From the NCBI GenBank assembly GCA_016183935.1, contig JACPDR010000016.1, positions 1-64,000 on the forward strand: 64,000 bases of DNA, given 5' to 3'. The notes beneath the pieces are model-generated. The model was not told the DNA's origin. It searched no databases and saw nothing but the letters and a program-made list of their open reading frames with translations. Of this stretch, positions 1 to 64,000 are shown one piece after another; the stretch's first letter is position 1; each line of letters opens with the position of its first letter. A program made the position numbers and the translations under genes. This DNA comes from Caulobacterales bacterium (GTDB lineage Bacteria > Pseudomonadota > Alphaproteobacteria > Caulobacterales > Caulobacteraceae).

Positions 1-639
1 CGCCACGCGTTGTTCGTACAGTTCGTTGAACACCGTCTGCAGCACCTGACGGGTGACCTCATCGCAGCGCGCGATATCGTGCGAGCCGTCCATCAGCACC
101 TCGGGCTCGACGATCGGCACAATCTGCTCCTGCTGGCAGATGCGGGCGTAGCGGGCGAGGGCGTGGGCGTTGGACTTGATGCAGCCCCAGGTCGGCACGC
201 CGTCGGCGATGTCGATGACGCCGCGCCATTTGGCGAAGCGGGCGCCACGCTCGTAGTGGGCGCGCAGGCGCTTGCTGAGGCCGTCCAGACCCTTGGTGAC
301 GGTCTCGCCGGGGAAGCCGGCCATCTTGGTGGCGCCCTTGTCGACCTTGATCCCCGGGATCGAGCCGGCGGCCTTGATGATTTCGACCAGCGGCGTGCCG
401 TCCTTGGCGTCCTGATACAGGGTCTCCTCGAACAGGATCACGCCGGAGATGTGCTCGCGCATGGTCTGCTCGGCCCGGAACAGGCACTCGCGGTAGTCGC
501 GGCGGTTCTCTTCGGTGTTTTCGACCCCGATCGCGTCGAAGCGCTTCTTGATCGTCCCCGTGGATTCGTCGGCCGCCAGAATGCCCTTGCCGGGCGTGAC
601 CATCGCCTGGGCCACTGCGTTGAGCGCCGCCAAATCCAT
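1..639 (-). CDS. fba: Fructose-bisphosphate aldolase class I (3' end outside window)
   Basis: Cleaves fructose-1,6-bisphosphate to DHAP and glyceraldehyde-3-phosphate through a lysine Schiff base; cytosolic glycolysis/gluconeogenesis. The 213 residues present match the class I N-terminal part: MDLAALNAVAQAMVTPGKG start, GILAADESTGTIKKRF, the region around WRGVIDIADG, and IVPIVEPEVLMDG, the conserved EPE strand. The catalytic lysine region lies past the edge. The ATG at 639 follows a good GGAGG at about 8 nt. It lies 113 nt downstream of pgk on the same strand, so gap, orphan, pgk and fba form a glycolytic group. The spacer may carry its own promoter and a shared operator (695-710). Confidence 0.95.
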   Translation of the reverse strand, partial: MDLAALNAVAQAMVTPGKGILAADESTGTIKKRFDAIGVENTEENRRDYRECLFRAEQTMREHISGVILFEETLYQDAKDGTPLVEIIKAAGSIPGIKVDKGATKMAGFPGETVTKGLDGLSKRLRAHYERGARFAKWRGVIDIADGVPTWGCIKSNAHALARYARICQQEQIVPIVEPEVLMDGSHDIARCDEVTRQVLQTVFNELYEQRVA

Positions 640-694
640 GATTTCCTCCAGAGCTTGTTGTTGGGCGGTGGTCTAGCTCCGCCGCGGCCCGAAG

Positions 695-710
695 TCACGC
701 ATTGTTACAG
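695..710 (+). promoter_or_regulatory. Candidate operator upstream of fba, shared with gap
   Basis: The 16-mer TCACGCATTGTTACAG lies 56 nt upstream of the fba start. It matches 15 of 16 positions of a site upstream of gap (3353-3368, opposite strand). Two near-identical 16-mers before two glycolytic genes suggest a common regulator. The binding protein is unknown; this is inference from repetition only. Confidence 0.45.
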
Positions 711-732
711 CCCGGGCCCCGCCATCCCGGGC
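710..732 (-). terminator. Inverted repeat between pgk and fba (weak terminator candidate)
   Basis: Perfect 7-bp arms GCCCGGG/CCCGGGC with a 9-nt loop, just downstream of the pgk stop. No T-run follows in the transcribed direction, so it is more likely a pause or processing structure, or part of the neighbouring operator, than an efficient intrinsic terminator. Confidence 0.25.
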
Positions 733-752
733 AGAGTGGCGGAACGGCCACG

Positions 753-1949
753 TCAGGCCTGGAGCGCCTCCACGCCAGGAAGGGGCTTGCCTTCCATCCA
801 CTCCAGGAAGGCGCCGCCGGCGGTCGACACGAACGTCATGTCCCCGGCCACCCCGGCGTGATGCAGGGCCGCGACGGTGTCGCCGCCGCCCGCCACGCCG
901 ACCAACGCTCCGGACTTGACCAGCTGCGCCGCAGCCTGCGCCGCCCTGACCGTGGCCGCGTCGAAGGGCGGGACCTCGAACACCCCCAGAGGGCCGTTCC
1001 AGATCAGGGTCCGGGACAGGGCCATGGCCTTGACCAGTTTCTCGACCGTCAGCGGTCCGGCATCGAGGATCTTCTCGTCCTCGCCGATCGGCTCGCGTGC
1101 CAGCACGGTGCGGGTCCCGGTCCCCGGCTTCACCTCACGGGCCACCACCACGTCCAGCGGCAGCAGGATTTCGCAGCCCTTCGCCTCGGCCTCGGCGAGG
1201 ATCTCCCGCGCCGTGTCGGCCATGTCCTTCTCGGCCAGCGAGCCGCCGATATCGACGCCCTGTGCGAACAGGAAGGTGTTGGCCATGCCGCCGCCGATGG
1301 CCAGCCGGTCCAGCTTTCCGACCAGGTTCTTCAGCAGGTCCAGCTTGGTCGACACCTTGGCCCCGCCGACGATGCCCAGCACCGGCTTCTGCGGATTGCC
1401 CAGCGCCGCGTCGAGCGCATCCAGCTCGCGCCGCATCGACTCCCCCGCATAGGCGGGCAGCAACCGCGCCAGCCCCTCGGTCGAGGCATGGGCCCGGTGC
1501 GCGGCCGAGAAGGCGTCGTTGACGTAGAGGTCGCCCAGCTCCGCCAGATGCTTCGCGAAGGCCGGATCGTTCGTCTCCTCCCCGGCGTGGAAGCGGACGT
1601 TCTCCAGCAGCACCACGCCGCCGGCGTCGACGTCGGCCAGCACCGCCCTGGCCTCCTCGCCGACACAGTCCTCGGCGAACCGCACCGGCGCGCCGAGCAG
1701 CCGCTCCAGATCATCCACCACCGGCCGCAGGCTCATCGACGGCACACGCTGGCCCTTGGGTCGGTCGAAATGCGCCAGCAGCGCCACCTTGGCCCCCGCG
1801 TCGCGCAGCTTTTCGATAGTCGGGATCGCCACCCGCAGCCGGGTGTCCTCCGTCACCCGGCCGCCCTCCATCGGCACGTTGAAGTCCACGCGGACCAACG
1901 CGGTCTTGCCGGCGAGGGCGGGGGCGTCGTCGAGGGTGCGGAAGGTCAT
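753..1949 (-). CDS. pgk: Phosphoglycerate kinase
   Basis: Transfers phosphate between 1,3-bisphosphoglycerate and ADP in glycolysis. The 398-aa length is normal. Visible motifs: N-terminal [10 protein letters not shown], the substrate-arginine loop AHFDRPKG (the alphaproteobacterial variant of SHLGRPKG), [21 protein letters not shown] in the hinge, and GGGDTVAA with the C-terminal [14 protein letters not shown]. Starts 12 nt after the stop of the 101-aa orphan gene and has only a weak ribosome site of its own, so expression from the gap promoter by coupling is likely. Confidence 0.97.
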
Positions 1950-1961
1950 GCGAAACTCAAG

Positions 1962-2267
1962 TCAAGACTGGGTTCGTTGATACAGGATTTCATCAGTTGC
2001 GGGATCGATGACCCGGACAATATCCGATGTCTGCACAAATTCAGTGGGTTCTCCGTCCACGACCGGTGAACAGTTGAACGTGGTGTGTTCCCACTCCTCG
2101 CCCAGATCGCGGCCGTAAGCGCTGTTAAAGGCACGGATCATCCGCCCATCGTCCAATTCGACAAGTGTCAGCTTGCCGTCCCGGGCCTCAAACATGAGGA
2201 CAAGCGCATTCCCCCGGCCGGGGAGAAGAGGGCCCGGGACCTGCTCATGGTACCGGGCGTCTTCCAT
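1962..2267 (-). CDS. Hypothetical protein wedged between gap and pgk
   Basis: A 101-aa protein of unknown function. Its ATG (2267-2265) overlaps the gap stop as TGATG, which indicates translational coupling; an upstream in-frame start would lie inside gap. No signal peptide or membrane segment. The sequence is mixed alpha/beta-like, with a region beginning GNALVLMFEARDGKLTLVEL and tail DEILYQRTQS. The DNA is visibly less G/C-rich than gap and pgk, and rare third-position A/T codons are common, which suggests a late arrival in the operon. No family recognised. Confidence 0.7.
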   Translation of the reverse strand: MEDARYHEQVPGPLLPGRGNALVLMFEARDGKLTLVELDDGRMIRAFNSAYGRDLGEEWEHTTFNCSPVVDGEPTEFVQTSDIVRVIDPATDEILYQRTQS

Positions 2268-3277
2268 CAGATGAATTTCGCCATCGCCAGCGCCGTGTCG
2301 CTCAGGCGCGTCGCGAAGCCCCACTCGTTGTCATACCAGCTCAGCACGCGAACCAGCTTGCCCTCGATGACTTGCGTCTGGGGCAGGGCGACGGTCGAGC
2401 TGGCGGCGATGTGGTTCATGTCGCTGGACACGAGCGGGTCTGTGGTGGTGACCAGCACGCCCTTCATCGGGCCCTTGCTGGCGGCGGCGATCAGGGCGTT
2501 GTTGACCTCTTCCACCGACGTATCGCGTCCGGGCACGACCTTCAGGTCGACCACCGAGACGTTCGGGGTCGGCACCCGGATCGACGACCCGTCCAGCTTG
2601 CCTTTCAGTTCGGGCAGCACCAGGCCGACGGCCTTGGCCGCGCCGGTCGAGGTCGGGATCATGCTGAGCGCCGCGGCGCGGGCGCGGTACAGGTCCTTGT
2701 GCATCGTATCCAGCGTCGGCTGGTCGCCGGTGTAGCTGTGGATGGTGGTCATGTAGCCGCGCTCGATGCCGAAGAGCTCGTGCAGCACCTTGGCCACCGG
2801 GGCCAGGCAGTTGGTGGTGCAGCTGGCGTTCGAGACGATGATGTCGTCAGCGGTCAGGACGTCGTGGTTGACGCCATAGACGATCGTCTTCTCCACTCCG
2901 TCGGCCGGCGCAGAGACCAGCACCCGCTTGGCGCCGGCGGTCAGGTGGGCGGCCGCCTTGTCGCGGCTGGTGAACAGGCCGGTGCACTCCAGCGCGATGT
3001 CGACGTTCAGCGCCTTGTGCGGCAGCTTCGACGGGTCGCGCTCGGCCGTCACCTTGATCTTGCCGAGGCCGACATCGATCCAGTCCTCGCCGGTGGTCAC
3101 CGTCCCGGGGAACCGGCCATGCACGCTGTCGTAGCGCAGCAGATGGGCGTTGGTCTCGACCGGCCCCAGATCGTTGATCGCCACCACCTCGATGTCCTTG
3201 CGGCCATGCTCGACGATCGAGCGCAGGACGAGACGGCCGATGCGGCCGAAACCATTGATGGCGACGCGGACGGTCAT
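2267..3277 (-). CDS. gap: Glyceraldehyde-3-phosphate dehydrogenase, type I
   Basis: NAD(P)-dependent oxidation/phosphorylation of glyceraldehyde-3-phosphate. Of 336 aa; Rossmann start [20 protein letters not shown], catalytic [13 protein letters not shown] with the active cysteine, [20 protein letters not shown], and C-terminal [12 protein letters not shown]. The start at 3277 was chosen over an upstream in-frame codon because AGGAG lies about 8 nt before it and the Rossmann fold begins there. First gene of the gap-orphan-pgk-fba group. Its upstream region has a perfect palindrome (3332-3351) and repeated CTGTAAC boxes (3353-3379). Confidence 0.97.
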
Positions 3278-3331
3278 GGGGCGGACTCCTGAAGACGGGG
3301 ATGATCGTTGGCGCTTCAATGGAACCGGCGG

Positions 3332-3351
3332 CGCGGGGTTTCAACCCCGCG
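3332..3351. promoter_or_regulatory. 20-bp palindrome in the gap upstream region
   Basis: CGCGGGGTT/AACCCCGCG with a 2-nt centre, 55 nt upstream of the gap ATG and 55 nt after the stop of the sensor kinase on the same strand. It could be a repressor site or hairpin in the gap leader, or a read-through brake for the kinase transcript. It lacks a T-run, so an intrinsic terminator is less likely. Confidence 0.4.
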
Positions 3352-3352
3352 G

Positions 3353-3379
3353 CTGTAACAAGGCGTGATGAACTGTAAC
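3353..3379 (-). promoter_or_regulatory. Candidate gap operator: two CTGTAAC boxes, shared with fba
   Basis: On the + strand CTGTAAC occurs at 3353-3359 and 3373-3379, 20 bp apart, about two helical turns. The first box is part of a 16-mer (minus strand TCACGCCTTGTTACAG) found again before fba with one mismatch. Placement fits a glycolysis regulator acting on gap and fba; the regulator is not known from this window. Confidence 0.5.
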
Positions 3380-3405
3380 GCTTCGGCGGAGGGACGGGGT
3401 CTGAC

Positions 3406-4938
3406 TCAATCGAGGGTCGCCGGCGCCAACGGCAGGTCAAGGCGCGCCGTCAGCCCACGGCCCCGCCGGATCAGGACCACGTCGCCGCCGTGCGCCCGCG
3501 CCGCCTGCCGGGCGACGGTCAGACCCAGGCCCGCCCCGCCCGTCTCGCGGCTGCGTGATCGCTCGCCGCGATGGAAGGGTTCGAACACCGCCTCCAGTTC
3601 GCCCTCCTCCAGGCCGGGGCCGTCATCCTCGACCTCGACCACGGCGCGGGCGTCGCTGGCGAACGCCTTCACCCGCGCCGCGCCGCCGTATTTGACGGCG
3701 TTGGAGATGAGATTGGCCAGGGCCCGGCGCAGCGCCGCGGCGTCGCCTTCGATCGGCAGGGCCCCGCCGCCGTCGAAGCTCACCGCCGCGCCGGTTTCCG
3801 CAAAGCCCGCGGCGCAATCCGCCGCCAGGGCGACGAGATTCAGCGGTTCGCGTCGCTCCGGCGTGGCTTCGCCGCGCACGAACGCCATGGCCTGGGCGAT
3901 CAGCGCATCCATCTCCTCGATGTCAGAAGCCATCCGGTCACGCACCGCCCTCGGCGCCTGCTCGGCCCGGAAGCGCAGGCGGGTCAGCGGCGTGCGCAGG
4001 TCGTGCGCGATCGCCGCGATGGTCTGGGTCCGCTGGCGCATGTGGTTGCGCAGCGAGCCCTGCATGTCGTTGAAGGCGTGGATGGCGGTGCGCACCTCGC
4101 TGGGCCCGGAGGGCGCCAGCGGCTCGGCGTCCGGGTCGGCCCCCAGCCGCTCGGCGGCCTCGGCGAAGACCCGGATCGGGCGGGTCAGCCGTCGCGCCAT
4201 CCACCAGACCAGCGGCGCCAGCAGCAGCATCGAGATGCCCAGCGCCAGCAGCAGCCTCTGCTGCCACGGCGACAGAAGCCCCCGCGGCGGCTCGACCGTG
4301 GCCCAGCGGCCGTCCGGTTGGCGCACCGACGCCGAGAACGGCGCGAAGGTCAGGCGGTCGGCGCGGACGATGAACTCGCGCGTGTCGGAGTTGAGGACGA
4401 TGGCTCCGGCGTCCCCGCGGGGGACCAGGTGCCGCATGTGCAGTTGGGCGGCGATCTCGGCGTGTTCCCGGGTCAGCTTCACGGCCTTGGGCTGGGGAGC
4501 CCCCCCGGGCGCGCCGGCGGGCCGGCCCCTGTCGTCGGATCCGACAAAGAAAAAGTTCGGCCGTCCCGTGTCCAGGCCCTGCGACGGGCCCGGTCGGCGC
4601 GCTCGACCGCGGTCGACCGTCACCCGCACCATGTCCGGTTCGACCCGCAGCCGCTGGGCCAGCCCCGCGGAGATAGCCAGCGCCATCGGATCGATCCGGT
4701 CGATCCGGGCCGGAGAGACGGGCTGGTCGGTGATTCGCCGGTTCAACGCGCGCCCGTCGGACGTCTCCGCCGGTTCGCCCTTCAGGGCGTTCGCGGCCGC
4801 TTCTATGCTGAAGCCCGTCGGCCGGGGCTCGGGGGCCAGCACTACCACCGCGAAGGCCACGGCCTGCGACATGACCACGGCCAGCGCCGCCAGCGCCGCC
4901 ACCTGGACCAGGACGGGCAGGGACGAGGGCCGCTTCAC
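3406..4938 (-). CDS. Two-component sensor histidine kinase (EnvZ-like)
   Basis: Membrane sensor partner of the response regulator next upstream. Of 510 aa: TM1 about residues 8-34, a periplasmic domain of about 190 residues, TM2 about 228-248, HAMP, then HisKA with phospho-acceptor His312 in AHDLRTPLTRLRF, N-box NLISNAVKYGG (about 410), and G-boxes DDGPGL and GAGLGLTVARQ. The GTG start overlaps the regulator stop as GTGA, a standard coupled pair; a start further upstream would overlap the regulator extensively. The stimulus is not evident; the neighbouring EF-hand gene hints at calcium or envelope stress. Confidence 0.93.
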   Translation of the reverse strand: MKRPSSLPVLVQVAALAALAVVMSQAVAFAVVVLAPEPRPTGFSIEAAANALKGEPAETSDGRALNRRITDQPVSPARIDRIDPMALAISAGLAQRLRVEPDMVRVTVDRGRARRPGPSQGLDTGRPNFFFVGSDDRGRPAGAPGGAPQPKAVKLTREHAEIAAQLHMRHLVPRGDAGAIVLNSDTREFIVRADRLTFAPFSASVRQPDGRWATVEPPRGLLSPWQQRLLLALGISMLLLAPLVWWMARRLTRPIRVFAEAAERLGADPDAEPLAPSGPSEVRTAIHAFNDMQGSLRNHMRQRTQTIAAIAHDLRTPLTRLRFRAEQAPRAVRDRMASDIEEMDALIAQAMAFVRGEATPERREPLNLVALAADCAAGFAETGAAVSFDGGGALPIEGDAAALRRALANLISNAVKYGGAARVKAFASDARAVVEVEDDGPGLEEGELEAVFEPFHRGERSRSRETGGAGLGLTVARQAARAHGGDVVLIRRGRGLTARLDLPLAPATLD

Positions 4939-5669
4939 GAGCCGCCCCGGCCCGCGCCGCCGTTCAGGCGCTCGACCCGCACGTCGAACATATAGCCCTC
5001 GCCCCGCAGGGTCTGGATCATCTCCAGGCCTGAACCGTCGTCCAGCTTCTTGCGCAGACGGCTGATCTGCACGTCCATGGCGCGATCGAAGACGTCCGCG
5101 TCCCCGCCCCGGGCCCGCTCCAGCAACTGGTCGCGGGTCAGGATTCGTCCGGGCCGCTCGGCGAAGGCGCGCAGCAGGGCGAACTCGCCCGCCGACAGCG
5201 CCACCGTCCGCCCATCCGGCCGGGTCAGTTCGCGCCGCATCAGGTCCAGCCGCCGGCCGGCGAAGGCCAGGCACGGCCCCTCGGCGTCGTCCGTCTCGCG
5301 CGGCCGGCGCAGCACGGCCCGCACCCGGGCCAGCAGTTCGCGCGGGTTGCACGGCTTGGCCAGATAGTCGTCGGCGCCGAGCTCCAGGCCGATGATCCGG
5401 TCGGTATCCTCGCCCATGGCCGACAACATGACGATGGGCGGTCCCTTGCCGGACAGGCGCCGGCAGACCGACAGGCCGTCCTCGCCCGGCATCATCAGGT
5501 CCAGCACGATCAGGTCCGGCCTATGGGCGGCGATGGCGCGATCCATCTCGGCCGCCGTCGCCGCGCCCTCGGCTGCATAGCCATGCTGGACCAGGTACTC
5601 GGTCAGCACCTCGCGAATGCCGGGGTCGTCGTCGACGACAAGGATGCGCGGAGCGACGTCGGCTTGCAT
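4935..5669 (-). CDS. OmpR/PhoB-family response regulator
   Basis: DNA-binding partner of the adjacent kinase, 244 aa. Receiver domain about 8-120: acidic DDD near residue 14, phospho-acceptor Asp57 in LIVLDLMMPGEDG, switch residues LSA, and the conserved lysine in DDYLAKPCNP. The C-terminal winged helix about 135-233 contains LSAGEFALLRAF, the recognition-helix stretch VFDRAMDVQISRLRKKL and the wing TLRGEGYMFDV. Divergently transcribed from the EF-hand gene; the 127-bp spacer carries TGAAACA repeats that could be its target. Confidence 0.95.
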   Translation of the reverse strand: MQADVAPRILVVDDDPGIREVLTEYLVQHGYAAEGAATAAEMDRAIAAHRPDLIVLDLMMPGEDGLSVCRRLSGKGPPIVMLSAMGEDTDRIIGLELGADDYLAKPCNPRELLARVRAVLRRPRETDDAEGPCLAFAGRRLDLMRRELTRPDGRTVALSAGEFALLRAFAERPGRILTRDQLLERARGGDADVFDRAMDVQISRLRKKLDDGSGLEMIQTLRGEGYMFDVRVERLNGGAGRGGS

Positions 5670-5703
5670 GGGGCCATTGTGACGAACCGCGGTCGCTCCG
5701 TCA

Positions 5704-5740
5704 TTTCAGGGTTGAAACAATTCCGGACGGCGCTGAAACA
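5704..5740. promoter_or_regulatory. Repeated TGAAACA boxes between response regulator and EF-hand gene
   Basis: TGAAACA occurs at 5713-5719 and 5734-5740, a 21-bp period (two helical turns), and TTTCA at 5704-5708 forms an inverted half-site with the first. Direct repeats spaced by helical turns are typical of OmpR/PhoB-family sites, and the position between divergent genes suits autoregulation plus control of the EF-hand gene. Inference only. Confidence 0.35.
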
Positions 5741-5796
5741 CGAGCGCAAGTCCGCCGTGGTCGAACAGGGAAACCTTCAACGGGAGCCGACCGCCG

Positions 5797-6438
5797 ATGC
5801 TGACCCTGATCGCCCTTTCCGCCGTCCTCATGCAGGAGCCGCCGGCCCCGCCCGCGCCGCCCGAGGCCCACGCCCGGGTCATGGTTCTGGAGCCGCACGC
5901 GCCCGGCTCGCTGGACAAGGACGGCGACGGCCAGGTCTCACGCGAAGAGTTCACCGCTCCGATGAATGAGCATTTCGCCCGCATGGACAAGGACGGGGAC
6001 GGCCGCTTGTCGGCCGAGGAGCGGTCCGCCGGCCACGGCGCCGGTGGCGATGTCATGTTCTTCCGCGGCGGACCGGCCGGCGAGCCCGGCGCCCACCACT
6101 TCGAGATGCGCCCCGGGCATCCGGGCGGCGAGGAGCGCGAGATCGTCCTTCGCGGAGCCGGCGGCCACGGCATGCCGCACAGGGTCCATGGGCCGGGCCA
6201 CGCGGGCCCCGGCGGCGACTCCCGCATCGAGATCCGCCACCTGGGCGGTGACGGCCACGCCGACATGGACAAGGACGGCGACGGCAAGATCAGCGAGGCC
6301 GAGTTCACTGGGCCTCTACGCGAGGCCTTCACCCGCATGGACGCCGACCACTCCGGCTTCATCGAGGAAGGGGAGCGGGGCGGGGACGGCGATGTCGAGG
6401 TCTTCGCCCATCGCATCGAAACCCGCGACGAAGATTGA
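5797..6438 (+). CDS. Secreted EF-hand calcium-binding protein
   Basis: 213 aa with four EF-hand-type loops: D40-E51 (DKDGDGQVSREE), D64-E75, about 158-169 (DKDGDGKISEAE) and a weaker fourth about 182-193 (DADHSGFIEEGE). The hydrophobic N-terminus MLTLIALSAVLMQ looks like a short signal peptide, followed by a Pro/Ala stretch. A Gly/His-rich linker (about 77-155) separates the two EF-hand pairs. Calcium binding in the periplasm is inferred from the canonical loops. Divergent from a two-component system, so it may be part of that regulon. Confidence 0.85.
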   Translation: MLTLIALSAVLMQEPPAPPAPPEAHARVMVLEPHAPGSLDKDGDGQVSREEFTAPMNEHFARMDKDGDGRLSAEERSAGHGAGGDVMFFRGGPAGEPGAHHFEMRPGHPGGEEREIVLRGAGGHGMPHRVHGPGHAGPGGDSRIEIRHLGGDGHADMDKDGDGKISEAEFTGPLREAFTRMDADHSGFIEEGERGGDGDVEVFAHRIETRDED

Positions 6439-6488
6439 TCGAGGTCTGCGTCTTCGTGATTTGAAGAACGGAGGTCGGCCGCCCTATC

Positions 6489-7793
6489 GTGGCGCCGATG
6501 AACCTCCGCCGCCTCCTTCTCCGACTGGCCGGATCAGCCGCGATGAGCCTCGCGCTCGTCGCGGCGCCGGCGCTCGCGCGCGACCCCGCCGTCGGGCCGG
6601 ACGCGACGGCCGTCTCCGTCGACGCCCCGGCCCGCCCGAGCCGCGAGCGGGCGCGAATGAACCAGCGCGTCTTCGACCGCGTCTGGAGCGAGGTCCGCGG
6701 CCAGTATTATGATCCCGCCCTCCACGGCGTCGACTGGAACGGCGCCCGGCGCAGCTTCCGCCCCCGCGCGCTCGCCGCGCCCGACGACCGGACGCTTTAC
6801 CGAGTGCTCGGCGAGATGCTGGCCCTGCTGGACGACGACCACGCCCGCGCTTCGGCCCCCGCCGTGGCGCGCCGGCTGGATATGGCGCGGCAGCCGCGCG
6901 CCGCCATCGGCGTGACGCTGCGCCCCGAGGAGCCGGGCGAGCCCGGCGTCTATGTCGTGGAGACGGTCCGCGAGGGTTCCCCGGCCGACGCCGCGGGCGT
7001 CCTCGCCGGCTGGCGGCTCGACACCACCGGCCCCGGCGCATGGTTCCCGGAACTCGATGTGGTTGACGGCCAGACGGTGACCCTCGCCCTCGTCGATCCG
7101 GCCGGCGCCTCGCGGACGCTGACGGTCACCCCCAGGATCATGGACCCTCGCCCGCCCTTCGTCGCCGATCTTTCCCGACCGGGCGTCGCGGTTCTGCGCA
7201 TCGAGGCCTTCGATCCCGGCTTGGGCGTCTGGCTGGGCCGCCAGCTTTCGGCCCTCCCGCCGGAGACCGATCTCGTTCTCGACCTGCGTGGCAATCCCGG
7301 CGGGCGGCTGCTCGAGGCCGACGCCGTGCTGAGTTGTTTCCTGCCGCGCGACCGCGCCTGGGCCACCCGGACCACCCGCTCGGGGCGCGCCATCGTGCTG
7401 AAGACCGCCGGCGGCTGCGGCGACCTCGAGGCTCCGGCCTCCAACGATGTCGCCGTGCTGGTGGATTCCAACAGCCGAAGCGCGGCCGAGCTGACCCCCG
7501 CGGCCCTGCAGGAGGCCGGCCGCGCGGTCGTGGTTGGCGAGCCGACCGCCGGCGCCGTGCTGATCTCGCAGGACACCCGCCTGCCCGACGGCGGCCGGCT
7601 GAGCTTGAGCCGCTCCGACTTCATCACCGCAGGCGGTGTCCGGCTGGAGAAGCGCGGCGTCACCCCCGACCTGGCCGCATCCGCCTCAGACGGCGGGTCG
7701 GATGGCTCCGATCCCGTGCTGGAACTCGCCATCGCCGCGCTCGCCCCGGCCATCCCGTCGCAGGCGCGGACCGCAGAGGCCGCGCCGCTCTAG
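6489..7793 (+). CDS. S41 family peptidase-like protein lacking the CTP lysine
   Basis: 434 aa, exported (signal peptide about 1-30, ending APALARD). An N-terminal helical region with LLDDDHAR (His118), a PDZ-like domain about 138-215, and a crotonase-like S41 core with [16 protein letters not shown] and NSRSAAE (Ser331). In C-terminal processing proteases the catalytic lysine follows in TFGKG; here the same place reads TAGAV (Ala356), so a Ser/Lys dyad is absent. A tricorn-type His/Ser arrangement or an inactive protein are both possible. Start is uncertain: GTG at 6489 lies 14 nt from GGAGG, the ATG at 6498 lies further. Confidence 0.8.
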
Positions 7794-8983
7794 CCCGCGA
7801 CTGGCCTGACCCTCGACGCCGCCTCGCGCGCCCGCTCCCGCGCCTGCCCGGTTGTCTCGCCCCGCGCCGTCGCCACCCCCATGCGCCGCCGCTCGAACGA
7901 CTCCGGCTTGCCGAACAGGCGCAGGTCCGCCGTCGGAACCGCCAGCGCCTCGGCCACGCCCTCGAAGGCGATGCCCGTCGCCTCCATGCCGCCGTAGATG
8001 ACCGCGCTGGCCCCGATATCGCGCTGGCTGACGTCCACCGGCAGGCCGAGGATGGCCCGGGCGTGCAGCGCGAACTCGCTCATGGTCTGGGTGGCCAGCG
8101 TCACCAGTCCGGTGTCGTGCGGCCGCGGCGACACTTCCGAGAACCAGACTTCGTCGCCCTTCACGAACAACTCGACCCCGAACACGCCCAGCCCGCCCAG
8201 GGCGTCGGTGACCTTGCCGGCTATGGCCTGCGCCGCCGCCAGCGCCGCCGGCGACATCGCTTGCGGCTGCCAGCTCTCGACATAGTCGCCCTTAACCTGC
8301 CGATGCCCGATCGGCGCGCAGAAATCGGTCTGCACCGACCCGTCCCTCATCGACCGCACCGTCAGCAGGGTGATCTCGAAATCGAAGTCGATCCGTCCCT
8401 CGACGATCACCGTCGCCGTCTCCACCCTGCCGCCCGACTGGGCGTAGGCCCAGGCGCCCGGAACGTCCTCCATCGCCTCGATCATCGACTGGCCCTTGCC
8501 CGAGGACGACATCACCGGCTTGACGAACACCGGCAGGCCGATCCGCTGCGCCGCCTCCGCCAGCTCCGCCGCGCTGCTCACGAAGGCGTAGGGCGAGGTC
8601 GGCAGGCCCAGTTCCTCCGCCGCCAGCCGCCGGATACCCTCGCGGTTCATCGTCAGATTGACCGCCCGCGCTGTGGGGATGACCACGGCATGGCCGGCCG
8701 CCTCGATCTCGACCAGCACCTCGGTGGCGATGGCCTCGATCTCGGGCACGATGATGTGCGGCGCTTCGGCGGCGATCACCCCCACCAGCACCTGCGGATC
8801 GGTCATCGGAATGATGTGGCTGCGATGGGCCACCTGCATCGCCGGGGCGTTGGGATAGCGGTCGACAGCGATCACCTCCACGCCCAGGCGCTGGAGTTCG
8901 ATGGCGACTTCCTTGCCCAGTTCGCCGGCGCCCAGCAGCATGACGCGGGTGGCGCCGGGTGACAGGGGCGTGCCAATGCGCAT
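7790..8983 (-). CDS. purT: Formate-dependent phosphoribosylglycinamide formyltransferase 2
   Basis: ATP-grasp enzyme that makes formyl-GAR from GAR, ATP and formate, the folate-independent third step of purine synthesis. 397 aa, normal length. Motifs: N-terminal [23 protein letters not shown]-binding [15 protein letters not shown], and [17 protein letters not shown] in the catalytic domain. Third gene of tkt-VOC-purT (4 nt after the VOC stop) and overlaps the convergent S41 gene by 4 nt. Confidence 0.97.
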
Positions 8984-8987
8984 CGGG

Positions 8988-9383
8988 TCAGTCTCCGGTT
9001 CGGGCGGGCTCGATCAGGTCCCAGGCGTTGCCGTACAGGTCCTCGAACACCACCACCTTGCCATAGGTCTCATGCCGCGGCGTCTCGCGGAAGCGCACCC
9101 CGGCCCCCGCCCATGTAGCGTGGTCGCGGGTCAGGTCGTCGGTCTCGAGGAAAAGCCACACGCGGCCGCCGGCCTGGTTTCCAATCGCCGCCCGCTGCTC
9201 GTCCGTCGTGGCCTTCGCCAGAAGCAGCGATGTCTGCCCGCCCTTCGGCGTCACGCGCACCCAGCGCTTGCCGCCGCCCATGTCCGCGTCCTCGCTGAGC
9301 GCGAAGCCGAGCGTCCCCACAAAGAAGCTGATCGCCTCGTCATAGTCGCGGACCAGCAGGCTGACGGCGCCGAGATGCGCCAT
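8988..9383 (-). CDS. VOC (glyoxalase/bleomycin-resistance fold) family protein
   Basis: 131-aa single VOC module: [20 protein letters not shown] at the start, an internal [19 protein letters not shown] strand-helix, and [12 protein letters not shown] at the end, the usual metal-ligand Glu position. Exact substrate cannot be told; members act on glyoxal adducts, dioxygenase substrates or drugs. Sits 4 nt after tkt and 4 nt before purT, so it is almost surely in their transcript. Confidence 0.85.
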
Positions 9384-9387
9384 CGGG

Positions 9388-11382
9388 CTAGAGCCGCGCC
9401 TTGACCGCCGCGACCACTGCCTCCGTCGTGATCCCGAACTTCTCGTACAGCACCTCGGCCGGGGCGCTGGCCCCGAAGCCGGTCATGCCGACGAAGCCGC
9501 CGTCCTCGCCGATGAACCGCTCCCAGCCCTGCTGGATGGCGGCCTCGACGGCGACGCGCACCGTGCCGCGGCCCAGCACCGACGCCTGGTAGGCGGCGTC
9601 CTGCTGGAAGAACAGCTCGAAACAGGGGACCGACACCACGCGCGTGGGCGTGCCTTCCGCCTCGAGCGTCTCGGCCGCCTTCAGAGCCAGCGGCACCTCG
9701 GTGCCCGTGGCGAACAGGGTCGCCCTGGCCTCGCCGCTCGCGGCCTTCAGCTCATAGGCGCCGCGCGCCGACAGGTTCTCGGACGCAGCCGCGGTGCGCA
9801 CCGCCGCCGTCTTCTGCCGCGACAGGGCCAGCGCCGACGGCGCGCTCTTGTGCTCCAGCGCCAGGCGCCAGCACTCCATCGCCTCGACCGTATCGGCGGG
9901 GCGGAACACCAGCAGGTTGGGGATCGCCCGCAGCGCCGCCAGATGCTCGACCGGCTGGTGCGTCGGCCCGTCCTCGCCCAGGCCGATGCTGTCGTGGGTC
10001 AGCACGTGGATGGCCCGCACGCCCATCAGGGCGCCGAGACGGATGGCCGGGCGGCTGTAGTCCGAGAACACCATGAAGGTGCCCCCGTAGGGGATGACGC
10101 CGCCATGGAGGGCCATGCCGTTCATCGCCGCGGCCATGCCGAACTCGCGGATGCCCCAGTTGACGTAGCGGCCCTCATAAGTCGGCGCGTCGAGGATCGG
10201 CGTGCCCTTGACGAAGGTGTTGTTCGATCCCGTCAGGTCGGCGGAGCCGCCGATCAGTTCCGGCACGGCGGCGAACAGCTCGTCCAGCGCGGCGCCCGAG
10301 GACTGGCGCGTAGCCTGTGCGGGCCTGGTTTCGACCAGTTCGGCGATCTTCGCGTCCAGCTTGGCGAATGCGCCCTCCGGCAGGTCGCCGCTCATGGCGC
10401 GGGTGAAGTCGGCAGCCTGCGACGACGCCGCCAGCCGGGCCTCCCAGGCCTTGCGGTCGCGGACGCCGCGCTTGCCGACCTTCTTCCACGCCTTGTCGAC
10501 CGCTTCAGGCAGTTCGAACGGCTCATGCGTCCACGACAGGCCCAGACGCGTGGCGGCGATCTCGGCCGCGCCCAGCGCCGCCCCGTGCGTCTTGTGGCTG
10601 CCTTCCATGGTCGCCGCGCCGCGGCCGATCTTCGTCTTGCAGGCGATCAGGGTCGGTCTGTCCTGCCGCGTCGCCCACTTCAGCGCCGCCTTGATCTGTC
10701 CCATGTCATGGCCGTCGATCGCCCTGACGGCCCAACCGGCCGCCTTGAAGCGCGCCTTCTGATCGGTCGCGTCCGACAGCGAGACCGCCCCGTCGATGGT
10801 GATCGAATTGTCGTCCCACAGCACCGTCAGCTTGTTCAGTTTGTAGCGTCCCGCCAGCGTGATCGCCTCCTGCGACACGCCTTCCATCAGACAGCCGTCG
10901 CCGGCGATCACCCAGGTGCGGTGGTCGACCAGGTCGGATCCGTATTTCGCCGCCAGATGCCGCTCGGCCATGGCGAAACCGACCGAGTTGGCCAGTCCCT
11001 GTCCCAGCGGGCCGGTGGTGGTCTCGACGCCGGGCATGTGGCCGAACTCGGGGTGGCCGGCGGTCTTCGAGCCCCACTGGCGGAAGTTGGACAGCTCCTC
11101 CTTGGTCGCCGCCTTGTAGCCGGTCAGGTGCAGCAGGGCGTAGATCAGCATCGAGCCGTGGCCCGCCGACAGGATGAACCGGTCCCGGTCAGCCCAATCA
11201 GGGCGGGTGGCGTCAAACTTCAGAAATCTCGAGAACAGCACCGTCGCCACGTCGGCCATGCCCATCGGCATGCCGGGGTGGCCGCTCTTCGCCTTCTCGA
11301 CGCCGTCCATGGCCAGGACGCGAATGGCGTCCGCCATCTGCTTCGGCGTGGCTTTTTCGGATACGGTTTTAGCGTCGGTCAC
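9388..11382 (-). CDS. tkt: Transketolase
   Basis: TPP enzyme moving two-carbon units between pentose-phosphate sugars and linking them to glycolysis. 664 aa, full length. N-terminal AKSGHPGMPMGMADVATVLF and SAGHGSMLIYALLHLTGY, the TPP/Mg motif GDGCLMEGVSQEAI, HKTHGA, and the pyrimidine-domain GIREFGMAAAMNGMALHGG followed by SIGLGEDGPTHQPVEHLAALR. First gene of the minus-strand group tkt-VOC-purT and divergent from the coiled-coil/zapA genes, with about 100 bp of shared upstream DNA. Confidence 0.98.
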   Translation of the reverse strand: MTDAKTVSEKATPKQMADAIRVLAMDGVEKAKSGHPGMPMGMADVATVLFSRFLKFDATRPDWADRDRFILSAGHGSMLIYALLHLTGYKAATKEELSNFRQWGSKTAGHPEFGHMPGVETTTGPLGQGLANSVGFAMAERHLAAKYGSDLVDHRTWVIAGDGCLMEGVSQEAITLAGRYKLNKLTVLWDDNSITIDGAVSLSDATDQKARFKAAGWAVRAIDGHDMGQIKAALKWATRQDRPTLIACKTKIGRGAATMEGSHKTHGAALGAAEIAATRLGLSWTHEPFELPEAVDKAWKKVGKRGVRDRKAWEARLAASSQAADFTRAMSGDLPEGAFAKLDAKIAELVETRPAQATRQSSGAALDELFAAVPELIGGSADLTGSNNTFVKGTPILDAPTYEGRYVNWGIREFGMAAAMNGMALHGGVIPYGGTFMVFSDYSRPAIRLGALMGVRAIHVLTHDSIGLGEDGPTHQPVEHLAALRAIPNLLVFRPADTVEAMECWRLALEHKSAPSALALSRQKTAAVRTAAASENLSARGAYELKAASGEARATLFATGTEVPLALKAAETLEAEGTPTRVVSVPCFELFFQQDAAYQASVLGRGTVRVAVEAAIQQGWERFIGEDGGFVGMTGFGASAPAEVLYEKFGITTEAVVAAVKARL

Positions 11383-11479
11383 GGGCGGACCTTTCGTCGG
11401 AAGGCGGAAAAAGGGAGGCGCGCCGCTTTACCCCGACGCGCCAGCGGGTTCTATACGGATTCTGGAGGATGTGACCTGC

Positions 11480-11737
11480 ATGGACGCTGCATCGGCCGCC
11501 AAGGACCGGGTTGATCGCGCTCTGGCGCTGCTCGAACGCCGCCTGCTCGACCTGAAAAGCCGCGCCGTGGCCGCCGGCCGGGCCCCGGACGACGACCTGT
11601 TCGCGCCCCAGCCGTCCAGCGAAACCGACCGCGCCCGCATCCACGACCTCGAATCCGCCGGCCGCGACGCCGCCGAGGTGCTGGCCCGCGCCGCTGACGC
11701 TATCCGCGACAGCCTCGCCGAACAGGAGGTCCGCTGA
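11480..11737 (+). CDS. Small coiled-coil protein upstream of zapA (DUF4164-like)
   Basis: 85 aa with heptad-rich helices: DRVDRALALLERRLLDLKSR near the N-terminus and ARIHDLESAGRDAAEVLARA later. No signal peptide. Short coiled-coil proteins of this type often precede zapA in alphaproteobacteria, so a role near the Z-ring is a reasonable guess. GGAGG precedes the ATG by about 11 nt. Its TGA overlaps the zapA ATG (TGATG), so the two are translationally coupled. Confidence 0.75.
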   Translation: MDAASAAKDRVDRALALLERRLLDLKSRAVAAGRAPDDDLFAPQPSSETDRARIHDLESAGRDAAEVLARAADAIRDSLAEQEVR

Positions 11738-12045
11738 TGGCGACCGTGACGGTCGAGATCAACGGCCGCCCCTACGCCGTCGGCTGTGCCGACGGGCAGG
11801 AGGAGCGCGTCCGCATCCTCGCCAAACAGTTCGACGGCCATGTCCGCCAGGTCGCCGGCGAAGTCGGCCACGTCGGCGACATCCGCCTGTTCCTGATGGC
11901 GGGTCTGATGCTGGCCGACGAACTGCACGAGGCCCGGCTGAACGGCGGGGCGCCGGCCGCCGACGCTGCGCCCACGACCGACGGGGTCGCCGAGGCCCTC
12001 AACGCCGTCGCCGCCCGCCTCGAGAAGATCGCCCAGGGACTTTGA
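11737..12045 (+). CDS. zapA: Cell division protein ZapA
   Basis: 102-aa FtsZ-ring cross-linker. Begins with the family pattern TVEINGRPYAVGCADGQEER, has the globular-domain tail ILAKQFDGHVRQVA and a C-terminal helix that would form the dimer coiled coil (VAEALNAVAARLEKIAQGL). Followed directly by the 6S RNA gene and 5-formyltetrahydrofolate cyclo-ligase, the order conserved through most proteobacteria. Confidence 0.93.
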   Translation: MATVTVEINGRPYAVGCADGQEERVRILAKQFDGHVRQVAGEVGHVGDIRLFLMAGLMLADELHEARLNGGAPAADAAPTTDGVAEALNAVAARLEKIAQGL

Positions 12046-12055
12046 GGCCCCGCCA

Positions 12056-12084
12056 TTGTTCCGCCCCGGCGGAGCGACTATCTT
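12056..12084 (+). promoter_or_regulatory. Sigma70-type promoter of the 6S RNA gene
   Basis: TTGTTC (12056-12061), a 17-bp spacer and TATCTT (12079-12084) lie just after the zapA stop and put the start of transcription near 12090, where the 5' arm of the 6S closing stem begins. Confidence 0.7.
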
Positions 12085-12089
12085 GTTCG

Positions 12090-12258
12090 ACGGCGGGTCC
12101 TGCTGCGGCCCTCGTCGAAGGCAACATTTCCTCGCGACCTTAATTCACTCGAAGGGATCTGTCCCTGTTTGGGCTCGAGGGCCCGGGCACACGGAGCCCA
12201 CCTGGCTACCCAGGTCGAGAGGATTTAAACGCCCTTCACGGTTCTTGCGGCGCCGCCA
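12090..12258 (+). ncRNA. ssrS: 6S RNA
   Basis: 6S RNA mimics an open promoter and sequesters the sigma70 holoenzyme. Evidence: position between zapA and the 5-FCL gene; a promoter 6 nt upstream; closing-stem pairing of GGCGG (12092-12096) with CCGCC (12253-12257), extended by TGCTGCGG with TTGCGGCG and GAAGG with CCTTC; an internal ACCTGG-CTA-CCAGGT-type hairpin (12200-12215); and the alphaproteobacterial 3' segment GAGAGGATTTAAACGCC. About 169 nt. The 5' end is inferred from the promoter, the 3' end from pairing. Confidence 0.88.
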
Positions 12259-12373
12259 CCCTTCTCCCTTCAGTGCGCTATCACTCGCGACGCGGTCGCT
12301 CGCCGCTTGAGCGGGGGCTGGTGGAGCGCTACCGGTCGTGCGCGTGCCCGACGCGGTCTCCGGCGGCTTTTCC

Positions 12374-12919
12374 ATGATCGACAAGCACGAACTTCGGGCG
12401 GCCATGCGGGCGACCCGCAAGCGTCTGGCCGGCCTGGACCCGGAGGCGTCGCTCAGGGCGGCGGAGCACGCGGACGATCTGCCGCCGGGCGAGATCGTCG
12501 CCGTCTACCGCGCCATCGGCTCCGAGATCGACGCCGACGCCCTTTCCATGACGCTGGGCCGCCTCGGCCGTCGGTTGTGCCTGCCGGTGGTGATCGAGCG
12601 TGACGCTCCGATGATCTTCCGCCACTGGTCCCCGGGCGAGCCGCTCGAGCTCGACGAGGCGGGGGTGCCGGCGCCCTTCCCGCTGGCCGCCACGGTCACG
12701 CCCGACCTGATCATCACGCCGCTACTGGCCTTCGACGCGGCGGGCGGTCGGCTGGGGCAGGGGGGCGGCTACTACGACCGGACCTTCGCGGCCCTGCCGG
12801 ACGCGCGCCGGATCGGTTTCGCCTACGCGGGACAGGAACTCGAAAATCTGACGCTCGAAGCACACGATATCCGCCTGCATGGCGTTCTGACCGAGAGGGG
12901 CTATAGAGCCGTCCCATGA
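12374..12919 (+). CDS. 5-formyltetrahydrofolate cyclo-ligase
   Basis: Converts 5-formyl-THF to 5,10-methenyl-THF with ATP, recycling a folate dead-end; often co-located with 6S RNA (ygfA in E. coli). 181 aa from MIDKHELRAAMRATRKRL, the family start. Later motifs: DLIITPLLAFDAAGGRLGQGGGYYDR, the ATP/folate signature, and the final HGVLTERG. Upstream in-frame ATG at 12338 rejected because homology begins at 12374. Confidence 0.93.
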   Translation: MIDKHELRAAMRATRKRLAGLDPEASLRAAEHADDLPPGEIVAVYRAIGSEIDADALSMTLGRLGRRLCLPVVIERDAPMIFRHWSPGEPLELDEAGVPAPFPLAATVTPDLIITPLLAFDAAGGRLGQGGGYYDRTFAALPDARRIGFAYAGQELENLTLEAHDIRLHGVLTERGYRAVP

Positions 12920-12929
12920 GGCAGATCGT

Positions 12930-13751
12930 ATGAGACTGGCGTTCTTCGGCGACGTGGTGGGCAAGTCCGGCCGCGACGGTCTCAGCGACCACCTGCCAGC
13001 GCTCAGGCGCGACCTGAAGCTCGACTTCGTGGTGGTCAACGCCGAGAACGCCGCCGGCGGCTTCGGCATCACCGAGAACACCGCCCGCGAGCTGTTCATG
13101 GCCGGTGCCGACTGCCTGACGCTGGGCAACCATAGCTGGGACCAGCGCGAGGCCCTGACCTATATCGTGCGCGAGCCGCGCCTGATCCGGCCGCTCAACT
13201 ACCCGCGCCTGATGGACGCCCCCGGCGCGGGCGCCAATCTGTTCGAGACCCATTCCGGCAAGACCGTGCTGGTCATGAACGCGCTGGGCCGCATCCACAT
13301 GGACGCGGTCGACGACCCGTTCGGCGCGGTCGAGAAGGAATTGGCCGCCTGTCCGCTGGGCGCGGTCGCCGACGCCATCATCGTCGACATGCACTGCGAG
13401 GCCACCTCCGAGAAGATGGCCATGGGCCATTTCTGCGACGGCCGGGCCAGCCTTGTGGTGGGCACCCACACCCATGTCCCGACCGCCGACTGCCAGATCC
13501 TGACCGGCGGCACCGCCTATCAGACCGACGCCGGCGCCTGCGCCGACTACGACAGCGTCATCGGCAACGAGAAGGAAGAACCCCTGCGGCGCTTCACCAC
13601 CCGCCTGTCCGGCGGCCGCTACACCCCGGCCCACGGTCCCGCCACCGTCTGCGGCGTCTATGTCGAGACCGACGACCGCACGGGGCTGGCCACGCGGGTC
13701 GAGCCCATCCGGGTCGGAGGCCGGCTGAGCCAGGCGATACCCGCCGTCTGA
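12930..13751 (+). CDS. YmdB-like metallophosphoesterase (TIGR00282 type)
   Basis: 273 aa with the calcineurin-like order MRLAFFGDVVGKSGRDGL, VVVNAENAAGGFGIT, LGNHSWDQRE, VDMHCEATSEKMAMGHF and GTHTHVPTADCQIL; these Asp, Asn, His and Glu residues form the dinuclear metal site. Family members hydrolyse 2',3'-cyclic nucleotides and influence RNA turnover and development in Bacillus. Ten nt after the 5-FCL stop, so cotranscribed; a single-domain enzyme with no signal peptide. Confidence 0.9.
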   Translation: MRLAFFGDVVGKSGRDGLSDHLPALRRDLKLDFVVVNAENAAGGFGITENTARELFMAGADCLTLGNHSWDQREALTYIVREPRLIRPLNYPRLMDAPGAGANLFETHSGKTVLVMNALGRIHMDAVDDPFGAVEKELAACPLGAVADAIIVDMHCEATSEKMAMGHFCDGRASLVVGTHTHVPTADCQILTGGTAYQTDAGACADYDSVIGNEKEEPLRRFTTRLSGGRYTPAHGPATVCGVYVETDDRTGLATRVEPIRVGGRLSQAIPAV

Positions 13752-13906
13752 GCCTGCCGAAGCCCGATCCCGGCCATCTCCGCCGGTCGAATCGACGACC
13801 GACCTTCAGAACGCTGAGCCCGGTCGGCGACGCGCCCCCTTACCGCCAATTAACGGGCCGGGGCCGCAGGGACTGCTAGGTTCGGCGCCACAGGAGGAGA
13901 GCTTCC

Positions 13907-14770
13907 ATGGTTATTCGTTTCAGCACCGTCCTCGCCGCCGCCCTGGCTCTTTCCACCGCGGCGACGGCGCAGACCGCGCCGCGCACGGTCCTCCTCGGCG
14001 ACTATTTCGGCATCCGGACGGTCGAGGTGACCGTGGCGGGCGAGACCGGTCAATTCCTGCTCGACACGGGCGGCGGCATCAGCGTCATCAGCCCGACCCT
14101 GGCGGGGAAGGCGGGCTGTACGCCGTTCGCCCAGATCACCGGCTTTCGCCTGTCCGGAGAGCGGCTGACCATGCCGCGCTGCGATGACCTGGCGATCACC
14201 GCCGGGGGCGAGGCGCTGACCGTTCCCAGCGCGGGCGTGTTCGATCTCGCCTCGCTGCTTCCGCCCGAGGCTCCGCGGATCGAGGGGCTGATCGCTCTTG
14301 ATGTCCTCGCGGACCGACCCTTCACCCTGGAGCTGGGAGCCGGGCGGCTGACCTTCGAGACGCCGGACTCGCTCGCGGCGCGGATCGCGACGGCGGTCGA
14401 ACTCCCGATCCGGTTTCACCGCCAGGCGGGCGGCATCAGCCTGACGGTCATGGCGCGCGTGCCGACGGCGCAGGGCGACCTGTGGATGCAGTTGGATTCA
14501 GGCAGCGACGGCGCGCTTCAGGTCGACAGGACCTCGGCCGGACCCTTGGGGCTCGCCGCTGACGTCGACCGGCAGCCCCTCCATCTGAAGCTGACCGGCG
14601 CCGATGGGCGCGAGGTCGCCGCCCATGTCGAGGCGCGCGTCCGCGACATGATCATCGACGGCAACATCGGGCTTCCGGTGATGAAGGACTGGATCATGAC
14701 CTTCGACCTCGCCGAAGGTCGGCTCTGGGTTCAACCTACGCCGCCGGCTTCCACGACTGGAGCTCGGTGA
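13907..14770 (+). CDS. Exported two-lobed retropepsin-like aspartyl protease
   Basis: 287 aa with a signal peptide (about 1-21, ending TAAT-AQ). Two Asp motifs: Asp53 in FLLDTGGGIS and Asp197 in MQLDSGSDGA, each followed by an aspartyl-protease-like lobe. Bacterial members of this family are usually periplasmic and poorly studied. Ribosome site AGGAGGAG 8 nt before the ATG. Its 3' end overlaps the convergent DUF305 lipoprotein gene by 35 bp. Confidence 0.75.
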   Translation: MVIRFSTVLAAALALSTAATAQTAPRTVLLGDYFGIRTVEVTVAGETGQFLLDTGGGISVISPTLAGKAGCTPFAQITGFRLSGERLTMPRCDDLAITAGGEALTVPSAGVFDLASLLPPEAPRIEGLIALDVLADRPFTLELGAGRLTFETPDSLAARIATAVELPIRFHRQAGGISLTVMARVPTAQGDLWMQLDSGSDGALQVDRTSAGPLGLAADVDRQPLHLKLTGADGREVAAHVEARVRDMIIDGNIGLPVMKDWIMTFDLAEGRLWVQPTPPASTTGAR

Positions 14771-15076
14771 TCTCGCCCGTGCGCTTGTCGATCTCCGCCT
14801 GGGCCAGCCGGCGGATTTCCGGATCGTCCGATCGCGCCAGGGCGTCGACCGCCATCTTCACGGCCGCGCGGTGGTGCTCGATCATGCCGGCGACATAGGC
14901 CGCGTCGCCCGTGGTGTCCCGCCCGGCGACGGGCGCGGCTGGAGCACGGGTCGAGCCCTCCTCGACCGCCGCCGCCTGACGGGCCGCCGACGCGTCCCTG
15001 AGCGCCATCTGCACCGGATCGCCGCCCTCCGAGCAGGCCGCGACGGCGACAAACGCGGCGGCGAGCGCGAACCGCT

Positions 15077-15080
<4 letters not shown>
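14736..15080 (-). CDS. DUF305-type lipoprotein
   Basis: 114 aa. Signal peptide and lipobox AAFVAVAAC (Cys16), a low-complexity linker, then a short DUF305-like domain with the conserved [15 protein letters not shown]. Longer DUF305 proteins use such histidines for metals, notably copper; here only one such helix pair remains. Start overlaps the purL stop as ATGA, so it is translated with purL, an unexpected pairing of an envelope lipoprotein with a purine enzyme. Confidence 0.8.
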
Positions 15081-17296
<2,216 letters not shown>

Positions 17297-17398
17297 GGCC
17301 GCGCCTTCTAGCCGCAGAAGGGGCGCCTGTCAGCCGTCCGTGGCGGAACATCGTCGCCGGACCGCCATTGAGTCCGGGTGAAGCCAACGGAGGCCATC

Positions 17399-17551
17399 AT
17401 GACCGACCAGCCTGTAGACCCCGCCGCCACGCCCGAGGACCCGAACGCGCCCGAAATCGCCGCCGACGACGCGGGGGCCAGCGCGGCCGCCGAACGCGCT
17501 TCGAAACAGGCGGCCAACGACGATCATGAGCTCCACGAGGAGGGCGTCTGA
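17399..17551 (+). CDS. Small acidic hypothetical protein
   Basis: 50 aa, strongly acidic and Ala/Pro/Asp-rich, no hydrophobic segment, probably disordered (PEDPNAPEIAADDAGASAAA). GGAGG about 7 nt before the ATG. Its TGA overlaps the start of the next small gene as TGATG. Divergent from purL. Function unknown. Confidence 0.6.
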   Translation: MTDQPVDPAATPEDPNAPEIAADDAGASAAAERASKQAANDDHELHEEGV

Positions 17552-17793
17552 TGGCCCGGACCGGCAAAGAAACCACGCCGACACCGCCCGAGCACCAGCA
17601 GATGGACCGCTCCAACGATCCCGAGGTCACCCGGGCCATGGACGCGGCCGCTCCCGAACTGGCCATGGCCAGCCGGCGTCAACGCCTGACCGGCTCGGCG
17701 GTCGGCGTCGGCAGCGTCGGGTTCGATGATGACGGCGCCTTCGATGTCGGCGACCCCGATCGCGACCCGCGCGAGACTCCCGAAGCGGACTAG
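17551..17793 (+). CDS. Small acidic hypothetical protein
   Basis: 80 aa, polar and acidic with a few basic residues in the middle (SRRQRL), ending in an Asp-rich tail (DPDRDPRETPEAD). Coupled to the preceding 50-aa gene through TGATG; 4-bp overlap with the convergent TspO-like gene. No recognised domain. The pair resembles the 88-aa gene at 18706 in composition, and the three flank the membrane-protein gene. Confidence 0.55.
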   Translation: MARTGKETTPTPPEHQQMDRSNDPEVTRAMDAAAPELAMASRRQRLTGSAVGVGSVGFDDDGAFDVGDPDRDPRETPEAD

Positions 17794-18593
17794 TCGGCGG
17801 TCGCCCGTTCGATGCCCGGGCGCAGCCGGAAGGTCAGGATGACGGCCCCGACCAGCACCGCCACGGCGGCGGCCAGCGCGACATAGGCCAGCGGCCCATT
17901 CCGCTCCTGCTCGGCCACGAATGCGCCCAGCAGACCCCAGGCGATGGGGAGGGCGTAGGCCAGCATGCGGATGCTCGCCGTCACCCCCACCGCGACCAGC
18001 GCCACGACCACGATAGCGAGGATCGCCCAGGCGGTCGGGCTCAACACGGTCGGCAGGGCCCCGTTGCCCGTCGCAACGGTCAGCAGGTTCAGCGGCGCGG
18101 CCACGGTCAGCCATCCCGCCAGCAGGCCCAGCGGCCAGACCACCAGCCAACGGTCCCGCTCCGTGCGGCCCAGCGTCCGGATGGCGCCGGCGTTGTGGAG
18201 CATCGGCAGCAGCAGCACGACCAGCGAGGCGAAGATCAAAACGACGGTCGCCGCCTCCCAGTCGAAGGCGGCGGCCACGACCCACCAGCCGATCCCGAGG
18301 AAGGCCGCGGCCGAGGGCCAGCCGAAGCGATGGATCAGCAGGCTCTCACCCGTCTGTCGCAACGCCTGCCGCACGGCATAGGCGAGGATCGCCACATAGA
18401 TCAGCCCCCAGATCGAGAAGGCGTAGCCGGCCACCCTCAGGGTGGCGTCGCTGTCGGCCGAGAACTCCGCCGGCGTCTGGCCCCAGCCCATCAACATCTG
18501 CGCCTGGGCGACAACCACGGCGAACACCGCGCAGGCCAGCACGATCAGCCGGCGGGTGGTCTGGGCGGGGGTGGCGCGTTCGATCGCGGACAT
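17790..18593 (-). CDS. TspO/MBR-like tryptophan-rich membrane protein (tentative)
   Basis: 267 aa, almost wholly hydrophobic with seven or eight predicted helices. Tryptophan-rich stretches such as FSIWGLIYVAILAYAVRQ, GWWVVAAAFDWEAA and WLVVWPLGLLAGWLTVAAP recall the broad TspO/MBR-related group, though true TspO proteins are about 160 aa. Start at 18593 has AGGAG; longer in-frame starts run into the neighbouring promoter region. Ligand and function unknown. Confidence 0.7.
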   Translation of the reverse strand: MSAIERATPAQTTRRLIVLACAVFAVVVAQAQMLMGWGQTPAEFSADSDATLRVAGYAFSIWGLIYVAILAYAVRQALRQTGESLLIHRFGWPSAAAFLGIGWWVVAAAFDWEAATVVLIFASLVVLLLPMLHNAGAIRTLGRTERDRWLVVWPLGLLAGWLTVAAPLNLLTVATGNGALPTVLSPTAWAILAIVVVALVAVGVTASIRMLAYALPIAWGLLGAFVAEQERNGPLAYVALAAAVAVLVGAVILTFRLRPGIERATAD

Positions 18594-18705
18594 GCGGGCT
18601 CCTGCAAGCGGGGCGGTGACTGTCTCTACGCGCCGGGCGGGCGTTGGTTCACCGGCCCGGAACTCCGCGGCGCGGGCGGGGGTTCTCTCCGCAAAGGAGA
18701 CTGTC

Positions 18706-18972
18706 ATGGCCGACGAACCCGACCGCCCCAAGGAAGGCCCCAACTTCGAGACCGACACGGTCCAGGCGGACCGCGCCCGCGAGCAGGGGCTGGGCTTCGG
18801 CGAACGCGAGCTGAACGCCCAGCGCGATCCGGGCGGCGTCCGCACCGCGGACGAAGATCCGACCTTTGAGGACGGCGCCTCTCTCAACGCCGATGACGAC
18901 GACGCGCTGGACCAGTCTATCGGCGTTCAGGGTTCGGCGGACGAAGAGCGGCGTCGCGCCGACGACGTCTAG
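18706..18972 (+). CDS. Small acidic hypothetical protein
   Basis: 88 aa, charged, no hydrophobic segment, likely disordered; Asp/Glu-rich (DEDPTFEDGASLNADDDDAL) and glutamine-containing in the middle. Good ribosome site (AAAGGAGA, 7 nt). Three nt separate its stop from the convergent acetyltransferase. Composition is close to the two small genes at 17399-17793. Confidence 0.65.
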   Translation: MADEPDRPKEGPNFETDTVQADRAREQGLGFGERELNAQRDPGGVRTADEDPTFEDGASLNADDDDALDQSIGVQGSADEERRRADDV

Positions 18973-18975
18973 CCG

Positions 18976-19527
18976 TCAGACCTTCAGACGCGCCGGATTG
19001 CCCATGGCCGTCGCCCCGGCCGGCACGTCGCGGGTGACCACGGCTCCAGCCCCGATCACGGCGTCGTCGCCGATCGTCACGCCCGGAAGGATCAGCGCTC
19101 CGCCGCCGATCCAGACGTTGCGGCCGATGACGATGGGTCGCCCGAATTCGATCCCGGCGGCGCGCTCGGCCGGGTCGCGTGGATGGTCCGCGGCCAGGAT
19201 CTGCACCCCGGGCCCGATCTGGGTCTGATCGCCGATGGCGACCTCGCAGACATCGAGGACGATGCAGTTGAAGTTCAGGAACACGCCCCGGCCAAGCCGG
19301 ATATTGTAGCCGTAGTCGCAGTGAAACGGCGGGCGGATCACCGCGCCTTCGCCGACTTCGCCCAGCCTTTGCCGCAACAACTCGCGCCGCTCGGCCGCGG
19401 TCGAGGCCAGGGACGCGTTGTAGCGCGCCATCCACTGCTTCGCGCTGGCCTGATCGGACTGAAGTTCGGGATCGCCGGGATCGTACGGCAGGCCAGAGAT
19501 CATCTTCTGGCGTTCGCTCATGGACAT
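18976..19527 (-). CDS. Sugar O-acetyltransferase (maltose/galactoside type)
   Basis: 183 aa. N-terminal Maa helix region (MISGLPYDPGDPEL), then a left-handed beta-helix of hexapeptide repeats: VFLNFNCIVLDVCEVAIGDQ, GVQILAADHPRDP with the catalytic histidine, GRNVWIGGGALILPGVTIG, and the last turn ending MGNPARLKV. Uses acetyl-CoA to O-acetylate sugars, usually maltose, galactose or nodulation-type glucosamine residues. Starts 27 nt after purQ, so probably in the purine transcript. Confidence 0.9.
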   Translation of the reverse strand: MSMSERQKMISGLPYDPGDPELQSDQASAKQWMARYNASLASTAAERRELLRQRLGEVGEGAVIRPPFHCDYGYNIRLGRGVFLNFNCIVLDVCEVAIGDQTQIGPGVQILAADHPRDPAERAAGIEFGRPIVIGRNVWIGGGALILPGVTIGDDAVIGAGAVVTRDVPAGATAMGNPARLKV

Positions 19528-19554
19528 GGCCGTCGTTCTCCGGCGGTCGCGGGC

Positions 19555-20217
19555 TCAGGCGGCGGCGAACACGCTCCGGAACAGGGTCGCGCCGTCGGCG
19601 GAGCCCAGCTCTTCCTCGAACGAGCGGTCCGGGTGGGGCATCAGGCCCAGCACGTTGCCGCGCGCGTTCTGGATGCCGGCGATGTCGCCGACCGAGCCGT
19701 TCGGGTTGTCGACGTAGCGGAACACCACTTGGCCCTCGCCCTCGAGGCGCGCCAGCGTCTCGGCGTCGCAGAAGTAGTTCCCGTCGCCGTTGCCCTGGGT
19801 CATCACCACCTCGCGCTGGCCCTGATAGCCGGCGGTGAAGCGGGTCTGGCCGTTGGCGACGGTCAGGCTGATCGGCTTGCAGACGTATTTCAGCCCGGCG
19901 TTCTTCAGCAGCGCGCCCGGCAGCATCCCGGCCTCGCACAGGATCTGGAAGCCGTTGCAGATGCCGACCACGGCCACGCCGTCATCGGCGGCCTTCTTGA
20001 CCGCCTGCATCACTGGCGACAGCGCCGCCATGGCCCCGCAGCGCAGGTAGTCGCCGTAGGAGAAGCCGCCCGGCAGCACGATCAGGTCCAGCCCCGACGG
20101 CAGTTCCGTCTCCTGATGCCAGACCATGTCGACGGTTTCGCCCGTCGAGCGTTCGATCGCGACCTTGCAGTCGCGGTCGCAGTTGGACCCCGGGAAGACG
20201 ATGACGGCTGCGCTCAT
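19555..20217 (-). CDS. purQ: Phosphoribosylformylglycinamidine synthase, glutaminase subunit
   Basis: Class I glutamine amidotransferase that feeds ammonia to PurL. 220 aa. Start [19 protein letters not shown], oxyanion strand [17 protein letters not shown], nucleophile Cys in [17 protein letters not shown], and His/Glu in [14 protein letters not shown]. Identical translation-start context to purL over 18 nt. Downstream acetyltransferase follows 27 nt later. Confidence 0.97.
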
Positions 20218-20262
20218 GGCCGCGCCTCTAGCACCGTTCGAAGGCGATGTCAGGGCGCCGGT

Positions 20263-20742
20263 TCAGCCCAGGCCCGTGTTCTCGTAGCTGGCCGTGATCG
20301 TGGCCTTCGCCAGGGTGTGGAAATGCAGGTTGAAGCCGAACACCGCGCCCGAATTGTCCGGCGTCACGTCCAGTCTGTCGGTATCCACGGCGAAGACGGT
20401 GAAGATGTAGCGGTGCGGCCCGTGGCCCGGGGGCGGCGCGGCCCCGCCGAAGCCGGTCTCGCCATAGTCGGTGCGGCCTTCGACCGCGCCCGGCGGCAGG
20501 CCGTTTGGGGACGCCCCGGTCTTCAACTCCGTCACGTCGGCGGGGATATTAGCCACCGTCCAGTGCCAGAAGCCCGACCCGGTCGGCGCGTCCGGGTCGT
20601 AGCAGGTGACGGCGTAGCTTCTGGTCCCCTCCGGCGCGCCGGACCATTTCAGGTGCGGCGAGGTGTCGCCCTTCGCCTTGACCTGCGCGTCGGGCAGCAC
20701 GCCCTCGTCAGTGATGTCGTTCGAGGTGAGGGTGAAGGTCAT
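20263..20742 (-). CDS. YbhB/YbcL family PEBP-like protein
   Basis: 159 aa, a single phosphatidylethanolamine-binding fold: PHLKWSGAPEGTRSYAVTCYDPDAPTGSGFWHW contains the DPDxP and GxxHW motifs, followed by GPHRYIFTVFAVDTD. Bacterial members are cytosolic and of unknown physiological role. Lies between a small membrane gene and purQ, 45 nt before purQ, in the purine cluster. Confidence 0.9.
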   Translation of the reverse strand: MTFTLTSNDITDEGVLPDAQVKAKGDTSPHLKWSGAPEGTRSYAVTCYDPDAPTGSGFWHWTVANIPADVTELKTGASPNGLPPGAVEGRTDYGETGFGGAAPPPGHGPHRYIFTVFAVDTDRLDVTPDNSGAVFGFNLHFHTLAKATITASYENTGLG

Positions 20743-20801
20743 GGCGCGTCCTCCTGCGGGGTCTGTCGCACCCTAACGCAGCAGCGCGCCGCGAGTCGCC
20801 C

Positions 20802-20933
20802 CTAGTGCGCCGCGCCCACCGCCGCCGGCGTGAAGGCGCTGTCGTCCATCAGTCCGCCGGCCAGCGCCGCGGCGAACACGAGGCACCCCGCCAGCACCAG
20901 CAGGGCGACGACCAGCTTCAGACCCCGCTTCAC
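20802..20933 (-). CDS. Single-helix small membrane protein coupled to purS
   Basis: 43 aa: short basic start (VKRGLK), one transmembrane helix (LVVALLVLAGCLVFAAALAG), short periplasmic tail. GTG start overlaps the purS stop as GTGA. No family recognised; the tight coupling argues that it is translated. Confidence 0.55.
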   Translation of the reverse strand: MKRGLKLVVALLVLAGCLVFAAALAGGLMDDSAFTPAAVGAAH

Positions 20934-21166
20934 GCGATCTCGACGCGGTAGCTTTCGATCACCGTGTTGGCGAGCAGGGTCTCGCACATCTTCTTCGCTT
21001 CGGCGGCCGGATCGGCGGCGCCGTCCAGATCGAACTCGATCAGCTTGCCGACGCGGGCGTGGGCCACGCCGGGCCAGCCCAGTCCGTGCAGGGCGCCTTC
21101 GACGGCCTTGCCCTGAACGTCCAGTACGCCCGGCTTCAGGAACACATGAACCTTCACCTTGGCCAT
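20930..21166 (-). CDS. purS: Phosphoribosylformylglycinamidine synthase subunit PurS
   Basis: 78-aa small subunit that bridges PurL and PurQ. Whole protein matches: KVKVHVFLKPGVLDVQGKAV, HGLGWPGVAHARVGKLIEF, and CETLLANTVIESYRVEI. ATG overlaps the purC stop as TAATG. Order on the transcript: purC, purS, small membrane gene, PEBP gene, purQ, acetyltransferase. Confidence 0.96.
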   Translation of the reverse strand: MAKVKVHVFLKPGVLDVQGKAVEGALHGLGWPGVAHARVGKLIEFDLDGAADPAAEAKKMCETLLANTVIESYRVEIA

Positions 21167-21927
21167 TAGTGCAGTCCCCCCTGAATCACGGTCGGCATGT
21201 CCTTCATGATGCCCAGCCGGCGCGCCACTTCGGTATAGCTCTCGATGACATTGCCGAGATCGCGGCGGAAGCGGTCCTTGTCCAGCTTCTCGCCCGTATT
21301 GGTGTCCCACAGGCGGCAGGAGTCCGGGCTGATCTCGTCGGCGAGGATGACGCGGCTGAAGTCGTTCTCCCAGATGCGGCCGAACTCGATCTTGAAGTCC
21401 ACCAGGGTGATGCCGACCGCGCCGAACATCCCCGACAGATAGTCGTTGACCCGCACCGTCATCGCCAGGATGTCGTCCAGTTCCTGGGTCGTGGCCCAGT
21501 TGAAGGCGGTGATGTGCTCCTCGGTGACCATCGGGTCGTTGAGCTCGTCCTTCTTGAGGTAGAATTCGATGATCGAGCGGGGCAGGGGCGTCCCCTCGTC
21601 GATACCGAGACGCTGGCTCATCGACCCGGCCACCACATTGCGGCACACCACTTCCAGCGGAATGATCTCGACCTCGCGGATCAGCTGCTCGCGCAGGTTC
21701 AGCCGCTTGATGAAGTGGTTGGTCACGCCGATGCCGTTCAGGCGCGACATGACGAATTCGCTGATGCGGTTGTTGATGACGCCCTTGCCTTCCAGCTGCG
21801 CCTTCTTCTCGCCGTTGAAGGCGGTGGCGTCGTCCTTGAAGTACTGGATCAGGGTGCCCGGCTCAGGTCCTTCATAGAGAATCTTGGCCTTGCCCTCATA
21901 GAGCTTCTTGCGCTTGACGTTCATCAT
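21166..21927 (-). CDS. purC: Phosphoribosylaminoimidazole-succinocarboxamide synthase
   Basis: Condenses CAIR with aspartate using ATP. 253 aa. Signature start [18 protein letters not shown], then [66 protein letters not shown]. Two adjacent ATG codons are possible (21927, 21924); neither has a strong ribosome site. Divergent from the ATPase zeta gene; 248 bp of upstream DNA lie between them. Confidence 0.97.
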
Positions 21928-22095
21928 CGTGGGTCCGGGCGGGGCCTCGCCGGAAACGAAAATCGCGCGGCCAGCACGGTGGTCTGGGCGGCGCGATCCG
22001 GAATCGGGCGGGCGGGAGAATTCGACGGGCCCTCCCTTAGCGGAACCCGGGCTGCGACACAAACGGCGGCCCCGATTGAACCGTCAGGGTTTCCG

Positions 22096-22123
22096 TTGCG
22101 TTCGGCTCGGGGGGAGCTATAGA
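22096..22123 (+). promoter_or_regulatory. Possible promoter of the ATPase zeta gene
   Basis: TTGCGT, a 16-bp spacer and TATAGA lie 53 nt upstream of the ATG. Reasonable match to a sigma70 consensus in a G/C-rich genome; not otherwise supported. Confidence 0.4.
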
Positions 22124-22175
22124 GCACCTCGATCGCGGTCACCTTCCGGCCGCCTGACGGAGCCTGCAGACGCCC

Positions 22176-22499
22176 ATGACGACCTTCGACGATCGGGAAA
22201 AGGGCTTCGAGTCCAAGTTCGCCCTCGATCAGGAGCAGGAATTCAAGGCGATCGCCCGGCGCAACAAGCTGCTGGGCCTCTGGGCGGCCGAAAAGATGGG
22301 CCTGTCGGCCGACAGCGCCGATCAGTACGCCGGCGCCGTGGTCCGCGCCGACTTCGAACAGCCGGGCGCGGAAGACGTCTACCGCAAGATCGCCCAGGAC
22401 CTGGAAGGCGCGGGCCTGGTCGTTTCCGAGGGCGAGATCCGCCGCAAGATGGACGAACTGTCCTCGGTCGCCCGCGAACAGATTCGCAGCGGCGAATAA
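22176..22499 (+). CDS. F1-ATPase inhibitor zeta subunit (DUF1476)
   Basis: 107 aa, the complete DUF1476 domain: TTFDDREKGFESKFALDQEQEFKAIARRNKLLGLWAAE, a helical core and DFEQPGAEDVYRKIAQDLE. In Paracoccus this protein blocks rotation of the F1-ATPase and prevents ATP waste. Highly charged, cytosolic, no cysteine. Encoded alone, divergent from purC, as in many alphaproteobacteria; followed by an intrinsic terminator. Confidence 0.93.
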   Translation: MTTFDDREKGFESKFALDQEQEFKAIARRNKLLGLWAAEKMGLSADSADQYAGAVVRADFEQPGAEDVYRKIAQDLEGAGLVVSEGEIRRKMDELSSVAREQIRSGE

Positions 22500-22524
22500 G
22501 CCGCTTCCCTGCGTCACGACGAGG

Positions 22525-22554
22525 AAAGGCCGCGGCCTTTCGGCTGCGGCCTTT
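22525..22554 (+). terminator. Intrinsic terminator after the ATPase zeta gene
   Basis: Stem AAAGGCCGC/GCGGCCTTT (9 bp) with a 12-nt loop, 25 nt after the zeta stop. AAA before and TTT after the core make it usable in both directions, fitting the convergent fasciclin gene. Confidence 0.8.
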
Positions 22555-22623
22555 CAGGACGGACCGATTGGGGGCGATCCGCCGCCGGCGCCGTAGGGGG
22601 AGGCGGCGCCGGTATTCCTGCCG

Positions 22624-23205
22624 CTACTGCGGCTCCGCGACCGTATCGACCGCGTGAATCACGCCGTTCGAAGCGATCATGTCGGCCTCGACCACCCGCG
22701 CGACCTCGCCCGCGCCATCGGTCAGGGTGATGGAGCCGGCCGCGTCGGTTCGCGCCGTCAGCGTTCCGCCCTGCATGGTGGTCAAGACCAGCGATCCGCC
22801 GCCGGCCTGGATCCGCTGGATCAGCGCGGCGGCTTCAAGCCGGGCCGGGATTACGTGATAGGTCAGCAGTCGCCTCAGATCAGCGCGCGCCTCGGGCGCT
22901 GTCAGGGCGTCACGCCTGGCGGCCGGAATCTTCTCGAAGGCCGCATTGTTGGGCGCGAAGACGGTGAAGGGACCCGCGCCGTTGAGGGTCTCTTCCATCC
23001 CGGCGGTCTGGATGGCGCTGACCAGGGTGGTGAGATCGGGGTCGCGCTGCGCCAGCATCAGCACGGTTCCCGCCGAGGACGTGGCTGGCGTGGCCGTCGG
23101 GGCCTCGGCCCTGTCCTGCGCCGGCGGGGCCTCGCCGCGGTCGCAGGCCGCCAATGTCAGCACCAGAGCCGACAGGACTGCCAGGATCGGACGAATAGAC
23201 GGCAT
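22624..23205 (-). CDS. Fasciclin-domain lipoprotein
   Basis: 193 aa. Lipobox VLTLAAC (Cys about residue 21), Pro/Ala/Thr linker, then one FAS1 domain from about 50: DPDLTTLVSAIQTAGMEETLNGAGPFTVFAPNNAAFEKIP, LLTYHVIPARLEAAAL and IASNGVIHAVDTVAEP. FAS1 domains mediate adhesion or are carried as secreted stress proteins in bacteria. Start chosen at 23205 because AAGGGG lies just before it. A second fasciclin protein is encoded at 33512. Confidence 0.9.
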   Translation of the reverse strand: MPSIRPILAVLSALVLTLAACDRGEAPPAQDRAEAPTATPATSSAGTVLMLAQRDPDLTTLVSAIQTAGMEETLNGAGPFTVFAPNNAAFEKIPAARRDALTAPEARADLRRLLTYHVIPARLEAAALIQRIQAGGGSLVLTTMQGGTLTARTDAAGSITLTDGAGEVARVVEADMIASNGVIHAVDTVAEPQ

Positions 23206-23320
23206 GCGCTTCCCCTTGTGGGACACGCCCCTCCAGGCGGTGTCACAAACGGATATGGCTCAGCCGCGAAAAGGATGCGTCGGCCCGATATTTTTCTGCA
23301 TCGCCGCTCGCCGAATGGCG

Positions 23321-23815
23321 TCATGCGGCGTAGCTGGCCAGCGCCCCCCACGCCGCCGCCTTGTCCGCGAACGGGCGCGCATGGGCGGGGCTGGAGGAGG
23401 GAAGGTCGATCAGCGCGACCCCGTCGGGGCGGCCCGCCAGAATCGCCCGCCCGAGCGTCGCAGCCTTGCTCCCGTTGAAGGCTACGGCCCGCAGCGCCGG
23501 CAGGGTCGCCACCAGCCCGCGCAGGTCGGCCGCTTCGGGCGCGCGGATCGCGGCGTCCAGGCTGCCGGGCCGTTCGGCGCTGGCGATGACGTCCCACAGG
23601 CCGACGCCCGCGGTCTTCAGCGCCGTCAGCCGGTCTTCGTAGGGCAGGGCGGCCAGGTCGCGCCCGGTCACGCCGCCGATCAGTCGCCAGAAGGCGTTCT
23701 GGGGATGGCCATAGTATTGGCCCGCCCTCAGCGAGGCGTCGCCGGGCAGGCTGCCGAGGATGAGCAGGCGCGTGTTGGCGTCGACGACCGGGTCGAAGGC
23801 GCGCTTGCGGTTCAC
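23321..23815 (-). CDS. DNA-deoxyinosine glycosylase (UDG family 6)
   Basis: 164 aa. The UDG-fold signature LLILGSLPGDASLRAGQYYGHPQNAFWRLI is the family 6 pattern, with the catalytic Asn after YYGHP; second motif region NGSKAA and C-terminal LIDLPSSSPAHARPF, the intercalation loop. Members excise hypoxanthine from deaminated DNA. Adjacent to, and in the same direction as, purB (4 nt), which is the only hint of a link to purine chemistry. Confidence 0.85.
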   Translation of the reverse strand: MNRKRAFDPVVDANTRLLILGSLPGDASLRAGQYYGHPQNAFWRLIGGVTGRDLAALPYEDRLTALKTAGVGLWDVIASAERPGSLDAAIRAPEAADLRGLVATLPALRAVAFNGSKAATLGRAILAGRPDGVALIDLPSSSPAHARPFADKAAAWGALASYAA

Positions 23816-23819
23816 GGCC

Positions 23820-25127
<1,308 letters not shown>

Positions 25128-25259
25128 GGGCGCGGGGTGTCAGGCGACGGCGGGCCCGAGTCAAGCGCCGCTTGTGGCGGATGCGCCTGAACTCGGCCCC
25201 CAAGGCATGGCGGCGAGGCCCGGCGCGCCCTATTCCTCCTCCAACTGACGGAGGGATTC

Positions 25260-25906
25260 ATGGAACTGATCATCGGACCGCGCCTGTACTCGACCTGGTC
25301 GCTGCGGCCGTGGCTGGTGCTGAAGCGCTGCAACGCGGACTTCACGGTGCGGGAGTTCGACATCTACACGCCCGAGGGTCAGGCGGAGCTCGAGCGCGTC
25401 TCTCCCTCTCGGCTCGTGCCCCTGCTCAAGGTCGAGGGCGAGACCATCTGGGACTCCATGGCCATCTCGGTCTGGTGCGCCGAACGCTATCCGCAGGTCC
25501 GGCTGTGGCCCGCCGACGCCCATGCCCGCTGGCTGGCCCGCTCCGCCGCGTGCGAAATGCATGGCGGCTTCATGGGTCTGCGCACCGACTGCGGCATGGG
25601 CCCGACCACACCATGGTCGGTCCGGACCGCTCACCGCCTCCCAAGGGAGAAGCCGTGGAGCGGGACATCCGCCGCATCGTCAGTCTGTGGAGGGAGATGC
25701 GGCGGCGCTTCGGCGCCGGCGGGCCCTACATGTTCGGCGAATGGTCGGTCCCCGACGCCTTCTACACCCCCGTGGCCACGCGGTTCCGGCATTTTCAGAT
25801 CGATCTCGCGGCCTATGGGGACGACGACGGCCTGGCCGCCGCCTATCGCGACACCCTGCTGGCCCAGCCCGACTTCCTCGAGTGGTCGGCGGAAGCGCTG
25901 CGTTAA
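25260..25906 (+). pseudogene. Glutathione S-transferase family gene, frameshifted
   Basis: The 5' part (25260 to about 25600) codes for a thioredoxin-like GST N-domain starting MELIIGPRLYSTWSLRPW, with the Ser-containing GSH site and DSMAISVWCAERYPQ. At GGGCCC (25598-25603) the reading frame moves: the helical C-domain continues only in another frame from 25601 (ERDIRRIVSLWREMRRRFG, GEWSVPDAFYTPVATRF, stop at 25906). Restoring one base in the G/C run joins the halves into a normal protein of about 215 aa. Real mutation or sequencing error cannot be told apart here. Confidence 0.8.
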
Positions 25907-25984
25907 CCGCACGGCGGAACGCGGCCTTAAGACAACGCCGGTATCTCTGGAGCCTCGAATGCGCACAGGCGTTCCGGGTCAGCC

Positions 25985-26095
25985 ATGTCGATGCCCGCCC
26001 CACAGCCCGAAACCCGTCGCCCCAGCCTGATGGTCTATGGGCTGCTGATCGTGATCGCCTGCTGTCTGCCGGCGCTGCTGCTGGCCGGCCTCTAG
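25985..26095 (+). CDS. Possible single-helix membrane peptide
   Basis: 36 aa with a polar Pro/Arg start and one hydrophobic helix (VYGLLIVIACCLPALLLAG). Overlaps the convergent lytic transglycosylase by 4 bp. Ribosome site is poor. Typical of small tail-anchored or assembly peptides, but it may be a chance frame. Confidence 0.35.
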   Translation: MSMPAPQPETRRPSLMVYGLLIVIACCLPALLLAGL

Positions 26096-27762
26096 CCGCT
26101 GGTCGCGGGAGCCGAGGCCACTTCCATCGGCTGCACCGGCTCGGGCGGCACATAGTCCAGCGACAGCGGCACCAGCGTGGCCCCCGCCGCCACCGCGTCG
26201 AGGGTGTTCAGCGGCCGTCCGTTGAGCCGCTGGTAGATCCAGTAGGCCGCCACGACCTTCTCCACATAGTCCCGCGCCTGCGGCACATCGATCGTTTCGA
26301 TCAGCAGGAGCGGGTCGGCGTCCTGGCCCAGCTTGCGCACCGCCGCGACCATGGGGCCCGGCCCCGCATTGTATGACGCCGCCACCCTCAGCAGGTCGCC
26401 GTTGATGGCCGGCATGGCCATCACCTTGGTCACGTAAGCCTGACCCAGGCGGGCGTTCACGGCGGGATCGAACAGCCGGTCCGGCTCCGAGACGAAGGCG
26501 CGATCGTTGGCCAGTTCCGCCGCCGTAGTCGGCATCACCTGCATCAGGCCATAGGCCCCCACCGCCGAGCGGGCGCGGGCGTTGAAGTCAGTCTCCTTGC
26601 GCGCGATGGCGTAGACCAGCGAGCGCTCGATGGTGAAGCCGCCCTCCGGCTGGATGTCCGGCTGCGGATAGCGGTCGGCGTCGATGCGCCTGGCGTCGTC
26701 GCTGACGCCCGTCACGCGGGGGCCAAGCGCCCGGCCCAGCGCGGCCCACAGCTGCCGCCCACGCTCGGTCAGCGCCGAACGCAGGCCGGTGCGCAGTTCA
26801 TCACGCGCGTCCGTCCCCCGCCCGACCTCGTAATAGGCCACGGTGCGGCGTGCGCGGTCGTCGGAGCGGATGAAGGCGTTCAGGTCGTCGGCGTCCACCT
26901 CCGCCGCATCGTCCGGATGATAGATCGTCCGCAGCACGCCGGCGGCCTGATACGGCGTCGGCCCAAGATTCTCGACGGTCGGCTCCTCGCCGAGCTGGCG
27001 CAGGGCGATCTGGCCATAGAAGGTCGCCGGCCAGGCGCCGGCCCGGCGCAGCAGAGGCTGCACCCGATCCTGCTGGCTCGAGCGCCCCGCGGCGCGAGCG
27101 GCCCAGAAGGCCGCGCCGGAGCGCACCCAGCCGTCTTCGGTCGGATCGTCCAGCACCCGCTCGAACGCCGTCGCCGCCTTGGCGTATTCGCCCAGCCGAT
27201 AGCTGGCCAGGCCAACCACCCACCAGTCGCCGATCTGCTCGCCCAGGGCGACCGCGCCGGTCAGGTCGTCGTGGTTCAGGGCGATGCGCGCCGCCTTGGT
27301 CGGGTCGTCTTCCGAGGCCCCGCCGCCCGCCGCGACGACGCTGGACCAGGTCCGGCCGCTGACGCTGGAGGGCCGCTTCGGCTCAGGGGCGCCATCGGGG
27401 CGCCGGCGCAGGGCCAGATTGTAGGCGCGCGGCGCGCACGGAAGGTCCGAATACTCTTCCAGCCAGGCCGCCAGTTCCTCGTAGGTGGCCGAATAGTCAG
27501 GGTGAAACAGCCGCTCGAACTCGACCTGGCCCAGCAGCACGCGGTCGTTCGCCTGGCGGGCCGAGGCGCGGGCGGCGTCGAGATCGCCACGGCGCAGGGC
27601 GTCGAAGGCGGTGGTGTAGCTGAGGCGATCCGCGGGGCTCAGCGCGGACAGGGCCCGCCGACCTTCTTCCTCGGCGTGCGAGGGCGCGGCGGCCCCCAGT
27701 GCGAGGGCGAACGCGACAGCGGTCGTCGACGCGGCAAACACGCGGCGGAGATTAAACGGCAC
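26092..27762 (-). CDS. Soluble lytic murein transglycosylase (Slt family)
   Basis: 556 aa, periplasmic. Signal peptide about 1-30 (ends PSHA). A long alpha-superhelix (about 35-360) precedes the goose-lysozyme-like catalytic domain: catalytic Glu390 in YAIARKETDFNARARS, GAYGLMQVMPTTAAELA, and VAASYNAGPGPMVAAVRKL. Cleaves peptidoglycan glycan strands to 1,6-anhydro products. Divergence from the usual ES to ET after the catalytic Glu is tolerated in the family. Confidence 0.93.
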   Translation of the reverse strand: MPFNLRRVFAASTTAVAFALALGAAAPSHAEEEGRRALSALSPADRLSYTTAFDALRRGDLDAARASARQANDRVLLGQVEFERLFHPDYSATYEELAAWLEEYSDLPCAPRAYNLALRRRPDGAPEPKRPSSVSGRTWSSVVAAGGGASEDDPTKAARIALNHDDLTGAVALGEQIGDWWVVGLASYRLGEYAKAATAFERVLDDPTEDGWVRSGAAFWAARAAGRSSQQDRVQPLLRRAGAWPATFYGQIALRQLGEEPTVENLGPTPYQAAGVLRTIYHPDDAAEVDADDLNAFIRSDDRARRTVAYYEVGRGTDARDELRTGLRSALTERGRQLWAALGRALGPRVTGVSDDARRIDADRYPQPDIQPEGGFTIERSLVYAIARKETDFNARARSAVGAYGLMQVMPTTAAELANDRAFVSEPDRLFDPAVNARLGQAYVTKVMAMPAINGDLLRVAASYNAGPGPMVAAVRKLGQDADPLLLIETIDVPQARDYVEKVVAAYWIYQRLNGRPLNTLDAVAAGATLVPLSLDYVPPEPVQPMEVASAPATSG

Positions 27763-27909
27763 TGAGGCGGCCCCCCTTTGAGCGTCATGCGGATCGTCTC
27801 GACTCGATCCATCCGGCGCTGTTCGTTCGGTCGTCAGGCCAGAAAGGCGCCACCGCCCTGGCCCATGTCAAGGATTCACCCCTTTTGGGGCAGTTTTGAG
27901 TCGGTGGAG

Positions 27910-28701
27910 TTAACGAGCTTGGCCGTCCAGCCGGGCCGCGAGCGACAGAATATCCGCCCAGGCCTGCCGCTTGGCCATTGGCTGGCGCAGCAGGAAGGCC
28001 GGATGCAGGGTCGGCAGGGCCGGCGCCGCCACGCCGCCCTCGGCCAGCCGCCATTCGCGCCACTGGCCCCTCAGCTTCATGATGCCTTCGTCAACGCCCA
28101 GCACCGCCTTGGACGCCGCGGCCCCGACCAGCAGCACGGCCTTCGGTTTCAGCAGCGCGAAGGCTCGTTCCACGAACGGCGCGCAAACCGCCTGCTCCGC
28201 CGGCGTCGGCGTGCGGTTGCCCGGCGGCCGCCAGAACACCGTGTTGGTGATGAACACCCGCCCCTCCAGCCCGGCTTCGGCCAGCATCCGGTCCAGCAGC
28301 TGGCCGGCCTTGCCGACGAACGGCTGGCCACGCGCGTCCTCCTCCGCGCCGGGGCCCTCGCCGATGACCAGCACCTCGGCCTCGGGATTGCCCCGCGCGA
28401 AGACCGCCTGCCGCGCCCCGAGACCCCGCAAGGGACAGCCCTCGAAAGCCGCGATGGCCTCGCCCAGCGCTTCAAGCGTGTCCGCTCCCGCCGCCAGCCG
28501 CCGCGCCTCCGCCAGTGCATCCGAGGCGTCGACCACCGGCGTCACCGCAGCCGTCGCCTTGGCCACGGCCTTCAGGGCCGGCGGCGGCTCGACATGGGTC
28601 CGGTCGACCGGCGCATCCCCGAAACAGGCATCGACGCCCGCGTCGCGCCAGAAGGCGAGCAGGCTTTCGGTCGCGGCGGTGGTCGGGGTGTGCGAAGTCA
28701 T
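27910..28701 (-). CDS. Uracil-DNA glycosylase, family 4-like, incomplete Fe-S ligands
   Basis: 263 aa. An N-terminal linker of about 75 residues precedes the UDG core: VLVIGEGPGAEEDARGQPFVGKAGQLLDRML, NRTPTPAEQAVC and LPTLHPAFLLRQP (the HPA/leucine loop). Family 4 enzymes bind a 4Fe-4S cluster with four cysteines; here Cys89 and Cys173 remain but the partners are Phe86 and Trp157, so a cluster is improbable. Removes uracil from DNA by inference. Start with ATG at 28701; the upstream frame is not conserved-looking. Confidence 0.85.
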   Translation of the reverse strand: MTSHTPTTAATESLLAFWRDAGVDACFGDAPVDRTHVEPPPALKAVAKATAAVTPVVDASDALAEARRLAAGADTLEALGEAIAAFEGCPLRGLGARQAVFARGNPEAEVLVIGEGPGAEEDARGQPFVGKAGQLLDRMLAEAGLEGRVFITNTVFWRPPGNRTPTPAEQAVCAPFVERAFALLKPKAVLLVGAAASKAVLGVDEGIMKLRGQWREWRLAEGGVAAPALPTLHPAFLLRQPMAKRQAWADILSLAARLDGQAR

Positions 28702-28796
28702 GGGCGGGCCGGGACAGGGATAGTCCTTGACCGCCCCGGCGTCACCTTCGGATAAGGCGTCACCCACAAGACCCCGCGCAAGACGAGGATTCAGCC

Positions 28797-30557
28797 ATGG
28801 CCCAGGACGCTATCGAAGGCGGCGCGACGAACGCCTGGCAGGAAGCCGTGATCGACAAGCTGCCGCCGGCCGAGGCGCTGGCGGGGGTCGAGCGCGAGGT
28901 CATGGAATATGACGTGGTCGTCGTCGGCGGCGGACCCGCCGGCCTCGCCGCCGCCATCCGCCTCAAGCAGCGCGCGGCGAAGGACGGCAAGGACATCTCC
29001 GTCGCCGTTCTGGAGAAGAGCGCCGAGATCGGCGGCCATATCCTCTCGGGCGCGGTGATCGACCCGAAGGCGCTGACCGAACTCTTCCCCGACTGGAAGG
29101 AGCGCGGCGCCCCGCTTGAGACCCCGGTGACGAAGGACCGTTTCCTCGTCCTCGGCCCGCAGGGCGAGGCGGCGCTGCCGATGTTCCTGTTGCCGCCGCT
29201 TATGCACAACGACGGCTGCTACATCGCCTCCCTGGGCAACCTGTGTCGCTGGCTGGGCGAACAGGCCGAGGCGCTGGGTGTCGAGGTCTATCCCGGCATG
29301 GCCGCCAGCCATGTGGTCTGGGACGAACCGACCGGCCGGGTGAAGGGCGTCGTCGCCGGCGTCTTCGGCATCGACCGTCATGGCAAGCCCACCGGCGAGT
29401 TCCAGCCCGGCATCGAGCTGCACGGCAAATACGTCTTCATCGCCGAGGGCGTGCGCGGCTCGCTGGCCAAGACCATCATGGCCCGCCACGACCTGTGCGC
29501 TGCAGCCGAGCCGCAGAAGTTCGGCATCGGGCTCAAGGAGCTATGGCAGGTGCCGGCCGACAGGCACCAGCCGGGCCTGGTCCAGCACACCACCGGCTGG
29601 CCGCTGGACGAGTTCACCGGCGGCGGCAGCTTCACGTACCATTTCGGCGACCGCTACGTGGCCATCGGCTACGTCGTGCACCTGAACTACAAGAACCCGT
29701 TCCTGGCGCCGTTCGACGAGTTCCAGCGCTTCAAGCACCATCCGTCCATCGCCGAACACCTGCAGGGCGGGACGCGTATCTCCTACGGGGCCCGCGCTAT
29801 CACTGAGGGCGGGTTCCAGTCGGTGCCGAAGCTCAGCTTCCCTGGCGGCGTTCTGATCGGCTGCTCGGCCGGCTTCGTGAACGTGCCGCGCATCAAGGGC
29901 AGCCACAACGCCATGAAGACCGGCATGCTGGCCGCCGACGCCGCCTATGAGGCCGTGATCGCCGGCCGGGCAGGGGACCAGCTGCTCGAATACCAGGCCG
30001 CCTATGAAAACAGCTGGGTCTACACGGACCTCAAGCGGGTCCGGAACGCCAAGCCGCTGCTGACCCGGTTCGGCACCACGCTTGGGGGTGCGCTCGGTCT
30101 GTTCGACATGTGGTTCCAGACGCTGTTCGGCGGCCTGTCCGTGTTCGGCACCCTCAAGCACAAAAAGACCGACGCCGCCGCGACCGAACCGGCCGCGAAG
30201 CACAAGCCGATCGCCTATCCGAAGCCGGACGGCGTCCTGTCGTTCGACAAGCTGTCTTCGGTCTTCATCTCCAACACCAACCACGCCGAAGAGCAGCCGG
30301 CGCATCTGAAGCTGCTGGACCCGTCGATCCCGATCCGCGTCAACCTGCCGGAATACGGCGAGCCGGCGCGCCTCTACTGCCCGGCCGGCGTCTACGAGGT
30401 GGTCTATGGCGACGAGGCGGCGAAGACCGATCCGCGCTTCGTCATCAACGCCCAGAACTGCGTCCACTGCAAAACCTGCGACATCAAGGATCCGTCGCAG
30501 AACATCGTCTGGACCACGCCCGAGGGCGGCGGCGGGCCCAACTACCCGAATATGTGA
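28797..30557 (+). CDS. Electron transfer flavoprotein-ubiquinone oxidoreductase
   Basis: 586-aa membrane-associated flavo-iron-sulfur enzyme passing electrons from ETF to ubiquinone. FAD dinucleotide fold VVVVGGGPAGLAAAIRLKQ (about 40-58), GGHILSGAVIDPKAL, a quinone-facing middle region, and a C-terminal 4Fe-4S site with Cys in LYCPAGVYE and CVHCKTCDIKDPSQNI. Full length. No ETF subunits nearby. Confidence 0.97.
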   Translation: MAQDAIEGGATNAWQEAVIDKLPPAEALAGVEREVMEYDVVVVGGGPAGLAAAIRLKQRAAKDGKDISVAVLEKSAEIGGHILSGAVIDPKALTELFPDWKERGAPLETPVTKDRFLVLGPQGEAALPMFLLPPLMHNDGCYIASLGNLCRWLGEQAEALGVEVYPGMAASHVVWDEPTGRVKGVVAGVFGIDRHGKPTGEFQPGIELHGKYVFIAEGVRGSLAKTIMARHDLCAAAEPQKFGIGLKELWQVPADRHQPGLVQHTTGWPLDEFTGGGSFTYHFGDRYVAIGYVVHLNYKNPFLAPFDEFQRFKHHPSIAEHLQGGTRISYGARAITEGGFQSVPKLSFPGGVLIGCSAGFVNVPRIKGSHNAMKTGMLAADAAYEAVIAGRAGDQLLEYQAAYENSWVYTDLKRVRNAKPLLTRFGTTLGGALGLFDMWFQTLFGGLSVFGTLKHKKTDAAATEPAAKHKPIAYPKPDGVLSFDKLSSVFISNTNHAEEQPAHLKLLDPSIPIRVNLPEYGEPARLYCPAGVYEVVYGDEAAKTDPRFVINAQNCVHCKTCDIKDPSQNIVWTTPEGGGGPNYPNM

Positions 30558-30613
30558 CGGCGGCGTAAGCGAGAGGCCTTGCCGAGGCCGCATAATCCGG
30601 GAAGGGTTCCGTT

Positions 30614-32425
30614 ATGCGCCTCACCTCACTTCGCCTGCTCCTGTCCGGTTGCGCCTTGCTGGCCCTCACGGCCCCCGCCGCGGCCCAGGACGCGCCGATC
30701 ATCGTCGATCCGCCGGTGACCCCGCGGGACAGCGCCCCGGTGGTCGTTCCCACCGACGATCCGGCGCCCGTCGCCGAACCGGCCGCGCCGGCGATCCCCG
30801 AAGTATGGGCCCCCGCACCGTTCACCGCCGACGGCCAGTCCGCCTACGGCCTGTACCTGTCCGGCCGCGTCGCCAGCCTCAGGGGCGAGCAGGCGACCGG
30901 CGCCGAACTGCTGGCGCACAGCCAGTCCCTGACCCCGGAACAGCCGCAGTTGGGCGGCGAAGCCTTCCTCGCCAGCCTGTTCTCGGGCGACATCGACGCC
31001 GTGGTGCGGCTGGCGCCCTTCGTGGCGGACACCCCTCTGTTCGCCGGGGCCGGTCGCCTGGCGACGGTGGTCCAGACCCTGCGCGACGGCGATGGCGAGG
31101 CCGCCCTGACGCTGATGCGCGGAGAGCCTTTCCCGGATCCCTACGGCCCGGTGACGAGCTATCTGTTGCCGGCGATCGCCGCGGCTGGAGGCGACTGGGA
31201 CGCGGCGCTCCGGCCCGTCGAGGCCCCGACGACCGAGACCGCTGGTCTCGTCCTGCGCGATCAACGCGCCCAGCTTCTCGAGAGCCGCCGCCGCTTCGCC
31301 GAGGCCGAGGCCGAATACAAGGCCCTGCTGGCGATCCCGGACGGCGCGCGCCTGTTCCGCGTGCACTACGGCGCCTTCCTCGAGCGCCAGGGCCGGCGTG
31401 ACGAGGCGTTGACCGTGTACGCGGCGGCGCTGGCTGGCGACGCGCCGGATCCCCGCGCCCTGGTCGCCGGGCGGCGCATGCGTAGCGGAGGCCGGGCGCC
31501 GGCCGCGCCGACGGCGCGCCAGATCGCTTCCGATGCGCTGGCCTTCGCCGCGATGGAGACCAGCCAGGTCGACGTGCACGAACTCTCGGCCATCTACCTG
31601 CATCTGGCGGCCGCGCTCCACCCCGACGACGCCATCACCCTGCGCCTGGCCGAGAGCCTCGATGAGGCGCATCAGGACGCCGCCGCCCGCGCCGCCTATG
31701 CCCGGGTCGGCCCGTCCAATCCGATCGTCTACGCCAGCGCACAGCTCGGCCTCGGTGTCATCCTGCAGAAGGAAAACCAGCACGAGGACGCGCTCGAAGC
31801 CTTCATCCGCGCCGACGCCGCGGCGCCCGACCAGGTCATCGTCTCGCGCATCCTGGCCAACCAGTATTTCAATCTCGAGCGCTACGAGGAGGCGCTCGCG
31901 ATCCTCAACCGGCCCACGGTGAATACCGCCAGCCAGTCCGCGGATGTCCGCTTCGACCGCGGCCGCACCCTGGAGCGGCTCGGCCGGATCGAAGAGGCCG
32001 AGGCCGAACTCTGGACCGCGCTGCAGATGGCGCCCGACGAACCGACGCTGCTGAACCATCTCGGCTATCTGTGGGTCGACAGCGGTCGCCGCGTCGAGCA
32101 GGGGGCCGAGATGATCGCCCGCGCCTTCGCCGCCGATCCGCGCAACGCCAACATCCAGGACTCGCTCGGCTGGGCCCAGTACCGGCGCGGCCAGTACGAA
32201 ATCGCCGTCGAGACGCTCGAACAGGCCGTGGCCAAACAGCCCGCCAACGCCGAGATCAACGACCACCTCGGCGACGCCTACTGGCAGGTGGGCCGCCGCC
32301 GCGAGGCAGGCTGGCAGTGGAACCGGGTGCTGACGCTCGAGCCAGAGCCCGAGCGACGCGCCGAGGTCGAGCAGAAGCTGGCCGACGGCCTTTCCGCGCC
32401 GGTCCTCTCCGGCGGCCAGCCCTGA
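30614..32425 (+). CDS. Exported tetratricopeptide repeat protein
   Basis: 603 aa with a signal peptide (about 1-24, ends PAAA-QD) and a Pro-rich linker. The rest is helical repeats; clear TPR units lie about 340-600, for example ARAAYARVGPSNPIVYASAQ, EDALEAFIRADAAAPDQ and DSLGWAQYRRGQYEIAVETL. Probably a scaffold in the periplasm. ispE begins 3 nt after its stop, so they share a transcript. Confidence 0.88.
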   Translation: MRLTSLRLLLSGCALLALTAPAAAQDAPIIVDPPVTPRDSAPVVVPTDDPAPVAEPAAPAIPEVWAPAPFTADGQSAYGLYLSGRVASLRGEQATGAELLAHSQSLTPEQPQLGGEAFLASLFSGDIDAVVRLAPFVADTPLFAGAGRLATVVQTLRDGDGEAALTLMRGEPFPDPYGPVTSYLLPAIAAAGGDWDAALRPVEAPTTETAGLVLRDQRAQLLESRRRFAEAEAEYKALLAIPDGARLFRVHYGAFLERQGRRDEALTVYAAALAGDAPDPRALVAGRRMRSGGRAPAAPTARQIASDALAFAAMETSQVDVHELSAIYLHLAAALHPDDAITLRLAESLDEAHQDAAARAAYARVGPSNPIVYASAQLGLGVILQKENQHEDALEAFIRADAAAPDQVIVSRILANQYFNLERYEEALAILNRPTVNTASQSADVRFDRGRTLERLGRIEEAEAELWTALQMAPDEPTLLNHLGYLWVDSGRRVEQGAEMIARAFAADPRNANIQDSLGWAQYRRGQYEIAVETLEQAVAKQPANAEINDHLGDAYWQVGRRREAGWQWNRVLTLEPEPERRAEVEQKLADGLSAPVLSGGQP

Positions 32426-32428
32426 GGC

Positions 32429-33295
32429 ATGGCCGAGCGCTCCGCTCTCGCCCCGGCCAAGGTCAACCTGTTCCTCCACGTCGGCCCGGTTGACGGCGAC
32501 GGCTATCACCCGCTGGCCAGCCTGGTGGCCTTCGCGGACGTCGGCGATCGCATCGCCGTCGCGCCCTCGGACCGTCTGTCGCTAGGCGTCGGGGGCGAGT
32601 TCGCGGCGGGGCTGGAAGGGCCGGGCGACAACCTGATCCTGCGCGCCCTGCGCGCGCTCGGCGAGGCCGCCGGGATCGGTGAGCCGCCGCTGGCTGTGAC
32701 CCTCGACAAGCGCCTGCCGATCGCGGCGGGCCTGGGCGGCGGCTCGTCCGACGCGGGGGCGGCGCTCAAGCTGGCGCGCGACGCGCTCGGGCTGGATCTC
32801 GACAATGGGGCCCTGGCCGACATCGCCGGGACGATCGGCGCCGACGGCCCCATGTGCCTGCATGCCCGCACCGCCTGGGCGGATGGGCGGGGCGACCGCC
32901 TGACCCCCGAGCCGCGCCTGCCGCCGCTGCCAGCCGTGCTGATCAACCCCGGCGACCCTTCGCCGACGGGCGAGGTCTACCGCGCCTATGACGCCGGTCC
33001 GCCGGCCGGCGCCGATCGTCCCCGGCCGCCGCAGTCCTGGGAGGTCGCTACGGTGATCGACTGGCTGGCCGGGCAGAGGAACGATCTGCAGGCCCCCGCC
33101 ACCGCCCGGACGCCGGCCATCGCCCGGGCGATGGCCGCCGCCGCCCGCCTTCCGGACGCCCGTCTGGTGCGCATGTCCGGCTCCGGCGCCACCGTCTTCG
33201 CCCTGTTCGATACACCGGCCGCCGCCGCCGCCGCCGCCCGGCGTCTGTCGGAAAATCATCCCCATTGGTGGATCGTGCGGACGAATCTGGGTTAG
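32429..33295 (+). CDS. ispE: 4-diphosphocytidyl-2-C-methyl-D-erythritol kinase
   Basis: GHMP kinase of the MEP isoprenoid pathway. 288 aa. Motif 1 ALAPAKVNLFLHVGPVDGDGYHPLAS (catalytic-site Lys), ATP loop LPIAAGLGGGSSDAGAALKLA, and motif 3 VRMSGSGATVFALF. Cotranscribed with the TPR gene. Confidence 0.97.
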   Translation: MAERSALAPAKVNLFLHVGPVDGDGYHPLASLVAFADVGDRIAVAPSDRLSLGVGGEFAAGLEGPGDNLILRALRALGEAAGIGEPPLAVTLDKRLPIAAGLGGGSSDAGAALKLARDALGLDLDNGALADIAGTIGADGPMCLHARTAWADGRGDRLTPEPRLPPLPAVLINPGDPSPTGEVYRAYDAGPPAGADRPRPPQSWEVATVIDWLAGQRNDLQAPATARTPAIARAMAAAARLPDARLVRMSGSGATVFALFDTPAAAAAAARRLSENHPHWWIVRTNLG

Positions 33296-33511
33296 TTTCG
33301 CCCGCGCCAAGCTTTATGGCCGCATATCGTCGGTTTTGTGCAGCTCATCCCGGAATCGCCTTGAGATGACCTCGAGATGCGGGATGTTTCGCCGCATGCC
33401 GACGCCAATATGAATCTCAGAAGCCCGCGCCGGTTTGACCGGGACGGTTTTCATCATCACGACGGTGGCCCGTGTGGACTCGCCGTCTCTTGAAGAACTA
33501 AGGGGATACTC

Positions 33512-34171
33512 ATGCTTCGTATCAAACTGCTCACCGCCGCCGCGACGACTGCTCTGCTGGTCGCCCCGGCCGCGCTCGCCCAGACCGTTCCGGCCCCCAC
33601 CGCGCCGGCCCAGACCGCTCCGGCGGCCGCAGCGGCCCAGACGCCGGCCTCGGCCGAGAACGTGATCGAGGTGCTGAAGTCGCACGGCCGCTTCACGACC
33701 CTACTGCAGGCCCTCGACCAGGCCCAGTTGACCGAGACCCTGGCCACGCGCCCGCGCATCACCCTGTTCGCGCCGACGGACGAAGTCTTCGCCGCCCTGC
33801 CGGAAGCCGAGCGCACCCGCCTGCTCGATCCCGCCAACGTCCAGGAGCTTCGCAACCTGATGCTCTATCACGTGCTGGTCGCCGACCTGAGGCCCGACCA
33901 GATCATCGGCGCGCGCGGCCCGATCGCCACCGCCGGCGGTCTTGAGGTCAACATCGACGGCACCGGCGAGGCCATCGCCATCGACAGCGCCACGGTCACC
34001 GAGGCGGCGATCGACGCGGCCAACGGCGGCATCCATGTGATCGACAAGCTGCTGGACCCCGAGGCCGCGGCCCAGGGCGACTCGGAAGAGGCCGAGGCGG
34101 CCACCGCCGCTCCGGCTGAAACCGCCCCGGCCCCGGACGGCTCGACCCCTCCGGCGACGCCGTCGAACTGA
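33512..34171 (+). CDS. Secreted fasciclin-domain protein
   Basis: 219 aa. Signal peptide about 1-23 (ends ALA-QT), Ala/Pro/Gln linker, one FAS1 domain (about 50-180): NVIEVLKSHGRFTTLLQALDQAQL, RITLFAPTDEVFAALPEAER, LMLYHVLVADLRPDQI and NGGIHVIDKLL. Acidic Pro-rich tail. Unlike the fasciclin protein at 22624 it has no lipobox. The 216-bp upstream region holds a small repeat CCGGT-TTG-ACCGG (33430-33442) but no clear promoter. Monocistronic, ending at a strong terminator. Confidence 0.9.
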   Translation: MLRIKLLTAAATTALLVAPAALAQTVPAPTAPAQTAPAAAAAQTPASAENVIEVLKSHGRFTTLLQALDQAQLTETLATRPRITLFAPTDEVFAALPEAERTRLLDPANVQELRNLMLYHVLVADLRPDQIIGARGPIATAGGLEVNIDGTGEAIAIDSATVTEAAIDAANGGIHVIDKLLDPEAAAQGDSEEAEAATAAPAETAPAPDGSTPPATPSN

Positions 34172-34191
34172 CCGCTCGACCTCTGAAAGCG

Positions 34192-34223
34192 AAAGGCGGC
34201 GGGCTCCGGCCCGCCGCCTTTTT
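34192..34223 (+). terminator. Strong intrinsic terminator after the fasciclin gene
   Basis: Perfect 13-bp stem AAAGGCGGCGGGC/GCCCGCCGCCTTT with a TCCG tetraloop, extended to five T. Confidence 0.95.
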
Positions 34224-34276
34224 CATGGCGCGACGGCTTTAACGGTCGGCCAACCGCTGTTGTGTACGCTGGCGGC

Positions 34277-35197
34277 ATGGAAACGCTGACGCCCGCTCAT
34301 ATCGCCGCCTTCGAGGCCGTGCTGGCCCGGGTTTCCCCGGACGACCGCGCCCGCCTCCACGGCCTCAAGGACGCCGCCGCCGACGCGGCCGCCGCTTCCG
34401 CCCCGCACTGGGATTTCGACCAGCCGGGCCACCGCGCCGAGGAGGCCCTGCAGGCCGCCTTCGGACCCGCGCTCAACGACGTCCACCGCCGCGCCCTCGT
34501 GGCCCTCTGGGCGCTGGAGATGCCGGCCCGCGTTCCCGCCGCCGACCTGCCGCCCGCGGTGATGGAGCTTTATCCGGAATGGATCGGCCGTCTCGCCGAC
34601 TTCCTGACCGCCGCGCCCGACCCCTACGATCGCGACTTCTGGGCCAAGGATGTGCGCATCTCGCTGGTGCTCAGCGTGCCCGGCGCCCGCACCCAGATGA
34701 TCGACCTGTCCTCGCCCATGGGGCCCGGGCAAGTGTTGCGCCACGCCCGCGAGGGCTGGGGTTGGTCGGTGATCCCGGCCTACGCCGCCGCCCAGGCCTG
34801 GAAGCCGTGGCTGGAGGTTCACACCGAGAGCCGCGAGCTCGGCGACTTCAATGAGGCCGGCTGGGACCGCGCCTGGGCCACCGCCGCCGAAATCCTCAAG
34901 CGCCGCCCCGAGATGGCCGGCATGCTCGGTTCGTCGTGGTTCTACGATCCGCCGCTGGAGCAGATCAGCCCGCGTCTCGCCTATCTGCGGGTCAATCCGC
35001 TGAAGCACGGTGCCTTCATGGTCCATCAGGGACCCGGCGACATCCACACCCAGCGCGCCGCGACCAGCTCCCCGACCCGCGCCGCCCTGATCGAGAAGGG
35101 CGAGTACACCGCCCGCTCCTGGATCGTCGCCTGGCCCCGCGCCGCGCTGATCAGGTGGGCGGATGTGCGGAATGCCGAGATGGCGCAGGCCGCCTGA
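34277..35197 (+). CDS. Conserved-looking hypothetical protein
   Basis: 306 aa, soluble, no signal peptide. Helical N-terminal half; middle contains EWIGRLADFLTAAPDPYDRDFWAKDVRISLVLSVPGARTQ and the C-terminal half SSWFYDPPLEQISPRLAYLR, VNPLKHGAFMVHQGPGDIHT, and TARSWIVAWPRAALIRWA. Trp and Pro content look like a folded enzyme or binding domain. I could not assign a family. An upstream GTG at 34262 is a possible alternative start. Confidence 0.8.
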   Translation: METLTPAHIAAFEAVLARVSPDDRARLHGLKDAAADAAAASAPHWDFDQPGHRAEEALQAAFGPALNDVHRRALVALWALEMPARVPAADLPPAVMELYPEWIGRLADFLTAAPDPYDRDFWAKDVRISLVLSVPGARTQMIDLSSPMGPGQVLRHAREGWGWSVIPAYAAAQAWKPWLEVHTESRELGDFNEAGWDRAWATAAEILKRRPEMAGMLGSSWFYDPPLEQISPRLAYLRVNPLKHGAFMVHQGPGDIHTQRAATSSPTRAALIEKGEYTARSWIVAWPRAALIRWADVRNAEMAQAA

Positions 35198-35225
35198 GTT
35201 TTACATCCGCTCGTCTCGACCAGGT

Positions 35226-35963
35226 CTACCGCGTAGCCACGCCCCAGGCCGCCGCGACCGGCAGCACCTCCAGCCCCGCCGACTTCGCCAGCCGGAGCAC
35301 CCGGTCCAGATCGTCCGGCGTGCAGCCATAGTCCGTCGGCCGGTCTGACACGTCGTGACCATAGGCCGTCAGCCAGCCCCGCCGCTCCGCCGCCTCGGCC
35401 ATCAGCCCCTCAAGGTCGTATCCCGGCAACCTTCGGCTCTCCAGCCCGATCGACCGGATCAGCGCCCGATCCTCGCGCCCGGCGTTGACCCCGTCCCGCA
35501 CCCCCCGGCCCAGCGCGAACCGTTCCCGCACCATCCGCTTGGCCCCGACCGTGGCGTCCCCGAACGGCCAGGCGAAGGTCGTCATGCGATAGCCGTCCAG
35601 CCGCTCCGCCACCCACGCCGCATTGGCGTCGAGGCTCATCCGCAGCGCCGCCCCGTCCATCCGCAGCGCGCTGGTGTGGCCGAAGGTGTGGCACCCCACC
35701 TCATGCCCTGCCGCGTGCAGGGCCTGCAGGTGCTCCACCTGAAACTGGTCGCGATCCATGTTCCGCCCGCAGGCCAGCCCGCCGCAGACATAGTAGGTCG
35801 CCCTGACCCCATGCTCCGCGAGGATCGGCCCCGCCTCGGTCCAGGCGGTGGCGGGAATGTCGTCGAAGCTCAGCGAGAACACGCCCTTCGCGGGCGCGAT
35901 CGTCACCGCCTCCACGTCGAGATAGCGCGCGGCCCGCCGGCGCATCTGGTCGATCTGTTTCAT
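35226..35963 (-). CDS. Polysaccharide deacetylase (NodB/CE4 fold)
   Basis: 245 aa. Metal and catalytic motifs: FSLSFDDIPATAW (usual TFDDG variant), GHEVGCHTFGHTSALR (H-x3-H), FAWPFGDATVGAKR and LTAYGHDVSDRPTDYG (catalytic His). Deacetylates an N-acetylated or acetylated polysaccharide; no signal peptide, so the target may be cytosolic or the true start upstream. Confidence 0.87.
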   Translation of the reverse strand: MKQIDQMRRRAARYLDVEAVTIAPAKGVFSLSFDDIPATAWTEAGPILAEHGVRATYYVCGGLACGRNMDRDQFQVEHLQALHAAGHEVGCHTFGHTSALRMDGAALRMSLDANAAWVAERLDGYRMTTFAWPFGDATVGAKRMVRERFALGRGVRDGVNAGREDRALIRSIGLESRRLPGYDLEGLMAEAAERRGWLTAYGHDVSDRPTDYGCTPDDLDRVLRLAKSAGLEVLPVAAAWGVATR

Positions 35964-36400
35964 GGCCGCAGGGTGAACGCCGCCCCTTAAAATTCCTTCT
36001 CCCGCGAAGCCAGGCAGGTGTCTGACCCGGCCAACCCATACCCTGCCATCCCTGCCAATCCCGGTCGCCATCCAGCCATCTCGCACCCTGCGACCGCTTC
36101 TGGCGCACCTGCCGGCTACGCTGCACGGCAATTTCCGCGGAGGGACGCGCATATGAAGACCCACACCCGCCCGCCACGGGCCCCGCGGCTCGTCGAACAC
36201 CTCACCTCGCGCCGCGCGCATACGCCGACAGCGGTTCCGGGCGATGGGCCGGGAGGGCCCGGGAGTGTCGGGATGACAGGGTTTCGGCATTTTCGAAGGA
36301 CAGGGCCGGCCTTCCTTGCCGGAGAAGGCCCGCCGCCTTGCCCGTCGATACCGCCCCGTCTAGGGTCCGCCGCCTTCCTCCCCGGACGAAAAGCCTGCCC
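35964..36400. other. 437-bp region between deacetylase and glyQ
   Basis: No recognised gene. Contains short imperfect repeats of CCCTGCCATCC-like sequence at about 36046-36100, a candidate 83-codon frame (36153-36404), and a 7-bp hairpin GGCCTTC/GAAGGCC at 36308-36330 in the glyQ leader. No T-box expected in this phylum; nothing riboswitch-like recognised. Confidence 0.4.
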
Positions 36401-36404
36401 GTGA
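36153..36404 (+). CDS. Candidate upstream ORF overlapping the glyQ start
   Basis: 83 codons, Pro/Arg/Gly-rich, no known domain. A GGAGGG ribosome site lies 7 nt before the ATG, and its TGA overlaps the glyQ GTG as GTGA, both of which fit a translated leader. Composition resembles non-coding G/C-rich DNA, so chance is quite possible. Confidence 0.25.
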
Positions 36405-37288
36405 CCACCGAACCGCTCGCCTTCCAGGACCTCATCCTGACCCTCCACAAATACTGGGGCGATCAGGGCTGCGCGATCCTCCAGCCCTACGACATTGAGG
36501 TCGGCGCCGGCACCCTGCATCCGGCCACCGTGCTGCGCGCGCTCGGCCCGCGCCCGTGGAAGGCCGCCTACGTCCAGCCCAGCCGCCGCCCCGGCGACGG
36601 CCGCTACGGCGAGAACCCCAATAGATTACAGCACTATTACCAGTACCAGGTGATTTTGAAGCCGAACCCGGACAACCTGCAGGCGCTGTATCTGGGGTCG
36701 CTGGCGGCTATCGGGATCGACCCGAAGCTGCACGACATCCGCTTCGTCGAGGACGACTGGGAGAACCCCACCGTCGGCGCCTGGGGGCTCGGCTGGGAGG
36801 TCTGGTGCGACGGCATGGAGGTGACCCAGTTCACCTACTTCCAGGGCGTCGGCGGCATCGAGGTCGACGTCGTCTCTGGCGAGCTGACCTACGGGCTGGA
36901 GCGTCTGGCCATGTACGTCCAGGGCGTCGACAACGTCTACGATCTGAAGTTCACCAAGGAGGGCCTGACCTACGGCGAGGTCTTCCTCGAGAACGAGCGC
37001 CAGCAGTCGGAAGCCAACTTCCACGGCTACGACATCGAGGGCCTGAAGCGCCGCTTCGAGGACATGGTCGCCGAGGTCACCCGCTTCCTCGCCATGAAGG
37101 GTCCGCAGGGCCAGGCCCTGGTCCTGCCGGCCTACGATCAGGTCCTGAAGGCCTCCCATCTGTTCAACCTGATGGACGCCCGCGGCGCCATCGCGGTGGC
37201 CGAGCGGCAGAGCTACATCGGCCGGATCCGCGACCTGTGTAAGGCGTGCGCCACCGAATGGGTCGAGCAGGAAAGGGAGCGCGCGTGA
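36401..37288 (+). CDS. glyQ: Glycyl-tRNA synthetase, alpha subunit
   Basis: Class II aaRS catalytic subunit, pairs with GlyS. 295 aa: [62 protein letters not shown] and [12 protein letters not shown], class II motifs in order. GTG start at 36401 fits the family N-terminus; ATG is absent. Coupled through GTGA to an unrelated 137-aa gene before glyS. Confidence 0.97.
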
Positions 37289-37698
37289 GCGACGACGGCG
37301 TCATCTCGCTGGCTGACCGGCGGCCGCGACGCGCCAAGCCAGTCGGAGGCGGCGCGATCGTCGGAAGCGACGCGCTCTACATTCCGATGAGCAAGGTCGC
37401 CTCGCATGAAGTGCAATGGGCGTTCCGAACCACATTCGAACTGGATGGAGAAAAGGAGTGCCCGCTGGATGGCTCCTTCCTCGAAGTGTCGTTCGATGAC
37501 GACGAGCCGCTGGGCAATGCCTATGAGCATGAGCACGGGGTTACTGCTCAGTTCGCTGTGGGGCCGTCCTTTTGGGCGGTGATCAACGGCGCGGCGCTTA
37601 GCCCGACGCCTTTTGAAATTGTCATCGGCTTCTATGCCGACGAGACAGGTGCGGTCCGCGACCTGAGCCTGTCTATCCAACGCAAGCAAGCTGCCTGA
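37285..37698 (+). CDS. Hypothetical protein inserted between glyQ and glyS
   Basis: 137 aa, unknown function. Both junctions are overlaps: GTGA with glyQ and TGATG with glyS, so it is part of the coupled translation. Basic N-terminus ([12 protein letters not shown]), then beta-rich ([34 protein letters not shown]). No signal peptide. DNA is clearly less G/C-rich than glyQ/glyS. In most alphaproteobacteria glyQ and glyS are adjacent or nearly so. Confidence 0.75.
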
Positions 37699-39833
37699 TG
37701 CCCCAACTCCTCCTCGAACTGTTCTCCGAAGAAATCCCCGCGCGGATGCAGCCCGGCGCGGCGCGCGACCTCGAGCGCATGGCCGCCGACCGGCTCAAGG
37801 CCGCCGGCCTGACGTACGACGCCCTGACCACCTATGCCGGCCCGCGCCGCCTGACCCTCGTCGTCGAGGGCCTGCCCGCCGCCACGCCCGACCGCGAGGA
37901 GGAGCTCAAGGGCCCCCGCGCCAACGCCCCGGAACAGGCGCTGGACGGCTTCCTGCGCAAGACCGGCCTGACCCGCGACCACCTCACCGAACGCGACGGG
38001 GTGCTGTTCGCCGTGATCAGCAGCAAGGGCCGGGCGACCGCCGAGCTGATCCCCGAGATGGTCGACCAGATCGTCAGGAGCTTCCCGTGGCCCAAGTCGA
38101 TGCGCTGGGGGTCCGGCTCGCTGCGCTGGGTCCGCCCGCTGAAGCGGATCGTCGCCCTGTTCGACGGCCATGTGGTCCCGTTCGAGATCGACGGCTTCGC
38201 GTCGGGCGACGTCACCGAGGGCCACCGCTTCCTCGGCTCCGGCCAGCCCTTCGCGGTGAAGGATTTCGCCGACTACCGCCACAGGCTGGAGCGTGAATTC
38301 GTGCTCCTCGACGTCGCCGACCGCAAGCTGCGCATCCTCGAGGCGGCGCAGAAGGTGTGCCACGACCGCGGCCTCGCCCTCGTCGACGACGACGGCCTGC
38401 TCGACGAGGTCGCCGGCCTGGCCGAATGGCCGACCCCCATCCTCGGCGACATGGACCCGCAATTCCTCGATCTGCCGCCCGAGGTCGTCCGCCTGTCGAT
38501 GAAGGCGCACCAGAAATACTTCGCCGTCCGCGACCCGGCGAAGCACGGCCTCGCCCCGCACTTCGTCGTCGTCGCCAACGTCGAGGCCTCCGACGGCGGC
38601 AAGGCGCTGGCCGCCGGCAACAGCCGCGTCCTCTCGGCCCGCCTGAACGACGCCCGCTTCTTCTGGGACGAGGACCTGAAGACCGGCTTCGACGCCTGGA
38701 ACGACAAGCTGAAGGGCGTCACCTTCCACGCCAAACTGGGCACGCTCGCTGAACGCGTCGATCGCATCGCCGCCCTCGCCCGCGAGATCGCCCCGCTGGT
38801 CGGGGCTGATCCGGCTCAGGCCGAGCAGGCCGCGCGCCTCGCCAAGGCCGACCTCGCCTCGGGCATGGTCGGCGAGTTCCCCGAACTGCAGGGCGTCATG
38901 GGCGGCTACTACGCCCGCGCTTTCGGCCAGCCCGACGCCGTCGCCGACGCCGTCCGCGACCACTACAAGCCGCAGGGGCCCGCCGACACCGTCCCGACCG
39001 CGCCGCTGACCGTAGCTGTGTCGCTGGCCGACAAGATCGACACCCTCGTCGGCTTCTTCGCCATCGACGAGAAGCCCACCGGCTCGAAGGACCCGTTCGC
39101 GCTGCGGCGGGCGGCGCTGGGGGTGATTCGGCTGGTGCTGGAGAACGAAATTCGGGTGCCGCTGAAGGCCCGTCTCCGTCAGCAATGCCTGTTTTACTAT
39201 GACCGGCTGGGCTTCAAGGATCGCGATGACGGCTTCAAGCGTGAGGTCGAGCTTTTCATGGTCGATGGTTCGCCTCAGCGACGGAGTTCGCAACGGGTCG
39301 AGGCGACGACACTCGACCTCCTCGCCTTCTTCGCCGACCGTCTGAAGGTCCTCCTCCGCGACCAGGGCAAGCGTCACGACCTCGTCGACGCCGTCTTCGC
39401 GCTCGGCGACGACGACCTCGTCCGCATTGTCCGCCGGGTCGAGGCGCTCGACGCCTTCCTCGCCACCGACGACGGCGCCAACCTGCTGGCCGGCTACAAG
39501 CGCGCCTCGAACATCCTCAGGGCCGAGGAGAAGAAGGGCCCGCTGCCCGAGGGCATGGTCGAGACCGGCCTGCCGGGCCAACCGTCTGAGGAGACCGCCC
39601 TGGCCTTCGCCGCCGCCGCCGCCGCCACCGCCGTCGACGCCGCCCTGGAGGCCGAGGACTTCGCCGCCGCCATGCAGGCGCTCGCCGCCCTGCGCGCCCC
39701 GGTCGACGCCTTCTTCACCGCCGTGCTGGTCAATTCCGACGTGCCGGCGGAACGCGACAACCGCCTGAAGCTGCTGGGACAGGTCCGCGCCGTCATGGGC
39801 CAGGTCGCGGACTTCGGGCAGGTCGCCGGCTGA
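37698..39833 (+). CDS. glyS: Glycyl-tRNA synthetase, beta subunit
   Basis: 711 aa, tRNA-binding/editing-like partner of GlyQ. Start PQLLLELFSEEIPARMQPGA and GPRRLTLVVEGLP, central HQKYFAVRDPAKHGLAPHFV, HD-like region AARLAKADLASGMVGEFPELQG (family signature), GSKDPFALRRAALGVIRLVL near 450 and a C-terminal anticodon-binding-like domain. Starts inside the stop of the inserted hypothetical gene. Confidence 0.97.
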   Translation: MPQLLLELFSEEIPARMQPGAARDLERMAADRLKAAGLTYDALTTYAGPRRLTLVVEGLPAATPDREEELKGPRANAPEQALDGFLRKTGLTRDHLTERDGVLFAVISSKGRATAELIPEMVDQIVRSFPWPKSMRWGSGSLRWVRPLKRIVALFDGHVVPFEIDGFASGDVTEGHRFLGSGQPFAVKDFADYRHRLEREFVLLDVADRKLRILEAAQKVCHDRGLALVDDDGLLDEVAGLAEWPTPILGDMDPQFLDLPPEVVRLSMKAHQKYFAVRDPAKHGLAPHFVVVANVEASDGGKALAAGNSRVLSARLNDARFFWDEDLKTGFDAWNDKLKGVTFHAKLGTLAERVDRIAALAREIAPLVGADPAQAEQAARLAKADLASGMVGEFPELQGVMGGYYARAFGQPDAVADAVRDHYKPQGPADTVPTAPLTVAVSLADKIDTLVGFFAIDEKPTGSKDPFALRRAALGVIRLVLENEIRVPLKARLRQQCLFYYDRLGFKDRDDGFKREVELFMVDGSPQRRSSQRVEATTLDLLAFFADRLKVLLRDQGKRHDLVDAVFALGDDDLVRIVRRVEALDAFLATDDGANLLAGYKRASNILRAEEKKGPLPEGMVETGLPGQPSEETALAFAAAAAATAVDAALEAEDFAAAMQALAALRAPVDAFFTAVLVNSDVPAERDNRLKLLGQVRAVMGQVADFGQVAG

Positions 39834-39836
39834 TTT

Positions 39837-39858
39837 CCTTCCCCGTGCAGGGGGAAGG
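39837..39858. terminator. Hairpin between convergent glyS and GDPD genes
   Basis: CCTTCCCC/GGGGAAGG, 8 bp, 6-nt loop, in the 26-bp gap between the two stop codons. Lacks a T-run. Could act as a bidirectional barrier; sequence is related to the CTTCTCCC hairpin at 56540. Confidence 0.45.
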
Positions 39859-39859
39859 A

Positions 39860-40819
39860 TCACTTCAGCCCCGGCTGATCCATGAAGGCCGCGTCCAGCC
39901 CGTGGCCCGCGAACCGCGCCAGCCGCCCGCGCAGCCGCCCGTACATCGCCGGGTCGTCGCCGTTCCGGTCGATCTCCGGCAGGAACAGGTTCTCCGCCCG
40001 GAAGGTCCAGCCGGCCACCTTCAGCCCCGCCGCATGGGCGTCGGTGATCAGCGCCGACGCCTCGCCCGGCCGGACCTCGATCAGGGCCGTGTCCGCGCCG
40101 ATCCAGTCCGCATAGTCCGCCACCTCCGCCAGCCCCTCCGGCGTGGTCATCGCCGCATAGGTCAGGTCCGGCCGGTCCGCCGGCCCGCCGACTGCCGCGA
40201 CCAGCTGCAGCAGGGACGCGTCAGTCCGCGTCCGCAACCGCTGGAGCGTCCCGACCTCGAAACACTGGACCAGCAGCCCCGCCGCCGCGGTCAGGCCGGG
40301 CCGCTCCAGCGCCGCGACAAAGACGTCCTCCATCGGCAGGCCCGCCGCGGCGAAATACGATGGATGCTTCAATTCCGGCGCCACCCCGATGACCCGCCCC
40401 GTCCGCGCCGAGCCCTCGCGCGCGATCTCCAGCACCTCGTCAAAGGTCAGGATCGGCTCCCGGCCGTCGAAGGCCGTATTGGCGGGGCGCAGCGTCGGCA
40501 GGCGCTCGCGGGCGCGCAGGGTCTTCAGCTCGGCGAGGGTGAAGTCCTCGGTGAACCAGCCCTCGACGGTCCAGCCGTCGATGGTCCTGTAGGCGCGGCG
40601 GTCCGCGAACTCCGGCCGGTCCGCCACGTCGGTGGTTCCGCCGATCTCGTTCTCGTGCCGGACCACCAGCGCGCCGTCGCGGCTCATGACCAGATCGGGC
40701 TCGATGAGGTCCGCGCCCTGGTCGATGGCCAGCTCATAGGCCGCGCGGGTGTGCTCGGGCCGTTCGCCCGAGGCGCCGCGATGGGCGATGATCAGCGGAG
40801 TCGCCGCCGGGAGCGTCAT
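39860..40819 (-). CDS. Glycerophosphodiester phosphodiesterase
   Basis: 319 aa, the GlpQ/GDPD TIM barrel: IIAHRGASGERPEHTRAAYE with the catalytic His, DLIEPDLVMSRDGALVVRHENEIGGTTDV for Ca binding and second His, ELKHPSYF, and WTFRAENLFLP. Releases glycerol-3-phosphate from deacylated phospholipids. No signal peptide, so probably cytosolic (UgpQ-like) though its insert pattern is more GlpQ-like. Confidence 0.93.
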   Translation of the reverse strand: MTLPAATPLIIAHRGASGERPEHTRAAYELAIDQGADLIEPDLVMSRDGALVVRHENEIGGTTDVADRPEFADRRAYRTIDGWTVEGWFTEDFTLAELKTLRARERLPTLRPANTAFDGREPILTFDEVLEIAREGSARTGRVIGVAPELKHPSYFAAAGLPMEDVFVAALERPGLTAAAGLLVQCFEVGTLQRLRTRTDASLLQLVAAVGGPADRPDLTYAAMTTPEGLAEVADYADWIGADTALIEVRPGEASALITDAHAAGLKVAGWTFRAENLFLPEIDRNGDDPAMYGRLRGRLARFAGHGLDAAFMDQPGLK

Positions 40820-40867
40820 GCCGCAAGCATGAGCCGGATCATGCCCCGGCGACAGGGGCTGGGCGTT

Positions 40868-41671
40868 CTAGCCCCTCAGCACCTTGCGCAGCTGCGGGTG
40901 CAGTTCCGGGTTCGCCGCAAGGATCTGGCCGCCGGTCATCGGATTCCCGTCCTCGTCGATGGTCGTCACGATGCCGCCCGCCTCGGTCACGAACAGGATG
41001 CCCGCCGCCACATCCCACGGCTGAAGGTTGCGCTCGTAGTAGGCGTCGTACCGCCCCGCCGCGACCCAGGCGAAGTCCAGCGCGGCCGAGCCGAGCCGGC
41101 GGATGCCCGCCACCCGCTGACCCACCGCGTGGATGTCCTTGATCGCCTGCGCGTGCCCGGTCTTGCCGATGAAGGGCAGGCCGGTGGCGATCAGGCTCTC
41201 CGACAGGTCCTTGCGGCCCGCGACGCGGATGCGCTGGTCGTTCAGGTAGCAGCCCTTGCCCTTCTCGGCCCAGAACAGCTCGTTCATGACCGGGTTGTAG
41301 GTGACGCCCGCGACGATCTCGGAATGGCCGTCCGGCGCCGTCCGCTGCAGCCCCACCGTGATGGCGAAGTGCGGCATGGCGTGCATGAAGTTGGTGGTGC
41401 CGTCGATCGGGTCGACGATCCACATGTGCGACTTGTCCGTACCCTCGATCAGCCCGCGTTCCTCGCCGAGGAAGCCGTAGCCCGGCCGCGCCTTCATCAG
41501 CAGTTCATAGAGGGTGTCCTCGGCCTTGATGTCGGCCGCCGTGACGAAGTCGCCTGGGCCCTTGCGCGACACTTGCAGCTGGGCGACCTCGCCGAAGTCG
41601 CGCAGCATCGGCCGGGCGGTCTTGCGAACCGCGTCGATCATGACGGAAACGAGGGCGGAGGCGAGAGCCAT
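40868..41671 (-). CDS. Inositol-1-monophosphatase family phosphatase
   Basis: 267 aa. Motifs: FVTAADIKAEDTLYELLMKA, GFLGEERG, IVDPIDGTTNFMHAMPHFAI (metal triad), and LQPWDVAAGILFVTEAGG. Dephosphorylates inositol phosphates or, as SuhB, works in rRNA antitermination. AGGAG before the chosen ATG. Confidence 0.95.
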   Translation of the reverse strand: MALASALVSVMIDAVRKTARPMLRDFGEVAQLQVSRKGPGDFVTAADIKAEDTLYELLMKARPGYGFLGEERGLIEGTDKSHMWIVDPIDGTTNFMHAMPHFAITVGLQRTAPDGHSEIVAGVTYNPVMNELFWAEKGKGCYLNDQRIRVAGRKDLSESLIATGLPFIGKTGHAQAIKDIHAVGQRVAGIRRLGSAALDFAWVAAGRYDAYYERNLQPWDVAAGILFVTEAGGIVTTIDEDGNPMTGGQILAANPELHPQLRKVLRG

Positions 41672-41760
41672 GGGGAATCTCCTGGTCCGCAGCTCCTGAA
41701 AAGGCGTGTCGCCCGGAGGTGCGGAGAAGTTCAAGGGTTACTGGGTAGGCACGTTCGTAG

Positions 41761-41949
41761 TCAGGCCAACCTGTCGAGTACTTCGGCAGCGGCCTCAGGG
41801 CCGGACATGGCCTTCTCGGCGTCTTGCCCGTCGACCCTGATGGACCTTATCCCGCCGCCATGGCCGGCGTTTTCGAAGGTGATTTTGTAGCCAAACAAGT
41901 CCCGGAAGACTTCGATGCCGTAGGAGGCGAAGATTCGTTTGGCCGTCAA
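41761..41949 (-). CDS. Small hypothetical protein after efp
   Basis: 62 aa starting at TTG (41949), 6 nt after the efp stop. Begins MTAKRIFASYGIEVFRDLF and ends in a helix (GPEAAAEVLDRLA). No family recognised. Lower G/C than neighbours, like the orphan genes beside pgk and glyS. Confidence 0.5.
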   Translation of the reverse strand: MTAKRIFASYGIEVFRDLFGYKITFENAGHGGGIRSIRVDGQDAEKAMSGPEAAAEVLDRLA

Positions 41950-41955
41950 TCGCTC

Positions 41956-42489
41956 TCAGTCCGCGCGGCGGACGTATTCGCCGGTGGTGGTGTCGACGAC
42001 GATCTTCTCGCCGACGCCCATGTAGGGCGGGATCATGATGCGCACGCCGTTGTTGGCGATGGCCGGCTTGTAGGACGACGAGGCGGTCTGGCCCTTCACC
42101 GTGGGCTCGGTCTCGACGACTTCCAGGTTGACCTGATCCGGCAGCGTCAGGCCGATCGGACGCTCTTCGTGCATCTCGATGACCACCTTCATGCCCTCCT
42201 GCAGATAGGGGATGCGGTCTTCGCCGACCCAGTCCTTCTGCAGTTCGATCTGCTCGTAGTTCGTGTCGTCCATGAACACGAGGGTTTCGCCGCCGTCGTA
42301 GAGGTACGAGAAGTCCTTCTGCTCCAGCGTGACGCGCTCGACCTTGTCTTCGGACCGGAAGCGCTCGTTCAGCTTGTTGCCGGTCTCGAGGTTCTTGGCC
42401 TCGACGTTGGCGAAGGCGCCGCCCTTGCCCGGCTTGACGTGGCTGGCCTTGGTGACGACCCAGAGGCCGCCGTTCACTTGCAGGACCAT
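41956..42489 (-). CDS. efp: Elongation factor P (5' end unusual)
   Basis: Rescues ribosomes stalled at polyproline. 177 aa from the first in-frame ATG. Domain I loop [13 protein letters not shown] with the modifiable Lys (Lys22 in this numbering), [20 protein letters not shown], domain [32 protein letters not shown] and the last GEYVRRAD. The first beta strand, normally about 11 residues before the first Met here, is encoded upstream in frame, but its Met position is TTC. See findings. Confidence 0.93.
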
Positions 42490-42570
42490 GCCGGGCTTGA
42501 TGGTGCTGAGATGGCGCGCGAACGGGCGCAGTCCCTAGAGGATGAAGGGGCATCCGGCAAGGCGGCGCGC

Positions 42571-43101
42571 TCAGTGCACTGTCGCCGTCTCCTCGACGAC
42601 ATTGGCCATGTGCACCTGGCGGCCGACCGGCGCGGCGAGCTTGCCGGCCCGGGTGTCGATCTTGCGCGCCTCGTGGGCGAAGGCCGCGGCCAGCCCCGCC
42701 GATGACATGGCCGCCGCGATCTGCAGGTTCCGGCTCGCGGGCCGCAAGGCGATCCACACTGCGTTCAGGGCCTGCGCCGCCGCCCACAGCGTCATCGCCA
42801 CCGTTCGCTCCCGCGCGGCCGGGGCGTTCCAGACCCGCACCGCCGACAGGGTGGTGACCGAGAACACCGCCGGCAGGATCAGGCTCAGCGGCCCGCGCGG
42901 CCGTTCGGTGATCGGCGCGTCGTCGTCCCGCGGATCATCGCGCGTCGGCGACAGGGCCCGGCTGGCGAAGGCTGTCGCCGCCAGCGCGAACCCCGCCGTC
43001 AGGGCCACGCCGAGCAGCACATGGCCGGCTGGTCGACCCTCGGCGTTGAGGAAGTCCGCCGCCGCCTCCCGAGCGTCGTCCAGGGTGTCGTTCATGCTCA
43101 T
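42571..43101 (-). CDS. Hypothetical membrane protein
   Basis: 176 aa, about four hydrophobic helices (VLLGVALTAGFALAATAFAS; LSLILPAVFSVTTLSAVRVW; VAMTLWAAAQALNAVWIAL; IAAAMSSAGLAAAFAH) and a soluble His/Glu-containing end. Ribosome site AGGGAGG. Function unknown; lies between efp and bacterioferritin with no sign of shared transcription beyond direction. Confidence 0.75.
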   Translation of the reverse strand: MSMNDTLDDAREAAADFLNAEGRPAGHVLLGVALTAGFALAATAFASRALSPTRDDPRDDDAPITERPRGPLSLILPAVFSVTTLSAVRVWNAPAARERTVAMTLWAAAQALNAVWIALRPASRNLQIAAAMSSAGLAAAFAHEARKIDTRAGKLAAPVGRQVHMANVVEETATVH

Positions 43102-43146
43102 TCCGGCCTCCCTTGCGATCGGGACCGGAATGGGCGGGGAGGGGGC

Positions 43147-43647
43147 TCAGTTCCCGGTGGCGCTCTTGTCCGGCGCGATCTCGGTCATGGCCGACTGCAG
43201 GTAGTTTTGCTCGCCCAGCTGTTCGATCAGCTTGTGCTGGCTCTCGAGGAAGTCGATGTGCTCCTCGGTGTCGGCGAGAATCTCGGTCAGGATCTGGCGG
43301 CTGATGAAGTCGGACGCCGCTTCGCACTGGGCGATGCCGGCCAGCAGCGTGTCGCGCCCGCCCAGTTCAAGCGACAGGTCCGAGCCCAGACATTCGGCTG
43401 CGCTCTCGCCGATCTTCAGCTTGTGCAGGTCCTGCAGGTTCGGCAGGCCGTCGAGGAACAGCACGCGCTTGATCAGCTTGTCGGCGTGTTTCATCTCGCC
43501 GATCGACTCGTCGTAGATGATCTGGCCGAGGTGCTTCAGGCCCCAGCTTTCGAACATCCGGGCGTGCAGGAAGTACTGGTTGACCGCCGTCAGCTCGTTG
43601 GTCAGCACCGCGTTGAGCGTGCGGATGATCGCGGGATCGCCCTTCAT
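43147..43647 (-). CDS. bfr: Bacterioferritin
   Basis: Iron-storage 24-mer with heme. 166 aa: LTNELTAVNQYFLHARMFESWG (ferroxidase Glu, heme Met), YDESIGEMKHADKLIKR, QCEAASDFISRQILTEILADTEEHIDFLESQ. Downstream of its ferredoxin bfd, with 159 bp between them containing a TGCGAATG box at 43773. Confidence 0.96.
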   Translation of the reverse strand: MKGDPAIIRTLNAVLTNELTAVNQYFLHARMFESWGLKHLGQIIYDESIGEMKHADKLIKRVLFLDGLPNLQDLHKLKIGESAAECLGSDLSLELGGRDTLLAGIAQCEAASDFISRQILTEILADTEEHIDFLESQHKLIEQLGEQNYLQSAMTEIAPDKSATGN

Positions 43648-43772
43648 CGTCGTTCTTCCGTCCGCGGGTGCGTCCGTCGGCTGACGGTCTGAATCACGCG
43701 CGCTGTCCGAGATCAATTAACACGGAAAGCGCCGTTGTGTTCACCTGCGAACACTTCTCACAACATTGAAAA

Positions 43773-43783
43773 TGCGAATGAAT
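43773..43783. promoter_or_regulatory. TGCGAATGAAT box upstream of bfr
   Basis: Half of the TGCGAAnGGTTCGC-type motif found before bfd and before the VOC-YkgJ genes; 126 nt upstream of the bfr ATG. May be an iron-responsive half-site. Confidence 0.3.
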
Positions 43784-43806
43784 CTCCCCGATCGGCGGGG
43801 AGCGGC

Positions 43807-43992
43807 CTATTCCGCGGCGAGGGCGAACGCCTGGCGGCTTTCCTGGATCATCTCGCGCATCTCGCAGACGCATTTGGCGCACTGCGCCATGCATTGGTGG
43901 CGAGTGAAAACGTCGCGCGGACGCGTGGCGCCCGCCTCGATGGCCGAGGCGACGTCACGCTTGCGAAGACCGTTGCAGTTGCAGACGTACAA
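43807..43992 (-). CDS. bfd: Bacterioferritin-associated ferredoxin
   Basis: 61 aa, 2Fe-2S ferredoxin that reduces and releases iron from bacterioferritin. BFD signature: YVCNCNGLRKRDVASAIEAG and RHQCMAQCAKCVCEM (cluster cysteines). Only TTG (43992) fits as start; AGGA lies about 11 nt before. Encoded upstream of bfr. Confidence 0.9.
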   Translation of the reverse strand: MYVCNCNGLRKRDVASAIEAGATRPRDVFTRHQCMAQCAKCVCEMREMIQESRQAFALAAE

Positions 43993-44010
43993 GGAGCGAG
44001 TCCTGACAGA

Positions 44011-44026
44011 TGCGAATGGTTCGCTA
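44011..44026. promoter_or_regulatory. Palindrome TGCGAATGGTTCGCTA upstream of bfd
   Basis: GCGAA-TGG-TTCGC inverted repeat 20 nt before the bfd start. Nearly the same as the palindrome at 50853. Position over the promoter of an iron-release gene suggests a Fur/Irr/RirA-like metal regulator. Confidence 0.5.
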
Positions 44027-44117
44027 TAGCAGGCCGAATGCGGCGAATGCAAGTCGTTCGCAGTCGCCGCCGCGGGAATCATTGACGCAGCCGCCGGGGC
44101 GTCGCACTTGCCCTCGC

Positions 44118-44777
44118 ATGGCCAGAGAACCCGTCGTCCCGCCGCGCCCTCCCTGCCGGCTGTACCTGATCACCCCGCCGGCGATCGCGAATCTTGCGGC
44201 CTTCGCGGTCGATCTGGACATCGCGCTCGCCGCCGGCGACGTGGCCGCGCTGCAGATCCGCCTGAAGCCCGCCGACGACGTCGCGATCCTGGCTGCGGTG
44301 GAGGCGCTGGCCCCCGTCGCCCGGGCCCACGAGGTGGCCGTGATCCTGAACGATCGCCCTGACCTGGCCGCCCGCTCCGGCTGCGACGGCGTGCATCTGG
44401 GCCAGTCGGACGCCTCGCTGGCCGAGGCCCGACGGCTCATGGGGCCGGACGCCATGATCGGCGTGACCTGCCACGACAGCCGCGAACTGGCCATGGACGC
44501 GGCCGAGGCGGGGGCCGACTACGTCGCCTTCGGGGCCTTCTTCCCGACCACCACCAAGGAAACGGTCCACCAGCCGGACCCCGAGATACTCACCATCTGG
44601 CAGGAGACGGTCGAGATTCCCTGCGTCGCCATCGGCGGAATCACACCCGGCAACGCGGGCGATCTGGCCCGGGCAGGGGCGGATTTCGTGGCGGTGAGCT
44701 CGGCCGTCTGGAACGACCCGGAAGGGCCCGCCGCCGCGGTCCGGGCGTTCAACCAGGCGCTCGCGCAAAACGCCTGA
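44118..44777 (+). CDS. thiE: Thiamine phosphate synthase
   Basis: 219 aa, TIM barrel joining the thiazole and pyrimidine phosphates of thiamine. [12 protein letters not shown] (usual QYR/QLR), [54 protein letters not shown], and [25 protein letters not shown]. No TPP riboswitch seen upstream and no other thi gene nearby. Some members are the regulator TenI; the conserved PPi-loop residues favour ThiE. Confidence 0.9.
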
Positions 44778-44846
44778 CCTTCAGGGGATATTAGGAAGCG
44801 GCGGGGTAGGAAAACCGCAAGACAGTCCGCTTCCCCCGGAACGCCC

Positions 44847-46547
44847 ATGCTCATGAGCCGCGCGCTCGCCCCGACCGAACCGGCTGCGGCTCCTCCCGAG
44901 GCCGCGCCGAGCCCGCGCGTGGACTCGCCCGTCGCGGTCAACAGCGCCGTGGCCTTCTTCCGCGAGCCGCTGGCCCCGATCTTCACCGCCATCGCCGTTC
45001 TGGTGCTTGTGGTGCTGGCGATCCAGTTCGCCCGCACCGCCGGCCTCGTCGCGGGCCTGTGGGGCGCCGGCGGGGTCGCCGTCGCGGTCTGGCTCAGGAA
45101 CGCGCGCGGTCCTTCGTACGACCTCTGTTTCGCGGGCCTGCTGGCCACCGGCATCACTGCCGGAGAGCTGCTGGCCGGCAATTCCTACGGCCTCACCGCG
45201 CTGTTCACCATCACCAACATGATGGAGATCGGGGGCGCGGTCCTGCTGGCCCGAAGATTCGCGCCGACGCTCAACGTCGCCACCGTCGACGGGGCCTGCC
45301 GCTTCCTGCTCAGCGCCGCCGTGATCGCACCCATTCCCGCGGCCGTCATTACAGCCGGGGGGCTGTACCTGATCCAGGGCGCGGACATCCTTCACGCCTT
45401 CCAGACCTGGTGGTTCGGTCACGCTCTGGGCATCGCCGTCATCGGCGCCTTCGGCCTTTCGCTCAGCCGCCGTCACCTGGCCATGCTGCGCAATCCCTTC
45501 CGTGCGGCCGAGGCGGCTATCCTTTTGGCCCTGCTCGCCGCGGTCTGCGTCGGCGTCTTCTTCCAGTCGCAGGTGCAGGTCGGCTTCATCGTCGTGCCGG
45601 TGCTGATCCTGTTCGCGGCCCGGTTCCGCGTACTCGGCGTCGCGACGGCGCTGGTGCTCGTCGCAATCACGGCCGTCGGGGGCGCCATGCTCGGCCGCGG
45701 CCCGTTCATATCGGCGGGCCCGGACCTGGCCGACCAGGCGTTGCTGGCCCAGTTGATGGTGCTGCTCGGCTGCATGCCCATCCTGCTGGTCGCCTCGCTT
45801 CTGGAGGAGCGCGACCGCCTGTCCGACCGCGCCAAGGCCGGCCAGCTGCGCGCCGAGCTGGCCTCCGAAGCCAAGTCGCGCCTGCTCGCCAACGTCGCCC
45901 ATGAGATCAAGAGCCCGGTCGGCGGCGTCATCGGCATCGGCGAACTCTGGAAGACCGGCCAGTTGGGCGCCGTCACCCCGACCCAGGCGGAGATGGCGGA
46001 GATGCTGGTCAAGACCGCGCGGCAGGTCGAGGCCCTGGCCCACGATCTGCTGGACGTGGCCCGCGCCGAGTCCGGGGCCGTCAAGGTCGAGCTGCGCCCC
46101 ACCGACGTCCCCGGGGTGCTCGAGGACGTGCGCCGCGCCACCGCCCTGCGTCCGGAGGCCGAGGGCATCGCCATGCATGTGGTCAGCGAGGGCGACGGCC
46201 TGATCGCCCTGGCCGACTCCCAGCGGCTGACCCAGGTGATCGCCAACCTGGCCTCCAACGCGGTCAAGTACGGCGGGGCCGGAGGCTTGGTGATCTTCCG
46301 GGCCAGCAAGATTTACGACGGCGTCCGCATCGAGGTCATCGACCGCGGTCCCGGCCTGTCGACCGAGAAGCAGGCCCAGCTGTTCGAGCCGTTCAACCGA
46401 CTCGGGCTGGAGCGCTCGACGGTGGAGGGCCACGGCATCGGCCTGGCCCTCGCCAAGCGGCTGGTCGAACTGCAGGGTGGGACCATCGGCGTCACCTCCA
46501 CTCCCGGCGAAGGCGCGGCCTTCTGGGTCGAACTCCCCGCCGCCTGA
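44847..46547 (+). CDS. MASE1-like membrane sensor histidine kinase
   Basis: 566 aa. A long N-terminal membrane domain with about eight helices (42-315) of the MASE1 type, coiled linker (LEERDRLSDRAKAGQLRAEL), HisKA with His352 in NVAHEIKSPVGGVIGIGELW, and HATPase with N-box NLASNAVKYGG, DRGPGLS and GHGIGLALAKRLVE. No response regulator adjacent. Lies 108 bp upstream of the bd oxidase genes in the same direction, so a role in their control is possible. Confidence 0.9.
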   Translation: MLMSRALAPTEPAAAPPEAAPSPRVDSPVAVNSAVAFFREPLAPIFTAIAVLVLVVLAIQFARTAGLVAGLWGAGGVAVAVWLRNARGPSYDLCFAGLLATGITAGELLAGNSYGLTALFTITNMMEIGGAVLLARRFAPTLNVATVDGACRFLLSAAVIAPIPAAVITAGGLYLIQGADILHAFQTWWFGHALGIAVIGAFGLSLSRRHLAMLRNPFRAAEAAILLALLAAVCVGVFFQSQVQVGFIVVPVLILFAARFRVLGVATALVLVAITAVGGAMLGRGPFISAGPDLADQALLAQLMVLLGCMPILLVASLLEERDRLSDRAKAGQLRAELASEAKSRLLANVAHEIKSPVGGVIGIGELWKTGQLGAVTPTQAEMAEMLVKTARQVEALAHDLLDVARAESGAVKVELRPTDVPGVLEDVRRATALRPEAEGIAMHVVSEGDGLIALADSQRLTQVIANLASNAVKYGGAGGLVIFRASKIYDGVRIEVIDRGPGLSTEKQAQLFEPFNRLGLERSTVEGHGIGLALAKRLVELQGGTIGVTSTPGEGAAFWVELPAA

Positions 46548-46655
46548 CGGAGCTTTTCCCGGCGTTGCGGCGTTCCGTCACGCGACGGAGCGTCCGGTTG
46601 CGGACGCCGGGCGGGCGGCTCAGGCTCCCGCCACGCTTCCGGAAAGGGTCGGGCC

Positions 46656-48050
46656 GTGGAATTCGACGCACTGCTGCTCTCGCGGCTCCAGTTCGCCTTC
46701 ACCATCGCTTTTCACATCCTGTTCCCGGCCTTCACCATCGGCTTGGCGGCCTTCCTCGCCGTGCTGGAGGGGCTGTGGCTCGCAACCAACCGCGAGGCCT
46801 TCAAGGCTCTCTACCTGTTCTGGGTGAGGATCTTCGCCATCAGCTTCGGCATGGGCGTCGTCTCCGGCATCGTGCTCAGCTATCAGTTCGGCACCAACTG
46901 GTCCGAGTTCATCCGCCTGACCGGCGGCGTCATCGGTCCCATGCTGGCCTATGAGGTGCTGACCGCCTTTTTCCTCGAGGCGTCCTTCCTGGGCGTCATG
47001 CTGTTCGGCTGGAGAAAGGTCGGGCCGCGACTGCATTTCCTCGCCACCGTTCTGGTCGCCGTCGGCACCACCATCTCGGCCTTCTGGATCCTCTCCGCCA
47101 ACAGCTGGATGCAGACGCCGCAGGGCTTTGAAATCCTGGCGGACGGCCGCTTCGTAGCGACCAGCTTCGCCGAGGTGATCTTCAACCCAAGCTTCCCCTC
47201 GCGCCTCGTCCACATGCTGATGGCCGCCTTCCTGACCACGGCCCTGGTGGTCGGCGGCGCCTCGGCCTGGCAACTGCTGCGCGACCGCGAACAGCGCGAA
47301 AGCCGGATCGCCCTGACCATGGCCGTGGGTCTGCTGGCCGTGGTCGCTCCGCTGCAGCTGCTCGCGGGGCACTGGTCGGGTGAGGTGGCCAAGGAGCACC
47401 AGCCGCAGAAACTGGCCGCCATCGAGGCCTACTGGGAAACCCAGGCCAATCATCCGCTGGTCCTGTTCGCCATCCCCGACCGCGCTGCGCAGGCCAACCA
47501 TTTCGAGGTCTCGATACCCGGCGCCGGGATCATCGTCGCGCCGCCGGACGAGGTCGTGACGGGTCTCAAGGCCGTCGCGGCGGAGGACCAGCCGCCCGTC
47601 TTCCTGGTCTTCTGGGCCTTCCGGGTCATGGCCGGGCTCGGCTTTCTGATGATCGGCCTCGGTCTCTGGGGCGCATGGCTGGCGTGGCGCAAGCGGTTGA
47701 CCGACAACCGGCTGTTCCTGCGCTTCGCCGTCGCCATGGGGCCGGCCGGGTTCGTCGCCGTGATCGCCGGCTGGATCGTCACCGAGGTCGGTCGTCAGCC
47801 ATGGGTCGTCTACGGTGTTCTGCGCACCGCCGACGCGGTGTCGGCGGTGACGACCGGCTCGGTCGCCACCTCGCTGCTGATCTACATCACCGTCTACGCC
47901 GTGGTCTTCGTGGCCGGGGCCATCTACATCCTGCGCCTGCTCGATGAAGGCCCCGCGGCTGGTCGGGTCGAGCCGTCGCCGGAGGGGCTGCGCGCGCCCG
48001 GCACCCCGCTCGCCGCCGCACCCGACGAAGCGCCGGGAGACCCGAAATGA
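46656..48050 (+). CDS. cydA: Cytochrome bd-type (cyanide-insensitive) quinol oxidase subunit I
   Basis: 464 aa, GTG start. Heme-ligand His20 in FTIAFHILFPAFTIGLAAF, core helices WVRIFAISFGMGVVSGIVLSYQFGTNW, and GRQPWVVYGVLRT near the end, the usual heme motif. Short Q-loop and length indicate the CIO (cioA) class rather than E. coli CydA. ATGA overlap with cydB. Confidence 0.95.
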   Translation: MEFDALLLSRLQFAFTIAFHILFPAFTIGLAAFLAVLEGLWLATNREAFKALYLFWVRIFAISFGMGVVSGIVLSYQFGTNWSEFIRLTGGVIGPMLAYEVLTAFFLEASFLGVMLFGWRKVGPRLHFLATVLVAVGTTISAFWILSANSWMQTPQGFEILADGRFVATSFAEVIFNPSFPSRLVHMLMAAFLTTALVVGGASAWQLLRDREQRESRIALTMAVGLLAVVAPLQLLAGHWSGEVAKEHQPQKLAAIEAYWETQANHPLVLFAIPDRAAQANHFEVSIPGAGIIVAPPDEVVTGLKAVAAEDQPPVFLVFWAFRVMAGLGFLMIGLGLWGAWLAWRKRLTDNRLFLRFAVAMGPAGFVAVIAGWIVTEVGRQPWVVYGVLRTADAVSAVTTGSVATSLLIYITVYAVVFVAGAIYILRLLDEGPAAGRVEPSPEGLRAPGTPLAAAPDEAPGDPK

Positions 48051-49072
48051 GCCTCGATCTTCCTCTCATCTGGGCCGGGCTGATCGCCGTCGCCGTGCTG
48101 CTCTATGTGCTGCTGGACGGCTTCGACCTCGGTGTCGGCATCCTGTTTCCGTTTTCGCACTCGCGCGAGGACCGGGACGTGATGATGAACACCGTAGCCC
48201 CGGTCTGGGACGGCAACGAGACCTGGCTGGTGCTGGGCGGCGGCGGTCTGCTGGCGGCCTTTCCGCTGGCCTATTCCATCCTCATGCCGGCCTTCTACCT
48301 GCCTGTGGTGATGATGCTGGCGGGGCTGATTCTGCGCGGGGTCGCCTTCGAGTTCCGGTTCCGGGGCCAGCGCCGCGGACGGCCCTTCTGGACCGCCATG
48401 TTCGGCCTCGGCTCCATTCTCGCCGCCTTCGCCCAGGGCCTGATCCTCGGCGGCTTCATCCAGGGCGTGGAAGTCGCCGACAGCCGCTTCGCCGGCGGGA
48501 CCTTCGACTGGTTCACGCCCTACACCCTGCTGGTCGCGGTTGGTCTGGTCTGCGGCTACGCCCTGCTCGGCGCGACCTGGCTGATGCTGAAGACCACCGA
48601 CGCCCTGCATGGCGACGCCCGCCGCTGGGCCCTGTTCGCGGGCGTGCTGACGGCGCTGTTCATGCTGGGGGTCAGCCTGTCGACGCTGGTGGTGCATCCG
48701 CTCGTCGCCGCACGTTGGGGCTGGACCGGAGCCGGGTTCGATCTCGCCCGCTTCCTGCCGCTCAGCGTCATTCCGCTGATCGGTCTGGCCGGGCTGGCGA
48801 CGGTCGCGCTGGGGGTTCTCCGGTCCTCACATGTCTGGCCGTTCGCCGGCGCCGTGGTGGTCTTCCTGTCGGGCTACGCCGGCCTGGCGACGGGCTTCTT
48901 CCCTTATGTGGCGCCCTACGCCGTGGACTTCCGCGAGGGCGCCGCGCCTGACAACGCCCTGGCCCTGATGCTGGCCGGCACGGCCTTCATCCTCCCGCTG
49001 ATCCTCGGCTACACGGCGTGGGTCTACTGGGTGTTCCGGGGCAAGGTGACGCCGGAGGCCGGCTATCATTAG
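48047..49072 (+). CDS. cydB: Cytochrome bd-type quinol oxidase subunit II
   Basis: 341 aa, about eight transmembrane helices. Start LDLPLIWAGLIAVAVLLYVLLDGFDLGVGIL, the family signature, then VAPVWDGNETWLVLGGGGLLAAFP and FRFRGQRRGRPFWTAMFGLGS. Overlaps cydA (ATGA). A small third gene begins inside its stop codon. Confidence 0.95.
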   Translation: MSLDLPLIWAGLIAVAVLLYVLLDGFDLGVGILFPFSHSREDRDVMMNTVAPVWDGNETWLVLGGGGLLAAFPLAYSILMPAFYLPVVMMLAGLILRGVAFEFRFRGQRRGRPFWTAMFGLGSILAAFAQGLILGGFIQGVEVADSRFAGGTFDWFTPYTLLVAVGLVCGYALLGATWLMLKTTDALHGDARRWALFAGVLTALFMLGVSLSTLVVHPLVAARWGWTGAGFDLARFLPLSVIPLIGLAGLATVALGVLRSSHVWPFAGAVVVFLSGYAGLATGFFPYVAPYAVDFREGAAPDNALALMLAGTAFILPLILGYTAWVYWVFRGKVTPEAGYH

Positions 49073-49214
49073 GATCGAACCGCCCCCGGGGCCGGACGAG
49101 GCGGCCGGGCCGCTGTGGAAGCGACTGGCCTGGTTCGCGGGCCTCGCCGTCGCCGCCTCCGCAGTCACCGCCGTCGTGGCCTATACGCTCAGGGCCTTGC
49201 CGTTCGCGGGTTGA
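49068..49214 (+). CDS. Small bd-oxidase subunit (CydX/DUF2474-like), ATT start
   Basis: 48 aa: acidic Pro-rich start, then PLWKRLAWFAGLAVAASAVT and VVAYTLR, a single helix with the PLWKR-x-WF pattern of DUF2474 proteins that sit after cydB. In frame, the only codon after a ribosome site is ATT (49068) overlapping the cydB stop as ATTAG; GGAGG lies 9 nt before it. No ATG, GTG or TTG fits. AUU is used by infC and pcnB in E. coli. Confidence 0.65.
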   Translation: MRIEPPPGPDEAAGPLWKRLAWFAGLAVAASAVTAVVAYTLRALPFAG

Positions 49215-49231
49215 AGGGAGAAGGTCGGGGC

Positions 49232-50038
49232 ATGAAGAGAACCGTCCTGACAGCCGCCGCCCTCCTGCTCGCCGCCGTCCCCGGCGTGTCCAATGCCCAG
49301 ACGGCGCCGCAGGACCCGCCTGCCTCCGGCGCTTCGGCCAGCGACCTTACGCGCGACCTCAACAGCGGTCCGCCGACCATCGAGGAATATCTGGCGCGCC
49401 CGGTGACGCCGGCGCCGTCCGCGCCCGCTCCGACGCCCCGGGCCGCGGAGCCGGCTCCTGCCGCCCCGCCGTCCGCCACGACACCGGAATCACGGCCGTC
49501 CCGCGTGGTTGAGCCGGCCCCGAGGCCGCGGACGGCCCCCATAACGCCGCCTGAAAGCGCCGCGGGACGCCCCGCGACGCCCCGCCCGACCGCGCCCGTC
49601 CGCACGGAGCCGTCGCCGACCTCCGCGCCCGTCGCGCCGGCCGAGGCCCCGCCGCCGCCGTCCGTCCCCACCGTCACCGTGCTGGACTCCGCCGCCCGCG
49701 CCGCGCTGCCGTTCACCGTCGACCTGCCGTCCGGGTTTGAGATCGTCACCGGCCGGCCGGGTCCGGACTTCCGGATCTATACGATCCGGCGCGGCGGCCA
49801 GTCGTTCGCCATGATCTACGCCGGCCCGGCGTCCCAGTTTCCGATCTACAGCGGTCAGATGATCGAGGCGGGCGGTCGTGCTTCCGTGGTGTCGACCGAG
49901 AGCGGCGAGCGCCACGCCCGCGAACACCTGTTCCAGCGCCCTGACGCCCCGCGAGAAGTCCACGTCTGGACCATGAGCCTCGAGGGGGCCGACCGCGCCT
50001 TGGCCGAACGCATCGCCCAGTCGGTCGACGTCCGCTAG
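49232..50038 (+). CDS. Exported proline-rich hypothetical protein
   Basis: 268 aa. Signal peptide about 1-22 (ends SNA-QT). Residues about 45-150 are Pro/Ala/Thr-rich, likely extended; the C-terminal globular domain (about 155-268) contains PFTVDLPSGFEIVTGRPGPD and GERHAREHLFQRPDAPREVH. No domain recognised. Ribosome site AAGGTCGGGG is weak. Overlaps the convergent YkgJ gene by 4 bp. Confidence 0.75.
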   Translation: MKRTVLTAAALLLAAVPGVSNAQTAPQDPPASGASASDLTRDLNSGPPTIEEYLARPVTPAPSAPAPTPRAAEPAPAAPPSATTPESRPSRVVEPAPRPRTAPITPPESAAGRPATPRPTAPVRTEPSPTSAPVAPAEAPPPPSVPTVTVLDSAARAALPFTVDLPSGFEIVTGRPGPDFRIYTIRRGGQSFAMIYAGPASQFPIYSGQMIEAGGRASVVSTESGERHAREHLFQRPDAPREVHVWTMSLEGADRALAERIAQSVDVR

Positions 50039-50463
50039 ACCCGGCGAACCGGCGTGTCGGCCTGTCCCAGCCGCACGCCGCGCTGACCGGCGAAGACGAG
50101 CACCTCCTGGCCGGCCGTCGCCGCCCAGCGCCGCAGCGTCGACTGATAGGGTTCGCGCCGCCAGTCGTGCGGCCGGGCCGGATCGGATTCGACGATCAGA
50201 CGCGCGCCGCCCTGTTCGCTGTGCAGGACGAAGCCTGCTGTCGTGGGCTTCCACGTCTCGTCCAGCGCGTCGGTCAGCAGCCACAGGCAGTTGAACACCC
50301 GGCAATCGCCGGGCCGGTCGACATAGACCGCGCAGCCGCCCGCTTTCGAGAAGTGACGGCACCATTTGCCCGCGGGCTTCTCCAGCGCCGTCACCCCCAT
50401 CAGCTTGCAGCACAGACCGCAGTCGCCGCAGCTCTTGCCGGGCGGGGTCAGGTCTCCGACCAC
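50035..50463 (-). CDS. YkgJ family cysteine-cluster (Zn/Fe-chelating) protein
   Basis: 142 aa, GTG start 16 nt inside the VOC gene end. CxxCxxCC motif SCGDCGLCCKLMGV, then CRHFSKAGGCAVYVDRPGDCRVFNC, the family cysteine set for a metal site. No signal peptide. Probably cotranscribed with the VOC gene; together they lie below a palindrome also present before bfd. Confidence 0.88.
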   Translation of the reverse strand: MVGDLTPPGKSCGDCGLCCKLMGVTALEKPAGKWCRHFSKAGGCAVYVDRPGDCRVFNCLWLLTDALDETWKPTTAGFVLHSEQGGARLIVESDPARPHDWRREPYQSTLRRWAATAGQEVLVFAGQRGVRLGQADTPVRRV

Positions 50464-50786
50464 ACCGCCAGCTCGTTGCCCGCCGGGTCGCGGAAGTGAA
50501 ACCGGCGCCCGCCGGGGAAGGCGAAAATCGGCTTGACGATTGTTCCGCCCGCCGCCTCGACCCTGGCCAGCATGGCCGCCAGATCGTGCGCGAACAGCAC
50601 TGGCAACGGCGTGCGCGTCGCGTCGGCCTGGGCGTCGAAGCCGCCGTCCAGTCCTTCGTCGAAAGCCGCGTATTCCGGCCCGTAATCGAGGAATTTCCAA
50701 CCGAAGGCCGCGCCGTAGAAGGCCTTGCTCGCGGACAGGTCGCCGCCGGGCAGTTCGAGATAGTCCAGCTTGCCGTCTTCACGCAT
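50448..50786 (-). CDS. VOC family protein
   Basis: 112 aa. Single glyoxalase-like module: LDYLELPGGDLSASKAFYGAAFGWKFLDYG, PVLFAHDLAAMLARVEAAGG, FHFRDPAGNELAVW. GGGAG ribosome site. Function in detoxification or metal-linked chemistry unknown. Confidence 0.87.
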   Translation of the reverse strand: MREDGKLDYLELPGGDLSASKAFYGAAFGWKFLDYGPEYAAFDEGLDGGFDAQADATRTPLPVLFAHDLAAMLARVEAAGGTIVKPIFAFPGGRRFHFRDPAGNELAVWSET

Positions 50787-50852
50787 GGGTGATGCTCCCG
50801 TCAGTCGCCACCGACGCTTCGGGCTTGCCACGCCCGCCACTCCCGCGCAATC

Positions 50853-50867
50853 TGCGAACGGTTCGCA
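50853..50867. promoter_or_regulatory. Perfect palindrome TGCGAACGGTTCGCA upstream of the VOC-YkgJ genes
   Basis: 7-bp arms around one G, 67 nt upstream of the VOC ATG. Differs from the bfd palindrome by two bases in the 15. Suggests a common metal-sensing regulator. Confidence 0.55.
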
Positions 50868-50946
50868 ATAAACGGAGTCGGCGATGATCGTCCTGATGGC
50901 CGGAGGCGCGGCGCTCGCCCTGCTGATGCGCGAGGACCGGGTCGGT

Positions 50947-51699
50947 TCAGAGCACCTCGCGCCGGCTCAGGTGTACGAGGGCGCCGATCAGCACGACCGC
51001 GCCCAGTCCGAGCCCCAGTCCCAGGGCCGTCTCCATTCGCCAGGCCTCGGTCGCCAGCATGTTCACCGGCATCTGCCACGGGAAGAAGACGCCCTGTTTC
51101 GCTGACGTCGCCACGACCGAGAAGAAGGTCCCGCCAATCCCGACCGCCAGCGCCGGCACGAAGCTGGCGAAGCGCAGCGCGACCCACAGCTGGATCGCGA
51201 TCATCAGCAGGGCGGCGAGATACATCTTGCCCAACAGCGAGGCGTAACGCGCCAGCTCGAAGGCCCCGGTCGGCTCCAGCTGCGGCTTGACCGCGGCGGC
51301 CAGCGTCACCGCGCTCCAGGTCATCGCCAGCACGGCCGCGCTCATCAGCGCCACGACTCCCAGCACGCAGGCCGCCTTGGCGGCGTACAGCCGCCAGCGG
51401 GGCAGGGGCAGGGCGCGCAAGTGATCCCACGACCTCGGCCCGTGCTCCATGTGGGCCACCAGCGCAGTCAGGGCGGTCACGCTCATGGGCAGCATGAAGA
51501 TGGCCCAGATCGCCGCGGCGTTGATCATCCACATCTCCCACGGCGCCGGCGCCTTGCCGCGCAGCATGTTGAAGAAGACGAAGATGGCGATTAGAGACGG
51601 CGCGGCCACGGCCAGCACGGCCGCCAGCGAGCGGTTCAGCTTGCGCGCCTCGACGAACAGCGGCGCGAACAGGGGCGTCCTGGAAGGGAGGGCGGACAT
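50947..51699 (-). CDS. ABC transporter permease (ABC-2 type)
   Basis: 250 aa, six hydrophobic helices, e.g. AVLAVAAPSLIAIFVFFNML and ALGLGLGLGAVVLIGALVHL. Contains VAHMEHGPRSWDHLRALPLPRWRLYAAK, typical of lantibiotic-immunity-like permeases. Start overlaps the ATPase stop as TGATG. Substrate unknown. Confidence 0.88.
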   Translation of the reverse strand: MSALPSRTPLFAPLFVEARKLNRSLAAVLAVAAPSLIAIFVFFNMLRGKAPAPWEMWMINAAAIWAIFMLPMSVTALTALVAHMEHGPRSWDHLRALPLPRWRLYAAKAACVLGVVALMSAAVLAMTWSAVTLAAAVKPQLEPTGAFELARYASLLGKMYLAALLMIAIQLWVALRFASFVPALAVGIGGTFFSVVATSAKQGVFFPWQMPVNMLATEAWRMETALGLGLGLGAVVLIGALVHLSRREVL

Positions 51700-52643
51700 C
51701 AGGCGAACTCCGGCTCGGCGTTTACGACAGGGGCGGGCGGCGACACCTCGCGGTAGATGCCTTCCAGCGAGCGCGACCGCGCTCCGATGGCGAAGACGGC
51801 GATGTCCGCCTCATTGAGGGCCCGGTTCAGCGCCGCCGAGGCGGTGCGGGCGTCCTCGCCCGGCCTCAGCCGTGCGACCAGCCCGTCGTCGGTCGCGAGC
51901 ACGTCAAAGCCTCGCCCCCGGGCCAGGGCGGTCGCCCGCGCGACGTCATCGGTCTGCAGGGCGATCTCCGGGGCGAGATCGGCCTTCAGCCGCCCCAGCT
52001 CGCCCTCCAGCACCAGCTTGCCGTGGCTGAGGATGCCGACATGGGTCGCTGTTTGCTCGATCTCGCCCAGCAAATGGCTGGACAGCAGCACCGTGGCCCC
52101 GGTCCGCTCGGGCAGGGCGCGCAGGAACCGCCTCATGTCGACGATACCGTCCGGGTCCAGCCCGTTGGTCGGCTCGTCCAGCACCAGCACCGGCGGTGCG
52201 CCCAGCATGGCCCGCGCCAGCCCCAGCCGCTGGCGCATGCCCAGCGAATAGTCGGAGACCCGGCGGCGCGCGTGTTCGCGCATCTCGACCACCTCCAGCA
52301 CCCGGTCGATCTCGCTCTTCGGCAGGCCGAGCAGGCTGCGGGTCAGGTCCAGGTTCTCGCGCCCGGACAGATTGCCGTAGAAGCCGTGCGCCTCCAGCAG
52401 GGCCCCGACCTTGCGCGCCGCCCCGATCCGGTCGCGGGCGACGTCGACGCCGCCCACCAGCGCCGCCCCGCCGCTCGGCCGGATCAGTCCCAGCAGCATC
52501 CTGAGCGTCGTGGTCTTGCCCGCCCCATTACGTCCGAGGAAGCCGTAGACCGCCTTGTCCGGCACCGTCATCGACACGGCGTCGACCGCCAGATGGCGTT
52601 TGAAGCGGCGGGTCAGCTCCCGGGTTTCGATGGCGGTGATCAT
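51699..52643 (-). CDS. ABC transporter ATP-binding protein
   Basis: 314 aa. Walker A GFLGRNGAGKTTTLRMLLGL, signature YSLGMRQRLGLARAML, Walker B VLVLDEPTNGLDPDG, H-loop LLSSHLLGEIEQ. C-terminal about 80 residues resemble the accessory domain of BcrA/NatA-type exporters. ATG at 52643 preferred; an upstream ATG at 52676 lies inside the AT-rich promoter. Confidence 0.93.
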   Translation of the reverse strand: MITAIETRELTRRFKRHLAVDAVSMTVPDKAVYGFLGRNGAGKTTTLRMLLGLIRPSGGAALVGGVDVARDRIGAARKVGALLEAHGFYGNLSGRENLDLTRSLLGLPKSEIDRVLEVVEMREHARRRVSDYSLGMRQRLGLARAMLGAPPVLVLDEPTNGLDPDGIVDMRRFLRALPERTGATVLLSSHLLGEIEQTATHVGILSHGKLVLEGELGRLKADLAPEIALQTDDVARATALARGRGFDVLATDDGLVARLRPGEDARTASAALNRALNEADIAVFAIGARSRSLEGIYREVSPPAPVVNAEPEFA

Positions 52644-52662
52644 CGGCGGCGCTCTTGTTTGG

Positions 52663-52714
52663 TTTAAGTCCGACATAAAGTTGCAAACGCCGTGTCTTTA
52701 AGTCAAGATTAAAG
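52663..52714. promoter_or_regulatory. AT-rich divergent promoter with TTTAAGTC repeats
   Basis: TTTAAGTC at 52663-52670 and 52697-52704; CTTTAA (52696-52701) and TTAAAG (52709-52714) form an inverted repeat. Sits between the ABC exporter and the DUF2975-HTH genes. A natural target for the HTH protein encoded 0.5 kb away. Confidence 0.45.
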
Positions 52715-52747
52715 ATAAGACAGCTTCCAGACCCCGGAGATTCCCCC

Positions 52748-53245
52748 GTGAGCCAGACGGACCTCGCCCGCTTCCGCCGCCGCTGCGCCCAGTTCCGCTG
52801 GTTGGCGGTGTTCATGGTTGTCAGCGTCGGCGCCCTGTTGGCCCTGATCCACCTGGTCGCGCCGATCATGATCTGGACGCGAGGTTCGCCGGACTTCGGC
52901 TCCCGGCTGGTCGTGTCGGTGATCTGGGCGATCCCGGCGGCCTGTTATCTGTTCGGCGTGTGGTCGATCGGGCGGGCCATGGGCGACCTGGCGAGGGGCC
53001 GTCTGTTCCAGCCCACGGTGTCGGACGCCCTGCGCCGCGTCGGCCTGGCCCTCGGCGCCGGCGGCGTGTTCAGCGTCTTCGTGATGAGCAACCTGTTGCG
53101 GGTGCTCGGCGCGGCCCAGGGCGGCTACCTGCATTTCGACGTGCCCGGCATGACCCTCGGGATGATCGGCGGGGCGCTGTTCCTTCTGGGCGGCGTGGTC
53201 GAGCAGGCCGGCAAGGTCCAGGCCGAGCTGGACGAGATGATCTGA
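52748..53245 (+). CDS. DUF2975-like membrane protein
   Basis: 165 aa, four helices (WLAVFMVVSVGALLALIHLV; VVSVIWAIPAACYLFGVWSI; GLALGAGGVFSVFVMSNLLRV; GMIGGALFLLGGVVEQ). LARGRLFQPTVSDALRRVG between helices 2 and 3 is typical of DUF2975. GTG start with GGAG. The stop overlaps the HTH gene (TGATG), the usual DUF2975/YozG pairing. Confidence 0.85.
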   Translation: MSQTDLARFRRRCAQFRWLAVFMVVSVGALLALIHLVAPIMIWTRGSPDFGSRLVVSVIWAIPAACYLFGVWSIGRAMGDLARGRLFQPTVSDALRRVGLALGAGGVFSVFVMSNLLRVLGAAQGGYLHFDVPGMTLGMIGGALFLLGGVVEQAGKVQAELDEMI

Positions 53246-53481
53246 TGCCGATCCGCGTCACCCTCGACCAGTTGATCGTCAAGAAGGGCCTCAAGGCCCG
53301 GGACCTGGCCGCCGAGGTCGGGCTGAGCGAGACCCAGCTGTCACTGTTCCGCTCTGGCAAGGTGAAGGGCATCCGCTTCCGGACCCTGGCCAAGCTGTGC
53401 GCCGCCCTCGACTGCAAGCCGAAGGACCTGCTCGACTACGACTTCGATCCCGCCGACCTGATGGCGGCGGAGGAGGACTAG
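53245..53481 (+). CDS. HTH regulator, XRE family (YozG-like)
   Basis: 78 aa, a complete XRE helix-turn-helix: LDQLIVKKGLKARDLAAEVGLSETQLSLFRSGKVKGIRFRTL, then CAALDCKPKDLLDYD. Partner of the DUF2975 protein. May bind the repeats at 52663-52714. Confidence 0.9.
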   Translation: MPIRVTLDQLIVKKGLKARDLAAEVGLSETQLSLFRSGKVKGIRFRTLAKLCAALDCKPKDLLDYDFDPADLMAAEED

Positions 53482-53972
53482 AACGTCACCGTCTGCGCTT
53501 CGGACCCCGGGCGAAACACCACCGTCCGCGTCACGCCGTCGACCCGGACATTGACCTGCTGCTCCTGGTCGTCGTGCACGCCGGGGAAGAAGTCGAGGTC
53601 GACCGTCACCGCCTGGATGTCCCGGTCGGTCGTCTCGCCGGCGAAGTCCACGCGGATGTTGTCCGCTGCGAGGTCGGTGCCGGCGTGGGTGACGGGGACA
53701 TCCGTCCCGTCGATCGAGACCCGGAAACGCGCGCCCAGATGGGCCTCGAGGTCGGCCACGGCGCGGGGATCGTCGAGGCTGGGCTGCGCCTCCGGGGCGA
53801 TGCTGGGCAGGGCCGGCTCGACGTCGTGGGCGGCGAATCGGTGCGTGACGCTGACGGCGCCGCCGGCCGGGTCGATCTCGATCACCGTCAGCCCGGCATG
53901 GCCACGATGGGCCATCGCCGGCGTGGCCAGCGCGGCGATCAGGGCGGCGGTCAGGAAGGTGCGCTTGAACAT
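53478..53972 (-). CDS. Exported DUF6702-like protein
   Basis: 164 aa. Signal peptide about 1-21 (ends AMA-HR). Starts AHRGHAGLTVIEIDPAGGAVSVTHRFAAHDVEPAL, beta-rich, no cysteines. Found in many bacteria next to the M1 metallopeptidase downstream of it on this strand's upstream side (53974). Function unknown. Confidence 0.8.
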   Translation of the reverse strand: MFKRTFLTAALIAALATPAMAHRGHAGLTVIEIDPAGGAVSVTHRFAAHDVEPALPSIAPEAQPSLDDPRAVADLEAHLGARFRVSIDGTDVPVTHAGTDLAADNIRVDFAGETTDRDIQAVTVDLDFFPGVHDDQEQQVNVRVDGVTRTVVFRPGSEAQTVTF

Positions 53973-53973
53973 C

Positions 53974-56367
53974 CTATTGCCGCCGCACCCGGGTCGCGGT
54001 GGAGTCGGGGCTGACCTCGACGTCGGAGTCGCGCATCCGGTTCTCGCCGGGCGGCGGCGCGGGCGACAGGCGCAGCGACCGCTCGTCGATACGGCGCGGA
54101 TAGTAGTTGTTGCTCCGGTCGGCGTCGGCGGTCTCCCACAGCGGGTCGATCTCGGCCCCGGTCAGCGTCTTCGACGAGACATGCTGCCAGACCACCTCGC
54201 CGCTGTCGCGGCGCCAGACCTCGGCCGGGATGCGGATCGTCTCGTTCGAGCCGTCGCTGTAGGTCAGCTTGAGGATCACCGGCATGACCAGCCCGCCGAC
54301 GTTGCGGAAGGTGAAGCGGTAGATGTTGCCGTCGAAGCCCTGGGCCGCGCGGCGCTCTTCGTCGGCCTTGCGGGCGGCGGCCTCGGCGTCGCGGCGCTCG
54401 CGGGCCGTGACGGTGAACCGGTCGGTCTCGTTGTAGAAGTCCCGCGTCGCCGGATCGCGCTCGATCACCGTCTCGATGCCGGCGTTGTTGGTGATGGTGG
54501 TCGGGACCGGCTCTTCGGCGAAACGCTCGCGGGCGGCGCGGGCGCGGACTTCCGGGTCGGCCGATTCCAGCGCCGCGGCGGTGACGCCCTCCAGCGCAAT
54601 GTCGACGTGGTCGGTCGAATAGAACCAGCCGCGCCAGAACCAATCGAGATCGACGCCCGAGCTCTCCTCCATGGTGCGGAAGAAGTCGTACGGGGTCGGG
54701 CGTTTGAAGGCCCAGCGCTGCGAATATTCGCGGAAGGCGCGGTCGAACAGCTCGCGGCCCAGCACCGTCTCACGCAGGATGACCAGCGCCGTGGCAGGCT
54801 TGGCGTAGGCGTTGTTGCCGAACTGGAGCAGGCTGTCCGAGTGGGTCATCACCGGCACCTGGTCCTCGCTGACCATGTATTCGACGATGTCGCGGGGCTC
54901 GCCACGCGAGGGGAAGGCGGGATCCCACAGCTTCTGGGCCTGGTACTGCAGGAAGCTGTTCAGCCCCTCGTCCATCCACGTCCACTGGCGCTCGTCCGAG
55001 TTGACGATCATCGGGAAATAGGTGTGGCCGACTTCATGGATGACGACGCCGATCAGGCCATTCTTGGCCCGTTCGGTATAGGTCAGCGACCCGTCGTCGG
55101 CCCGCACGGGCCGGGGCCCGTTGAAGGTGATCATCGGATATTCCATGCCGCCGACCGGCCCGTTGACCGACTGGGCCGTGGGGTAGGGATAGGTGAAGGC
55201 GAACTGGTTGTAGACATCGAGCGTGTGGGCGATCGACTTCGTCGAATAGGCGTCCCACAGCGGCCGGGCCTCCTTCGGATAGAAGGACATGGCCATGACC
55301 ACCGGATGCTCGGCGCTCTGCTGCTCGACGCCCATGGCGTCCCAGATGAATTTCCGGCTCGAGGCCCAGCCGAAGTCGCGCACGTTGTCGGCGCTGAAGT
55401 TCCATGTCCGCGTGCCCGACCGGGCGGGGCGGGCCTCCGCCGCAGCGGCTTCCTGCGGGGTGACGATATAGACCGGCTCGTCGGCCGTCCGGGACTGGTC
55501 GAGTCGCGCGCGCTGCTCGGCGCTGAGGATGTCCGGGTTGGTCAGCACCCCCGTCGCCGCCACCACGTGGTCGGTCGGGGCGGTGATCGAGACGTCGTAG
55601 TCCCCGAACTCCAGGGTGAACTCGCCCGAGCCGAGGAACTGCGCGTTATGCCAGCCCTCGTAGTCCGAATAGACCGCCAGCCGCGGGAACCACTGCGCCG
55701 CCAGGAACAGGCAGTTACCGTCCTCGTGCGCCTCGGTGAAGCACTCGTAGCCGCTGCGGCCGCCGACCACGTTGGTTTCCGGCAGGGGCAGGGTGAAGTC
55801 GATGGTGAAGGCGAAGCTCTGACCGGTGGCCAGCGGCCGGGGCAGCTCGATCCGCATCATCGAGTCGACGATGGTGAAGGGCACGGCCTGGCCGTCGGGG
55901 CCGGTCACGCGCAGGTCGTTGAAGCCGCCCTCCCAGTCCTGGAAGCGACGGATGCGCTGGATCTCGTTGACGCTGACGGTTTCGGAATTGCGATAGGTCC
56001 GGCTGCGTTCGGCCAGGGAGTCGCGGCGGTAGTTCTGCTGGTCCAGCAGCAGCCACAGGTAGCCGAGAGCGTCGGGCGAATTGTTGGTGTAGGTCACCGC
56101 CTCGCGGCCGGTCAGGGTCCGCCGCGCCTCGTCCAGAGAGACGTCGATGTCGTAGTCGACCTGCTGCTGCCAGTAGCGGTGGCCGGGCGCGCCCGAGGCG
56201 TTGCGGTAGTCGGTCGGGGTCGGCCAGTCCTCGCCCTCGAACTGGCGGAACTTGTCCTCGAACGAGCCCTTCGACTGGTCGATCGGGCCGACGCTCTGTT
56301 GGGCCGCCGTGGCCTGGGCCATAAGAGAGAGGCTGGCGACCGAGGCCAGCAACAGTCTGATACGCAT
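53974..56367 (-). CDS. M1 family metallopeptidase
   Basis: 797 aa, exported (signal peptide about 1-22). Aminopeptidase fold with GGMEYPMI (about 406-413, the GAMEN analogue) and zinc site HEVGH (444-448) with third ligand Glu467 in WMDEGLN. C-terminal region includes SSGVDLDWFWRGWFYSTDHVDIAL. Two nt before the DUF6702 gene, so coupled. Confidence 0.93.
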   Translation of the reverse strand: MRIRLLLASVASLSLMAQATAAQQSVGPIDQSKGSFEDKFRQFEGEDWPTPTDYRNASGAPGHRYWQQQVDYDIDVSLDEARRTLTGREAVTYTNNSPDALGYLWLLLDQQNYRRDSLAERSRTYRNSETVSVNEIQRIRRFQDWEGGFNDLRVTGPDGQAVPFTIVDSMMRIELPRPLATGQSFAFTIDFTLPLPETNVVGGRSGYECFTEAHEDGNCLFLAAQWFPRLAVYSDYEGWHNAQFLGSGEFTLEFGDYDVSITAPTDHVVAATGVLTNPDILSAEQRARLDQSRTADEPVYIVTPQEAAAAEARPARSGTRTWNFSADNVRDFGWASSRKFIWDAMGVEQQSAEHPVVMAMSFYPKEARPLWDAYSTKSIAHTLDVYNQFAFTYPYPTAQSVNGPVGGMEYPMITFNGPRPVRADDGSLTYTERAKNGLIGVVIHEVGHTYFPMIVNSDERQWTWMDEGLNSFLQYQAQKLWDPAFPSRGEPRDIVEYMVSEDQVPVMTHSDSLLQFGNNAYAKPATALVILRETVLGRELFDRAFREYSQRWAFKRPTPYDFFRTMEESSGVDLDWFWRGWFYSTDHVDIALEGVTAAALESADPEVRARAARERFAEEPVPTTITNNAGIETVIERDPATRDFYNETDRFTVTARERRDAEAAARKADEERRAAQGFDGNIYRFTFRNVGGLVMPVILKLTYSDGSNETIRIPAEVWRRDSGEVVWQHVSSKTLTGAEIDPLWETADADRSNNYYPRRIDERSLRLSPAPPPGENRMRDSDVEVSPDSTATRVRRQ

Positions 56368-56539
56368 GGAAATTCCGCCCCGATGCCACAAAACGCCGCC
56401 GGACCTTAGCGGGCGAGGGCGGGGGCGCAAGGCTGGGAAGGTTACCACCGTGTAATCCGGCATGGCGTCGACCGTCGGTGGCCGCGCCAATTCATGACGG
56501 CCGGAGAAACCCCCAATCCGACCTCGCCGCGCCCGGCCA

Positions 56540-56560
56540 CTTCTCCCGTATGGGGAGAAG
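56540..56560. repeat. Intergenic hairpin CTTCTCCC/GGGAGAAG
   Basis: Perfect 8-bp stem with a 5-nt loop in the 268-bp gap upstream of a lipoprotein gene. Such CTTCTCCC palindromes recur between genes in Caulobacterales; a related CCTTCCCC hairpin lies at 39837. Likely a dispersed palindromic element. Confidence 0.45.
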
Positions 56561-56635
56561 GACCGGGTGGTCCGGCCGGAACGCTCCTGCGGTCGCCGGT
56601 GTTCATCAGGGCGCGGGGCTTGAGGGAGAAGCGGT

Positions 56636-56980
56636 ATGCGGTACCTGTTGAGCATGACGGCGGTGGCGGCCTGCGGCCTGACGCTGTCGAGTTGCGCGTC
56701 GACGGACGACTACGCCTCGGCGTGCGAGCGCGACTACGCGCGGAACCGGGAGCGGGCCACGGCGGCCGGCGCGCTGCTGGGCGGCGCCATCGGCGCGGCG
56801 GTGGCGGGAAGTGAGGACCGGGAGCGCGGCGCGGCCATCGGCGCGGCGGCCGGGGCGCTGCTGGGTCACACCCTGTCCGAGGAGGACGATCCGTGCGGCT
56901 ATGGCTTCGGCGGCTACAACACGGACTATCGCTACGGCCGCGAGCGGATTTACTGGCGCGACCGCTACCAGGGCTGGTGA
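56636..56980 (+). CDS. Glycine-zipper lipoprotein
   Basis: 114 aa. Lipobox TLSSC (Cys about 20), then a glycine-zipper 2TM segment ATAAGALLGGAIGAAVAGSE and GAAIGAAAGALLG, and a Tyr/Arg-rich tail. Outer-membrane stress-type lipoprotein (17-kDa-antigen-like). Confidence 0.83.
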   Translation: MRYLLSMTAVAACGLTLSSCASTDDYASACERDYARNRERATAAGALLGGAIGAAVAGSEDRERGAAIGAAAGALLGHTLSEEDDPCGYGFGGYNTDYRYGRERIYWRDRYQGW

Positions 56981-57029
56981 GGGAACGAGCCCGGGCGGCG
57001 GCGGTTGTCGGGTCTGACCGGAGACACCG

Positions 57030-57278
57030 ATGACCCAGCTCAAGACCGTGTTCATTACCGCCGCCCTGGCCGCCGGCCTCTCGACCGGACTGGGGGCCTG
57101 CAACAATCCACAGTCCGCGCCGGAGCCCGAGAACGAGGCCGTGGCGGAGATGATGCCGGATACGCCCGATGCGGCCGCGTCGCGCGAGGCCGCGGCGGAG
57201 GGCGCGACCGGGCTGACCCCGCCGGCGGAGGACGTTCCGCCGCAACCGCAGGTACCGGCCCCCGCGCCGGCCGGCTGA
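57030..57278 (+). CDS. Small lipoprotein
   Basis: 82 aa. Signal TVFITAALAAGLSTGLGAC with lipobox (Cys24), then an acidic, Pro/Ala/Glu-rich disordered tail. Function unknown. Confidence 0.65.
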   Translation: MTQLKTVFITAALAAGLSTGLGACNNPQSAPEPENEAVAEMMPDTPDAAASREAAAEGATGLTPPAEDVPPQPQVPAPAPAG

Positions 57279-57398
57279 ACCCGTCAGGCCGCCCCCGGGC
57301 GCTCACCTTCACGCGACGGCCGTTCCCCCGGGCCGGGACGGACCTGTGGGAGATTCACATCGGCGGCTTGGTATGTCCCCGGACATCGGCTAGGGCCG

Positions 57399-57554
57399 GT
57401 GAACGACGTTCGGGAGATCTACAAGTTGCGTTGGTTTCGGAAGCTCCTCAGGCGGCTGGGTTGCAAGCGGCACCGCTGGCGCACGGACCGTCGGCGCGAG
57501 GGTTGGGAGTTCTGCGATCTGTGCCGCGCGCACCGGCGGGCGCCGCCGGCGACG
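57399..57554 (+). CDS. Small basic Cys-motif protein
   Basis: 51 aa, GTG start: Arg-rich with CKRHRW and later CDLC, a C-x2-H...C-x2-C arrangement that could hold one zinc, as in short DUF1660-like proteins. Ribosome site poor. Stop lies 15 nt before convergent tipF. Confidence 0.45.
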
Positions 57555-57569
57555 TGACGTCAGGGCCGT

Positions 57570-58838
57570 TCAGGCGAACCGCCGCCGCTGATCGGCGCTG
57601 CGCAGGGTCGAACGGATGAAGTCGGCCGGCGGGTCGGTCTCGGCCAGCACCGCTTCCTTGATGGCCCGCGGCTCGCCGAACAGGTGGCCCTGGCCGACCG
57701 AGATGTCGAGCTCGAGGATGTCGACGATCTGGCGCTCGGTCTCGCACTTCTCGGCGATCAGTTCGATACCGTAGCGGCGGGTCAGGCCGGCGAAGTCGGC
57801 GGCGGAGATGTCGCGCAGGCTGGGGAGGGTCGAGGCGGCGTCGGTGTCCAGCAGGGTCTCGATCAGCAGGTCGGCCGACACCTTCATGAACTTGACGTCG
57901 GACCTCTGAAGATCCGCGAAGTCGAGGTCGAGCGTCTGGACCTTGTCGATCGAGAAGCGGAAGCCGAGATCGGCCAGCTTGGCCATGTTGCGAGCCTCGA
58001 TCGCGCCGCGGGCGTCGAAATTGGCCTGGCCAAGCTCGAAGATCAGGGCCTGGTTGAGGTCGCGGTTCTCGCTGAGGAAGTCGAGGAACTGCGGGAAGAA
58101 GGTCTCGTCGCCGAGCGAGGACAGGGCGACGTTGCAGAACACGCCGACCTTGCGGTCCTGACGGGCCAGACGGCGGACGATCTGGGCGCAGCGGAACAGC
58201 AGCAGGTTGTCGATGGCCGGGACCAGGCCCTCGCCCTCGGCGACCGACAGGTATTCGGCCGGCATCATCACCCGGTCGTCGGCGGCGCGCAGGCGGGTGA
58301 AGCTCTCGTAGAAGATGGTGCGGCGCTGGGGCAGGGAGACGACCGGCTGCAGGTAGAGGTCGACGCGGTTCTCGGCCAGGGCCTCGTGGATGGTCTGGAG
58401 CAGGACGTTGGACTGCTCGCGGTGGCGGGCCTCATAGGTGTTGGCCGGGGTGGGCTGGGCGATCCGCTGGTCGATCGATTCGCTCATCTGCTGGATCAGC
58501 GATTCCAGCATGCGGACCTCGCCGGACAGCTGTTCGGTCGAGCTGAGGGCGCCGGATTCGATGGCCTGGGCCAGATCGGTCAGGGCCCCCTGGGTGGACT
58601 CCATGGCGTCGGCGAGCAGGCGGTGGGCCTCGCGGACCTGGTCGATTTCCTTCTTGAGCGAGGCGCGCTCGGCCTTGCCGGAAACCCAGGTGTGAAGGGT
58701 CGCGAGCAGGCCGAGGCCGGCGATGCCGGCGGCCGCGCCCGCGCCGGCGCCGAGACCCGCGCGCCACACGAAGACGCCGACCGTCATGGCCAGGAACATG
58801 TAGCCGAAGAGCAGGAGGCCTTGAGTCAGGACGCGCAT
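57570..58838 (-). CDS. tipF: TipF-like flagellar positioning protein with degenerate EAL domain
   Basis: 422 aa. N-terminal membrane anchor (two helices, about 5-50), coiled coil (about 55-125), then an EAL-fold domain in which the E-A-L signature reads ESF (178-180 in FYESFTRLR), so hydrolysis of c-di-GMP is unlikely. In Caulobacter TipF binds c-di-GMP and places the flagellum with TipN. Architecture and sequence style match; no flagellar genes adjacent. Confidence 0.85.
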   Translation of the reverse strand: MRVLTQGLLLFGYMFLAMTVGVFVWRAGLGAGAGAAAGIAGLGLLATLHTWVSGKAERASLKKEIDQVREAHRLLADAMESTQGALTDLAQAIESGALSSTEQLSGEVRMLESLIQQMSESIDQRIAQPTPANTYEARHREQSNVLLQTIHEALAENRVDLYLQPVVSLPQRRTIFYESFTRLRAADDRVMMPAEYLSVAEGEGLVPAIDNLLLFRCAQIVRRLARQDRKVGVFCNVALSSLGDETFFPQFLDFLSENRDLNQALIFELGQANFDARGAIEARNMAKLADLGFRFSIDKVQTLDLDFADLQRSDVKFMKVSADLLIETLLDTDAASTLPSLRDISAADFAGLTRRYGIELIAEKCETERQIVDILELDISVGQGHLFGEPRAIKEAVLAETDPPADFIRSTLRSADQRRRFA

Positions 58839-58946
58839 GGAAACGGTTGTTCCGCCTTCCCCCGATGGAATCGCCCGAGTATCGGGTTATCACGACAGAT
58901 CGCCTAGGCTTGGTGCACGGATTCTCCCCAGACTTCGAGGTTAACG

Positions 58947-59717
58947 ATGGAATTGTTCGATCTGAGCGGCCAGGTGGCGGTGATCACGGGCTCGTCCCGC
59001 GGCATCGGCAAGGCCATCGCCGAGCGGCTGGCGGAGCACGGCGCGCGGGTGGTGATCTCGTCGCGCAAGCCGGGGCCGTGCGACGAGGTCGCTCAGGCCA
59101 TCAACGCGAAGCACGGCGAGGGGCGGGCCATCGCGGTCCCGGCCAACATCGCCTCGAAGGAGGATCTCCAGCGGCTGGTCGATGAGACCAACGCCGCCTT
59201 CGGCAAGATCGACATCCTGGTCTGCAACGCCGCCAGCAATCCCTATGCGGGTCCGATGGCCGGCATCGCCGACGAGCAGTTCGAGAAAATCCTCCAGAAC
59301 AACGTCATCTCCAACCACTGGCTGATCCAGATGGTCGCGCCGCAGATGCTCGAGCGGAAGGCCGGATCGGTGATCATCGTGTCATCGATCGGCGGACTGA
59401 GGGGCAACGCCCTGATCGGCGCCTACAACATCTCCAAGGCGGCCGACATGCAGCTGGCCAGGAACCTGGCGGTGGAGTGGGGGCCGTCGAACGTGCGGGT
59501 CAACTGCATCGCGCCGGGCCTGGTGCAGACCGACTTCGCCAAATACCTCTGGGACAACCCCGAACTGCTGAAGCAGGTCACCGATCCGGCGCCGCTGAAG
59601 CGCATCGGCCAGCCGGACGAGATCGCCGGGGCGGCGGTCTATCTGGCCTCGCCGGCGTCGAGCTACATGACCGGCCAGACGCTGGTGGTGGACGGCGGGA
59701 TCACCATTGCCTGGTGA
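58947..59717 (+). CDS. SDR family oxidoreductase
   Basis: 256 aa. NAD(P)-binding AVITGSSRGIGKAIAERLA, NNVISNHW, catalytic SSIGG...GAYNISKAAD (Ser, Tyr, Lys), C-terminal YLASPASSYMTGQTLVVDGG. Substrate unknown. Overlaps the acyltransferase gene by 11 nt, so cotranscribed, perhaps acting on a lipid. Confidence 0.93.
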   Translation: MELFDLSGQVAVITGSSRGIGKAIAERLAEHGARVVISSRKPGPCDEVAQAINAKHGEGRAIAVPANIASKEDLQRLVDETNAAFGKIDILVCNAASNPYAGPMAGIADEQFEKILQNNVISNHWLIQMVAPQMLERKAGSVIIVSSIGGLRGNALIGAYNISKAADMQLARNLAVEWGPSNVRVNCIAPGLVQTDFAKYLWDNPELLKQVTDPAPLKRIGQPDEIAGAAVYLASPASSYMTGQTLVVDGGITIAW

Positions 59718-60639
59718 CGATCCGACGCGCGTCAGTCTCCGCCAGGACCTGATCTGGCGGCTGGAGGGCGTGGGGTTCGCGGGCTTCGTCGGCTTCATGC
59801 GGCTGTTGGGCGTCGAGCGGGCCTCGGGGCTGGGCGGCTGGCTGCTGCGCACGCTGGGGCCGAGGACCGGTACGCAGAAGACGGTGATGCGGAACCTGCG
59901 CATCGCCTTTCCCGACATGGATACGGCTGATCGCGAGCGGCTGGCGCTGGACCAGTGGGAGCAGACCGGGCGGGCGTTCGCCGAGACGGCGCTGATGGAC
60001 CGGCTGGTGGCCGAGGACCGCATCGAGGTGGTCGGACTGGAGCGGCTTGAGGCCATTCGCGACAGTGGCGAGCCGGTGGTCTTCGTCGGCGGCCACTTCG
60101 CCAATATCGAGACGCTGGCGGCCACCATCGTCGGCGCGGGCGTGCCGTGCCAGATCACCTATCGCGCCGCCAACAATCCCTATGTCGACGCCCAGATCAT
60201 CGCGGCGCGGGCGCGCTACGGGGTCAAGCTGTTCGCGCCCAAGGGCGGCGACGGCGCGCGGGAGCTGTTGGCCGGGATGGCGCGCGGCGAGTCGGTGGCG
60301 CTGATGAACGACCAGAAATTCTCGGAGGGGCCGGAGGCGATCTTCTTCGGTCAGCCGGTCAATGCGGCGCCGGGGCCGAGCCGGCTGGCGCTGAGGTTCG
60401 GAACGGTGCTGCAGCCGATGTCGACGAAGCGGCTGCCGGGCGTGCGCTTCCGGGTGACGGTCTATGAGCCGATCACGCTGGAGAAGACCGGCGACCGGTC
60501 GGCCGACATCGCCCGGGGGGTGCAGGCGATCACGCGCTTCATCGAGGATCGAGTGCGCGAGAACCCGGTCGACTGGTTCTGGGTGCACAAGCGCTGGCCC
60601 GACCGGGTCTATGCGGCGCTGAAGGCGGACGAGGCCTAG
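59707..60639 (+). CDS. Lysophospholipid/lipid A-type acyltransferase (LpxL family)
   Basis: 310 aa, TTG start at 59707 inside the SDR end. Membrane-anchoring helix near the start, then VFVGGHFANIETLAATIVG with the HX4E catalytic pair, LMNDQKFSEGPEAIFFGQPVNAAPGPSRLALRFG and the C-terminal NPVDWFWVHKRWP typical of LABLAT. Acylates lipid A or phospholipid. 4-bp overlap with the convergent receiver gene. Confidence 0.9.
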   Translation: MPGDDPTRVSLRQDLIWRLEGVGFAGFVGFMRLLGVERASGLGGWLLRTLGPRTGTQKTVMRNLRIAFPDMDTADRERLALDQWEQTGRAFAETALMDRLVAEDRIEVVGLERLEAIRDSGEPVVFVGGHFANIETLAATIVGAGVPCQITYRAANNPYVDAQIIAARARYGVKLFAPKGGDGARELLAGMARGESVALMNDQKFSEGPEAIFFGQPVNAAPGPSRLALRFGTVLQPMSTKRLPGVRFRVTVYEPITLEKTGDRSADIARGVQAITRFIEDRVRENPVDWFWVHKRWPDRVYAALKADEA

Positions 60640-61163
60640 AGGGTGGCTGCGTCGGCGGGCTCGGCCGGCTCGCGCGCGGCGTCGGTGGCGCGGCGGAAGG
60701 GGCCGCGGTAGCCGGGCGGGGACACCCGGCGTCGGTCCGGCCCGAAATAGCCCGCGGTCTTCACGAACGGCCGCGGCTTCCAGATCACCGAGTGGATACG
60801 GTCGAGGACGGCCTTGGCGGTGATCGGCTTGGCGAGGAATTCGGTGACGCCGGCGTCGCGCGCCGCATAGACGCGCTCCTTGCCCGAATGGCCGGTCATC
60901 ATGATGATCGGCAGATACGGGTTGACGCTGTCGGGGCTGTTGCGGACCAGGCGGGTGAACTCGACGCCGTCCAGCGGGAACATCTTGTAGTCGACGAGGG
61001 CCAGGTCGACCGCGTTGTGGCGCAGCATCTCCAGCGCCGCGCCGCCGTCGGCCGCCTCGATCACCTTGCGGATGCCGGCGGACTTGAGCACCGCCGAGGC
61101 GATGGCCCGCATGTGGGGATTGTCGTCGACGAGAAGGACCTGGATGGCGGCGAGGGATGGCAT
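60636..61163 (-). CDS. Single-domain response regulator with basic C-terminal tail
   Basis: 175 aa. Receiver about 5-125: VLLVDDNPHMRAIASAVLK, phospho-acceptor Asp in DLALVDYKMFPLDG, TGH, and FLAKPITAK. The tail YFGPDRRRVSPPGYRGPFRR is basic and recurs in alphaproteobacterial regulators. No output domain. No Shine-Dalgarno sequence near the ATG. Confidence 0.9.
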   Translation of the reverse strand: MPSLAAIQVLLVDDNPHMRAIASAVLKSAGIRKVIEAADGGAALEMLRHNAVDLALVDYKMFPLDGVEFTRLVRNSPDSVNPYLPIIMMTGHSGKERVYAARDAGVTEFLAKPITAKAVLDRIHSVIWKPRPFVKTAGYFGPDRRRVSPPGYRGPFRRATDAAREPAEPADAATL

Positions 61164-61176
61164 TGAGGGTGGCCGG

Positions 61177-61194
61177 AAAAGCGCCTTCTGGCGC
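61177..61194 (-). terminator. Hairpin with T-run before the receiver gene
   Basis: On the minus strand GCGCC-AGAA-GGCGC followed by TTTT, ending 13 nt before the receiver ATG. May terminate M23-gene transcription, or act as an attenuator in the receiver leader. A 6-bp palindrome GGACCG/CGGTCC also lies at 61213-61233. Confidence 0.55.
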
Positions 61195-61277
61195 GCGGAA
61201 GCAGGATGCTAGGGACCGATAGCTTACCGGTCCATGACTGACCATTGATCAGGAAACACGTAACCGATTACTCGCGC

Positions 61278-62105
61278 TCAGGTTCGGACCAGAAGCGATG
61301 GGTCCATGTTGCGGTTGCGCCATTTCAGGCGCCAGCACAGGTGCGGACCGGTGGCGCGGCCGCTCATGCCGACCCGTCCGAGCGAATCGCCTGGGCGCAC
61401 GTCCTGACCGGCGCGGACGTCGATACGGGACTGGTGCAGATAGGCGGTGATCAGGCCCTGGCCGTGGTCGATGAGGACGAGGCCGCCTTCGAAATGCAGG
61501 TCTGGCTCGGCCAGGACGACGCGACCGGCGGCGGGCGCGCGGATGACGGTTCCCTGCGGCGCGGCGAGATCGACGCCGTAGTGCGGCCGGGCCGGCGTGC
61601 CGTTGAGGACCCGCTGGGCGCCCCAGCGACTGCTGACCCGGAACGCCTCGAGGGGCCAGACGAAGCCGTTGCGGAAATGGTCGGCGTCGAGGCGGCTGGC
61701 GAAGGCTTCGGTCTTGAGCTCCGCCTCGCGGGCGATGCGCCGCAGAAGGGCCGGGTCGGACGGGGCCACCGTCGCCGGCGGAAGGCCATCGACGCGGGTG
61801 ATGTCGAAGTCGCCGGGCGCGATCGTCAGCGTGCGGCGGGCGGAGCGGCCGTCGGCGCGGACCTCGATCTCGACGCTGGCCGGGGCGTCGCGGTCGAAAC
61901 CGGCGACGAAGGCGCCGTCGGCCGAGGCGGCGGTCAGGGCCTCTCCATCGACGAACACCAGGGCTCGGGGCCAGGTGCGGCCCAGGGCGTGGCCGCCCTG
62001 GACGAAGCGGCCCGTCAGGGCGAGGTCGTTCGCTTGCGACCGGCCGGGACCGGCGGCCGCCAGGGCCGCGGCTCCGGCGAGGAGGGCGCGGCGGTCGGGG
62101 ATCAT
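61278..62105 (-). CDS. M23 family metallopeptidase
   Basis: 275 aa. Signal segment with twin arginine near the start (MIPDRRALLAGAAALAAAGP). LytM domain about 165-270: HYGVDLAAPQGT (His, Asp ligands) and ATGPHLCWRLKW (H-x-H-type second motif reduced to HLC). Peptidoglycan endopeptidase or regulator. Start overlaps DUF2093 stop (ATGA). Confidence 0.87.
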   Translation of the reverse strand: MIPDRRALLAGAAALAAAGPGRSQANDLALTGRFVQGGHALGRTWPRALVFVDGEALTAASADGAFVAGFDRDAPASVEIEVRADGRSARRTLTIAPGDFDITRVDGLPPATVAPSDPALLRRIAREAELKTEAFASRLDADHFRNGFVWPLEAFRVSSRWGAQRVLNGTPARPHYGVDLAAPQGTVIRAPAAGRVVLAEPDLHFEGGLVLIDHGQGLITAYLHQSRIDVRAGQDVRPGDSLGRVGMSGRATGPHLCWRLKWRNRNMDPSLLVRT

Positions 62106-62302
62106 CGCGCCGGGGCCAGCCGCTGCAGGGCCTGTCCGGCCCCGGCGTAGGGTTCCTGCAGCGCTACCGACCAGTAGCGCAGCACCTCGAGCGCGATCGG
62201 ACGCTCGCTGACGGCGCAGACGACGAACCGACCGGGCTTGAGCACGACGAATTCGCCGTCGCCGTAGTGGAGGGTCGCGGGGGCGGTGTCAGTGTCGGCC
62301 AT
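62102..62302 (-). CDS. DUF2093 protein
   Basis: 66 aa, whole-length DUF2093: LHYGDGEFVVLKPGRFVVCAVSERPIALEVLRYWSVALQEPY. Unknown function; common in alphaproteobacteria next to M23 or xseA. Coupled to the M23 gene. Confidence 0.9.
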   Translation of the reverse strand: MADTDTAPATLHYGDGEFVVLKPGRFVVCAVSERPIALEVLRYWSVALQEPYAGAGQALQRLAPAR

Positions 62303-62350
62303 GATCGGAGGCTAGCTCGGTGGGGGCGGCGAAGCCAAGGGTTTCGCCTG

Positions 62351-63826
62351 TCAGAACAGGTCGCCCTGTCCGGGAGGCGGAGCCTTGGGCTTGGGCGGGG
62401 CGGCGGGTTTGGACCGGGACGGCGGCGGACCCTCGCCGTCGCCGTCGACATGGGCTCCGCGCGCGCCGTCGGCGAAGACGAGGCGGACGGCCTGGCCGGG
62501 CTGGAGCGCGGCGGCGAGGGCGATCATGGCGCCGTCCTCGGCCTCGACGCGGGCGAAACCGGGCTTGGGCCGTTTCGGGTCGAGGCTGGCGAGGGCGCGG
62601 GCGAGGGCGGCGAGGCGGTCGCGGTCGCGCTCGAGCCGGCGGGGCAGGATGGGCGCGAACCGCGCGGCGGCGGCGCCGAGGCGGTCGCGGCGGCGCTCCA
62701 GCACGCGGTCGAGCACGGCGGGCGACAGCCGGCCGGCGACGGTGATCAGCTGGCGCTCGTGCACCGCGACATTGCGGTGCAGGGCCGAGCCGAGGCGGCT
62801 GCCGGCGTGGTCGAGCCGCTGCCGGGGCAGGGCCAGCAGGTCGTCCGGTCGCTTGGGCAGGCCGCGCTCGACGGCCCGCAGGCGGGTGCGGCGCTCCTCG
62901 ATGAGGCGGCCGCCGGCGCGGACCAGCCGCCGGTCGAGGTCGAGCACGGCGGCGCGCAGGTCGGCCAGCACCGGCGTGGCGATCTCGGCGGCGCCGGTCG
63001 GGGTCGGGGCGCGGCGGTCCGAGACGAAGTCGATCAGGGTGGTGTCGGTCTCGTGCCCCACGGCCGAGATGATCGGGATGCGGGCCGCCGCGACGGTGCG
63101 GGCCAGCCCCTCGTCGTTGAAGCACCACAGATCCTCGACCGAGCCGCCGCCGCGGGCGACGATCAGCAGGTCGGGGCGGGGGATCGGCCCGCCGGGCGTC
63201 ATGGCGTCGAAGCCGCGGATGGCGTTGGAGACCTGGCCGCAGGCGGCGTCGCCCTGCACCACCACCGGCCAGACGATGACCCGGCACGGCCAGCGCTCGG
63301 CGATGCGGTGTAGGATGTCGCGGATCACGGCGCCGGTCGGGCTGGTGATAACGCCGATCACGGCGGGGAAGGTCGGGATCGGCTTCTTGCGGGCCGGATC
63401 GAACAGGCCCTCGCCCTGCAGCCGGACCTTGAGCCGCTCCAGCTGGGCCAGCAGGGCCCCGGCCCCGGCGGGCTCCATCGTTTCGATGACGATCTGGTAC
63501 GACGAGCGGGCGGGGTAGGAGGTGATCTTGCCGGTGACGATGACCTCCAGCCCAGCCTCGGGCTGAACCGACAGGCCGCGGGTCGAGCCCTTCCAGACCA
63601 CGCCGTCGATGGCCGCCTTGTCGTCCTTGAGGGTCAGGTAGATGTGGCCCGAGGCGTGGCGGTTGACCTTGGAAATCTCGCCGCGCAGCCGGACGTGGCC
63701 GAAGCGGTCCTCGAGGGTCCGCTTGAGGGCGAACGACAGCTCGGAGATCGACAGGGGCGGATTGTTGTCGCGGGGCGCCGCCGGTTCGTAGGCCGGGCCC
63801 TCGAAGACGTAGGAGTCGTCGCTCAT
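62351..63826 (-). CDS. xseA: Exodeoxyribonuclease VII large subunit
   Basis: 491 aa. OB-fold [40 protein letters not shown], then [50 protein letters not shown] and [27 protein letters not shown], all family hallmarks. Long C-terminal coiled coil and a disordered tail of about 45 residues. xseB is not in this window. Confidence 0.96.
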
Positions 63827-63869
63827 TGGGGGAGACTAGCCGCGGGAGGAGGCGGGGGCGAGGGCTCTG

Positions 63870-64000
63870 CTAGTCGATCCGCTGAAACGGCAGCCGATTC
63901 TGGCCCAGCTGGATGTGGCCGCCCTGCGCCGGCCCCACGCCGGGCTCGAAATGGAAGGCGGCGTCCTGGGTGAGGCCGAACAGTTCGTCAGGAGAGGCCG
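63870..64000 (-). CDS. C-terminal part of an unidentified gene
   Basis: 43 codons visible, ending GQNRLPFQRID and stop TAG; preceding residues include LTQDAAFHFEPGVGPAQGGH. The rest is beyond the window; family not recognised. Confidence 0.5.
   Translation of the reverse strand, partial: ASPDELFGLTQDAAFHFEPGVGPAQGGHIQLGQNRLPFQRID

Follow-up and report, generated by a model that had tools for sequence, protein, structure and literature searches.

In Escherichia coli, infC and pcnB start at AUU, and the infC start serves IF3 feedback. These genes share with the start proposed for the locus described here an AUH codon kept by selection, but they are without an overlapping, conserved upstream frame that dictates the codon. 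In Staphylococcus aureus, the near-cognate starts of cvfC1 (AUU) and ccpN (AUA) are accompanied by an extended Shine-Dalgarno sequence, and the cvfC1 start, directed by this sequence, is conserved among staphylococci and mapped by Ribo-seq, according to the accessible part of PMC13009471. The present locus resembles both in that a strong Shine-Dalgarno sequence would direct a near-cognate start kept in related species, and cvfC1 likewise encodes a small protein. However, cvfC1 opens its operon and its start is mapped, whereas the candidate Brevundimonas codon lies inside the preceding gene and is made by the last codons of that gene. A conserved near-cognate start with a strong Shine-Dalgarno sequence is therefore already known; what is new is a putative start that sits within the final codons of the gene before it, together with a switch from ATG to Shine-Dalgarno sequence that is visible across relatives. 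Literature searches on DUF2474, CydZ, Brevundimonas and AUU/AUC starts, with subscription papers and preprints outside their scope, gave no report of such a case among the matches listed. As a caution, PMC13398362 in its accessible part concerns a long-standing annotation error over a rare start codon in Borrelia.

Two further systems are close to this locus. DUF2474 is named CydZ, a small protein of cydAB operons, in PMC4325964 and is handled as a CydX-like subunit in PMC5322542 (both as far as their accessible text goes). CydZ and the small protein of the window are alike in the gene position directly 3' of cydB, the single hydrophobic helix, the conserved Trp at the helix start and the ribosome-binding site upstream. 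They differ in that the window protein scores under the Pfam cut-off and most sequences of its clade are without a canonical start; the accessible text of PMC4325964 does not mention non-AUG starts for CydZ. A CydA with a short Q-loop is a further criterion for CydZ systems. The second system is termination-reinitiation. According to the accessible part of PMC2268962, an excess of IF3 makes reinitiation less frequent, an effect that is weaker when a Shine-Dalgarno sequence is present, and it also inhibits non-canonical starts. The likeness lies in the overlap of start and stop, and within the same operon the TGA of cydA and the ATG of cydB also share bases (ATGA). The reporters in that study used AUG or a matched mutant initiator tRNA, whereas coupling at the present locus is putative.

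The window is the whole stretch of DNA analysed, 64,000 nucleotides in length, and its source genome groups with Brevundimonas. The cydA gene encodes a protein of 464 aa, and cydB ends with GGC TAT CAT TAG (Table 1). In the +1 frame relative to cydB, a reading frame is open from 49050 to a stop ending at 49214 and encodes RRRPAIIRIEPPPGPDEAAGPLWKRLAWFAGLAVAASAVTAVVAYTLRALPFAG. A frame of 48 codons after cydB had been described in the initial annotation, and the stretch from ATT 49068 to 49214 indeed comprises 48 codons plus a stop. The other elements described there, a GGAGG 9 nt before this ATT and a base (49070) shared between the ATT and the cydB TAG, are found as well.

Table 1. Features of the cydAB operon and the small gene, with positions in the window.
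Feature	Position	Strand	Remarks
cydA	46656..48050	+	GTG start per ORF list; Pfam Cyt_bd_oxida_I, E 2.8e-163
cydB	48047..49072	+	TAG at 49070-49072; Pfam Cyt_bd_oxida_II, E 6.7e-93
TGA in the frame of the small protein	49047..49049	+	blocks any start further 5'
Shine-Dalgarno sequence GGAGG	49054..49058	+	AGG (49056-49058) at the place of the ATG in relatives outside the clade
ATC, likeliest candidate start codon	49065..49067	+	7 nt after GGAG; built from TAT|C of cydB
ATT, candidate start codon of the initial annotation	49068..49070	+	10 nt after GGAG; built from CAT|T of cydB
cydZ-like gene	49065..49214	+	49 codons from ATC or 48 from ATT, plus stop
Conserved PLWKRLAWF	49110..49136	+	frame translation; alignment A1

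The small protein resembles CydZ (DUF2474), a protein with one helix. The sequence and alignment A1 give a single hydrophobic stretch after PLWKRLAWF, with WF invariant; the motif had been noted earlier as PLWKR-x-WF, and it is present, but with two residues (LA) rather than one in between. The earlier assignment to DUF2474/CydX-like proteins is supported by the aligned relatives: of the 19 sequences in A1, 17 match DUF2474 with E no higher than 1 (4.9e-6 for the best). The window protein itself matches PF10617 weakly, at 11.6-12.8 bits (E 0.13-0.3), under the curated cut-off of 26.6 bits. The label "CydZ-like" is used because the window protein scores under this cut-off while its relatives match. 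An NCBIfam search with the window protein and a comparison of profile A1 with solved structures (E up to 1) gave no match, and PF10617 found nothing in the source genome, a search that gave zero matches in the control genomes too and so does not speak for absence of the family. The protein would join CydAB as a subunit.

The 3' end of cydB was compared in 218 loci, which reduce to 173 distinct ends; the 118 with a cydB identity of at least 55% are counted, and the 55 loci below 55% are left out. One place of the family with an internal stop (G348) lies outside the set. In the cydB tree, 46 of these sequences form one Brevundimonas clade (SH-aLRT 94). Outside the clade, 71 of 72 have a canonical start in the same frame at most 26 nt 5' of the cydB stop: 62 include an ATG at -14, four have GTG at -14 and five have ATG at -17, -11 or -8. 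The exception, L191, has its nearest candidate, a GTG, at +19. Inside the clade, 38 of 46 lack a canonical start within 26 nt. Of these, 34 have none in the whole stretch from the upstream stop to the conserved part, and four have one that lies far upstream only (-44 to -167). The lack of ATG, GTG and TTG before PLWKR, reported earlier for the window, is thus confirmed and extends to these 34 sequences, so that an assembly error in a single genome does not account for it. Homologues with an ATG elsewhere, which the initial annotation had named as evidence against its start codon, do occur: they are found outside the clade, and 8 of the 46 sequences inside it have one (at -17, -20 or -23). No such ATG is present in the window, whose frame is closed by a stop 21 nt before the ATT. 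In four start-less sequences (the window, L007, L033 and L126) a stop precedes the cydB stop by 23-26 nt and makes any upstream start impossible.

The open frame is present in all 46 clade sequences, and in those without a canonical start it is under purifying selection. For 33 of them pN/pS is 0.46 in frame versus 1.68 and 1.42 in the shifted frames; for 45 clade sequences the values are 0.46 in frame and 1.48 and 1.43 shifted, although the absolute values may be swayed by high-GC codon bias. The 34th start-less sequence, L101, is excluded from both sets; its small frame continues past the usual end into the gene that follows, as though through an indel close to the 3' end.

At the place of the old ATG, the clade mostly carries GAG in the cydB frame, giving GGAG. 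This GGAG is found in all 38 clade sequences without a near canonical start versus four of the eight with one (Fisher inside the clade, p 0.0004, a test that ignores kinship). Among independent pairs inside the clade, the presence of ATG goes with the loss of GGAG in three of six and the opposite is found in none, which is not significant (p 0.25). Outside the clade, GGAG stands near the same place in 1 of 72 sequences. The ATG of Brevundimonas, 14 nt before the cydB stop in relatives, would have become part of the Shine-Dalgarno sequence through a change from GATG to GAGG. RNA folding of the region between the Shine-Dalgarno sequence and the start in the window gives z values of +1.0 and +1.1, about those of shuffled sequence, with no special structure. 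A GCCGG-AGG-CCGGC hairpin can be drawn in the window and carries no weight in the argument.

These data also bear on whether the small gene is translated at all in species without a canonical start, its sequence being either residual or of use to cydB alone. Such a loss of translation is given hardly any probability, since in-frame selection acts in 33 start-less sequences, most of the frame lies beyond cydB and a Shine-Dalgarno sequence was gained where the ATG was lost. The preferred explanation, with a rough probability of 0.77, is that of a real CydZ-like gene whose ATG was replaced by a Shine-Dalgarno sequence and whose initiation takes place at a downstream near-cognate AUH codon. As in the systems with a strong Shine-Dalgarno sequence, no canonical start exists in the open frame and an AUH codon lies at a working distance.

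The near-cognate codons 5' of or within the PLWKR region of the window are ATC 49065, ATT 49068, ATC 49074 and CTG 49113. A shorter product from ATC 49074 or from CTG 49113 (the Leu codon of PLW) is extremely improbable: both are near-cognate in the window, but among start-less sequences the Leu codon reads CTG, CTA, CTC, CTT or TTG, and the place of ATC 49074 reads differently in other sequences.

The two codons nearest to the cydB stop are fixed. The C-terminus of CydB in the clade is Tyr-His or Tyr-His-His, spelled TAT CAT (CAT) in 46 of 46, which in the +1 frame reads ATC (ATC) ATT. The terminal TAT (46 of 46), the CAT (46 of 46) and the extra CAT (30 of 30) show no change on the tree, while ten other Tyr columns changed 2-12 times and three other His columns 9-13 times. 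The clade has 51 two-fold T/C columns, and no others among them are all T. Outside the clade, where an ATG serves, TAT is found in 60 of 71 and CAT in 65 of 70. TAT-CAT is preferred there too, so a constraint on the Ile-Ile residues may explain part of the pattern. TAT is stricter in the clade than outside (p 0.003, ignoring kinship); for CAT the difference is not significant (p 0.16). As a control, the GAT codon that makes the ATG outside the clade is used in 97% at its own column, while in the gene body it makes up 12% of the Asp codons, so the codon-fixation test picks out the true start where one exists. An ATG at either the ATC or the ATT site would require an altered CydB end or stop.

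The invariance of TAT-CAT-stop in the clade is also what a +1 frameshift at the end of cydB, yielding a CydB-CydZ fusion, would lead one to expect, and the small frame does lie at +1 relative to cydB, beginning where cydB stops. This fusion is nevertheless judged very improbable. The stop differs among sequences (TAG, TGA, TAA), with no fixed recoding stop, relatives outside the clade plainly use their own ATG, and the GGAG precedes the last sense codon by 8-11 nt, so that no close Shine-Dalgarno sequence is present; at the known prfB frameshift site it is much closer. Frameshifting, downstream starts and gene decay are all held unlikely on the evidence listed against each.

Within the AUH reading, the spacing from GGAG distinguishes the two candidates. 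Each of the 42 clade sequences that bear GGAG has ATC as its first Ile codon, 7 nt after GGAG, while the ATT at the stop follows at 10 nt in 15 of them and at 13 nt in 27. In a set of 412 ATG genes, drawn from about 0.77 Mb of the source genome, the gap from GGAG peaks at 5-8 nt (54 genes, 13 of them at 7 nt); a gap of 10 nt is found in 6 genes and one of 13 nt in 1. Because a gap of 7 nt is commoner in these genes than one of 10 or 13 nt, spacing suggests that ATC 49065 is the likelier start, by about 2 to 1 over ATT 49068 in the window and by more in the His-His sequences. The initial annotation had placed the start exactly at the ATT, sharing its last base with the cydB stop, and had proposed an alignment of cydB 3' ends as a check. 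The codon is indeed kept in 46 of 46, its gap of 10 nt is within the range of the genome, and infC in the genus apparently uses ATT with GGA 10 nt upstream. The ATT is nonetheless the worse-spaced candidate and an unlikely sole start: its gap of 13 nt in the 27 GGAG-bearing His-His sequences is one found in a single gene of the 412, and the TAT upstream would be superfluous yet is invariant. Both ATC and ATT may be in use.

Of 31 infC loci surveyed in the genus, 30 have ATT where the start is expected, with GGA 10 nt upstream; the search pattern did not match one locus (L272). Brevundimonas infC thus apparently starts at ATT, which would be the known infC AUU start. Across L219 (minus strand, near 2033) and L260-L289, infC reads AAGGA...ATT CGC CGT/AGA CC., with the ATT in 30 of the 31.

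In many Brevundimonas, then, the small gene has probably lost its ATG and is probably read from a rare start inside the last letters of the preceding gene. Ribosomes would initiate a few bases 3' of the Shine-Dalgarno sequence at a near-cognate AUH codon supplied by the conserved Tyr-His-stop end of CydB. The simplest route would be that ribosomes which have just finished and terminated on cydB reinitiate over the Shine-Dalgarno sequence and the AUH codons, so that translation from the AUH codon would be coupled to cydB termination. Control of this start by IF3, raised in the initial annotation, is a reasonable idea, because excess IF3 is reported, in the accessible part of PMC2268962, to lower reinitiation and to inhibit non-canonical starts. 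A fuller proposal is put forward tentatively: in Brevundimonas with the oxidase, the AUG became a Shine-Dalgarno sequence and the start moved to an AUC (not the AUU) whose letters are set by the final codons of cydB, where AUG is impossible. Such a start may hold CydZ to a fraction of CydB and make its output depend on cydB termination and on IF3.

Reports of near-cognate starts that are conserved over many species are rare in bacteria, and a gene finder limited to ATG, GTG and TTG would overlook or shorten the genes concerned. In the present case, related genomes let the loss of the ATG, the gain of the Shine-Dalgarno sequence and the fixation of synonymous codons be read, and the approach offers a search route to further small genes that overlap a neighbour and start at AUH. 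The idea is directly testable, since the candidate starts can be told apart by two single changes in cydB, each of them synonymous.

Several minor observations accompany the locus. Directly 5' of cydA and on the same strand lies a MASE1 histidine kinase (44847-46547), which might regulate the oxidase. Directly 3' of the small gene, 49232-50038 encodes a proline-rich protein with a likely signal sequence and no Pfam or NCBIfam match. The metagenome-assembled genome L031 is titled Brevundimonas vancanneytii, its cydB falls among Caulobacter sequences and retains an ATG at -14, and it is probably mislabelled or mixed. Many low-identity cydB loci (e.g. L057, L064, L079, L129, L130) have, in the other frame, an ATG right where cydB stops. 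A second cydB type, about 50% identical, occurs in the genus (L127, L129, L130) and is followed by a DUF2474-like frame whose ATG overlaps the stop (TGATG).
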